In this document: piece after piece, positions 1 to 33,403 of the stretch
Numbering within the stretch: position 1 is the first letter of the stretch
Layout of the letters: the number at the start of each line of letters is the position of its first letter
Assembly (NCBI GenBank): GCA_028282325.1
Contig: JANQID010000005.1
Location: 1-33,403 of the forward strand
DNA length: 33,403 nt
Reading direction: 5' to 3'
From: Chloroflexaceae bacterium
Lineage (GTDB): Bacteria; Chloroflexota; Chloroflexia; Chloroflexales; Chloroflexaceae
Notes under the pieces: generated by a model
What the model was told of the DNA's origin: nothing
The model's database searches: none
The model's input: only the letters and a program-made list of their open reading frames with translations
Position numbers and translations under genes: made by a program

Positions 1-144
1 ATCGGTCGGAGCCTCGGCTTCAACAACAACCGCCGCTTCCGCTTCGACATCGGTCGGAGCCTCGGCTTCAACAACAACCGCCGCTTCCGCTTCGGCATCG
101 GTCGGGGCCTCGGCTTCAACAACAACCGCCGCTTCCGTCTCAGT
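1..144 (-). repeat. Three 48-bp tandem repeats inside the left-edge coding region
   Basis: Units at 1-48, 49-96 and 97-144 are nearly identical; differences are confined to a few bases, mainly at the end of each unit. Each encodes 16 residues in frame, so unit-number changes would preserve the reading frame. The array may continue beyond base 1. It has no spacers and is coding, so it is not a CRISPR array. Confidence 0.9.
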
Positions 145-315
145 GGCGGCCTCGGTTTGAACTTCATCCGCCGATTGAACTTGAGCTTCAGTTGCTAATT
201 CCGGGGCTTCTGCATTCCCCACTACGGCCTGAGCCGTTGGAGCTTCAGTTGCATCGAGCGATTGAGCGAGCGTTTCGCTCTCGGCAACCGTCTCCATACG
301 TTCCTGATCGATCAT
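1..315 (-). CDS. N-terminal part of an Ala/Glu/Val-rich repeat protein, cut by the window edge
   Basis: I do not recognise this protein. Only its first 105 residues are inside the window, and the frame is open to base 1. I chose the ATG at 313-315 because AGGAGG (326-331) lies 10 nt upstream of it; the in-frame ATG at 322-324 would leave only 1 nt of spacing. The product begins MIDQERMETVAESETLAQ and is rich in Glu, Ala, Val and Thr, with no cysteine and no membrane segment. From about residue 58 it becomes tandem 16-residue units of the type EAEAAVVVEAEAPTDV, and these are still going at the edge. Such acidic low-complexity stretches are usually disordered linkers or N-terminal extensions ahead of a folded domain, but here the folded part is out of view. 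The gene lies 110 nt downstream of chlD on the same strand and could share its transcript. The function cannot be assigned. Confidence 0.7.
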   Translation of the reverse strand, partial: MIDQERMETVAESETLAQSLDATEAPTAQAVVGNAEAPELATEAQVQSADEVQTEAATETEAAVVVEAEAPTDAEAEAAVVVEAEAPTDVEAEAAVVVEAEAPTD

Positions 316-425
316 TGCCAACATCCCTCCTGCGTGTGCTTGCGTTCCGATGTATACCTCAAATCTCTACATCTCTCTGCCAATAATCCTGCCCAATCCA
401 CATCCGACGAAGATTATCATTATCG

Positions 426-1448
426 TCAGCGTCGCATTTGCGCCTGAACTGCCCTGACCAATCCCATATCGCTCAAATCTTCGAGGCGATAGTAGCTTCC
501 CTTAAGACGCTCCGCGAGTTTACGCGATAAACCCCGCTCGAAGTTGGAATGCTCAGTATCGATAACAATCGCTTGAATCTGTTGCTCGGCGATAAAGTCA
601 GCGATTTTGTAAGCCTCTGACTGCGGCGGCATATTGCCAATCGCGACGTTTGCCTGACCATCCGTCAAAATCACCAGCAACGGCAAGATCTCAGCATCGT
701 GGAGGCGCGCGCGTTCAAGCAATTCGTAACCGGTAAGCAACCCTCGTGCAAGCGGCGTTTTCCCGCCGGTCGGCATAGCTTGCAAACACCGCCGCGCCAG
801 ATCGACACTATTCGTGAGTGGCAATAAAATACTGGCATAATCACGCTGAAAACTCACCAGGCCAACCTGATCGCGCCGTTGATAAGCGTCACGCAATAAC
901 GATAGCACCGCAGCTTTTGTTGCGCGCATTCGCTCTTCGGTAGCCATACTCCAGCTTGCATCGACGACAAAGCAAACTGCGTTGCGGGTGCGTCGCACCC
1001 GTACTTTCTGACGCAGATCATCGCGTCGAAGCAGAACACGTGGCTGCCGTCGCGGCGCGTGCATATGCTGCTCGCCCGATGCGCTCCGCCTATCATCTTT
1101 GTCTCGTTGAACGCGGCGTATTTGTTGATACGGCGCTGCCTCGCGCAGAGTCGCGTCAAATGCCAGATCCGTCACCCGACGTACCCGCTGGCTGGTGATG
1201 TAGCGTCCCCGTTTACGCAGCGTGCGCGTCCGACTGCGCCGCCCTGGCGCGCGGCGTTGCTGACGATCCGCCTGACTTTCAAGGCGGCGAGTGCGGAATA
1301 CCTCGTTTGATTGATATATCTTGCCGCTATTTTGCTCGTTTTCCGCGGCTTCGCGTCCGCCAGCTAATTCTGTCGCAGCGCCGGCGGCGGCGCGGCTTAT
1401 CTCAGGCGAACTCTGATCATCGGTGGTTGCGTCACTTACCGGATCTTT
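426..1448 (-). CDS. chlD: von Willebrand A (C-terminal) half of ChlD, expressed by -1 frameshift
   Basis: This is the C-terminal half of the medium AAA+ subunit of a magnesium/cobalt chelatase. The frame is open from the A-run at 1446-1454 to the stop at 426. It runs through an acidic linker, then a basic segment containing RGRYITSQRVRR, then DLAFDATLREAAPYQ (both typical of the ChlD middle), then a vWA domain with the MIDAS motif DASWSM and later TGGKTPLARGL and LTDGQAN. The only usable start in this frame (GTG at 1173-1175) has no Shine-Dalgarno sequence and would discard the conserved RGRY segment. I therefore read it as continuous with the upstream ATPase ORF through a -1 shift, giving a 703-residue protein, a normal ChlD length. 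In the family, the vWA domain couples the ATPase ring to the large chelatase subunit (ChlH or CobN). An alternative is a simple inactivating indel, but both halves look intact. Confidence 0.8.
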   Translation of the reverse strand, partial: KDPVSDATTDDQSSPEISRAAAGAATELAGGREAAENEQNSGKIYQSNEVFRTRRLESQADRQQRRAPGRRSRTRTLRKRGRYITSQRVRRVTDLAFDATLREAAPYQQIRRVQRDKDDRRSASGEQHMHAPRRQPRVLLRRDDLRQKVRVRRTRNAVCFVVDASWSMATEERMRATKAAVLSLLRDAYQRRDQVGLVSFQRDYASILLPLTNSVDLARRCLQAMPTGGKTPLARGLLTGYELLERARLHDAEILPLLVILTDGQANVAIGNMPPQSEAYKIADFIAEQQIQAIVIDTEHSNFERGLSRKLAERLKGSYYRLEDLSDMGLVRAVQAQMRR

Positions 1449-2536
1449 TTTTTTACTTCGTCGCCTTGTAGTGTATCGACCGATTTGTCGATCATCTGGA
1501 ATGATTGTTCCAACACTGACGCAATCCGCATTTCGTCAATGCTCACATCGGCAAAAGGTTGTCGCCGCATACGATGCGGCAAAGCCAACTCAGCCGCCAG
1601 ACGCAGATCTTCAACCGTCAGCGCTGTATGTCCAGACCATGCCGCGTGGGTGCGCGCGGTTTCCAGAATTGTCAGATCGGCGCGATGGCCATCAACTCCT
1701 AGATCGAGAGACAGGGTGGCCACAGCCGCCATATCCTGCCGCACTACCTTCACATGCGGCAATAACTCGCCGGCAGTAACAATTCGCGCCGCCAATTCTT
1801 GCTCGGCGCCTTGCCATTGCGCGACGAAGCCCTCGGGATCGGTCTCAAAGTCCATCCGGCGTTCAATAACCGCCACACGGCTAGCGACATCAGTCAGACC
1901 CGTAATCTCAACTGCCAGGCCGAAGCGGTCAAGCAACTGAGGACGCAATTCCCCCTCTTCAGGATTCATCGTGCCGACCAGGATAAACCGCGCCGGATGC
2001 GACACGCTGATCCCCTCACGCTCAACCGTATTGACTCCCATTGCCGCGGCGTCGAGCAACAGATCAACCAGGTGATCGTCAAGCAAATTTACTTCATCGA
2101 CATAGAGCAACCCACGATTCACCTGAGCCAACAACCCTGGCTCAAAGCGACGTTGACCCTCAGTAATTGCATGTTCGAGATCCAGCGAGCCAACGACACG
2201 ATCTTCAGACGCCGATACTGGCAACTCCACCAGGCGAATTGGACGATCCACCGTTGGAAGCACATCATCGGTATCGCGATGTGAGCGACAGATTGAACAC
2301 AACCCTGCCGGCTGATCGGGGCTACAACTATAGAGGCAATTGGCTACGACGGTGATCGAAGGCAGCAGCCGAGCCAGTGCGCGTACCGCCGTAGACTTGG
2401 CTGTTCCCTTCTCGCCGCGAATAAGCACACCGCCGATACGAGGGTTTATCGCATTAAGAATAAGCGCTCGCTTGAGACGCTCTTGACCGACCAGGGCACT
2501 AAACGGGTAGAGAGGGCGAAGAGGCGACATGACCAC
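1436..2536 (-). CDS. chlD: Mg/Co-chelatase AAA+ ATPase: N-terminal half of ChlD, or ChlI-like small subunit if unshifted
   Basis: This is an AAA+ ATPase of the ChlI/ChlD/CobS type (366 residues in the zero frame). ATP hydrolysis by its ring drives metal insertion by the large subunit. Visible are Walker A GEKGTAKST (41-49), Walker B LLYVDEVNLL, the family strings PVSASEDRVVGSLDLE and HPARFILVGTMNPEEGELRPQLLDRFGL (split here as two runs around LVG), and a cysteine insert with Cys67, 71, 80 and 83 (CxxxC-x8-CxxC). From memory, that insert is commoner in cobalt-chelatase-associated homologues than in photosynthetic BchI. The GTG at 2534-2536 is preferred over the ATG at 2528-2530 because GGAGG lies 11 nt before the GTG. 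The zero frame ends two codons after an A AAA AAG heptamer, so unshifted ribosomes would release an ATPase-only protein resembling the small subunit. Whether it serves bacteriochlorophyll or cobalamin synthesis cannot be decided here. Confidence 0.9.
   Translation of the reverse strand: MVMSPLRPLYPFSALVGQERLKRALILNAINPRIGGVLIRGEKGTAKSTAVRALARLLPSITVVANCLYSCSPDQPAGLCSICRSHRDTDDVLPTVDRPIRLVELPVSASEDRVVGSLDLEHAITEGQRRFEPGLLAQVNRGLLYVDEVNLLDDHLVDLLLDAAAMGVNTVEREGISVSHPARFILVGTMNPEEGELRPQLLDRFGLAVEITGLTDVASRVAVIERRMDFETDPEGFVAQWQGAEQELAARIVTAGELLPHVKVVRQDMAAVATLSLDLGVDGHRADLTILETARTHAAWSGHTALTVEDLRLAAELALPHRMRRQPFADVSIDEMRIASVLEQSFQMIDKSVDTLQGDEVKKKIR
1445..1467 (-). other. Probable programmed -1 frameshift signal in chlD
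   Basis: On the minus strand a run of nine A (1454-1446) is followed by G (1445). This creates the dnaX-type heptamer A AAA AAG in the zero-frame phase. Zero-frame codons are GTA AAA AAA AAG ATC CGG TAA, with the stop at 1438-1436. A -1 slip on AAA-AAG continues as GAT CCG GTA AGT into the vWA frame. An SD-like AAGG (1467-1464) sits 12 nt upstream of the heptamer, a spacing similar to the stimulator of E. coli dnaX. I see no strong stem-loop directly downstream. Transcriptional slippage on A9 is an alternative that would give the same products. Confidence 0.75.
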
Positions 2537-2539
2537 AGC

Positions 2540-2571
2540 AAAAAAATCCTCCGACCCCCTCTGGGTCAGAG
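2540..2571 (-). terminator. Terminator-like hairpin (attenuator) in the chlD leader
   Basis: On the minus strand, CTCTGACCC (2571-2563) and GGGTCGGAG (2557-2549) form a nine-pair stem (one G-U) with a 5-nt loop. One A/G pair of bases later comes a run of seven T (2546-2540). This is a classic intrinsic terminator shape ending 4 nt before the chlD start. No minus-strand gene lies upstream that it could serve, so it is best read as a leader attenuator. The stem contains most of the GGAGG that I take as the chlD ribosome binding site, so folding would also block translation. No known riboswitch consensus is recognised in the leader. Confidence 0.6.
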
Positions 2572-2706
2572 GTGCGAACGAAAAAGCCTGGAGCCGGCGT
2601 CAAGGCGTATATAAGAAGAGAACAAACCGGCAAAAGACACATAACTATATGTAAAAAACAAGCCGTCCCTATGTACGACTTTGTGAAGACGCATTCAAGC
2701 GCCGTC

Positions 2707-2735
2707 ATTGTCGCACAAAGACGCGCAAAAGTCAA
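2707..2735 (-). promoter_or_regulatory. Candidate sigma-70-type promoter for chlD
   Basis: On the minus strand TTGACT (2735-2730) and GACAAT (2712-2707) are separated by exactly 17 bp. Transcription would start near 2700 and give a leader of about 165 nt ending in the attenuator-like hairpin. The -10 box is imperfect, so confidence is moderate. Confidence 0.45.
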
Positions 2736-2827
2736 ATTCGCCTCTATCGCGATAGTTCGTTCAGGCCAGAATGCCCTGTCATATCATCCTTGTCATCTTC
2801 CTGTCATATAAGCCATAGAAGCAGGTA

Positions 2828-2836
2828 TGTTATAAT
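2828..2836 (+). promoter_or_regulatory. Extended -10 promoter for the mreBCD operon
   Basis: TGT followed by a perfect TATAAT (2831-2836) forms an extended -10 element. No good -35 box is present at 16-18 bp, as expected for extended -10 promoters. The start site would be near 2843, about 50 nt before the mreB start codon. The 2537-2892 intergenic region therefore holds divergent promoters for chlD and mreB. Confidence 0.6.
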
Positions 2837-2892
2837 GGCCCGACACAGATTCATATTTGATCGTTTATTGTCTATATTTTAGGAGCATCTGC

Positions 2893-3975
2893 GTGGCTCT
2901 GTTCAATCCGCTGAACTCGCTTTTCGGGGCCTTTAGCCGCGATCTGGGAATCGACCTAGGCACGGCCAATACCCTCGTCCACGTACGAGGCAAGGGTATT
3001 GTCATTAGCGAACCCTCAGTTGTCGCCATCGATACGAAAACTAAGCAGGTTCGCGCCGTCGGGGCTGAAGCCAAAGCTATGGTTGGGAAAACGCCGGCCA
3101 ATATCGTCGCCGTACGGCCGTTAAAGGATGGCGTCATCGCCGATTTTGACGTCGTCGAGAAGATGCTGGCCTATTTTATCCGAAAAGCGCACACGCACTC
3201 CTTTTTGATCGTCGAACCGCGCCCCCGCGTCGTGGTCGGCGTGCCGTCGGGTGTTACCGAAGTTGAAAAGCGCGCCGCACGCGATGCAACGCTCAACGCC
3301 AAAGCGCGGTATGCGTATGTCGTCGAGGAGCCAATGGCCGCTGCAATTGGCGCAGGATTGCCCGTCGAAGAGCCTGTCGGAAGCATGATCGTCGATATTG
3401 GCGGCGGTACAACCGAAGTCGCAATCATTTCGCTTGGCGGTATCGTCATCAACCATTCGATTCGGACCGCCGGAGACGAGATTGATGAAGCCATCGTACA
3501 GTTCGCGCGTCGCGAATACAATATGCTGATCGGCGAACGTATGGCTGAACGGGCAAAGATCGCCGCCGGCAGCGCCTATCCGCTCGACGAAGAGATCAAG
3601 GTTGTTCTACGTGGACGGGATTTGCTCACCGGATTGCCCAAGGCAGTCGAAGTAAGTAGTGTTGAAATACGCGAAGGCATCGTCGGGCCGGTCAACGCGA
3701 TCGTACACGAAGTGCGCGCTTCACTTGAAGAAACGCCGCCCGAGCTGGTCGCCGATATTATGGAGCATGGAATCACGCTAGCAGGCGGCGGAGCGCTGCT
3801 CCACGGGCTAGACAAACGTATCGCCGCTGAGACGCGTATGCCGGTCTACATTGCTGAAGATCCGCTCTCGTGCGTAGCTCGCGGCGCCGGCAAGATGATC
3901 GAAAGCTTTGAAAACAAGACCTATATGGACATCTTGAACCGCACGCAGAATACCCGAAAAGCAAAGTTTCGATAG
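2893..3975 (+). CDS. mreB: Rod shape-determining protein MreB
   Basis: This is a bacterial actin homologue that polymerises under the membrane and guides the elongasome. It has 360 residues, the usual family length. It opens with DLGIDLGTANTLVHVRGKGI, the nucleotide-binding phosphate-1 loop. It also has VGVPSGVTEVEKRA, the phosphate-2 region MIVDIGGGTTEVAIISLGG, and the adenosine loop GITLAGGGALL. I chose the GTG at 2893 because AGGAG (2881-2885) lies 7 nt upstream; the frame is open back to 2857, but that extension has no Shine-Dalgarno and adds an atypical leader. The N-terminus MALFNPLNSLFGAFSRD could form a short amphipathic membrane-binding stretch, as in other MreBs. It is the first gene of the mreB-mreC-mreD-mrdA cluster. 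Confidence 0.97.
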   Translation: MALFNPLNSLFGAFSRDLGIDLGTANTLVHVRGKGIVISEPSVVAIDTKTKQVRAVGAEAKAMVGKTPANIVAVRPLKDGVIADFDVVEKMLAYFIRKAHTHSFLIVEPRPRVVVGVPSGVTEVEKRAARDATLNAKARYAYVVEEPMAAAIGAGLPVEEPVGSMIVDIGGGTTEVAIISLGGIVINHSIRTAGDEIDEAIVQFARREYNMLIGERMAERAKIAAGSAYPLDEEIKVVLRGRDLLTGLPKAVEVSSVEIREGIVGPVNAIVHEVRASLEETPPELVADIMEHGITLAGGGALLHGLDKRIAAETRMPVYIAEDPLSCVARGAGKMIESFENKTYMDILNRTQNTRKAKFR

Positions 3976-4050
3976 AATCCGCCAGCGTGCCGTTATACCA
4001 AAGACTCTGATCATAACCGATCTCTGGCTCCCCACCCCAACGTCTGACAT

Positions 4051-4959
4051 ATGCGCGATTATCTCAATGATCGGCCCATCAAGCTTCGCCGTGCAACAAC
4101 AGTTGCAATTACATCACGCCGTCCGTTCCTGATCGCGATCGGGGTGTGTCTTCTTGCTATTCTCCTGATCTGGCTCGATCATGCATATCTCCTTGGGCCT
4201 GTACGGGGAACATTGCAGTCTGTTCTCAGCCCGATCGCCCAACCGTTGACCAATATGCGCGATGGCGTCATCGAGTTTATTCCGGGCTGGAATGAAAATC
4301 AGCGTCTGCGTGATGAGGTTACGGCTCTGCAAGAGGAAATCAGCCAACTCGAAGCCGAATTGCTCGAATACAAGCAAGATCGTATCGAGAACCGCTATTT
4401 GCGCCAACAACTTGATATTGAACATACACATCCCTGGAAGGTGCTCGGCGCCGAAGTTGCTATCCGCACGCCTGACGCCGGTCGTCGAGTCATCGTCATT
4501 GCCCGCGGAAGTTCCGACGGCGTCGAAGCGGGGATGGCCGTCATCGGTCAGACCGGCAACGGACCGGCGGGGATGGTCGGAATTGTCGAGGCGGTTGGAC
4601 CAGGCACCGCTGATGTGCTGTTGATCAACGATTTTGGTAGCCAGATCAGCGCTCGGGTGTTGAACGATCTGTATCCAGCCCTCGGGCTAGTAAAAGGACA
4701 GTGGCAGCAAGGTGCTCAGTTGCGTTTGGAAGCGCTGGATCGCGACACCATCTTGAACTTGGGCGATCCGGTAATCAGCGCAGGCTTGACCGAACGACTG
4801 GCGCCTGAGTTAGCAACAGCGCGAATCCCTGCCAACATCCCGATCGGCAGAGTAGCAGCGATTTCCTATAATGAATACGCCACGACTGCTGAAGTACAAC
4901 CTTACGTTGATCTTGACAGGACACATTACGTGTGGGTGATACTCAACCAAGACGGTTAG
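4051..4959 (+). CDS. mreC: Rod shape-determining protein MreC
   Basis: This is a bitopic elongasome scaffold that links MreB inside the cell to PBP2 outside it. It has 302 residues: a short basic cytoplasmic N-terminus, one membrane helix (about residues 26-46, IAIGVCLLAILLIWL), a coiled coil (about 75-115, rich in Glu/Leu/Gln) and a beta-rich periplasmic-type domain. The latter contains VIARGSSDGVEAGMAVIG, VLLINDFGSQISARV and GDPVISAGL, all characteristic of MreC. No clear Shine-Dalgarno precedes the ATG at 4051, but there is no better start. It follows mreB by 75 nt, and its 3' end overlaps mreD by 28 nt. Confidence 0.95.
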   Translation: MRDYLNDRPIKLRRATTVAITSRRPFLIAIGVCLLAILLIWLDHAYLLGPVRGTLQSVLSPIAQPLTNMRDGVIEFIPGWNENQRLRDEVTALQEEISQLEAELLEYKQDRIENRYLRQQLDIEHTHPWKVLGAEVAIRTPDAGRRVIVIARGSSDGVEAGMAVIGQTGNGPAGMVGIVEAVGPGTADVLLINDFGSQISARVLNDLYPALGLVKGQWQQGAQLRLEALDRDTILNLGDPVISAGLTERLAPELATARIPANIPIGRVAAISYNEYATTAEVQPYVDLDRTHYVWVILNQDG

Positions 4960-5474
4960 AAGAACGGCTCGTTTATGAGCTGCTGCTTATGATCGGGCTG
5001 ATGATTCTGGCGCTAGGGCAGGTAACTTTGCTCCCTGCGCCGCTCGGCTTTCCCCCCGCGCTCGTGCTGGTCGTTGTGGTAAACCGGACGTTGATCGGCG
5101 TCAGCTCATCCCAGCCTGACCATAACACTATCACTTCGCTCCGATGGGCAATTTATGGAGGTCTTGCACTCGATGTCTGCTCGGCAACACCCATCGGCAG
5201 TCACGTGTTGGCATTGACACTGGCCGCGATGATTATTGCCGCCGCTACGCGCCGCCTGCGCATTGAGGGTTTGTTCATACCGCTCTCTGCCGTGTTAGTT
5301 GGCATTCTGATTTATGAATGCACTCTGGCGCTGGTATATCATATTACTGTCACTCCCTTAGACTGGCCCGCCTACGCACAGGTCGCTATCTTGCCCAGCG
5401 TTTCTATGGCGCTTATTCTCAGCCTTCCAACATTTAGTCTGATGCGCTGGCTCGATTTACGTATGAAGAAATAA
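4932..5474 (+). CDS. mreD: Rod shape-determining protein MreD
   Basis: This is a small polytopic membrane protein of the elongasome (180 residues, the usual size). About five hydrophobic helices are visible: LLLMIGLMILALGQVTLL, PALVLVVVVN, YGGLALDVCSATPIG, ALTLAAMIIAA and the C-terminal IPLSAVLVGILIYECTLALV region. The GTG start at 4932 lies inside the end of mreC (28-nt overlap), which suggests translational coupling. Sequence conservation in this family is low, so the assignment rests on hydrophobicity, size and position between mreC and the PBP2 gene. The stop codon is one base before the mrdA ATG. Confidence 0.88.
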   Translation: MGDTQPRRLEERLVYELLLMIGLMILALGQVTLLPAPLGFPPALVLVVVVNRTLIGVSSSQPDHNTITSLRWAIYGGLALDVCSATPIGSHVLALTLAAMIIAAATRRLRIEGLFIPLSAVLVGILIYECTLALVYHITVTPLDWPAYAQVAILPSVSMALILSLPTFSLMRWLDLRMKK

Positions 5475-5475
5475 G

Positions 5476-7776
5476 ATGAATCGCCTAACTGTTCTGCGCA
5501 TTGTTTTGCTCTTGCTGTTGCTGATTCTAAGCGGACGGCTCTACCAACTCCAGCTTATTGACCGGGAAGCGCGCTTCTATACATCCACAAGTACACTCAA
5601 TACGCGGTATATTACCATTATGCCGCGGCGGGGCAAAATTCTGGCCAGTGACGGAACAACCTTGCTTGCAGAAAGCGTCCCGATTTACAACCTCGGCGTA
5701 TTGCCCGGCAGTCTGCCGCCACGCTCATCAGAACGCTATGACAATGTGATTGATACGCTTTCCCAGTTAGCAGGCGTTACTAGTACGCTTACGTTATCAC
5801 CAGCGATCAGATTGGAGCAAAATGCCGATTTGCGCAGCGATCTCTCTCAGGTCAGCCTCGAAAATCTGCCAAATCGATCTGTTGGAGCGTCTGAGCCGTT
5901 AACGGTGACGGTTGTTCCAGATCATACGATTGACGCCATCAAACTCTCGCGCATCTACAGCGACGCGTTAACATTTTACAATCCGATCGACGTGCTTGTC
6001 AGCCGTGATGACCTGCGCAGCTACGAACCCCTCATTATCAAAGAAGATATTTCCCAAGAACTCGCGTTTGTAATCCACGAAAACAGCATTCATCTTCCCG
6101 GTATCGTGGTTATAGAAAGCTATCGCCGCCGTTATCCGTACAGTGCGGACGTGTCGTCGTTGTCGCATTTTCTGGGGTACACGGGGCGTATCAGCAGATG
6201 TGAGTTGGTCTTGCAAAACCCGGCTTCATCATGGCTCGACAGCCTGCTCGATACGGTTAACCAAGCCTCAGAATGTGAACTGTTACAACGTACCATCGAG
6301 CCAAGTCTGCGGGGACTTCCACTCTATGCCAATAATGACCAGATCGGCAAGGATGGCATCGAGGGCTACTATGAAACGGCGCTGCGCGGCGAACTGGGGC
6401 GTGAAACGTTGCTCGTTGATGCATTGGAACGCCCGATGAGCGCCGCACAAACATTTCAGGCCGCCCATGATGGTCAGAATCTGGTGCTCACCATTGATCT
6501 GGATTTCCAACAGCAAGTAGAAACGATTATGCGTCGCTGGATCGCCGAGAGCGACATGCGACGCCAGAACGCCGAGAACTACAAGCGCGAATATCCTCCG
6601 ATCACCAATGGCGTAGCGGTTGCTCTCGATCCTCGCGACGGTCGTGTGCTTGCTATGGTGAGCTTGCCTGCCTACGATAACAACATCTGGGTCGATCCAG
6701 ATCACAGCGACGAACTGAGCGAGATGCTGAACCCGAATGATCCGGAACAGCGCGCCGAACTCGAACGACTCACTCCCCTGTTTAACCGCTCAATCGCCGG
6801 GCGTTATCCTCCTGGCTCGACAATAAAGCAGTTCGTCGGTTCGGCGGCGCTGCATATGGAGATCGTCACACCGGAAACCGAGCTTCACGACCCGGGCAAA
6901 ATCGTCCTGGTCGAACGCAGCGGAGCCATCTTTGAATTGCCCAACGCTACCCAAACCAATAACAATAGGATCAACATTTCCGATGCATTGATGGTTTCAT
7001 CAAACGTCTTCTTCGCTTCAATCGCCGGCGGTAATACCGAAGCTATCAACTTAAACCCGGACGATCTGCGCGTGGCCGGTCTAGGCATCGATCTGCTGGC
7101 CGAAGGGCTGCGCTGGTTCAATTTCGGCAGCGCAACAGGAATTGACCTGATGGGCGAATCGTCGGGACTGGTACCTTCACCGCTCTGGAAAGCGCAAACA
7201 CTGCGCGAACCGTGGACTACCGGCGACACCTACAACACTGCAATTGGTCAGGGCTACCTGGAGGTGACGCCGCTCCAGCTTGCGACCGCAGCGGCGGCAG
7301 TGGCCAACAATGGCACAGTATATCGTCCCCAACTGGTTCAAGCCATCACAGACAGCAGCGGCAATATCCTTCATACGATGCAGCCGGAAGCGCTGAACAC
7401 CATATCTGTTTCTGCAGAATACCTTGCCGTTATCCGCGAGGGTATGCGTCGTTCGGTTACTGAAGGTCGTAATATCGCCGCCCGTGATGAATGCTCCGGA
7501 CTGTCGATCGCCGGCAAAACCGGTACAGCCGAGTACGGAGAGATCATCATCAAGCCCGATAATCAGCCGACCCGCCGGAGTCACTCTTGGTTCGTCAGCT
7601 TTGCTCCATACGAAAACCCCGAGATTGTTGTAGCCGTTTTGCTCGAAGGCACCGGCGATTTGAACGATGGTTCGGCAACCCTGGCCGTTCCCGCAGTCAC
7701 ACAGATTATGCAAGCATATTTCGATGCTGCACCGTCAAATCCAGGTGCATCTTTTTGCCCGCCAATGCCGAATTAA
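5476..7776 (+). CDS. mrdA: Penicillin-binding protein 2 (elongasome transpeptidase)
   Basis: This class B PBP cross-links peptidoglycan during cell elongation with a RodA-type glycosyltransferase; the enzyme acts outside the membrane. It has 766 residues: an N-terminal membrane anchor (about 5-22), a dimerisation/pedestal domain starting around MPRRGKILASDGTTLLAES, and a transpeptidase domain. The three catalytic motifs are present: STIK with nucleophile Ser448, SSN at 508-510, and KTG starting at Lys681. Flanking family strings include YPPGSTIKQFVG and AIGQGYLEVTPLQLA. It is longer than E. coli PBP2 because of insertions in the pedestal region (about residues 85-290). It begins one base after mreD ends, so it is certainly in the same operon. 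Confidence 0.95.
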   Translation: MNRLTVLRIVLLLLLLILSGRLYQLQLIDREARFYTSTSTLNTRYITIMPRRGKILASDGTTLLAESVPIYNLGVLPGSLPPRSSERYDNVIDTLSQLAGVTSTLTLSPAIRLEQNADLRSDLSQVSLENLPNRSVGASEPLTVTVVPDHTIDAIKLSRIYSDALTFYNPIDVLVSRDDLRSYEPLIIKEDISQELAFVIHENSIHLPGIVVIESYRRRYPYSADVSSLSHFLGYTGRISRCELVLQNPASSWLDSLLDTVNQASECELLQRTIEPSLRGLPLYANNDQIGKDGIEGYYETALRGELGRETLLVDALERPMSAAQTFQAAHDGQNLVLTIDLDFQQQVETIMRRWIAESDMRRQNAENYKREYPPITNGVAVALDPRDGRVLAMVSLPAYDNNIWVDPDHSDELSEMLNPNDPEQRAELERLTPLFNRSIAGRYPPGSTIKQFVGSAALHMEIVTPETELHDPGKIVLVERSGAIFELPNATQTNNNRINISDALMVSSNVFFASIAGGNTEAINLNPDDLRVAGLGIDLLAEGLRWFNFGSATGIDLMGESSGLVPSPLWKAQTLREPWTTGDTYNTAIGQGYLEVTPLQLATAAAAVANNGTVYRPQLVQAITDSSGNILHTMQPEALNTISVSAEYLAVIREGMRRSVTEGRNIAARDECSGLSIAGKTGTAEYGEIIIKPDNQPTRRSHSWFVSFAPYENPEIVVAVLLEGTGDLNDGSATLAVPAVTQIMQAYFDAAPSNPGASFCPPMPN

Positions 7777-7811
7777 ACTGCCATAACTTTCAAGCATTGC
7801 TAAGATATATG

Positions 7812-7820
7812 TGCTATAAT
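7812..7820 (+). promoter_or_regulatory. Extended -10 promoter for the min genes
   Basis: TGC plus a perfect TATAAT (7815-7820) lies in the 80-nt gap between mrdA and minC. It has the same architecture as the mreB promoter (TGn-TATAAT, no clear -35 box). Transcription would start near 7827, only about 30 nt before the ATG chosen for minC. Confidence 0.55.
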
Positions 7821-7856
7821 TGTGCAATCGTCTCGTTTTAAGTGGATACAGCAGCC

Positions 7857-8537
7857 ATGGGCGACCTGATCAATATCAAAGGAAGCCGAGAAGGTTTGCG
7901 AATGCATCTTGCCGAATCGGCTGAGTGGCCAGCTATTCTGGCAGAATTGCACGAACAGCTCGGTGAAGGAGGAGATTTCTTCGCAGGCGCACGTCTGGTT
8001 ATCGATGTTGGTGATCGCGCATTGAGCGAAGCGCAATTGGCTGAGACTCTTGAGGTGATGCAAACTTATGGGTTGCAACCTGATTCATTGGCGTCAACAA
8101 CGCGCGAGAGTCGCAACGCCGCCCGCGCATTGGGCGTCACTGCTCGCCCTTCAGCACAACGGAAAACGCAGGCGGCGCCATCATCCGAAGGCGAAGCAAC
8201 TCTGATCAGCCGCACTGTACGATCCGGTCAGGTGATTCGCCACCAGGCGCATGTCACCCTGATAGGTGATATTAACCCCGGCGCAGAGATCATTGCTGGC
8301 GGAAGCGTTGTCGTCTGGGGCCGACTACGCGGATTGGTACACGCTGGCGCACTTGGCAACCGCAACGCAGTTGTGTGCGCCCTCGAATTGCGACCCACTC
8401 AGTTGCGAATTGCGGACGTTATCGTTCGAACGCCGGATGATCAGGCCGAGACCTTGCCTGAGATCGCTCGCGTCGAGCATAACGAGATTATTGTTGAAGC
8501 ATGGAGAATCCACAAACGGCTGAAAGCGGACAGTTAG
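7857..8537 (+). CDS. minC: Septum site-determining protein MinC
   Basis: This FtsZ-assembly inhibitor works with MinD to block septation away from mid-cell. With the ATG at 7857 it has 226 residues. The N-terminal domain begins INIKGSREGLRMHLAES. A variable linker is rich in Ala/Ser/Arg/Gln. The C-terminal beta-helix domain carries the family pattern RTVRSGQVIRHQAHVTLIGD, NPGAEIIAGGSVVVWGRLRG and ALELRPTQLRIAD. The frame also allows a GTG at 7842. Neither start has a convincing Shine-Dalgarno; I prefer the ATG because the promoter-derived leader would otherwise be only about 15 nt. The gene is followed 75 nt later by minD. Confidence 0.93.
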   Translation: MGDLINIKGSREGLRMHLAESAEWPAILAELHEQLGEGGDFFAGARLVIDVGDRALSEAQLAETLEVMQTYGLQPDSLASTTRESRNAARALGVTARPSAQRKTQAAPSSEGEATLISRTVRSGQVIRHQAHVTLIGDINPGAEIIAGGSVVVWGRLRGLVHAGALGNRNAVVCALELRPTQLRIADVIVRTPDDQAETLPEIARVEHNEIIVEAWRIHKRLKADS

Positions 8538-8612
8538 TCATTATAAGCACAAACGCTCGTTCGTTTTGGTGAATGCATTTGACTATGATCCGCTATCCAC
8601 TGAGGAGATATT

Positions 8613-9413
8613 ATGGCGCGCGTCATCACTATCACATCGGGCAAAGGCGGTGTCGGCAAGACAACCACAACGGCAAACCTGGGCGCCGCACTGGCAATGC
8701 AGGGCGCGCGTGTGGCCGTCATCGACGCTGACATCGGGTTGCGCAATCTCGATGTTGTGATGGGGCTGGAAAATCGAATTGTTTACGACCTGGTGGATGT
8801 TGTCGAAGGACGCGCACGATTACGCCAGGCACTGATTAAAGACAAGCGGCTGCCGGAATTGTGTCTGCTGCCCGCAGCGCAAACGCGCGACAAAGACTCG
8901 GTCAGGCCCGACGAAATGATCGGATTGATCGAGCAACTGAATGGCGAATTCGACTATATCCTGATCGATAGCCCCGCCGGCATCGAAGGCGGCTTTCGCA
9001 ACGCGATCGCCGGCGCCAATGAAGTGGTGATCATCACCACGCCGGAGGTGTCCGCCGTTCGCGACGCTGATCGCATCGTCGGTCTGGTCGAGGCGGCCGA
9101 AAAAGGTCCACCCCACCTCGTCATTAATCGCATTAAACCACGACTAGTCAATCGGGGCGAGATGTTCTCGGTAGAAGATGTGGTTGAAATGCTGGCGATC
9201 AATCTGCTTGGCATCGTTCCCGAAGACGAAACAATTGTTACGTCAACCAATCGGGGCGAAGCCGCAGTTTTCGATCAACGCTCGTTCGCCGGACAGGCTT
9301 TCATCAACATCGCACGCCGGTTGAACGGCGAAGACGTGCCGATAATCGCCTTGCATGATAATCAAGGCATGTTTGATCGATTTTTAGGGTTGTTCGGCAG
9401 AAATAAGGCGTAA
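8613..9413 (+). CDS. minD: Septum site-determining ATPase MinD
   Basis: This membrane-binding ParA/MinD-family ATPase recruits MinC and is displaced by MinE. It has 266 residues, the usual length. It has the deviant Walker A motif GKGGVGKTT starting at residue 10, the string VIDADIGLRNLDVVMGLENR, and DYILIDSPAGIEGGF as the Walker B region. Its C-terminal amphipathic membrane-targeting helix is FDRFLGLFGRNKA. GAGGAG about 8 nt before the ATG supports the start. It sits between minC and minE in the canonical order. Confidence 0.97.
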   Translation: MARVITITSGKGGVGKTTTTANLGAALAMQGARVAVIDADIGLRNLDVVMGLENRIVYDLVDVVEGRARLRQALIKDKRLPELCLLPAAQTRDKDSVRPDEMIGLIEQLNGEFDYILIDSPAGIEGGFRNAIAGANEVVIITTPEVSAVRDADRIVGLVEAAEKGPPHLVINRIKPRLVNRGEMFSVEDVVEMLAINLLGIVPEDETIVTSTNRGEAAVFDQRSFAGQAFINIARRLNGEDVPIIALHDNQGMFDRFLGLFGRNKA

Positions 9414-9474
9414 GTACGCTGTATACATCACGTCAATATGGAAAACGACGACGTGGTCATCGGTGGAGGGAACC

Positions 9475-9738
9475 GTGGGATTTTTTGAAAACATCTTCCG
9501 CGGTCAACGCGAATCGAGCGCAAAAGTCGCCAAAGAGCGCTTACTGACGGTACTGGTGCATGATCGAATAAAGCTGACACCGGATATGCTTGAGCAATTG
9601 AAGTCCGATCTGTCAGAAGTGATCGCGCGTTATGTATCGAGCGTTGAACCAAGCGAGATCGAGGTGACAATCTTGCGCGGCGAGATAAATGATCATATTA
9701 AAGCCGAGTTTCCATTGCGTCGCTCGAATGTGAGCTAA
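9475..9738 (+). CDS. minE: Cell division topological specificity factor MinE
   Basis: MinE stimulates MinD ATPase activity and sets up the pole-to-pole or ring patterning. The product has 87 residues from the GTG at 9475. GGAGGG (9465-9470) lies 4 nt before it, while the more upstream in-frame GTG at 9463 lies before that ribosome site and is unlikely. The N-terminus MGFFENIFRG is the membrane-sensing amphipathic segment, followed by AKERLLTVLVHDR, the MinD-binding anti-MinCD region, then a topological specificity domain ending IEVTILRGEINDHIKAEFPL. A complete minCDE set is well known in Proteobacteria and cyanobacteria and less uniform elsewhere. Confidence 0.95.
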   Translation: MGFFENIFRGQRESSAKVAKERLLTVLVHDRIKLTPDMLEQLKSDLSEVIARYVSSVEPSEIEVTILRGEINDHIKAEFPLRRSNVS

Positions 9739-9829
9739 CGACACAGCAACTACTTCATCGACATCGGAGTAGAGCGGGCCGCAATACAACATTGCGTGCG
9801 TGTATGTCAGACGTTGTGTAGGTGCAGCG

Positions 9830-11017
9830 ATGCAGACCGAGTCGCAACCAATTCGTTTTTCTGTTACAACAAAGCTTATCGCCGTCGGAGTGATTATATG
9901 GCTTGCTGTTCTGTTGCTTCGGGCAACAATCCACATCCTCCCGCCATTTATCGCAGCTATTATCACCGCCTATTTGTTTAATCCCCTAGTAAGCTGGCTC
10001 TATAACAAAACCCGTATTAGCAAAGGGTTGTGGATTGTTGTCATCTATTTGCTGATCTTCTCATTGCTCTACAGCATAGCTACCTGGGTCTGGCCGCGGA
10101 TGATTACCCAATATGCGGAACTGGCAGCCTGGGCGCCATCAATGGTCGTCGAATTAACCCGGTTGTTTGAAGGGCGCGAAACGCTCGATCTCGGCGCAGG
10201 CATCACGCTGAATCTGGCCCCGCTCGAAGAACGATTGATCAGCGCCGCCAGCGATCTCGGTCGTACCCTCAGCAGCAATGTGCCCCGGCTGGTCTTCTCG
10301 GCATTGGAAATGATCATCTTTATCCTGGTCTACTTGATCATCACATTTTATTTGATGCTCCAGTCGAATCAGTTGAAGCGCTGGGTAGCTAACTTGATCC
10401 CGCTGCCATATCGCAACGAAGTCAAGGCATTGGGTCACCAGATCGACCGTGTGCTCGGCGCGTACATTCGCGGCCAACTGCTGCTGATCGTCATTATGTC
10501 CGTGTTGTTGTACATTCCCCTGTCGATTTTGAATGTACCATATGCCCTGGTCATCGCTATCGCTTCGGGCATACTCGAAATCATTCCTATCCTCGGCCCC
10601 TGGAGCGCGGCCGCGCTGGCGATGACGGTAGCATTCTTCCAAACCGATTTGCCCTTTGGCCTGACCAATGTCAGCCTGAGTATTCTGATCGGAATTATTT
10701 ATTTCGTCTTGCGCCAGATCGAAGATCACTTTATCATTCCGAATCTCATGGGTCCGCTGGTGCGCCTGCATCCGGCGGTCGTCATTTTCGCCGTCCTGGC
10801 CGGCGGCGCTATCGGCGGTGCATTTGGCTTGCTTGTCTCAATTCCGGTCGCGGCAGTGATTCGCATTCTCCTGCGATTCATTTATGATAAGCTGGTTGAT
10901 CAACCCAATTTGCCACTTGATCCACCGACGCCCGAAACTGCCAAAGCTGCAACGAATGATGCCGCTCCTGCGTCCAATGAATCAATGGCCTCGCACGGCC
11001 AACAGCTTTCTCATTAA
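9830..11017 (+). CDS. AI-2E family permease
   Basis: This is a polytopic inner-membrane protein of the AI-2E/UPF0118 family, whose members include sodium/proton antiporters and putative autoinducer exporters; the substrate cannot be predicted. It has 395 residues with about eight hydrophobic helices. The family-typical signature IASGILEIIPILGPWSAAAL is followed by VLRQIEDHFIIPNLMGPLVRLHPAVVIFAVLAGG (two adjoining runs), and the C-terminal tail is hydrophilic and Pro/Ala-rich. I chose the ATG at 9830 because AGGTG lies about 5 nt upstream; the GTG at 9800 is an alternative that adds ten residues. It follows minE by 91 nt on the same strand and may be co-transcribed with the min genes. Confidence 0.88.
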   Translation: MQTESQPIRFSVTTKLIAVGVIIWLAVLLLRATIHILPPFIAAIITAYLFNPLVSWLYNKTRISKGLWIVVIYLLIFSLLYSIATWVWPRMITQYAELAAWAPSMVVELTRLFEGRETLDLGAGITLNLAPLEERLISAASDLGRTLSSNVPRLVFSALEMIIFILVYLIITFYLMLQSNQLKRWVANLIPLPYRNEVKALGHQIDRVLGAYIRGQLLLIVIMSVLLYIPLSILNVPYALVIAIASGILEIIPILGPWSAAALAMTVAFFQTDLPFGLTNVSLSILIGIIYFVLRQIEDHFIIPNLMGPLVRLHPAVVIFAVLAGGAIGGAFGLLVSIPVAAVIRILLRFIYDKLVDQPNLPLDPPTPETAKAATNDAAPASNESMASHGQQLSH

Positions 11018-11026
11018 AAACCCGTC

Positions 11027-11088
11027 AAAAAAAGGCCTCCTGAGCAGACACAGTCAGACCTCGCGCATACAAGGAAAAGGCCTGTTTT
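11027..11088 (+). terminator. Weak terminator-like inverted repeat after the permease gene
   Basis: AAAA-A-AGGCCT (11027-11038) can pair with AGGCCT-G-TTTT (11079-11088 region), leaving one mismatch and a long loop of about 40 nt, and the second arm itself ends in a T-run. The long loop makes it a poor terminator, so confidence is low. Confidence 0.25.
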
Positions 11089-11107
11089 AGATAGGCATGC
11101 AATACCT

Positions 11108-12469
11108 ATGCTGCAATTTTCTCATGATCCTGACGCCGGTGTACTGTACTGCTATTTCACCGAGCTTGAATCCGGACAAGCTGTTGACGAGATCGCCTAT
11201 CCGGTTAGCGTGCTGCTCGACGCCAACGATCAGGTCATTGGATTTCAATTTGACCTCGACGATGAGCTTACGCTCGATCAACTCGATCTGGCGCTGGAGT
11301 TGCCGCACACCTGGCTCGACTCCGGTCGTCTGCGAGTGGGGATCACCGATGATGATCCCAAACAGATTGTCGCGGTCGAGGACGTCGCGCTGTTCGATCT
11401 CGACGAAAATGGCCGCGTTCTCGGCGCGGATATCACTGTACCTGCCGAATTTCGCGCAGCCGAACGTCTGGCGCGTCTCGCACCGTTGATGCTGGCGCTT
11501 GACGATGATGATTCCGATGCTGCACCCGCCCCGGCTTTGGCAATCGATGGCAGCACATCACTTCCCGGCACGACGGCGGAAGTCGCGCGGGTTGGCGTGG
11601 TCGCGCTGGTCGGCAAACCCAACGTCGGCAAGAGTACCTTGCTCAATGCTCTGCTTGGCCAGAAGGTTGCGATCGTCTCGCCGCGGGCCCAGACAACGCG
11701 GGCGCCGTTACGCGGCATCCTCCACCGACCCAACGCCCAGATCATTTTCATCGACACACCGGGCATTCACGACCCACGCCACAAGCTCGGCGCGTTTATG
11801 GTGACGCTGGCTCGTCAGGCGATCCGCTACGCCGACGTGATCTGCTTTATGGTTGACATCAGCAGACCACCAAGCCAGCTCGACAAGCAGATTGCCGCGC
11901 AGGTGCAACGTGAACGCAAACCGCGTTTGCTGTTGCTCAACAAAGTGGATCAACCACCGCGCGCAGAGTCGCATCTCGACGCCTACCGTGCGCTGGGTTC
12001 CTGGGATATGGAAGTTGCAATCTCAGCGCGCAAACGGGAGGGTTTAACCGTTCTGATCGACGAGATCACCCAACGGCTGCCCCACGGCCCGCGGCTCTAT
12101 CCTGACGATCAAATCGTCGACCAGACTGAACAACATCTGGCTGCCGAGCTTGTACGCGAAAAGGTTCTGCGCTACACCGAACACGAGGTGCCGCATTCAG
12201 TTGCGGTCGAGGTTGACGAGTGGCAAGACAAGGATCAGACCCTCTACATTCGTATGACGATCAATGTTGAGCGCGAGAGTCAGAAAGGTATTTTGATCGG
12301 CGCGGGCGGCGGGATGCTGAAACAGATCGGCAGCGCAGCGCGGGGAGACATCGAGAAGATGCTGGGACGTGATGTTTATCTTGACCTGTGGGTGAAAGTG
12401 CGTGAGAATTGGCGCGATAATTCCGCAGACCTCGGTTGGTTGGGCTATACCTTGCGCGATTGGAAGTAG
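11108..12469 (+). CDS. era: GTPase Era with a duplicated DUF2283-like N-terminal extension
   Basis: Era is a GTPase that binds 16S rRNA and helps 30S maturation. The Era part (about residues 162-453) has G1 GKPNVGKS (169-176), the G2 region QTTRAPL, G3 DTPG (216-219), G4 NKVD (278-281) and a C-terminal KH domain with IGAGGGMLKQIG (about 397-408). Era is normally about 300 residues; this one has 453. The first 155 or so residues are an extension containing two copies of a DUF2283-like pattern, around VLLDANDQVIGFQFDL and VALFDLDENGRVLGADIT. An acidic Ala/Pro linker follows. The ATG at 11108 is the only good start; a weak AGG lies 12 nt upstream, within a small ATAGG/CCTAT inverted repeat covering the start codon. 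The next gene begins 4 nt after the stop. Confidence 0.93.
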   Translation: MLQFSHDPDAGVLYCYFTELESGQAVDEIAYPVSVLLDANDQVIGFQFDLDDELTLDQLDLALELPHTWLDSGRLRVGITDDDPKQIVAVEDVALFDLDENGRVLGADITVPAEFRAAERLARLAPLMLALDDDDSDAAPAPALAIDGSTSLPGTTAEVARVGVVALVGKPNVGKSTLLNALLGQKVAIVSPRAQTTRAPLRGILHRPNAQIIFIDTPGIHDPRHKLGAFMVTLARQAIRYADVICFMVDISRPPSQLDKQIAAQVQRERKPRLLLLNKVDQPPRAESHLDAYRALGSWDMEVAISARKREGLTVLIDEITQRLPHGPRLYPDDQIVDQTEQHLAAELVREKVLRYTEHEVPHSVAVEVDEWQDKDQTLYIRMTINVERESQKGILIGAGGGMLKQIGSAARGDIEKMLGRDVYLDLWVKVRENWRDNSADLGWLGYTLRDWK

Positions 12470-12473
12470 GGCG

Positions 12474-12878
12474 ATGGATAGAACCCCGCACAAACATACG
12501 GCGCTTTCTCTGCTCCGCGCCGCAGTGATTGCGGCATGGCCAATCGTTCGTCAAGTACTCGGCTGGTGCTGCATCATTGTCGGGTTTCCATTGTTTATGT
12601 TGCCCATCCCCGTGGGGCTGCCGATCATTCTGGTCGGCGTTTTCCTGGTCGGTACGCGCAATTGGGTGATGCGCTGGCTACGCGTACATATGCGAATCGG
12701 CCTGCGACGTTGGGCCAGAGCCTCAACACCGATCATTGGTGATGTTGGAGGCTGGTTGTTCCGACGCCAGCAAGGTTTTGCCCGAAGCTGGCGACGCTAC
12801 AAACGCGCCCGCGCAGCGCGTCGTCAGGAGCGTCTGCACGCTGAGCAGCAGCGTGCGTTTAAAGACGCGCCGAAGTAG
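12474..12878 (+). CDS. Small membrane protein with a basic C-terminal tail
   Basis: I do not assign a function. The protein has 134 residues from the ATG at 12474, 4 nt after the era stop; GTAGGG at the end of era could serve as ribosome site. It has one or two adjacent hydrophobic helices (about residues 20-62) with the turn PLFMLPIPVGLPIILVGVFL. This Pro/Gly-rich hairpin recalls the small PGPGW/DUF454-like membrane proteins. The remaining 70 residues are strongly basic (many Arg, e.g. RRYKRARAARRQERL) and probably cytoplasmic. Tight spacing implies co-transcription with era, and the basic tail might contact RNA or membrane, but that is inference. Confidence 0.75.
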   Translation: MDRTPHKHTALSLLRAAVIAAWPIVRQVLGWCCIIVGFPLFMLPIPVGLPIILVGVFLVGTRNWVMRWLRVHMRIGLRRWARASTPIIGDVGGWLFRRQQGFARSWRRYKRARAARRQERLHAEQQRAFKDAPK

Positions 12879-12951
12879 CGATTACACCAACTCGCGCCGC
12901 TGCCGAAACGCGCGTATGCAGGCCAGAGTCCCGCACTCCCAGAATTCCGCG

Positions 12952-13674
12952 TCACCCGCCGCCGCTCTTTTGCGCCAGCGCCCGCACCAACCACTGCTCC
13001 ACCGGCGCCATAGCCACAAAATGGGCCAGCGCCTCCTCGACCAGGATCGGTGTCTGAGCAACCTCCAGAGAAATCGCTGGTGAAAAGATATGCAATCCCT
13101 TGTACTTTAGCCACGCAGCGCGCGGATGATCGCCAGGAAGCCCAGACGGCACGCGCTTGTAGCCCTCGCCACAGATTGTGTAATCCCCTGCGTTTTGCAC
13201 CGCCTCCACCGCTCGCCCTAACTGCGGGCCGAGATAGTCGTCCAGCACAGCGGTGCGATACGCAACCAGATCGGGCGGCTCGAAGCCAAAAACCCCGGCG
13301 ACAAGCTCAACACGCTCTGGGGTAAGCTGGAGGCCAAAGCCCGGCGAGGTCATTTTTCCGCGCTGGCCGGATGTAAACATCATCGCAATGCTGGTTTTAT
13401 AGGGCGATTTATCGGCGCTAAACCGCGTGTCGCGGTAGATGCGCATCAGCGAGCCGGCGCCGTTCGTGCGGGTATCGTAGCGAATCTCAGGGAAACACTC
13501 GCATAGCCGTTCGCCAAGGGCGGCCACTAGCGCCGCTGCCGGCATCTGGACGGCGGCAAGGTAGGTTGGTTTGTTTGCCTCAAACCAGGCCTTGTTGTTG
13601 TTTGCAGCAAGGGCGCGCAGAAAATCCAGGCCTTCCGCCGGGAATCCTTTAAACGGCGCAATCGTCGCGCTCAT
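12952..13674 (-). CDS. DUF2461 family protein
   Basis: This is a conserved protein of unknown biochemical function (TIGR02453/DUF2461 type), 240 residues, the usual length. Recognisable family features are FKGFPAEGLDFLRALAANNN followed by KAWFEANK near the N-terminus, the central MRIYRDTRFSADKSPYKTSI, and the later GFELQ-like segment GFGLQLTPERVELVAGVFG. The ATG at 13672-13674 is preceded by AAAGGAG with a 10-nt spacer. It is transcribed divergently from the metallo-hydrolase gene and converges with the era-linked membrane protein gene (74 nt between their ends). No partner gene suggests a role. Confidence 0.85.
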   Translation of the reverse strand: MSATIAPFKGFPAEGLDFLRALAANNNKAWFEANKPTYLAAVQMPAAALVAALGERLCECFPEIRYDTRTNGAGSLMRIYRDTRFSADKSPYKTSIAMMFTSGQRGKMTSPGFGLQLTPERVELVAGVFGFEPPDLVAYRTAVLDDYLGPQLGRAVEAVQNAGDYTICGEGYKRVPSGLPGDHPRAAWLKYKGLHIFSPAISLEVAQTPILVEEALAHFVAMAPVEQWLVRALAQKSGGG

Positions 13675-13753
13675 AGCGGCTCATCTCCTTTCATTACTTC
13701 TCCATAAACTCTAGTATACTTGCCCGTAGCAATCACTTGATCGGTTTTTGGCT

Positions 13754-13781
13754 TTGATCCATCAGAGAGGATTGCTATACT
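13754..13781 (+). promoter_or_regulatory. Candidate promoter for the metallo-hydrolase gene, beside an inverted repeat
   Basis: TTGATC (13754-13759) and TATACT (13776-13781) are 16 bp apart, and a start near 13788 would give a leader of about 26 nt. The -10 box overlaps AGGATTGCTATA (13768-13779), a 12-mer that also forms the ends of the inverted-repeat element at 26127-26239. An 8-bp inverted repeat (TAGCAATC at 13727-13734, GATTGCTA at 13770-13777) spans the promoter. Confidence 0.45.
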
Positions 13782-13813
13782 AGGCGCCGTAATTGATCTA
13801 TGAGGGTAGAAAT

Positions 13814-14746
13814 ATGAATGACCCGATCACCCTGCCCGACGACCTTCGTGTTATCGATAATCGCCATCTCGGCCACTCACGGATTATCGCGACCCACCTG
13901 CTGCTTGGCGATGAACCGGCCCTGGTCGATCCCGGGCCTGCCAGCACCATCCCAAATCTGGAAGCCGGTCTGACCGAACATGGCCTATCGATGCACGATG
14001 TGCAGGTGTTGTTGTTGACCCATATCCACCTTGATCATGCCGGGGCAACCGGCCCGCTGGTCACGCGCTATCCACATCTCCGCGTCTATGTCCACCGGCG
14101 CGGCGCACCACACCTAATTGCGCCGCAGAAACTCATCGACAGCGCCTCCCGGCTCTATGGCGAAGCGCTCGAACGTCTCTGGGGCGAGATCCGTCCTGTG
14201 CCTGAAGATGCTATCACCGTGCTTGCCGGCGGCGAGGTCCTACGTATCGGCAATCGCTCGATCCGCGTGTATGACGCGCCAGGCCATGCTCCGCACCATG
14301 TCATCTACCTTGACGAGAACACCGGCGCGGCATGCGTCGGCGATACCGCTGGCGTGCGTATCCCTGAATGCGCAGTCGTGCAACCAGCTACGCCTCCGCC
14401 CGATGTGGATCTCGAAAGCTGGCAGCGCACTCTCGATATGCTGCGCGACCTGCGACCCTCTATGCTATTGTTGACACACTTTGGTCCTTCAGGTGACGCC
14501 GAGGCTCACATTGAAATCTTCCGCGCCAACTTGCTCCACTGGGCCGAAGAAGTGCGACAGGGGTTGAACGGCGACAGCAGCGATTCAGAACAGATCGCTC
14601 ACCTCAAAGCACTCGCGCAAAACGCCTGTAGCAGCCTCTCTCCAGCCGATCGCGAATATTATGCACGCGCATCATCGGTCGAGGCAAGCTGGCATGGCCT
14701 GGCTCGCTATTGGCGCAAGCGCGTACAAACCGAAAATGCACGCTAG
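13814..14746 (+). CDS. Metallo-beta-lactamase-fold hydrolase
   Basis: This is a Zn-dependent hydrolase of the glyoxalase-II/metallo-beta-lactamase superfamily, 310 residues. The metal-binding motif HIHLDHAG gives His70, His72, Asp74 and His75. DAPGHAPHHVIY supplies the next metal His, then GDTAGVRIP (bridging Asp) and LLLTHFGPSG (last His). The strand DEPALVDPGPA before the motif is typical. The C-terminal helical region (about 230-310) is a lid or dimer region. The substrate is unknown; a thioester or lactone hydrolase is plausible. The ATG at 13814 has AGGG 7 nt upstream; the in-frame ATG at 13793 would precede that site. It is probably monocistronic. Confidence 0.88.
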   Translation: MNDPITLPDDLRVIDNRHLGHSRIIATHLLLGDEPALVDPGPASTIPNLEAGLTEHGLSMHDVQVLLLTHIHLDHAGATGPLVTRYPHLRVYVHRRGAPHLIAPQKLIDSASRLYGEALERLWGEIRPVPEDAITVLAGGEVLRIGNRSIRVYDAPGHAPHHVIYLDENTGAACVGDTAGVRIPECAVVQPATPPPDVDLESWQRTLDMLRDLRPSMLLLTHFGPSGDAEAHIEIFRANLLHWAEEVRQGLNGDSSDSEQIAHLKALAQNACSSLSPADREYYARASSVEASWHGLARYWRKRVQTENAR

Positions 14747-14974
14747 CGTTGAATACTCCCGACACGAACTATACGTCGATATCGAGCCAATAGCATCGCA
14801 CGTCGCCCAAAATCCCGCACCTTTCTTGTGATTCTGGCACTCGACGGACGTGAAATTTTGACATATACTACATGCATTACACACATGCAGCGAGGCTGAA
14901 TACCCGCTCAAAGGAGAGATCCAGACTCCTATATTCTTTATCGCCGCGCAGTGTTGGGCCGCCGGACATATCCA

Positions 14975-15001
14975 TTGACTCCGCTACGCTATGTCTATAC
15001 A
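14975..15001 (+). promoter_or_regulatory. Weak candidate promoter upstream of the 15028 gene
   Basis: TTGACT (14975-14980) and TATACA (14996-15001) are only 15 bp apart, short of the optimal 17. Transcription from it would begin near 15008, just ahead of GGAG (15016-15019), which fits the chosen start at 15028. The rest of the 14747-15027 gap shows nothing else I can support. Confidence 0.3.
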
Positions 15002-15027
15002 CCGTAGTCGGAAATGGAGCAACCGCC

Positions 15028-15561
15028 GTGAGAGAAAAACCTGAAATTGGGGACATTGTCCATATCAAATCAGATGCACCGAGCATCTTTGCAAACAGCG
15101 ATGGAGCAGTCTTGCGGGTGCGCACAAGACAGGATGGCTATTGGACAGCGGCTGAAATTGATGTTAACAATCAACGCCGTTGGTTTAACAAAGGCGATAT
15201 CGACTATATTGTACGCCGACGCGGTTCGCCGGGCGCGCCAAAGGGAGATTTCGTGCGTATCGAGCGGCGCCCGAACAAACGTCGTTCAGATATTGCATTG
15301 CATATCTACATTGGTCGTGCGCTCCTGGCGCGCTGGCGCGATGTCGCCGGCAATATCGGGCGGGTGAAAATCCAGATAGTAAACGGCCAGTTGATGCTGC
15401 GCGCCGATGAGCAAGGCCCGTTTGCTCTCGATGATACGCCTGGTCGTATGCCGCGCATCCATTGCGATAGCGCTCGCAACCTTGTTATATTGGAAGACGG
15501 GCGCTACGCGACGCGAATGCAAGGCAAGTCAGTTATTGTCACTGACCTTCTTCCAGAGTAA
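15028..15561 (+). CDS. Unrecognised cytoplasmic protein, possibly with small beta-barrel (SH3-like) folds
   Basis: I do not recognise the family. From the GTG at 15028 (GGAG 8 nt upstream) it has 177 residues. The frame is open to an ATG at 14872, which would add 52 residues of low-quality sequence. It starts REKPEIGDIVHIKSDAPSIF, and this and later segments (GYWTAAEIDVNNQRRWFNKG, LHIYIGRALLARWRDVAGNI, GQLMLRADEQGPFALD) alternate short hydrophobic strands with turns, as in small beta-barrels. The middle is strongly basic. There is no signal peptide or membrane helix. The next gene, encoding a membrane-anchored rhodanese-like protein, starts 12 nt after its stop, so the two are probably co-transcribed. 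Confidence 0.6.
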   Translation: MREKPEIGDIVHIKSDAPSIFANSDGAVLRVRTRQDGYWTAAEIDVNNQRRWFNKGDIDYIVRRRGSPGAPKGDFVRIERRPNKRRSDIALHIYIGRALLARWRDVAGNIGRVKIQIVNGQLMLRADEQGPFALDDTPGRMPRIHCDSARNLVILEDGRYATRMQGKSVIVTDLLPE

Positions 15562-15573
15562 TAACAGAGAATT

Positions 15574-16143
15574 ATGAACACAACTCAGTCTGACCCGGAG
15601 AACGCGCCATCCGTACCGGCCCGATCGATCTGGATCCTTTTTATTATCGTTATTCTGGTACTGGCGGGTGCGCTAGTGCTTGTTGTGCTGCTGACCACCC
15701 CGCCGAGGCAATCCACGGCTGAACTGCCCGCTAACCACCCCAGCGTCGGCGCCGATCAGGAAACGGATCTGGGCAGCGTCCACGGTGATGGAGAAGCGTC
15801 AGCGATCGCTGTCACGCTTATCGCTCCCGCCGATGCAAAAGCGCGCTACGACGAAGGCAAAGCGGCGTTTGTCGATCTGCGTCCCGGCGATGCCTATGCC
15901 GCCGGACATATCGCCGACGCGCTTTCGCTTACATCCCAGGATTTGGACGCACGCCTCCAGAGTCTGCCTCCTGACGGCCTGATCGTCACCTATACCGATC
16001 AAGCAAATGAAGCTACCAGCATCCGAGGCGCACAGATACTCATTGAAATCGGCTATCCCAACGTTGTGGCGCTTGATGGCGGCATCCAGGCCTGGCAAGC
16101 AGCCGGTTATCCGGTGGAGCAGGGCCAGCGTCTATCTGAGTAG
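15574..16143 (+). CDS. Membrane-anchored rhodanese-like protein lacking the catalytic cysteine
   Basis: This protein has 189 residues: a short cytoplasmic N-terminus, one membrane helix (about 19-40, IWILFIIVILVLAGALVLVV), a Ser/Asp/Glu linker, then a rhodanese fold (about 83-185) facing outward. The fold is recognised from AFVDLRPGDAYAAGHIADAL and from NVVALDGGIQAWQAAGYPV, which match the CH2A-type start and the conserved end of rhodaneses. In active enzymes a Cys follows the V-Y strand; here the strand reads LIVTYTDQANEATS, with Thr in that position, and I find no cysteine anywhere in the protein. It is therefore unlikely to transfer sulfur and may be a binding or sensory module. It lies 12 nt after the preceding unknown gene. 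Confidence 0.8.
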   Translation: MNTTQSDPENAPSVPARSIWILFIIVILVLAGALVLVVLLTTPPRQSTAELPANHPSVGADQETDLGSVHGDGEASAIAVTLIAPADAKARYDEGKAAFVDLRPGDAYAAGHIADALSLTSQDLDARLQSLPPDGLIVTYTDQANEATSIRGAQILIEIGYPNVVALDGGIQAWQAAGYPVEQGQRLSE

Positions 16144-16232
16144 CCCGCTCTCCGCACACGCAAGGATGGCCGCCCTTGCTCAAAACGCCGTCTTCAAATA
16201 GGCTACAGCAGCGGCTCGATTTTGCAAATTAT

Positions 16233-16272
16233 GGCAAGCCGTAACCATTGTTCTGGACTATCACTGCTTGCC
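16233..16272 (+). other. Seven-bp inverted repeat in the gap before znuA
   Basis: GGCAAGC (16233-16239) and GCTTGCC (16266-16272) are perfect complements with a 26-nt loop. They lie about 90 nt after the rhodanese gene and are followed by a pyrimidine-rich stretch. It could be a weak terminator. Otherwise 16144-16437 shows nothing I can support. Confidence 0.25.
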
Positions 16273-16437
16273 TTATCCTCCTCATTATGCTTCCTAGAAG
16301 GCTAGATCAATCGTATGGCGCTGTCCGCACGCCTGTATATAAGCACGCGCCGAAGGACAGCGACGCCGCCCACGCCGATGAAGCGAATGTTTCGGCAGCG
16401 GTCTAACCGCACAGGATGCCCTCTCGACAGGCAACAG

Positions 16438-16466
16438 TTGACAAATATCCCCTCACATTTTATGAT
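16438..16466 (+). promoter_or_regulatory. Strong promoter of the znuACB operon
   Basis: A perfect -35 box TTGACA (16438-16443) is separated by exactly 17 bp from TATGAT (16461-16466). Transcription would start near 16473, giving a 60-nt leader to the znuA ATG. This is the best sigma-70-type promoter in the window. Confidence 0.75.
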
Positions 16467-16485
16467 ACGTTGTATCGATAATACA
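16464..16485 (+). promoter_or_regulatory. Overlapping palindromes at the znu promoter: candidate metalloregulator operator
   Basis: Two short palindromes overlap the -10 box and start site: GATAC-GTT-GTATC (16464-16476) and TGTAT-CGATA-ATACA (16471-16485). A dimeric repressor bound here would block RNA polymerase. A zinc or manganese sensor (Zur, or a DtxR/MntR type) is the natural candidate given the operon, but neither matches a consensus I can quote with certainty. Confidence 0.45.
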
Positions 16486-16532
16486 GACTGGCCCAGTCTT
16501 TTCAGGCAGTCTCTAAAAGAAGGATGCATACG

Positions 16533-17723
16533 ATGCGACGATCCGGTCGATTGTTCAGATCGCCTCTGTTGTTGATGTTCACAACGTTTCTGTTGCTGTT
16601 CATACTGACAGCCTGCGGCGGCAGCCCCAACGCCGACACTCCAACGTCTCAGGAAACAGAATCAATCACCACCGAACAGGAGCAGCCCGCGGAGGAAGGC
16701 CACGCCGACGAAGAGCATGAACACGCCGACGAAGCCGTCAGTATCGAGGCGCTGATCGCGGCACTCACGCCGATTGCTGCGGGCGAGACGCCGAACGTGG
16801 TTGCGACGACGAATATTGTCGGCGATGTGGTAGGCAAGGTGGGAGGCGACAATATCGCCCTGACGACATTAATGCCTGTAGGCGCCGACCCGCACAGTTT
16901 CGAGCCAACCCCACAAGAAGTCGGCGCGATTGCCAACGCAGATATTGTGTTTGTCAACGGGATGAACCTGGAAGAGGCGTTGCTTGATGTGATCGCCAAC
17001 TCGGGTATTGCGCCCGAACGCATTATCCCGGTATCGACAGGGATCGAGACCATCGAGTTTGGCAGCGGCCACGACCATGCAGACGAAGAGCATGCAGACG
17101 AAGAGCATGCAGACGAAGAGCATGCAGACGAAGAGCATGCGCAAACTGACGCAATGGCGCCGAGCGAAGCGGAGACCGACCACGAGCACGGCGGCGTCGA
17201 TCCGCACACCTGGATGAGTCCGCTCAACGTGGTGGTCTGGACGAACAATATCGCCGCGGCGCTGAGCGCTCTTGACCCGGCCAACACCGCCGCTTACAGC
17301 GCCAACGCCGCCGCCTACACCGGCGAGTTGGAAGAACTGGATGCCTGGATCAGAGCGCAGATCACCCAGATCCCGGAGGAGAACCGTGAATTGGTGACCG
17401 ATCACACCGCCTTCGGCTACTACGCTCGCACCTATAGCCTGGAGCAGATTGGCGCAATCGTACCGGCCTACAGCACTCTGGCGGAAACCTCGGCCCAGGA
17501 ACTGGCTGATCTGCAAGCGGCTATTGCGGCATTTGAAGTACCGGCGATTTTCGTCGGCGTCACAGTTAACCCGGCCTTGGCCGAGCAAGTGGCTGCCGAT
17601 ACAGGCGTGCAACTGTTGCCCGTCTACACAGGCTCGTTGAGCGATGCCAACAGCCCGGCGCCAGATTACATCGAGCTGATGCGATACAATACCGAACAGT
17701 TTGTGAAGGGACTGACGAGATAA
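16533..17723 (+). CDS. znuA: Zinc/manganese ABC transporter substrate-binding lipoprotein
   Basis: This cluster A-I solute-binding protein captures Zn (or Mn) outside the membrane. It has 396 residues. The signal peptide ends in the lipobox LTAC, so it is a lipoprotein. Two acidic His-rich stretches flank the first lobe: EEGHADEEHEHADEA near residue 55, and four HADEE repeats around residue 182, followed by DHEHGG. Candidate metal ligands are the His residues in GADPHSFEPT, GVDPHTWMSP and VTDHTAFGYY, and an Asp in GSLSDAN. The His-rich loop is typical of zinc rather than manganese binding proteins. I chose the ATG at 16533 because AGAAGG lies 9 nt upstream; the ATG at 16524 abuts that site. 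First gene of znuA-znuC-znuB. Confidence 0.93.
   Translation: MRRSGRLFRSPLLLMFTTFLLLFILTACGGSPNADTPTSQETESITTEQEQPAEEGHADEEHEHADEAVSIEALIAALTPIAAGETPNVVATTNIVGDVVGKVGGDNIALTTLMPVGADPHSFEPTPQEVGAIANADIVFVNGMNLEEALLDVIANSGIAPERIIPVSTGIETIEFGSGHDHADEEHADEEHADEEHADEEHAQTDAMAPSEAETDHEHGGVDPHTWMSPLNVVVWTNNIAAALSALDPANTAAYSANAAAYTGELEELDAWIRAQITQIPEENRELVTDHTAFGYYARTYSLEQIGAIVPAYSTLAETSAQELADLQAAIAAFEVPAIFVGVTVNPALAEQVAADTGVQLLPVYTGSLSDANSPAPDYIELMRYNTEQFVKGLTR
17076..17135 (+). repeat. Four perfect 15-bp tandem repeats encoding the His/Asp/Glu loop of ZnuA
   Basis: Four identical 15-bp units (17076-17090, 17091-17105, 17106-17120, 17121-17135), each encoding His-Ala-Asp-Glu-Glu, are followed by a partial fifth. 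Perfect identity at the DNA level implies recent expansion by slippage. Copy-number change would alter the length of the metal-capturing loop without breaking the frame. Confidence 0.95.
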
Positions 17724-17811
17724 GAGACAGCTTGCGGAGGACGATCCCGAAATCGGCGCATACGCAACATCCCGCTGCCCAAAGCTTCGTCGCCACGCAA
17801 AGGAACACAGG

Positions 17812-18630
17812 ATGACACCCAGACTACACCCGCAACATTCCCGCAACGGCGCCGCGCCGCCGGTCGATCTTCCGGCGCTGGAGGTGCAACACCTGAGCGT
17901 GACCTACGAGCATACCCGCGCCCTGGATGACGTATCCTTCGTAGTAGCGCCTGGCGAGCGAACGGCGGTGATCGGACCGAACGGCGCCGGCAAAAGCACG
18001 CTGCTCAAGACCCTCGTCGGATTAATCCACCCAACATCCGGCGCGATCAGGGTCAAAGGCCACGTGCATACGCAATGCAGCGCCGTAGCGTATGTGCCGC
18101 AACGCGTTCAGGTTGACTGGTCCTTCCCAGTCAGCGTGTGGGATGTCGTGATGCTAGGGCGCACCGCCCACATCGGGCTGTTTCGCTCGCCGGGCAAACG
18201 CGACCGGGAACAGGTGCAGCACAGCCTGGAGCTGGTGCGTATGAGCGACCTGGCCCGGCGACAGATCGGCGAACTCTCCGGCGGGCAACAACAACGGGTC
18301 TTTATCGCCCGGGCGCTGGCTCAAGATGCCTTTGTGCTGCTGCTCGACGAGCCGATGACCGGCCTGGATGTGCGCGCCCAGGATGAAGTGTTGCGAGTTG
18401 TGGACAACATTCACCAAAACGGTGTTACCGTTTTGGTTGCCACGCACGACTTACAACAGGCGGCGGATGTCCGCCACTACGAGCGGGTGCTACTGCTGAA
18501 CCAACGTCTCATCGGCACCGGTTCAGCCCGCAATGTGTTGACCGCCGAGAATCTCGCCGCCGCTTATGGCGGGCATTTGCATCGCGTCGAGACGGAGCAA
18601 GGCGTGCTGCTGCTACACGATAGCCATTGA
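17812..18630 (+). CDS. znuC: Zinc/manganese ABC transporter ATP-binding protein
   Basis: This is the ATPase of the importer, 272 residues. It has Walker A GPNGAGKST, the Q-loop region AYVPQRVQVDWSFPVSVWDV, ABC signature LSGGQQQRV, Walker B VLLLDEPMTGLD and H-loop ATHDL. The Q-loop segment VDWSFPVSVWDVVMLGR is characteristic of the Mn/Zn (MntB/SitB/ZnuC) subfamily. AAAGGA lies 7 nt upstream of the ATG. It begins 88 nt after znuA, and its stop overlaps the ribosome site of znuB. The first 20 residues before LEVQHLSVTY are a Pro/His-containing extension of no obvious role. Confidence 0.95.
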   Translation: MTPRLHPQHSRNGAAPPVDLPALEVQHLSVTYEHTRALDDVSFVVAPGERTAVIGPNGAGKSTLLKTLVGLIHPTSGAIRVKGHVHTQCSAVAYVPQRVQVDWSFPVSVWDVVMLGRTAHIGLFRSPGKRDREQVQHSLELVRMSDLARRQIGELSGGQQQRVFIARALAQDAFVLLLDEPMTGLDVRAQDEVLRVVDNIHQNGVTVLVATHDLQQAADVRHYERVLLLNQRLIGTGSARNVLTAENLAAAYGGHLHRVETEQGVLLLHDSH

Positions 18631-18641
18631 GGAGCGCAAGA

Positions 18642-19529
18642 ATGGAGCTATCTGAACTGCTTTTGGAGCCGCTGCGCTTCTCTTTTATGCAGCGCGGGCT
18701 GCTGGCTGCGGTGATGGTGGGCGTCGTCTGCTCGGTCGTCGGAGCCTTTGTCGTGCTACGCGGAATGGCCTTCCTCGGCGACGCGCTGGCCCATGCCATC
18801 CTGCCCGGCGTGGCGATCGGCTATATGGCCAACGGCGGCAGTAGCGCAGATCGAGGCGCACTGTTCTGGTGGGCGCTGGGCGCGGCTATACTATCGGCGC
18901 TCGGCATCGGCATGATCACGCAGGGCGGGCGCATCAAAGAGGATAGCGCCATCGGCATTGTCTTTGTGGGTATGTTCGCGCTCGGCATCGCGCTGATCTC
19001 GGCTATGCGCAGCTTCGCGGTTGACCTGTCGCATTTTTTGTTCGGCAATGTGCTCGGCGTATCCAACGCCGATTTGTGGCGCATCGCTATCGCCGGATTT
19101 CTGACGCTCCTCGCTGTGCGGATGTTTTACCGCCCGCTGGTCGCCGTCGCCTTTGACGAAACACACGCCGCCACACTGCGCCTGCCCGTCACCGCGCTGA
19201 ATTACCTGCTGCTTGCCCTGATCGCCGTGGTGGTAGTGGTGGCATTGCAAACGGTAGGTATTGCGCTGGTGCTAGCGATGCTGGTGACGCCTGCAACGAC
19301 CGCCGCTCTCCTGACCCGGCGTCTGCCGCTAATGATGGGCGTAGCAACGCTGATCGGCGCGTTGTCCGGCATCAGCGGGCTATATCTCTCTTACTACATC
19401 AGCATTGCATCGGGCGCGGCGATTGTGCTGGTCTGCATCGCCGTCTTCCTGCTGGTCTTCCTGGCGGCACCGGGGCGCGGCTGGCTGTGGAGTCTGTTTG
19501 CTCGGCGGCGGCAAGCCGCCCAGATGTAG
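18642..19529 (+). CDS. znuB: Zinc/manganese ABC transporter permease
   Basis: This is an ABC-3-family integral membrane permease, 295 residues with about eight to nine hydrophobic helices. Family strings include SVVGAFVVLRGMAFLGDALA near the N-terminus (the coupling region HAILPGVA follows) and ALQTVGIALVLAMLVTPATT. The ATG at 18642 is supported by GAGGAG (18629-18634) with 7 nt spacing; the ribosome site overlaps the znuC stop, so the two are translationally coupled. The protein ends in a basic tail RRRQAAQM. It is the last gene of the operon, followed by a strong hairpin at 19558-19587. Confidence 0.94.
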   Translation: MELSELLLEPLRFSFMQRGLLAAVMVGVVCSVVGAFVVLRGMAFLGDALAHAILPGVAIGYMANGGSSADRGALFWWALGAAILSALGIGMITQGGRIKEDSAIGIVFVGMFALGIALISAMRSFAVDLSHFLFGNVLGVSNADLWRIAIAGFLTLLAVRMFYRPLVAVAFDETHAATLRLPVTALNYLLLALIAVVVVVALQTVGIALVLAMLVTPATTAALLTRRLPLMMGVATLIGALSGISGLYLSYYISIASGAAIVLVCIAVFLLVFLAAPGRGWLWSLFARRRQAAQM

Positions 19530-19557
19530 GTTGCGTTAGCATACGCAATAACAAACA

Positions 19558-19587
19558 CCCTCCTTCTCCCGCCCGGAAGAAGGAGGG
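19558..19587. terminator. Bidirectional intrinsic terminator between znuB and tal-pgi
   Basis: A perfect 10-bp stem, CCCTCCTTCT (19558-19567) with AGAAGGAGGG (19578-19587), encloses a 10-nt loop. It is flanked by T-rich sequence on the right (TTGTTCTATT) and by A-rich sequence on the left, which reads as TGTTTGTTATT on the minus strand. It therefore suits both convergent genes. Confidence 0.8.
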
Positions 19588-19634
19588 TTGTTCTATTGCC
19601 AAACGAACAAGCTCGGCTGCGCCCGACAACGGCG

Positions 19635-22454
19635 CTACAGGTTATCCAGGCAGGCTTGAAGTCGACGCAGACCTGCGCGCACATCCGCGCCGAGGTGGAA
19701 GCCGATGACGTTGCGTTGATTGTCCAACAACGCCTGGCGATCACCCAATGCCTGAGAGGCTATCAGCACGCCGAAACTCATCGATGACGCAGCCACGCCG
19801 GCCTCGTCGGGAATGGCGGCATCCTCGCGCGGGTCGTCGGTCACCTGGATAAACAGCCCATTGCCAGCGTCGCCCTTGTGAAGCTGGCCGGTCGAGTGCA
19901 GGAAGCGTGGCCCGTAGCCGACCGTCACCGCCAGGCGCAAGCGGTCGCGCAACGCCGCCCGTAGATCCTGTAGCGCGACGGTAGTTTCCATCGTCGGCGT
20001 CACGTAAGCTTGAATCGCGATGTAGCTCCGTCCCGCGCCGCTCTCTGCGTCGCCGGGGCTGTGGCAAGCCAGAAAGTCCTTCAGCGCCGCGTCGAGCGAC
20101 GTCGCCGCCGCGTCGGTGTATACCGTGACGCCATCAACCTCCAGCGTCGGCGCAAGCGCGGGCAGCTTGCCCTCCTGATGATAGGCGGCGACCATCTTGC
20201 GCGCCAGCACCTTGGCCGACTCAACGTTGGGTTGATCAAACGGATTGATGCCCAGCCGCCGCCCGGCGATCGCCGTGGCGATTTCCCAGCGCAAGAACTC
20301 GCCGCCCAGATCATAGGCGCTGTCCAGATTGAATTGCACAACTGGATAGCCCGCCGCACGCAGCTCTTCGCACGCGGTGTCGTAGGCATCGTCGCCCTCC
20401 ATGCGCAGGTAGACGAAAAGCCGGTCGGGACCGTAGACATCGACCGAACCCAACGGCTCGTCGGCGACAGGCAACACCCCTACGCCCTCCTTGCCCAGGC
20501 TCTCGGCGATCAACTGCTCAGCCCATCCGCCGAACGCGGCAACAGGCGGTGAAGCAAGCAGAGTGAGCTTGTCACGTCCAGCAACCGCCAGTTCGCCCAT
20601 AATCGCGCCCATCCACACGCCGGTATTTTCACCCGCAGCGGCGGCGTTCGGGTTGCCGCAGTCGCCCGCCATCGCACGTGCATTCGCCAACAACGCGGCA
20701 ATTTCTACGCCGATCAATGCCGCCGGAACCATACCGAAGTAAGACAGCGCCGAATAGCGTCCGCCGATATTCGGATCGTTCAGGAAAACCTTGCGGAAGT
20801 GATACTTCTGGGCCGTATCGACCAGACCACTGCCTGGATCGGTGATCGCGACGAAGTGCTTGCCGGCTTCCGCCGCGCCAAGCGTATCCGCCACGCGATC
20901 GTAGAAATACTTGAAGAACGAGAAGGTCTCGACGGTGCCACCCGACTTGGTTGAAACGATAAATAGCGTCCGCGCCAGATCAAGCTGGCGGTCATATTCC
21001 AACACCGCGCCGGGGTCGGTGCTATCGAGCACCGCCAGGTCCAGATAACCATCCGCGACGCCGAAGGTCATGCGAAAGACTTCGGGGGCAAGACTGGAAC
21101 CACCCATACCGAGCAGCAGAGCATGGGTATAGCCCGCAGCGCGCACTTCATCCACCAGAGCCGTAATCTCCGCAATGGCCTCGACCATCACATCGGGGCT
21201 GTGGAGCCAGCCCAGGCGATTGGTGATCTCGGTCGGTTCAGGCTTCCAGACCATATGGTCGTGCTTCCAGATCCGCTCAATGATCTTCTGTTCCCGCAGA
21301 TCGTTCAGCGCGGCGTCAACCGCCGCCTGATATGCGCCGAGACTAGCTGTGGCACGGCGGCGGGCGGCGCGAATCTGCTCCAGCTTGGAACTCAAACCAT
21401 CCATCAGGCTCTCGAACGACTCGGCAAAAGCGGCTACACCTTCAACCTGCAACTGCTCGGTAACTGCATCCAGGTCAATGCCAAGATCGGCAAGTCGGGC
21501 GATGCAGGCTTTATCCTGTTTCAGCCCGGCTTCCAGCGTCGCCGCGACAGAGCCATGTTCGCGGAAGGCGGACAGCGTCGCTGGAGGTACGGTGTTGACG
21601 GTGTCCGGGCCGATCAGGTTGTCAACATAAAGCGTGTCGGAATAGTTGGGATTCTTGGTTCCGGTGCTGGCCCAGAGCGGACGTTGCACACGCGCGCCTT
21701 GCACTGCCAGTCGTTTCCAGCGCTCGCCGGCGAAGATCTGTTTGAAGCGAGCGTAGGCCAGCTTGGCGTTGGCGTTAGCAATCGTACCCAGCAAATCGCT
21801 CGCACCTTTGGCTTCAAGCGCTTTATCGACCTTGGTATCCACCCGGCTCACGAAGAATGAAGCGACCGAGGCGACCTTGCGCAGATCGCCGCCGGATGCC
21901 GCGAGTTGTTCCAGACCACTGATATAGGCTTCGGCGACCGCTTCATAGTGCGCCAGGGAGAAGATCAGCGTCACGTTGACATTTACGCCGGCAGCGATAG
22001 CCGCCGTTACTGCCGGCATACCGGCAGGCGTCGCCGGAATCTTGATCATCACATTCGGTCGATCCAGCATAGCGAACAGCCGCTTCGCCTCGGAGATAGT
22101 CCGTGTGGTGTCGTTCGCCAGCAACGGGCTAACTTCCAGGCTCACATAGCCATCGACGCCGTCGGTGCGGTCATAGACCGGACGCAGCAAGTCGGCGACG
22201 CGTTGAATATCGCTGATCGCCAGCGTCTCGTAGATCGCATCAGTCGGCAAATCACTGACAGCAAGTTGGTGCAACTCTGTATCGTAATCGGAGCTACCGG
22301 TGATAGCTTTGTCAAAAATGGTCGGGTTAGAAGTAACGCCAGTCACGCCGGCGTCGATCAACGCTTTCATCTCGCCATGGTCAAGCAGCGCCCGCCGAAT
22401 ATTGTCATACCACATCGATTGGCCGAGCTGATTCAGTGCGTGCAGTTTGGTCAT
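19635..22454 (-). CDS. Bifunctional transaldolase / glucose-6-phosphate isomerase
   Basis: This is a fusion of two sugar-phosphate enzymes, 939 residues. The N-terminal part (about 1-365) is transaldolase: GVTSNPTIFDKAI, the Schiff-base Lys138 in NVMIKIPATPAG, and VNVTLIFSLAHY. The C-terminal part (about 385-939) is phosphoglucose isomerase with the SIS-fold string ALLLGMGGSSLAPEV, STKSGGTVET and the isomerase signature IGGRYSALSYFGM (about residue 563). Transaldolase exchanges dihydroxyacetone units in the pentose phosphate pathway, and the isomerase interconverts glucose-6-P and fructose-6-P, so the two share fructose-6-P. AGGAG lies 8 nt before the ATG at 22452-22454. Such tal-pgi fusions are known in several bacterial lineages. 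The gene converges on znuB. Confidence 0.95.
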   Translation of the reverse strand: MTKLHALNQLGQSMWYDNIRRALLDHGEMKALIDAGVTGVTSNPTIFDKAITGSSDYDTELHQLAVSDLPTDAIYETLAISDIQRVADLLRPVYDRTDGVDGYVSLEVSPLLANDTTRTISEAKRLFAMLDRPNVMIKIPATPAGMPAVTAAIAAGVNVNVTLIFSLAHYEAVAEAYISGLEQLAASGGDLRKVASVASFFVSRVDTKVDKALEAKGASDLLGTIANANAKLAYARFKQIFAGERWKRLAVQGARVQRPLWASTGTKNPNYSDTLYVDNLIGPDTVNTVPPATLSAFREHGSVAATLEAGLKQDKACIARLADLGIDLDAVTEQLQVEGVAAFAESFESLMDGLSSKLEQIRAARRRATASLGAYQAAVDAALNDLREQKIIERIWKHDHMVWKPEPTEITNRLGWLHSPDVMVEAIAEITALVDEVRAAGYTHALLLGMGGSSLAPEVFRMTFGVADGYLDLAVLDSTDPGAVLEYDRQLDLARTLFIVSTKSGGTVETFSFFKYFYDRVADTLGAAEAGKHFVAITDPGSGLVDTAQKYHFRKVFLNDPNIGGRYSALSYFGMVPAALIGVEIAALLANARAMAGDCGNPNAAAAGENTGVWMGAIMGELAVAGRDKLTLLASPPVAAFGGWAEQLIAESLGKEGVGVLPVADEPLGSVDVYGPDRLFVYLRMEGDDAYDTACEELRAAGYPVVQFNLDSAYDLGGEFLRWEIATAIAGRRLGINPFDQPNVESAKVLARKMVAAYHQEGKLPALAPTLEVDGVTVYTDAAATSLDAALKDFLACHSPGDAESGAGRSYIAIQAYVTPTMETTVALQDLRAALRDRLRLAVTVGYGPRFLHSTGQLHKGDAGNGLFIQVTDDPREDAAIPDEAGVAASSMSFGVLIASQALGDRQALLDNQRNVIGFHLGADVRAGLRRLQACLDNL

Positions 22455-22723
22455 TACGCAGTCTCCTCTCGCGATGGTCGGGGTCGATGCTTATTGGTTT
22501 GATGGTTGCAATGCTGTCCCATATACCCTCCCCGGTGCGTTGCGGCATTTCCGCTCATCGATCCCATTCTACATCAAAAGGCGTTCACTCCATTGTACCG
22601 ATTTCTTCCAACTTCTGTGCAGCAAACTTTACCCGATTTCTTATGTTCTGGTCTCTGTCGAGCGGTGCGGCGTTACATAGTATCGTGTGATTACGCGCCG
22701 TTTCGCTCATCACATCACGCGCG

Positions 22724-23680
22724 TCACTCCGTCGTCGCATCAACCCAATAGCTGATCAGGCGACCCTGGGCATCGAAGAGCGCTGCGTCGTCGCGCTCGC
22801 GATCACTCCAGATCGGCTGACCACTCGTCGAGGGAAACAGATCTGACGCACCGGGAGCCAGCGATCCGGCGATGCCCGGATGCACCTGACCTCCGCGCAG
22901 GCTGCACAGCGTCCAGCCGCTGAGATCAACCGACGCATCGGTGGCATTGCGCAACTCGACTGTCTCGGCGCGCTTATCCACCGCGACGATGATAACAGGC
23001 GCGTCGCGGGCGCTCTCCGGCGGGGGCGTCGTTGCGCAAAGCTCGGCGGACGAGAGCGGCAGCACGGGCGTAGGGGCGAGCGGAGTTTGTCCAGCGGCGA
23101 TGCGCTGTCCGGCGCAGGCGCTCGGCGACCAGAGGCCGTGTTGCGCCGTGCGCGAGTCACGCTCGGCCTGTTGGAAGATGTCTTGATAACGGTAGGGGGT
23201 ATCGAACGTGTATTCAAATGCATAGCCCTGGCGCAGCAATTCGTAATTCACCAGACGCCCGTCACGGAGCCAGAGGTAACGCAGTAACCGCCCGTAGCGA
23301 TCGGCGTCACTTTGCGAGCGGTCGGCTTCGAGAAATACCGCTTGCCCATCGAGCAGATTGTGCGCCTGCGCCGACGCTTCTGCGCCGAAACATTCAACAG
23401 GTCTGGTCGGATGTACAGTTTCCGGCGTATCAATGCCAATTAGCCGTACGGTTTCCTCGCGATCATCCAGGCGCACTCTAACGGTATCGCCATCGACAAC
23501 TTCAATCACGCGGGCTTGCGGCAGATTGTCCGGGCGAAGAGGATAGTCGGCGGGCAGTTCGGCGCCCGATGTGAACGCCAGCCAACGCTGGGCGATGAGA
23601 AACGCGGCGACGATCAGGATGACTGCTACGATAGCGATCAGGATCAGGCGAATGCCGCAAGTCCGTGTGTTGCGAGGCAT
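22724..23680 (-). CDS. Secreted thermonuclease-like nuclease with C-terminal lamin-tail-like domain
   Basis: This is a staphylococcal-nuclease-fold (TNase) Ca-dependent endonuclease, 318 residues. An N-terminal hydrophobic helix (about 10-30) is a signal or anchor. The nuclease domain (about 55-185) retains the catalytic set: VVDGDTVRV (metal Asp), VRLIGIDTPE (Arg, Asp, Thr and Glu) and DRYGRLLRYLWL (second catalytic Arg). After a Pro-rich linker, about residues 228-318 look like a lamin-tail/LTD beta-sandwich: TVELRNATDASVDLSGWTLC. TNase-LTD combinations are common in secreted DNases. The Shine-Dalgarno is weak. It probably digests extracellular DNA for nutrients, which is an inference. Confidence 0.88.
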   Translation of the reverse strand: MPRNTRTCGIRLILIAIVAVILIVAAFLIAQRWLAFTSGAELPADYPLRPDNLPQARVIEVVDGDTVRVRLDDREETVRLIGIDTPETVHPTRPVECFGAEASAQAHNLLDGQAVFLEADRSQSDADRYGRLLRYLWLRDGRLVNYELLRQGYAFEYTFDTPYRYQDIFQQAERDSRTAQHGLWSPSACAGQRIAAGQTPLAPTPVLPLSSAELCATTPPPESARDAPVIIVAVDKRAETVELRNATDASVDLSGWTLCSLRGGQVHPGIAGSLAPGASDLFPSTSGQPIWSDRERDDAALFDAQGRLISYWVDATTE

Positions 23681-23813
23681 AGAATCTCTACACTGAAATA
23701 TTCAGAGACGAATAAAGCCGACATCCCTGCCGGTTTCACGACTGACAAATCGGGCAGTCGCAGGCAGAGATGCTGGTGACGCTTTCTCGATGCGCCAACG
23801 TTGAACGGTGACG

Positions 23814-24500
23814 CTACTGAGCGAAAATCATCGGCATAAATACCAGATTAGACGGCGGCAAAGCGCCGAACTCGTATGATCCAAGATCGCAAGCGCCGTT
23901 ACGCGCCGCACCACGCTGGTCGGTGGCAGGACAATCAGCGCCGTCATCAATTGCTGGGCTATCCGCTTGCAACGCTATCGTCTGGGTCGGCCCGCCGTGA
24001 TCGCCTAATGTGCCCAGACGTGGTTTGATGAAAGTAATACCTGGCGAACACGCATAGTCGCCGCTCTGCGACTGCGATGGCGATTGAATATTGTTGCCGC
24101 CGCCGGTGAATCGCGCCGAACACTGGTTGCGAACGTCGCGTCCGCCATCGGCGCTATTATACGCAATCACCGAATTGCGAATGCGCACCTCCGAAACCCC
24201 GCTGTAGATGGCGCCGCCAATATCGACAGCTTCATTGTTGACGATCGTTGCACGGTATCTTTCTCCTGTTATAGCATTGTATGACTGCGTTAAACCTGGC
24301 AGCGCGTCATTTACGAGCGCCGAGAGGTCGGAGAAGACTGTTGCGGTGATGCTCTGCCTGAGACAAAAAATAGCGGCCTTACGAGGAATATTAGGAGCCG
24401 AGCGGCGATCACTGTTAGAAGCTCCGCCGGAGGCGCTATGGAGAAGAAAAGGGGCAATTGCCAAGACGATACACGAAGTGACCGGGTTACGATCATTCAT
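23814..24500 (-). CDS. Secreted beta-helix-type protein, probably a shortened remnant
   Basis: This is the C-terminal part of a right-handed beta-helix / polymorphic-outer-membrane-type repeat protein. The segment ATIVNNEAVDIGGAIYSGVS followed by VRIRNSVIAYNSA is one helix turn set. TLGDHGGPTQTIALQADSPA and NGACDLGSYEFG form the standard end of such proteins, and LVFMPMIFAQ resembles the short hydrophobic C-termini of Chloroflexota secreted proteins. Normally several hundred residues of beta-helix precede this; here only about 100 do, and they do not resemble the family (the CLRQSITA stretch faintly recalls the usual CSLREAI start). I took the ATG at 24500 because a signal-like segment follows; a GTG at 24530 is the alternative, and neither has a Shine-Dalgarno. 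Probably a decayed gene. Confidence 0.55.
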   Translation of the reverse strand: MNDRNPVTSCIVLAIAPFLLHSASGGASNSDRRSAPNIPRKAAIFCLRQSITATVFSDLSALVNDALPGLTQSYNAITGERYRATIVNNEAVDIGGAIYSGVSEVRIRNSVIAYNSADGGRDVRNQCSARFTGGGNNIQSPSQSQSGDYACSPGITFIKPRLGTLGDHGGPTQTIALQADSPAIDDGADCPATDQRGAARNGACDLGSYEFGALPPSNLVFMPMIFAQ

Positions 24501-24535
24501 AATGTGTGGGATTTTGAGTGCGATGAACACTGGTC

Positions 24536-25021
24536 TTACGTATCGAGCTCCCGTTCAGCGACGATAATGCCATCATCGTCAGCATACAAATAGTGTCCAG
24601 GTTGGAAGACAACGTCGGCAAAGCTTACGAGTATATCCCGTTCTCCCTCGCCGCGTTTGACGCTTTTGCGCGGGCAGGTTGCCAGAGCCTGAACGCCGAT
24701 GGTAATCGCCGCTATCGCTTGCGCGTCGCGAATACAACCATAGACAACGATCCCGTTCCAACCATTCTCCTGGGCCAGCTGCGCCAGACGATCTCCAAAT
24801 AGTGCGTAGCGCAACGACCCACCGCCATCAACAACCAGCACGCGTCCGCGCCCCTTTTCTTCGAGCGCAGCACGTACCAGCACATTATCGGCATAGACGC
24901 GTACCGTGCTGATCAGGCCGCTGAACGCTCGAACGCCCCCGTAGGAGCGCAGCAGCGGTGCGGCAACCTGCAATTCCGATTCGTAAGCATCACACAGATC
25001 AGCAGTCCTCACCTCGTTCAT
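24536..25021 (-). CDS. RraA-family protein (possible aldolase/decarboxylase)
   Basis: This protein has 161 residues, the length of E. coli RraA, the regulator of RNase E activity. It contains the family core VLVVDGGGSLRYALFGDRLA, GWNGIVVYGCIRD and GVQALATCPRKS. The fold is shared with class II HMG/CHA aldolases, which use a D-x20-R-D motif to bind the divalent metal and substrate. Here the Asp in FGD is followed by exactly 20 residues and then Arg-Asp, so the motif is complete, whereas from memory E. coli RraA lacks it. An oxaloacetate decarboxylase or aldolase activity is therefore as likely as RNase E control. GGAG lies 8 nt before the ATG at 25019-25021. Confidence 0.82.
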   Translation of the reverse strand: MNEVRTADLCDAYESELQVAAPLLRSYGGVRAFSGLISTVRVYADNVLVRAALEEKGRGRVLVVDGGGSLRYALFGDRLAQLAQENGWNGIVVYGCIRDAQAIAAITIGVQALATCPRKSVKRGEGERDILVSFADVVFQPGHYLYADDDGIIVAERELDT

Positions 25022-25080
25022 AAACGATGCTCCATTAATTTTTTGTCAAAAAGGCGGGCAGGATGCTAAGAATCAGAAAA

Positions 25081-25968
25081 TCACACCATAGCTTGACCGC
25101 GCTGCTGGCGAATCGCGAAGGTTATACCGGCTTGCAAGGTTCCAAGCGTGATGATGTCACTTAGATCAACCCCCAGACTCACCAACGTCTGCGCCACATC
25201 GGGGCGGATGCCCGTCAGCAACGCCTGGGCACCAAGCAGCCGAACCGCCTGGGCAGCATGCACCAGGGTATTTGCTATCTGCGTATCGACCACCGCAACG
25301 CCGGTAATGTCAAGAATAGCGAAGCGGACGCGCTGTTTGGAAACGCCTTCGAGTAAATCTCCCACAATCTGTTGGGCGCGGAACGAATCAATTGCACCGA
25401 TCAACGGCATAACCAAAATGTCATCGCGGATTGGGATCAACGGGGTGGAAAGTTCACGCAGGAGCGCCGATTGAGTCTCGATCATCATTTCGTAGCGCTT
25501 GCGATCGGTGATGTCGAGCATTGTGCCGACGAGTCCGCCAATCGAGCCGTCGGCGTTCTGAAACGCGGCCTTGGTAAACAGCACATCGTGATCGGAGCCG
25601 TCGGCGTGGCGTACCTTCGATTCGTAGGTCTGCGTGACTTCCTGGCGCATCAAATCGAGGTCGGATTCATGGTAGACCGCAGCGAATTCTGAAGGTGCGA
25701 GATCAAATACTGTTGCGCCGATAATTTCATCACGCGAGCGCCCCAGGTAGGCTTCGAACGCAGTATTGCAGCTAATATAGCATCCTTCGACATCTTTGCA
25801 GAAGATCGGTATTGGTATAGATTCGATAATCATATCGATCATCAATGCTTTGTTTTGAGCTTCTTGGGAAATGTGTTTCTGTTCTTGAAGCTGGCGTTCT
25901 AGCTCAGCGATGCGTTGTCGTAGCGCTGTGACATCGACGGAATTTGGGTCAGGAGGTTGAGAAGCCAT
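25081..25968 (-). CDS. PAS-STAS regulator (RsbR-like anti-sigma factor antagonist)
   Basis: This protein has 295 residues: an N-terminal coiled coil (about 12-45), a PAS domain (about 43-155, with SIPIPIFCKDVEGCYISCN and GTMLDITDRKRYE) and a STAS domain (about 170-290). The STAS region, with STPLIPIRDDILVMPLIGAI, DITGVAVVDTQIANTLVHAA and GIRPDVAQTLVSLGVDLSDI, is the RsbR/RsbS type that builds stressosomes. The conserved Thr in DITGVAVVDT corresponds to a site phosphorylated by RsbT-like kinases in Bacillus. Which signal the PAS domain senses is unknown. GAAGG lies 7 nt before the ATG. No kinase or phosphatase partner is nearby. The gene lies 59 nt upstream of the RraA-family gene on the same strand. 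Confidence 0.9.
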   Translation of the reverse strand: MASQPPDPNSVDVTALRQRIAELERQLQEQKHISQEAQNKALMIDMIIESIPIPIFCKDVEGCYISCNTAFEAYLGRSRDEIIGATVFDLAPSEFAAVYHESDLDLMRQEVTQTYESKVRHADGSDHDVLFTKAAFQNADGSIGGLVGTMLDITDRKRYEMMIETQSALLRELSTPLIPIRDDILVMPLIGAIDSFRAQQIVGDLLEGVSKQRVRFAILDITGVAVVDTQIANTLVHAAQAVRLLGAQALLTGIRPDVAQTLVSLGVDLSDIITLGTLQAGITFAIRQQRGQAMV

Positions 25969-26126
25969 AGAACGACCTTCAGTGGATTTGCCCTTTGTTG
26001 GGAAGTACAGTCGGCGCGTCGTAAAAAGAGACGCTCATTCCAATCCGATACGATAAGGCAAGACTCGCATCGAGGAGTCTGATGGGTAAGATGGATTCAT
26101 CGTCAGAATTCGATCTGTACTGAAGA

Positions 26127-26239
26127 TATAGCAATCCTATTCAGATTGTGAAGCCACGGTAGTGCCGCCTTCAGGCGGCGAAGGGAACTGCCTGAAGGCG
26201 GCACTACGCAATCTTTACGACTGCGGTAGGATTGCTATA
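26127..26239. repeat. 113-bp nested inverted-repeat element (MITE- or REP-like)
   Basis: Three nested arms are complementary: 13-bp ends TATAGCAATCCTA (26127-26139) and its complement (26227-26239); AGATTG (26143-26148) with CAATCT (26209-26214); and a 17-bp core TAGTGCCGCCTTCAGGC (26160-26176) with its perfect complement (26190-26206) around a 13-nt loop. It contains no ORF of note. A 12-bp piece of its end recurs at 13768-13779. It occupies the 25969-26384 gap between metH and the PAS-STAS gene. Confidence 0.8.
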
Positions 26240-26318
26240 GATAAAAGTATAAGGCACTTCAGAGCGATCTGCAAACCTCTGCCTCTTTCGAGACGCGATA
26301 GTACAGAGCTGTCGTAGC

Positions 26319-26363
26319 GATCCGATTGAATGATCGCTCAAAAGGCGACCATTCAACCGGATC
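26319..26363 (-). other. 19-bp hairpin just after metH
   Basis: Arms 26319-26337 and 26345-26363 are complementary over 19 bases, with two positions that become G-U pairs in the minus-strand RNA, around a 7-nt loop. It begins 21 bases after the metH stop. No T-run follows the stem, so it is not a standard intrinsic terminator; it may protect the mRNA 3' end. Confidence 0.6.
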
Positions 26364-26384
26364 AGCCGCTGGCTATTGTGATGG

Positions 26385-29300
26385 TTAATCGGACTGGACA
26401 CCCTGCTCAGCCCGCTCGCGCGCCGAACCGATGCTGAAGTATTTCGCCTCCGGGTGATGCACAACAATGGCTGCCGTGCTCTGTTCGGGCAGAAGCTGGA
26501 ACGCGTTGGTCAATGACATGCCAATCTGGTCGACGGGCAAGAGGGAGAACAGCTTGACATGCTCCTCCAGGTCGGGGCAGGCCGGATAGCCCCACGAGTA
26601 GCGTTTGCCGCGCGCGCTTCCCAGCCCCAGGCCTTGCCGAATAATATGATTCGTATACTCGGCAAGCGCTTCGGCCAGCGATACGCCCAGCCCGTGTACG
26701 TAGTAGGATTGGCTGTAATTGCCCTCGGTATGAAGCCGCTCGGTGAGTTCGTCCACTCGTTCACCCATCGTCACAACTTGCAGCGCGACCACATCAAACA
26801 CACCGCTATCAACGTCGCGGAAGTAATCGGCCAGACACAATCGCTCGCGTTCGGGCTGGCGGGGAAAGATGAAGCGCGTCAATTCGCGTGCATCGGCTAA
26901 TGTGAACGGCGCCGCCCCCGATCCGGCCTTGTCCTCGGCTTTCAGCGTCGCGGGATCGTAGACGATCAATGCGTTGCCATCGGCTTGCACCGGAAAGTAG
27001 CCATAGGCAACTTTGGGTTCTAGCCAGCCGTCGCGCTCAGCCTCGCGCAGCAAGTCGCGCACGCGGGCGCCGTAATCGGCCCTCAATTGCTCCCACTCGT
27101 CACCTTTCGCATTCTTCGCTCCCCACTGCAACCGATACAACGCATTGCGATCAAGGTGTTGCACGACGTCATCCAACCGGATGCGTGTGGTTGTACGTGC
27201 GCCCCAGAATGGGGGCGTCGGCACAGGCACGTCACGGCGCACATTCGAGCGCTGCGTATCCCCCGCCGTAGCTTTGCCCAGCGCTTCCAGGGCGACGCGC
27301 CCGCGCTGCTTCTCATACAATACGCCCGCTGCTTCGCGGATCGAGTCGGTGACGAATGTGTCGCGCATCTGCGGATCGGCAAGCTTGTCCATCGTCTCCA
27401 GGCCCTCGAAGGCATCCTTGCAATAGAATACACCCGAAACATAGGGTTCTTCATCATCGACAAACAGAATACGCTGGCCGTACTGTTTGTTGATCGCCGC
27501 CCCGCCGACCAGCACTGGAAATGTCAATCCGCGACGGTGCAACTCTTGCACGCAGAGCGGCATCTGCTTCGAGGTGCTGACGAGCAGCGCTGACAGTCCG
27601 ATCGCATCGGCGTTGAGTTCGATCGCCTTCTCGATGATCGTGTTGATCGGCACCTGTTTGCCCAGGTCGTAGACGGTGTAGCCATTGTTCGACAAAATCG
27701 TATTCACCAGATTCTTGCCGATGTCATGCACATCGCCGTAGACTGTCGCGAGAACCACGCGCCCCTTTGTTGACCCTTCGACGCGCTCCAGATAGGATTC
27801 GAGCCGTGCGACGGCTTTTTTCATCACCTCGGCGCTTTGCAATACGAAGGGCAGAATCAACTGCCCGGCGCCGAACAGATCGCCGACCTGTTTCATAGCC
27901 GGCAGGAGCACATTGTTGAGCGTATCAATCGCAGCCGCGCCGCGTGCGGGCGCGGCCGGCAACACAGCGCCGGGCTGCCAATCATCCAATCCGATGCGGC
28001 GAGCAATCGCCTCGTCGATGTCGGCTTCCACACCCTCCTTCTTGCGATGGAGCACCTTCCAATGCAAACGCTGATCGACGGTCATCCCGGCGGTCGGGTC
28101 AACTTTTTCTTCCGTCTCAGCGACCACGTTCTGCTCAAAGAACTGGATGAAGCGTTGCAGCGCTTCCTCGTGACGATTGAAGATCAGATCTTCGCAGATG
28201 GCAACGTGCTCGGCGGGGATCTCGGCAAGCGGTTTGACATGCGCCGGGTTGATGATCGCCATATCGAGGCCGGCTTCAACGGCGTGGTGCAAAAACACCG
28301 AGTTGAGCGTCGCGCGAGCGTGTTGGGCAACGCCGAAGCTCAGATTTGACACGCCCAGCACCGTGAAACAGCCGGAAACATGTTGCTTGACTAGCCGGAT
28401 GCCTTCAAGCGTCTCGACCGCCGACTGGCGCAGCTCCTCCTGACCCGTGGTCAGCGGAAAGGTCAGCACGTCAAAAATCAGCGCTTCGCTCGGCACGCCA
28501 AACTCGTCCTGCGCGATCTGGGCCAGGCGCCGGGCGATGGCCAGCTTGCGTTCGGCGGTGTGAGCCATACCCTCTTCGTCGATGGTCATCGCCATTGTTG
28601 CGGCGCCATATCGCGCCACCAGCGGCATAAACGCATCGAGCTTGCCGCCGCGCCCGCCTTCCAACGACACTGAATTAACCACCGCTCGACCGGGGTACAT
28701 CTTCAGCGCGGCTTCCAGCACATCCGGCTCAGTCGTATCAATAACCAGCGGCAACTCGACGTTCATCGTCAGCTTCTTGAGCAGCGTTTGCATCTGCTCT
28801 TTCTCATCACCGCGCTCGGTCATTGCAACGCAGACATCGAGCATATGCGCACCGTTGTCCACCTGCTCGCGGGCTATTTCCAGCACGCCATCGTAGTCGT
28901 CGTTGAGCAGCAGCCGCTTCACCTTGCGCGAGCCGAGCGTGTTGACGCGCTCACCGATGATCGTCAGGGTCTGTTGCTGCTTCAACGCCGCTGAACGAAT
29001 GCCCGATGAAGCGCTGGGCACATAGTCGATCATCCGCTGTTTGCGGCGCGTACCGTCACCGATTGTCTGGCGCAACTGGGCGATGTGGCTGGGACGGGTG
29101 CCGCAGCAGCCGCCGATCACACCCACGCCATATTCGGTGACGAACTCACCCAGGATGTTCGCGAAAGGCTCCGGCGTCATCGGATAGACCGTCTGGCCAT
29201 CAACCTCCATCGGCAGACCGGCGTTGGGAATACACGAGATCGGCTTGCGCGAGTGTTGGCAGAAATAGTCCATCGCCTCACGCATATGCTCTGGCCCGGT

Positions 29301-30014
29301 CGAGCAGTTCAGCCCGATCACATCCACCGGCATCGCTTCGAGCGTGGCGATCATCGCGGGCACATCGGTGCCGAGCAACATCCGTCCCGACAAGTCGAGG
29401 AATACCTGCGCTTGCACGGCGATCTCCGGGCGCTGCAACTCCGCCTTCGCCCGCCGGATGCCGTCGAGCGCAGCCTTAACCTCCAGGATATCGACGCTGG
29501 TTTCGACCAGGATCAGATCGGCGCCGCCTTCGATCAAGGCCAGCGCTTGCTCGTAGAACGTATCAGACAATTCCTCGAACGTGATGTTGGACAATTCCGG
29601 GTCGTCAGACGAAGGCAGCTTGCCGGTCGGCCCAAGCGATCCGGCCACATAGCGCGGGCGTCCATCCTGCGCCTCGAAGCGATCGGCGACCTTGCGCGCC
29701 AGGCGAGCGGCAGCCATACTCACTTCGCGCGTCCGGTCGCCCAGCCCCCACTCGGCGAGACGCGGGCGCGAGGATTGAAAGGTGTTGGTTTCGATCACAT
29801 CGGCGCCAGCTTCCATAAACGATGCATGGATCGCCTCGATCACGTCGGGACGAGTGATAACCAGATAATCACGGCAGCCATTAGTCGCTTCGCCGCCGTA
29901 GTCTTCGGCAGTCAGGTCGAACGTGTCAATGCTTGTACCCATTGCGCCGTCGTAGATCAACACACGTTCGGCGATCGTTTCAAGATAGGTTGGTTTGCGC
30001 CTCTCAGAGGTCAT
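26385..30014 (-). CDS. metH: Cobalamin-dependent methionine synthase MetH
   Basis: MetH transfers a methyl group from methyltetrahydrofolate to homocysteine via methylcobalamin. It has 1209 residues, full length, with all four modules. The homocysteine domain has zinc ligands Cys237 (GLNCST) and Cys303/Cys304 (GGCCGT). A pterin-binding domain opens with IIGERVNTLGSRK. The cobalamin domain has GDVHDIGKNLV, with His763 as the lower axial ligand, and later VGGAAINKQYG. The C-terminal AdoMet activation domain has KVAYGYFPVQADG, RFIFPRQPERERLCLADYF and GKRYSWGYPACPDLEEH. The ATG at 30012-30014 has only a weak GGA 3 nt away. It depends on B12 supply, of interest given the chelatase gene at the left end. 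A terminator-like hairpin lies 43 nt upstream. Confidence 0.97.
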   Translation of the reverse strand: MTSERRKPTYLETIAERVLIYDGAMGTSIDTFDLTAEDYGGEATNGCRDYLVITRPDVIEAIHASFMEAGADVIETNTFQSSRPRLAEWGLGDRTREVSMAAARLARKVADRFEAQDGRPRYVAGSLGPTGKLPSSDDPELSNITFEELSDTFYEQALALIEGGADLILVETSVDILEVKAALDGIRRAKAELQRPEIAVQAQVFLDLSGRMLLGTDVPAMIATLEAMPVDVIGLNCSTGPEHMREAMDYFCQHSRKPISCIPNAGLPMEVDGQTVYPMTPEPFANILGEFVTEYGVGVIGGCCGTRPSHIAQLRQTIGDGTRRKQRMIDYVPSASSGIRSAALKQQQTLTIIGERVNTLGSRKVKRLLLNDDYDGVLEIAREQVDNGAHMLDVCVAMTERGDEKEQMQTLLKKLTMNVELPLVIDTTEPDVLEAALKMYPGRAVVNSVSLEGGRGGKLDAFMPLVARYGAATMAMTIDEEGMAHTAERKLAIARRLAQIAQDEFGVPSEALIFDVLTFPLTTGQEELRQSAVETLEGIRLVKQHVSGCFTVLGVSNLSFGVAQHARATLNSVFLHHAVEAGLDMAIINPAHVKPLAEIPAEHVAICEDLIFNRHEEALQRFIQFFEQNVVAETEEKVDPTAGMTVDQRLHWKVLHRKKEGVEADIDEAIARRIGLDDWQPGAVLPAAPARGAAAIDTLNNVLLPAMKQVGDLFGAGQLILPFVLQSAEVMKKAVARLESYLERVEGSTKGRVVLATVYGDVHDIGKNLVNTILSNNGYTVYDLGKQVPINTIIEKAIELNADAIGLSALLVSTSKQMPLCVQELHRRGLTFPVLVGGAAINKQYGQRILFVDDEEPYVSGVFYCKDAFEGLETMDKLADPQMRDTFVTDSIREAAGVLYEKQRGRVALEALGKATAGDTQRSNVRRDVPVPTPPFWGARTTTRIRLDDVVQHLDRNALYRLQWGAKNAKGDEWEQLRADYGARVRDLLREAERDGWLEPKVAYGYFPVQADGNALIVYDPATLKAEDKAGSGAAPFTLADARELTRFIFPRQPERERLCLADYFRDVDSGVFDVVALQVVTMGERVDELTERLHTEGNYSQSYYVHGLGVSLAEALAEYTNHIIRQGLGLGSARGKRYSWGYPACPDLEEHVKLFSLLPVDQIGMSLTNAFQLLPEQSTAAIVVHHPEAKYFSIGSARERAEQGVQSD

Positions 30015-30047
30015 GCTTCCATCACTTTCTGACTGTGCAATCGTGAG

Positions 30048-30086
30048 ACAAACAGAAAACGCCGATCGATATCAGATTTCGGCGTT
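30048..30086 (-). terminator. Intrinsic terminator upstream of metH
   Basis: On the minus strand, AACGCCGA (30086-30079) and TCGGCGTT (30065-30058) form a perfect 8-bp stem with a 13-nt loop, followed by TTCTGTTTG. It most simply terminates the upstream secreted-protein gene. As it lies only 43 nt before metH, it could instead act as a metH leader attenuator; I see no SAM or cobalamin riboswitch around it. Confidence 0.6.
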
Positions 30087-30154
30087 CATCAGCGGCGACT
30101 CGTTTAATTAGCACATTGGAATGCCAGGAGCCAGAGCGCCGTGACGTTTCAGGT

Positions 30155-30760
30155 TCAGGGCACCGAGTTGTAGCGCTGGCGAAATAGCGACGGTGTCGGC
30201 GTCGGCGTGAAGGTTGGGACAGCGCAAACAAGCTCCTGGATAATCTCGCCGCTCTGGCGAACACGCACTTCCAGCGGATAATCTCCGCCTCGCTCGTTGC
30301 CAACAACCAACAGCATTGCGTATTCCCCCTGCGCGTCGCTGACCGTTCCACCTACCGCCTGACCGCCAAAATAGAGCAGGAGTACGGTTGAAGGCGGAGC
30401 AACGCCTTCGATCCATAACGCCTCGCCAGGTGTACAATCGAGCAGTGCATCGGCGGGAATGGTCGGCGTTGGCGTCGCTGTCTCACTAACGCCCGTCGGC
30501 GATGACGTCGCGCTGGCGGTGGGCGTACGCGTGCTCGTCACGGTCGGCGTTTCGGTTGCACTCTCCGCAGTCTCCGCCGTGCCATCGGTGGGCGTCAGGG
30601 TCAATGTCGGCGTAGTCATCGCAGTCGGCGTCTCGGTTGCGTCTGGATAGCTCTGCAAAGCAACGGCCGGCTGCTCGTGCGGAGCGGCAAGCGCCAGAAC
30701 GATGACTAAAACGGCTGAAGCGACGATACCTAGCGGCCAGATTACACTCTGCTGCGACAT
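30155..30760 (-). CDS. Secreted or membrane-anchored protein with a Thr/Pro-rich linker
   Basis: This protein has 201 residues. An N-terminal hydrophobic segment (about 8-27, WPLGIVASAVLVIVLALA) is a signal peptide or anchor. Residues 38-100 are a Thr/Pro/Ala/Ser-rich spacer (repeated TPT, ATET), typical of cell-surface linkers. Residues 105-180 look like a small beta-sandwich: PGEALWIEGVAPPSTVLLLY, GGTVSDAQGEYAMLLVVGNE, YPLEVRVRQSGEII, resembling an Ig-like or carboxypeptidase-regulatory fold. Two cysteines (in LLDCTPG and ELVCAVP) flank this domain and could form a disulfide outside the cell. A second TPTPTP tail follows. The start has a GAGAGG very close to the ATG. The function is unknown. 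It lies upstream of metH, separated by a terminator. Confidence 0.72.
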   Translation of the reverse strand: MSQQSVIWPLGIVASAVLVIVLALAAPHEQPAVALQSYPDATETPTAMTTPTLTLTPTDGTAETAESATETPTVTSTRTPTASATSSPTGVSETATPTPTIPADALLDCTPGEALWIEGVAPPSTVLLLYFGGQAVGGTVSDAQGEYAMLLVVGNERGGDYPLEVRVRQSGEIIQELVCAVPTFTPTPTPSLFRQRYNSVP

Positions 30761-30875
30761 GGCCTCTCTCGTGCAATTGGTGTTTCCAAGCGCAGATTCG
30801 AGTCGAACTATACCATTATTCAGGAGTTATGGCAACCTGCATCGGCGAGGCTTCAGGAGATATGGTAATATGTTG

Positions 30876-30913
30876 CAGGCTACGATATAAACCAGGGTTT
30901 GTATCGTAGCCTG
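30876..30913. repeat. Near-perfect 38-bp palindrome in a divergent intergenic region
   Basis: CAGGCTACGATA (30876-30887) is exactly complementary to TATCGTAGCCTG (30902-30913), and the inner bases continue the symmetry (AAACC-AG-GGTTT), with a single T-G position breaking it. As RNA it would form an 18-pair hairpin. It lies between the divergent genes ending at 30760 and starting at 30999, so it cannot terminate either. Confidence 0.8.
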
Positions 30914-30998
30914 ACCCCGCTGGCGCTCCCCAATGCCGCTCAGCATCACGTAGGCAACCAACTGTCGTTTGCTTGCAAGGTGAGCAAAAGGGTCGATT

Positions 30999-32627
30999 AT
31001 GGCCATCGCAAGACCATCTTCTACTGTGACACGACTATCGCCTGAGCCTATGCGCCAATCTACGTCTCGCCATCTTATATCGAGGCTGGCGGTGCAACGC
31101 ATCCATCCGACTTTGGTCATACTCATACTTACATTGATTGCGCTGGCGCTGCGGCTGTATCAGATCGGCGAGGCTGATTATTTTGACGATGAGGTCATCT
31201 CCATCTTTGCGGCTCGCGCTTCTGTGATGACGATGGCAAGTTCGATCAGCGATTACAGCGTTCACCCGCCGCTATACTACCTCGTGCTGCACTTCTGGAT
31301 GGAATGGTTCGGCACGGATTTGACGACAATCCGGCTGCTCTCGGCGCTGATCAGCACAGCCTGCATACCGGCGGCTTATTTCCTTGGCCATCGGCTGGCC
31401 GGCGCAACAGCGGGGCTGATCGGAGCAGCGCTCCTGGCGATTGCGCCTTTTCAGATCTTCCACGCCCAACAGGCTCGCATGTATCCTCTGTTGAGCCTCC
31501 TCGTCCTGGCAGCGACGCTAAGCTTTCTGGCGGCATGGCAACACGGCGGTTGGCCGCGCTGGACGCTCTTTATATGCTGCGTGGCCGGCGGACTCTACAC
31601 GCATATCTACTTTCCGCTCTCGCTGCTTGCCCTGAATCTCTGGGCGCTGTACCAGAGTCTACGCGAGCGACAGTTCAATCTGGCGCGCTGGACAGGTTTA
31701 ATCGGCGCTCAGGCGATCGCCGGGCTGGCCTTTCTGCCGTTTTTACCCCAACTGTTTGGAACAACAAGCAGCGTTATGCAAGGCTACTGGATTAGAGGCA
31801 GCTCTATGATTGATGGCGTCATATGGCCCATCCTGATTAGCAATGGCAGTACGTTATTGAACGCCAGAGGCGATCAGGCGCCGATCGGATTGACGATCAT
31901 CGTTGTCGCGGCGGCGGCGACTTTGCTTTCCGGCAGCTACCTGGCAGTGCGCGCCGCCATACGTCACGACGAATCCGCTGCCGCCTGGGAGTTGTTGTTG
32001 CTTCTCGTCTGGACGCCACCCCTTATCGCGAGCCTTATCTCGTTCCTGGTGCGCCCCATCCTCCTCGATCGCTCGCTGATCGCCATCTTACCGCCAATGT
32101 ATCTGTTGCTCGCCTGGGTCTGGATTGATATACGCCGCTCACGGATGGCCACACTCCTGGCGACGGTTTTTGTCGCCAGCATGGCGCTTACGCTGGCGCT
32201 GGCTTACCGTGTGGAGCCGGGGCAGAACGATCTCCGCCTGGTCGCTCAGCGCATTGCCGTGGAGCAGCAACCCGACGACGCGGTTATTTTCACCGAATGG
32301 CAAAGCTTCGATACAGCTCTGTTGATCCAGCCTGATCTGATCAATGTCTACGTCACGCCCTCGCCCGGTCAGAGCAAAGTGGCCTATGTCGGCGAGCAAG
32401 AGTGGATCGACCGGTTACGTTATATCGGCTGGCCGCATCTCGACCGGGTTCAGCCGGTTGAGGCATTCGCTAAAGACTACCGGCGTATCTGGCTCGTATT
32501 AACTAACTATAATCCCGGACTGCCCTACCAGATTAAGACAACAAAGGGATGGCTGGACGCCAATACCCGGTTGGTTATGGAGCGCCCCAGTGATCGTGCA
32601 ACGGTCTGGCTCTACGAGCTGCCGTAG
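30999..32627 (+). CDS. Membrane glycosyltransferase of the GT39/GT83 (PMT/ArnT-like) type
   Basis: This polytopic GT-C-fold glycosyltransferase transfers a sugar from a polyprenyl-phosphate donor to an acceptor outside the membrane; the acceptor is unknown. It has 542 residues. The first hydrophobic helix (about 40-54) is followed by the catalytic loop motif YFDDEV, the Asp-Glu characteristic of the family. There follow about ten further helices with HPPLYYLVLHFWMEWFG and HAQQARMYPLLSLLVLAATL, and a soluble C-terminal domain (about 405-542). AAGGG lies 6 nt before the ATG at 30999; an ATG at 31050 is a second possibility. The gene stands alone, divergent from the Thr/Pro-rich protein gene. 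Confidence 0.85.
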   Translation: MAIARPSSTVTRLSPEPMRQSTSRHLISRLAVQRIHPTLVILILTLIALALRLYQIGEADYFDDEVISIFAARASVMTMASSISDYSVHPPLYYLVLHFWMEWFGTDLTTIRLLSALISTACIPAAYFLGHRLAGATAGLIGAALLAIAPFQIFHAQQARMYPLLSLLVLAATLSFLAAWQHGGWPRWTLFICCVAGGLYTHIYFPLSLLALNLWALYQSLRERQFNLARWTGLIGAQAIAGLAFLPFLPQLFGTTSSVMQGYWIRGSSMIDGVIWPILISNGSTLLNARGDQAPIGLTIIVVAAAATLLSGSYLAVRAAIRHDESAAAWELLLLLVWTPPLIASLISFLVRPILLDRSLIAILPPMYLLLAWVWIDIRRSRMATLLATVFVASMALTLALAYRVEPGQNDLRLVAQRIAVEQQPDDAVIFTEWQSFDTALLIQPDLINVYVTPSPGQSKVAYVGEQEWIDRLRYIGWPHLDRVQPVEAFAKDYRRIWLVLTNYNPGLPYQIKTTKGWLDANTRLVMERPSDRATVWLYELP

Positions 32628-32659
32628 TGATCAAACGGTAACATCCGACTACTGTCACC

Positions 32660-32801
32660 GCTACCAAACAATATGGGAGACACCGCATGCGGTCATTCTG
32701 AGCGCAGCGAAGAATCTCTGATTCCAACAACGCCGAGACCCTTCATGCTGCCTGCGGCTCGTTCAGGGTGACATGCAGCATACGCATCATCGTTTGGTAG
32801 C
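32660..32801. mobile_element. 142-bp MITE-like element with terminal inverted repeats
   Basis: Terminal repeats GCTACCAAAC (32660-32669) and GTTTGGTAGC (32792-32801) are perfect 10-bp complements; adding one mismatch extends them to 13 bp. Inside, GTCATTCTGAGCGCAGCG (from about 32692) and GCTCGTTCAGGGTGAC (to about 32772) form imperfect subterminal repeats. Sequences of the GTCATTCTGAGCG...GGGTGAC type are recognised as dispersed short repeats in many bacterial genomes. There is no transposase. It abuts a truncated gene. Confidence 0.65.
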
Positions 32802-33185
32802 TTGACCAGATTGCCGGCGCAGGATTTGGCATTGCCGGCTTCGATTCTCCCTCGCAGGCGCTCGCTCACCGACAGGCCATAGCTACCCTGGGGCTGCACT
32901 GCCAATACGAGATCGTGAACGATGCGCTCCTCGGTTTATACGCCGAATCTGCATCGGGCGTCGGCGTGAGCGTGACCGCCGGCAGCAGCGTCAATTGCCG
33001 CGGGCGTGGGCCTGATGGGCGTGAGGGGTGCATCGTGGGGTATGGTTCGCGCTTCGGGGAATTTGGCGGCGGCGCGCAAATTGCCTTGAAGGGTGTGCAC
33101 ATGGTGAATTACGCCTGGATCCAACGCATTCCCCCGACGCGCCTGACCCAGCTATACCTGCAAGAAACCGGCGCGAGCGATGCCG
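32801..33185 (+). pseudogene. Fragment of a BadF/BadG/BcrA/BcrD-type (N-acetylglucosamine kinase-like) ATPase
   Basis: From about 32808 the plus-strand frame reads IAGAGFGIAGFDSPSQ, YEIVNDALLGLYAESASGVG, VSVTAGSSVNCRGRGPDGRE and GYGSRFGEFGGGAQIALKGV, then NYAWIQRIPPTRLTQLYLQE. This is the middle of the ASKHA-fold BadF/BadG family, many of which act as glucosamine or acetylglucosamine kinases. The N-terminal phosphate-1 motif and about 75-80 residues are missing: an in-frame TAG (32798-32800), which is part of the terminal repeat of the adjacent element, stops the frame. After about residue 125 of the fragment the sequence no longer resembles the family, although the frame stays open to 33364. 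I read it as a decapitated, probably dead gene. The remaining 33186-33403 shows no gene I can support. Confidence 0.55.
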
Positions 33186-33403
33186 GCAGATCAAGGCCGC
33201 GCCGCCACTGGCTGGCAAGCACGTTATTAGATACCTCCCCGTCGGTGACCAGGAGCAGCACCTCAGCGGGCTGCATCAGCACCCTCGGCGATGGGCCCGT
33301 AGGCCCCAGTCCGCGCGATCTGCGCCCAGGCGAACCCGCCAGGCGGCGCGTCTGCGGCGCGTAGCAGGCCAGCACGATCGCGGCTCTGGAGTCCGGCATC
33401 AAG

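Follow-up and report, generated by a model that had tools for sequence, protein, structure and literature searches.

The window, by which we mean the whole 33,403-nucleotide stretch of DNA analysed here, is contig C116 of a 4.62-Mb genome that comprises 140 contigs and is 99.98% complete. Its minus strand carries a chlD-like gene whose two halves lie in different reading frames on either side of a run of nine A nucleotides. The features of this gene and of its surroundings are as follows.

1436 to 2530, minus strand: zero-frame ORF (ATG at 2530) for a 364-aa AAA+ ATPase, ChlI-like by its profile matches; the short product
2288 to 2338, minus strand: four-cysteine insert CLYSC...CSIC in the ATPase
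1464 to 1467, minus strand: AAGG, Shine-Dalgarno-like, present here and not conserved
1446 to 1454, minus strand: A9 run, putative slippery site; a run of A7 to A11 stands at the junction in 78/78 orthologue loci
1436 to 1438, minus strand: zero-frame stop TAA, two codons past the AAG and 7 nt after the run
1432 to 1434, minus strand: third-frame (+1) stop TGA at offset 11 after the run, which closes the remaining frame
426 to 1445, minus strand: −1 frame with a linker and a von Willebrand A (vWA) domain, the C-terminal half of a 701-aa product
945 to 962, minus strand: vWA motif DASWSM, read from the sequence
1 to 324, minus strand: next gene downstream, start only, cut by the contig end

Read along the minus strand from 1470 to 1436, the junction is TACAAGGCGACGAAGT, then nine A, then GATCCGGTAA, which in the zero frame gives GTA AAA AAA AAG ATC CGG TAA. 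Two heptamers are in phase at this run, A_AAA_AAA (1454-1448) and A_AAA_AAG (1451-1445), the second being the signal of the dnaX type. Repeating one base of the run, equivalent to a −1 shift, yields a single product of 703 aa (701 aa from the ATG at 2530) that ends at the −1 frame stop at 426-428, and removing one base yields 367 aa and no long product. An alternative zero-frame start, GTG at 2536, would extend the short product to 366 aa. The original prediction for this DNA had described the ATPase and vWA ORFs in frames 0 and −1, the nine-A run with its in-phase heptamer, and the stop two codons on, all of which we confirm. It had also found no credible independent start for the vWA part; the first start codon past the last stop in that frame is a GTG at 1175, about 90 codons beyond the run and by eye without a Shine-Dalgarno sequence. 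We take the DASWSM motif to be the metal site (MIDAS) of the vWA family.

To judge by its position, the truncated gene at 1 to 324 would encode the RNA-binding protein with an S1 domain found downstream of chlD in relatives, and a similarity search with it returned no match. Head-to-tail repeats, seen by eye at about positions 1-150, encode an Ala/Glu-rich stretch within this start of the downstream gene. All 80 loci of one set of relatives were tabulated by frame, and 22 of them were inspected in detail at the linker. In 22 loci viewed for their neighbourhood, several of which are too short to show neighbours, mreB lies beside chlD in 7 and the downstream protein is present in 11, with an S1 domain in all 5 scanned of these 11. 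Elsewhere in the window, positions 19638-22454 hold a 939-aa ORF in which a transaldolase domain and a phosphoglucose isomerase domain are combined.

Magnesium chelatase (BchI/BchD/BchH) and cobaltochelatase (CobNST) share an AAA+ small subunit and an AAA+-vWA medium subunit, and the two halves of the window gene resemble these parts. Scored separately, the ATPase half reaches 498 bits and the vWA half 257 bits (positions 367-641) against TIGR02442 (putative cobaltochelatase), whose cut-off is 779. The ATPase half also scores 440 bits against TIGR02030 (BchI), for which the cut-off is 467, and covers positions 1-334 of the 337 in that model. In Pfam, it matches AAA_lid_2 and Mg_chelatase, and the vWA half matches VWA_2 and VWA. 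Among solved structures, only those of ChlI (6l8d, 8osf) and the 38-kDa Mg-chelatase subunit (1g8p) gave matches at 1e-10. Judged by this coverage, the predicted short product is a complete ChlI-like module that ends where the module ends. The window gene nevertheless differs from BchI and BchD, because both halves fall under the curated cut-offs for those proteins, the ATPase carries the four-cysteine insert, and no large subunit is seen adjoining the gene. A pattern for the insert matches 70/78 orthologues and does not match this genome's bchI, its bchD, or a second ChlD-like paralogue on contig C60.

Using protein P0001 as the query, we searched 41 genomes of the family and 82 of the order and read the junctions by script. 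An orthologue locus was obtained from 78/82 order genomes; G048 gave no match, G053 and G057 gave only distant paralogues, and G062 gave only a fragment. These loci fall into two states, although the counts are not independent since the genomes are related. The short-default state, in which the zero frame stops and the vWA domain follows at −1, occurs in 38/78 loci including the window. An equal number (38/78) are long-default, having one continuous frame in which the run is retained, and the remaining two (G017 and G020, both in f1, the window's family) are undecided. By family, the short-default state accounts for 8/8 loci in f2, 5/5 in f3, 22/24 in f4, and 3/41 in f1, and the long-default genes belong to f1 (36) and f4 (2). 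Runs of A8 to A11 occur in 68/76 classed genes. In every short-default gene, the zero-frame stop lies 3-10 nt past the run, and in 22/38, including the window, it lies at exactly 7. The third frame is closed within 17 nt in 58/66 genes with at least eight A (background 17%), as opposed to 0/8 genes with A7. These stop-placement statistics leave out G066, whose class rests on a contig end, and G019, which has an upstream frame break; the comparison of long-default stops with recoded sequences, given below for 36 genes, omits these two as well.

Given this pattern, the window gene is very probably a case of programmed recoding of the frameshifted-chlD kind, predicted to make a short and a long protein by way of its A9 run. 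Standard reading would produce the short ChlI-like ATPase. A slip at the run, whether a one-base backward step of the ribosome or the insertion of an extra A by RNA polymerase, would open the vWA frame and give a long, ChlD-like ATPase-vWA protein. Both products would carry the ATPase module, and they presumably co-assemble as ChlI and ChlD do. Most Chloroflexaceae would show the mirror state, with the long protein made by default and the short one by slipping, so that the same two proteins result. From the observed frames, the run and its conservation, the two states, and the placement of stops, we infer that slipping takes place in vivo, and likewise its frequency and the joint assembly of the products. 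The suggestion in the original prediction that two products arise from one gene at the A-run is thus upheld at the level of sequence, given the run in all 78 loci and the completeness of the short module. Of the features that it proposed to align among homologues, the run is kept and the AAGG is not.

Exact A9 occurs four times on the two strands of the 4.6-Mb genome, and there is no longer A-run; the only other homopolymers of at least 7 nt within the window are two A7. Two of the three other A9 runs lie, by eye, at frame junctions of transposase-like ORFs, and the third is outside any ORF of at least 80 aa, a 172-aa frame ending 26 nt before it. At one locus (L205, C80:2380-2388), the A9 appears by eye to be at a −1 junction in a helix-turn-helix transposase-like ORF. 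At another (L206/L234, C103:29626-29634), an IS3-like element has A9 at its orfA/orfB junction with orfB at +1 (or −2) instead of the usual −1, and the same arrangement with orfB at +1 is found in four other genomes (L235, L236, L238, L239). The other four of the nine IS3-like loci comprise an A8 element that is fused (L237), an A8 element at −1 (L240), an A7 element with a doubtful −1 (L242), and one with no orfB (L241). In four plasmid IS3 relatives, the site is a T-run and orfB lies at −1, and these relatives are uninformative for the A9 question. The idea that A9 is a general under-call of A10 was evaluated on these nine loci, five of which have A9 with orfB at +1, and was rejected.

A sequencing or assembly error of this type at the window gene itself, with a true run of A10 and an unbroken frame as in most Chloroflexaceae, is an unlikely explanation. 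In its favour, a single extra A would make the gene continuous, and 36/41 family genomes are long-default. That one missed A would suffice, and that the window species sits among long-default relatives on a long branch of unsure position, are also points against the recoding interpretation as stated for this gene. However, two other family genomes (G004 and G038) share the short-default state, with A10, although these are drafts that are 85% and 81% complete. The stop at 7 nt matches the short-default format described above, and if the gene is read as long-default, its −1 stop falls at offset 11 of the present numbering, whereas relatives have theirs within 2 nt in 32/36 cases. In addition, the A9 of this genome's IS3 element is matched by A9 in four copies from other genomes, and A9 here is therefore not generally a shortened A10. 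Even an A10 gene would keep the run and the nearby stops and would still be a candidate for two products.

Another route to two proteins, which we rate as very improbable, is that the vWA part is made separately by re-initiation or from an internal start, with no frameshifting. Consistent with this, some start codon (ATG, GTG, or TTG) precedes the conserved C-terminal part of the vWA frame in 35/38 short-default genes, and the GTG at 1175 in the window could yield 249 aa with the entire vWA domain. In G020, moreover, a same-frame stop is followed at once by an ATG. A start with a Shine-Dalgarno sequence is found in only 2/38 short-default genes, however, and the GTG of the window is about 270 nt beyond the run. 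Separate initiation also accounts neither for the A-run nor for its retention in continuous relatives. The G020 arrangement (L136; L053) is an in-frame TGA after the A-run with the vWA domain in the same frame after GGGGGG ATG, and represents either a draft error or a re-initiation variant.

Marginally less credible still is a decayed gene or a phase-variable homopolymer switch, of which a single-base change at a homopolymer is a classic sign. Against this, both halves are otherwise open, and a run-bearing orthologue locus is present in 78/82 genomes. The split state is also uniform in f2 and f3, which indicates neither decay nor switching in those families.

Among the results that would count against it, the original prediction had listed an unbroken frame in close relatives that lack a conserved heptamer. 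Continuous relatives do exist, but they retain the run, and they place their stops in a distinctive manner. The junction of a long-default gene reads, for instance, GTA AAA AAA AAG NCT GAN, with a −1 stop one codon past the run. To estimate how often such stops arise by chance, codons for the same amino acids were redrawn according to the codon usage of each gene. A −1 stop within 2 nt after the run codon is present in 32/36 long-default genes compared to 5.7 expected, a +1 stop within 10 nt in 25/36 compared to 9.1, and both in 22/36 compared to 1.2. In 31 of the 32, the −1 stop overlaps the final base of the codon next to the run; this base is always T, and the codon specifies Ala, Pro, Ser, Gly, Asp, or Leu. 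The −1 stop is TAG or TAA instead of TGA in G018, G039, and G040, and it appears only at 11-14 nt in G005, G022, G023, and G056. Outside the order, long-default genes with A-runs have their first −1 stop at 26 (L068), 19 (L091), 20 (L092), and 10 (L114) nt.

This conservation of both the −1 stop and the A-run suggests that the continuous relatives are not plain fusions and that a seemingly normal, fused gene may be recoded too. Genes of this type are easily missed in searches for recoding. If they are recoded, the long-default genes double the number of such genes in the order, adding 38 to the other 38.

Additional evidence comes from the run itself. Under synonymous resampling of 75 genes (G017, G019, and G020 were left out), a run at least as long as the observed one arose in a mean of 10.0 genes. 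A Val or Leu codon standing directly before the Lys codons has A as its third base in 57/59 genes, the exceptions being G006 and G056, compared to about 7% of the Val and Leu codons in the remainder of the same genes. The A_AAA_AAG heptamer does not require this third-position A, and run length itself therefore seems to be under selection, although these counts, too, come from related genomes and are not independent.

The distribution of the two states raises the question of how often they have interchanged. Quick trees require five state changes, both with 78 rows and with 74 rows (leaving out G017, G020, G026, and G066), and the sister genomes G004 and G005 are in different states. The row for the window is short-default, its neighbours are long-default, and its branch is long and of unsure position. 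We also considered whether the long-default state arose only once in the family. The best quick trees, with their five changes, do not show this, but a tree with the long-default genes of the family as one clade is not rejected (p-AU 0.203), and the number of flips is therefore uncertain. On balance, we lean towards the view that polarity has flipped in evolution, such that the run, both products, and the point at which the short protein ends have been kept and the slip-dependent product has been inverted between lineages.

Within the recoding interpretation, we give even weight to slippage by RNA polymerase, as in Thermus dnaX, and slippage by the ribosome. Long runs, a pair of tRNA-Lys, and closure of the third frame are about as compatible with polymerase slippage as with ribosomal frameshifting. 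Points in favour of the polymerase are the run lengths of most classed genes and the closure of the third frame in most long-run genes but in none with A7. The genome also carries tRNA-Lys CUU and UUU, a situation linked to polymerase slippage in Thermus dnaX in the consulted part of PMC5009743. Ribosomal stimulators are not evident. No downstream stem-loop is conserved in the 60-nt stretch after the run in 75 genes (mean z 0.31 and 0.04 for the two states), the window having a z of 0.79 and four single genes falling below −2 (G021, G024, G049, and G063). An upstream Shine-Dalgarno or AAGG sequence is likewise not conserved in these 75 genes, its occurrences being scattered, with G004 and G050 also having one near the same place. 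The AAGG noted in the original prediction is present, but a role as a stimulator finds no support in conservation. Finally, the IS3 copies with A9 and orfB at +1/−2, in this and four other genomes, would not be served by a simple −1 ribosomal shift, and they suggest polymerase slippage in these hosts.

Other observations favour the ribosome. The long runs also contain in-phase A_AAA_AAN heptamers, and the remaining IS3 copies are fused or have orfB at −1. Relatives of the Herpetosiphonaceae type and from Anaerolineae have A7 or A8 only, and the A7 lineages probably depend on the ribosome. In reporter work on relatives in E. coli, as described in passages of PMC3711429, shifting was 63%, 40%, and 10% for A11, A9, and A7. 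These values speak for recoding at such runs in general, and the one for A7 counts against a requirement for polymerase slippage.

Frameshifting in chlD is already published. The frameshifted chlD genes (fs-chlD; Antonov 2013 / 2020, Kuznetsov 2022) have the same ATPase and vWA ORFs in frames 0 and −1 with a poly-A site at the overlap, and they yield a small and a medium subunit from one gene as proposed here, although here there is no CobN. In the sections of PMC3711429 that we consulted, Herpetosiphon is already in the fs-chlD cluster, the chelatase protein of Chloroflexus aggregans is called a fusion, and a reversed dnaX is reported. E. coli dnaX, with −1 ribosomal frameshifting at A_AAA_AAG, shares with the long-default relatives the continuous frame, the slippery site, and a −1 stop one codon further along. 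The window gene inverts this arrangement, and it has no conserved Shine-Dalgarno sequence or stem-loop. Thermus thermophilus dnaX, which uses transcriptional slippage at A9, has in common with the window gene the run length, the stops in both other frames, and the two tRNA-Lys (PMC5009743 and PMC3711429, each in part). With nine A and stops at 7 and 11 nt, the window gene has the arrangement typical of that system (at least nine A and close stops in the frames besides the long one), although Thermus dnaX is a different gene and the likeness is one of sequence only. Reversed two-ORF dnaX genes with A7 to A10 in Chloroherpeton and Chlorobium, so far as the excerpts consulted describe them, show both polarities of one gene across lineages, as here. 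The inversion of polarity in chlD seems to be new. A continuous, dnaX-like chlD is undescribed in those parts of the chlD-recoding literature that we covered, although it may be contained in Antonov 2020, which reportedly states that mechanisms may be taxon-specific.

With regard to the metal, the data do not favour cobalt. The original prediction had preferred cobalt over magnesium, citing the four-cysteine insert and a B12-dependent metH in the window. The metH gene is indeed present, but its product uses B12 and does not imply B12 synthesis. Elsewhere, the genome has bchI (584 bits) next to bchD (717 bits), and its two full-length large subunits are of the BchH type by score (1463 and 1539 bits). 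No CobN exceeds the cut-off of 822 in this genome, the same two large subunits scoring 635 and 594, and a cobalt assignment was rejected on this basis. Two partial large subunits at contig ends are 50-56% identical to the second full-length one. The proposal that fs-chlD supplies both cobalt-chelatase subunits, which calls for a CobN and no separate small-subunit gene, does not fit a genome in which no CobN exceeds the cut-off and bchI is present. The existing bchI and bchD also count against the recoding interpretation to some extent, as a second small and medium pair is not obviously needed.

Across the order, CobN exceeds the cut-off in 29/82 genomes, as compared to the 78/82 with a chlD locus. 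In 60/82 genomes, some protein matches the CobN model with an E-value no worse than 1e-100, a count that takes in BchH, and 18 of the 22 genomes without such a match have a chlD locus, bearing in mind that drafts can miss a large gene. Four such genomes (G049, G052, G055, and G078) are 96-100% complete. Because chlD is found without a match to the CobN model, it does not follow CobN, and fs-chlD has also been noted in bacteria without a large subunit, with function unknown, in the part of PMC9227772 consulted. The putative habit of making two products is thereby separated from cobalt.

On C60, the second ChlD-like protein has as neighbours a PduO-type adenosyltransferase and a transporter of the corrinoid type, and a link to B12 is likelier for it than for the window gene. 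The same contig encodes an 860-aa protein (L223:2556-5135) in which a nitrogenase iron-protein-like half (best CfbC/NifH) is joined to one resembling NifD/NifE. The protein after it, of 431 aa, is BchB/NifE-like, and together they form an unusual nitrogenase-like set near B12-type transport genes. This region (L223, C60:63000-81022) has a G+C content of 60-71% in 2-kb steps compared to 57% in the window, and either the DNA is foreign or the contig belongs to a different organism.

If slipping occurs at about 50%, both arrangements of chlD would give about the same product ratio, and a one-base change in the run would be nearly neutral provided that the other frames close at once. Should polarity have flipped as proposed, the Chloroflexus-type chlD, taken as a plain fusion, would be a hidden two-product gene resembling dnaX, and lineages with weak A7 sites could not flip. 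The mirror arrangement, in parallel with that of dnaX, would then offer a clean test of whether slippage at about 50% frees frame polarity in evolution.

Follow-up and report, generated by a model that had tools for sequence, protein, structure and literature searches.

A conserved leader with a likely transcription attenuator precedes chlD in the Chloroflexales

The chlD locus and its leader

The window analyzed here is a stretch of 33,403 nucleotides from a Chloroflexaceae bacterium, contig C116 of a 140-contig, 4.6-Mb assembly. It carries chlD on the minus strand (Table 1). The upstream neighbor is the divergent mreB (2857, plus strand), so no upstream gene requires a terminator in the chlD leader, as the initial annotation had stated. 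The longest mreB frame opens at TTG 2857, but alignments with most relatives begin only near residue 16, and a GTG near 2893 is probably the true start.

The initial annotation had placed a promoter upstream of chlD, and we recovered both of its boxes on the minus strand, together with an extended TGn element (TG at 2715-2714). The −10 box predicts a transcription start at ~2700 and hence a chlD leader of ~164 nt; a consensus scan detected no further chlD promoter downstream of 2707. A stem of nine pairs running into seven T had also been described: the stem and the T-tract are both there, but we counted ten pairs. The hairpin reads CCTCTGACCC, loop AGAGG, GGGTCGGAGG from 2572 to 2548 and is followed by an A (2547), the T7 run, GCT and the GTG of chlD, leaving 3 nt between the U-tract and the start codon. 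The GGAGG lies wholly inside the 3′ arm, as claimed. Another element proposed further upstream, GCCT/AGGC followed by five T, exists at 2606-2581 and is weak; its conservation was not seen in relatives.

Table 1. Features of the chlD locus in the window
Feature	Coordinates	Strand	Description and basis
Promoter	2707..2735	−	−35 TTGACT (2735-2730), 17-bp spacer, extended TGn, −10 GACAAT (2712-2707)
Leader body	2573..2700	−	predicted start (~2700) to hairpin; no fold common to genera
Terminator hairpin	2548..2572	−	10 pairs, 5-nt loop; covariation and conservation
GGAGG ribosome site	2548..2552	−	in hairpin 3′ arm, 11 nt upstream of GTG; sequence
U-tract of terminator	2540..2546	−	T7; sequence
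chlD, zero frame	1436..2536	−	ChlI-like AAA half, 366 aa, GTG 2536; TIGR02442, 498 bits
A9 slip site of chlD	1446..1454	−	sequence
chlD, VWA half, −1 frame	426..1175	−	reading frame and profile search

A chlD homologue was found in 60 of 61 genomes. The full-length protein of one relative (L020) passed the TIGR02442 cut-off (799.8 versus 779.45); the slip site divides the window gene, and its halves were therefore scored separately (498 and 228). The gene most likely encodes the small/medium ATPase of an enzyme of the cobaltochelatase type, and the metal is probably cobalt for vitamin B12. Both Herpetosiphon genomes that we checked contained chlD and a single CobN-family protein; the phototrophs checked contained four CobN/BchH-family matches. 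We tentatively take genomes G029, G042 and G053 to be C. aurantiacus, Roseiflexus RS-1 and H. aurantiacus, respectively, and, from its position, the chlD locus of G029 is presumably Caur_0117. A study of C. aurantiacus (PMC9316378) reports lag phase as the main period of BchD-2 (Caur_0117) expression, in contrast to BchD-1, and on this report the expression of what is probably the same gene is regulated. The single CobN of Herpetosiphon and the lag-phase expression of BchD-2 fit a role outside bacteriochlorophyll synthesis. In one genome of a Herpetosiphon-type family that is 100% complete (G044), chlD was present and a CobN/BchH-family protein was not found, so ChlD may work with a different partner or in a different role in that genome.

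The zero frame of chlD stops two codons after an A9G run, whose A9 occupies 1454-1446; the −1 frame runs on into the VWA half. Programmed frameshifting in chlD is already known (PMC9227772). The A9 run is also kept in most Chloroflexaceae with a long zero-frame protein; at the nine such loci whose frames we read (L005, L007, L008, L012, L014, L016, L017, L020 and L021), a TGA or TAG is the second codon after A9 in the −1 frame. In the window, as at the Roseiflexus- and Herpetosiphon-type loci, a short ChlI-like protein comes from the zero frame and the long protein from the −1 frame. From these reading frames, slippage at the site thus appears to yield the long product in some lineages and the short product in others. 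We did not find this swap of phase described in the literature that we examined.

Conservation of the promoter and hairpin, and linkage to chlD

A consensus scan for terminators returned 9 sites versus 7.9 expected in 8 kb, that is, chance level. We consider the chlD hairpin more than a chance occurrence because of its conservation, its covariation and the retention of the promoter in relatives, the scan by itself being insufficient. The upstream regions of chlD were collected from 59 genomes of the family and order. An extended −10 promoter stood at the matching place in 57 of the 59 loci, 56 of them with TGn (shuffled sequences, mean 0.27, maximum 2), and a terminator-like hairpin with a U-tract fell within the last 70 nt in 42 (shuffled sequences, mean 3.0, maximum 8). 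As in an attenuator, a G+C-rich hairpin runs directly into a U-tract, and the element sits between the predicted promoter, which is kept at those 57 loci, and the chlD start codon. None of 32 outgroup loci outside the Chloroflexales had a terminator-like hairpin before chlD, and many of the chlD leaders inspected there were much shorter.

Conservation of the stem in related chlD leaders had been named beforehand as the test of the attenuator reading. In an alignment of 32 leaders, the hairpin columns were paired in 98.4% of cells, and five of the ten pairs had changed on both sides; when the partner was shifted by one column as a control, pairing fell to 52-56%. The stem is therefore conserved with compensatory changes, which, together with the absence of an Rfam match (see below), supports the proposal of an undescribed attenuator leader of chlD at the level of sequence. 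The arrangement is not uniform across the order, since Roseiflexus-type loci retain the hairpin and lack the U-tract. In Herpetosiphon-type leaders, the hairpin is followed by U5, lies ~40 nt upstream of the start and contains no Shine-Dalgarno sequence.

We then searched 41 family and 158 class genomes with a covariance model, R1, of the last 80 nt of the leader. At E ≤ 0.01, it matched in 36 of the 41 family genomes, with the best match at chlD and essentially no second copy; it also matched before chlD in four genomes from another family of the order. Most of the matched sequences were in the training set of the model; four genomes outside it (G061-G064) gave E values of 8.8e-13 to 3.9e-15. 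The off-target matches comprised a T-box leader before a TrpB-like gene (RF00230, 105 bits), a weaker match before the same type of gene in another genome, two leaders before trpE-like genes with the T-box motif GGGTGGCACCGCGG (identified by eye; their scores fall short of the Rfam threshold) and, between genes, a hairpin with a U-tract. These matches are terminators themselves, so the model detects intrinsic terminators. Within the family, the element is confined to chlD. It travels with chlD and not with mreB, since several loci have the element without mreB nearby.

The leader body and alternative explanations

The chlD leaders of the window and of its relatives matched no Rfam family, whether at gathering or at relaxed thresholds, which bears out the initial annotation's failure to assign it to a known riboswitch. 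The leader does not reach the gathering score of the Cobalamin family (RF00174); eight cobalamin riboswitches elsewhere in the genome are above the cut-off. In genome G000, a second ChlD-like gene has three cobalamin riboswitches above the cut-off, and a weaker fourth match, less than 15 kb away (C60:65430-79697). The body did not fold better than shuffled sequences (mean z +0.21), and the last 60 nt did (z −1.64). Against column-shuffled alignments, the body was at or near background in narrow groups, and one pooled set gave a signal, though a weak one (z −2.1). Its sequence is not common to different genera: only weak k-mers recurred, such as GTCGGTT in 5 of 30, and these are confounded by relatedness. 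A small hairpin before the terminator, CGGC-NNN-GCYG, was paired in 76% of cells, a weak signal.

Within genera, the body was often better conserved than the third codon positions of chlD. Identity was 84% versus 62% in Chloroflexus, 100% versus 89% in group g3, and 99% versus 82% in Herpetosiphon (six genomes: L045, L046, L047, L049, L050 and L060); the Herpetosiphon value is the strongest sign of constraint on the body. Groups g4 and g23 had no clear excess over third positions. The body is not free to drift in several genera, so it seems to matter there. Comparison of duplex energies with shuffles, which covered all but the last few loci, did not find a shared antiterminator, and genus g4 alone was positive. 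In this genus (L004, L006, L008 and L009), the leader carries a 5′ element, GGCCCGGGGC, no more than ~20 nt from the predicted start, with complementarity to the loop and 3′ arm of the terminator. Its pairing would compete with the terminator, making it a possible genus-specific antiterminator.

B12 riboswitches control chelatase genes, and the chlD leader resembles that arrangement in being a leader RNA before a chelatase ATPase gene; it differs in having no match to the Cobalamin family. A classical metabolite or metal riboswitch, in which an aptamer for cobalamin, Co, Mg or a tetrapyrrole in the body controls the terminator, would agree with the constraint on the body in Chloroflexus and Herpetosiphon and with the use of cobalamin riboswitches elsewhere in the genome. 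However, ligand-binding cores are usually common to genera and this body is not, nor does it match Rfam or fold beyond shuffles. A conserved folded aptamer, by which a riboswitch would be recognized, was not found in the leader, and a genus-specific or fast-evolving one is compatible with the data. In the absence of a common fold, a shared antiterminator or a codon signal in the body, a classical aptamer riboswitch is unsupported, and we regard it as improbable. An unstructured body would suit a leader-peptide attenuator, in which a ribosome that has reached the stop codon of an upstream ORF sits over the 5′ arm and blocks termination. Such attenuators are known from pyrBI, tna and amino-acid operons, and the chlD terminator likewise precedes the gene, with possible upstream ORFs ending at it. 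In many Chloroflexaceae, a conserved CGG-CRC-TGC-YGC-TAG, which reads R-[RH]-C-[CR]-stop, ends 2 nt short of the 5′ arm. The window contains an ORF of 42 codons (ATG 2694-2692) with its TGA inside the 5′ arm. Unlike the known systems, the chlD leader has no consistent start codon and no codon-level conservation: an upstream ORF occurs in the window and some genera, but L004, L008, L009 and L018 lack a start codon in that frame, and substitutions had no codon periodicity in four of five groups, the fifth consisting of two sequences. The attractive peptide R[RH]C[CR]* thus failed both the start-codon and the codon-substitution checks, and we consider leader-peptide control unlikely.

The ribosome site bears on whether the hairpin acts on translation alone, with an incidental U-tract. 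The initial annotation's hidden ribosome site is strong in this genome, but its overlap with the hairpin is not general: GGAGG occurs here and in some others, GGAAG takes its place in most Chloroflexaceae, and the overlap is missing in 27 of the 59 loci, Herpetosiphon types included. The GGAGG in the 3′ arm and the Roseiflexus-type hairpins without a U-tract would agree with translation-only control. However, the U-tract is conserved more widely than the overlap, and the Herpetosiphon hairpin, distant from the start, has the former without the latter, leaving this explanation rather improbable. By these comparisons the terminator is the more widely shared feature, and the overlap would be a second layer here. 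The well-defined promoter and terminator, and selection on the body within genera, would also be expected of an independent small RNA lying before chlD by chance. Such an RNA is very unlikely, given that the body is not common to genera, that the terminator mostly keeps a very short, almost constant spacing to the chlD start, that no Rfam sRNA or 6S family matched and that the scan located no chlD promoter downstream of 2707.

T-box leaders (RF00230) before TrpB- and TrpE-like genes of the same organisms have a very similar terminator and U-tract (GG-TTTTTTGTTGTTGTGA), and the preceding GGCAC[CU]G segment bears a weak likeness to them. The chlD leader differs from T-boxes in having no T-box model match and no invariant UGGN. 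Neither Stem I nor a UGGN antiterminator was found, the corresponding segment reading CGGC, AGGC or GAGC in relatives. A T-box relic was ruled out on the missing UGGN and model match. Separately, GGCACC...ACCTCTGGCCC before the terminator in L011 and L029 resembles, in sequence and spacing, the antiterminator/terminator segment of a T-box leader (L069).

A proposed model for attenuation of chlD

We consider it quite likely, from the comparative evidence, that the chlD leader is a gene-specific transcription attenuator of a cobaltochelatase-type chlD, with the ribosome-site overlap as a second layer in this genome. RNA polymerase would start at the near-invariant extended −10 promoter, make a leader of ~150 nt and run into an intrinsic terminator immediately upstream of the chlD start codon, where much of the transcription would end unless formation of the hairpin were prevented. 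In this genome, a read-through RNA whose hairpin refolded would be poorly translated, as its Shine-Dalgarno sequence lies in the 3′ arm. We infer from the arrangement that termination occurs and is regulated, and that the hairpin and the ribosome compete. Riboswitch expression platforms that act on both transcription and translation have been described (Barrick and Breaker, 2007, PMC2258182); compared with these, the chlD leader has no known aptamer and no conserved antiterminator, and it is tied to one gene. A more speculative and, in our estimation, doubtful idea is that the leader is a fast-evolving orphan RNA whose signal would be cobalt, a corrinoid or a tetrapyrrole intermediate. It would sense this signal through a novel mechanism and, with the frameshift that would set the ratio of the two subunits, time chelatase synthesis.

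Overall, the comparisons point to a real, conserved and undescribed chlD leader in the Chloroflexales, for which attenuation is the likely class of mechanism. It is a conserved cis-regulatory leader without an Rfam entry, found before one gene in phototrophs (Chloroflexus and Roseiflexus) and in the non-phototroph Herpetosiphon. In this group, the expression times of chelatase paralogues reportedly differ (PMC9316378), and the leader offers a case for how chelatase supply may be set where the routes to B12, haem and bacteriochlorophyll part.
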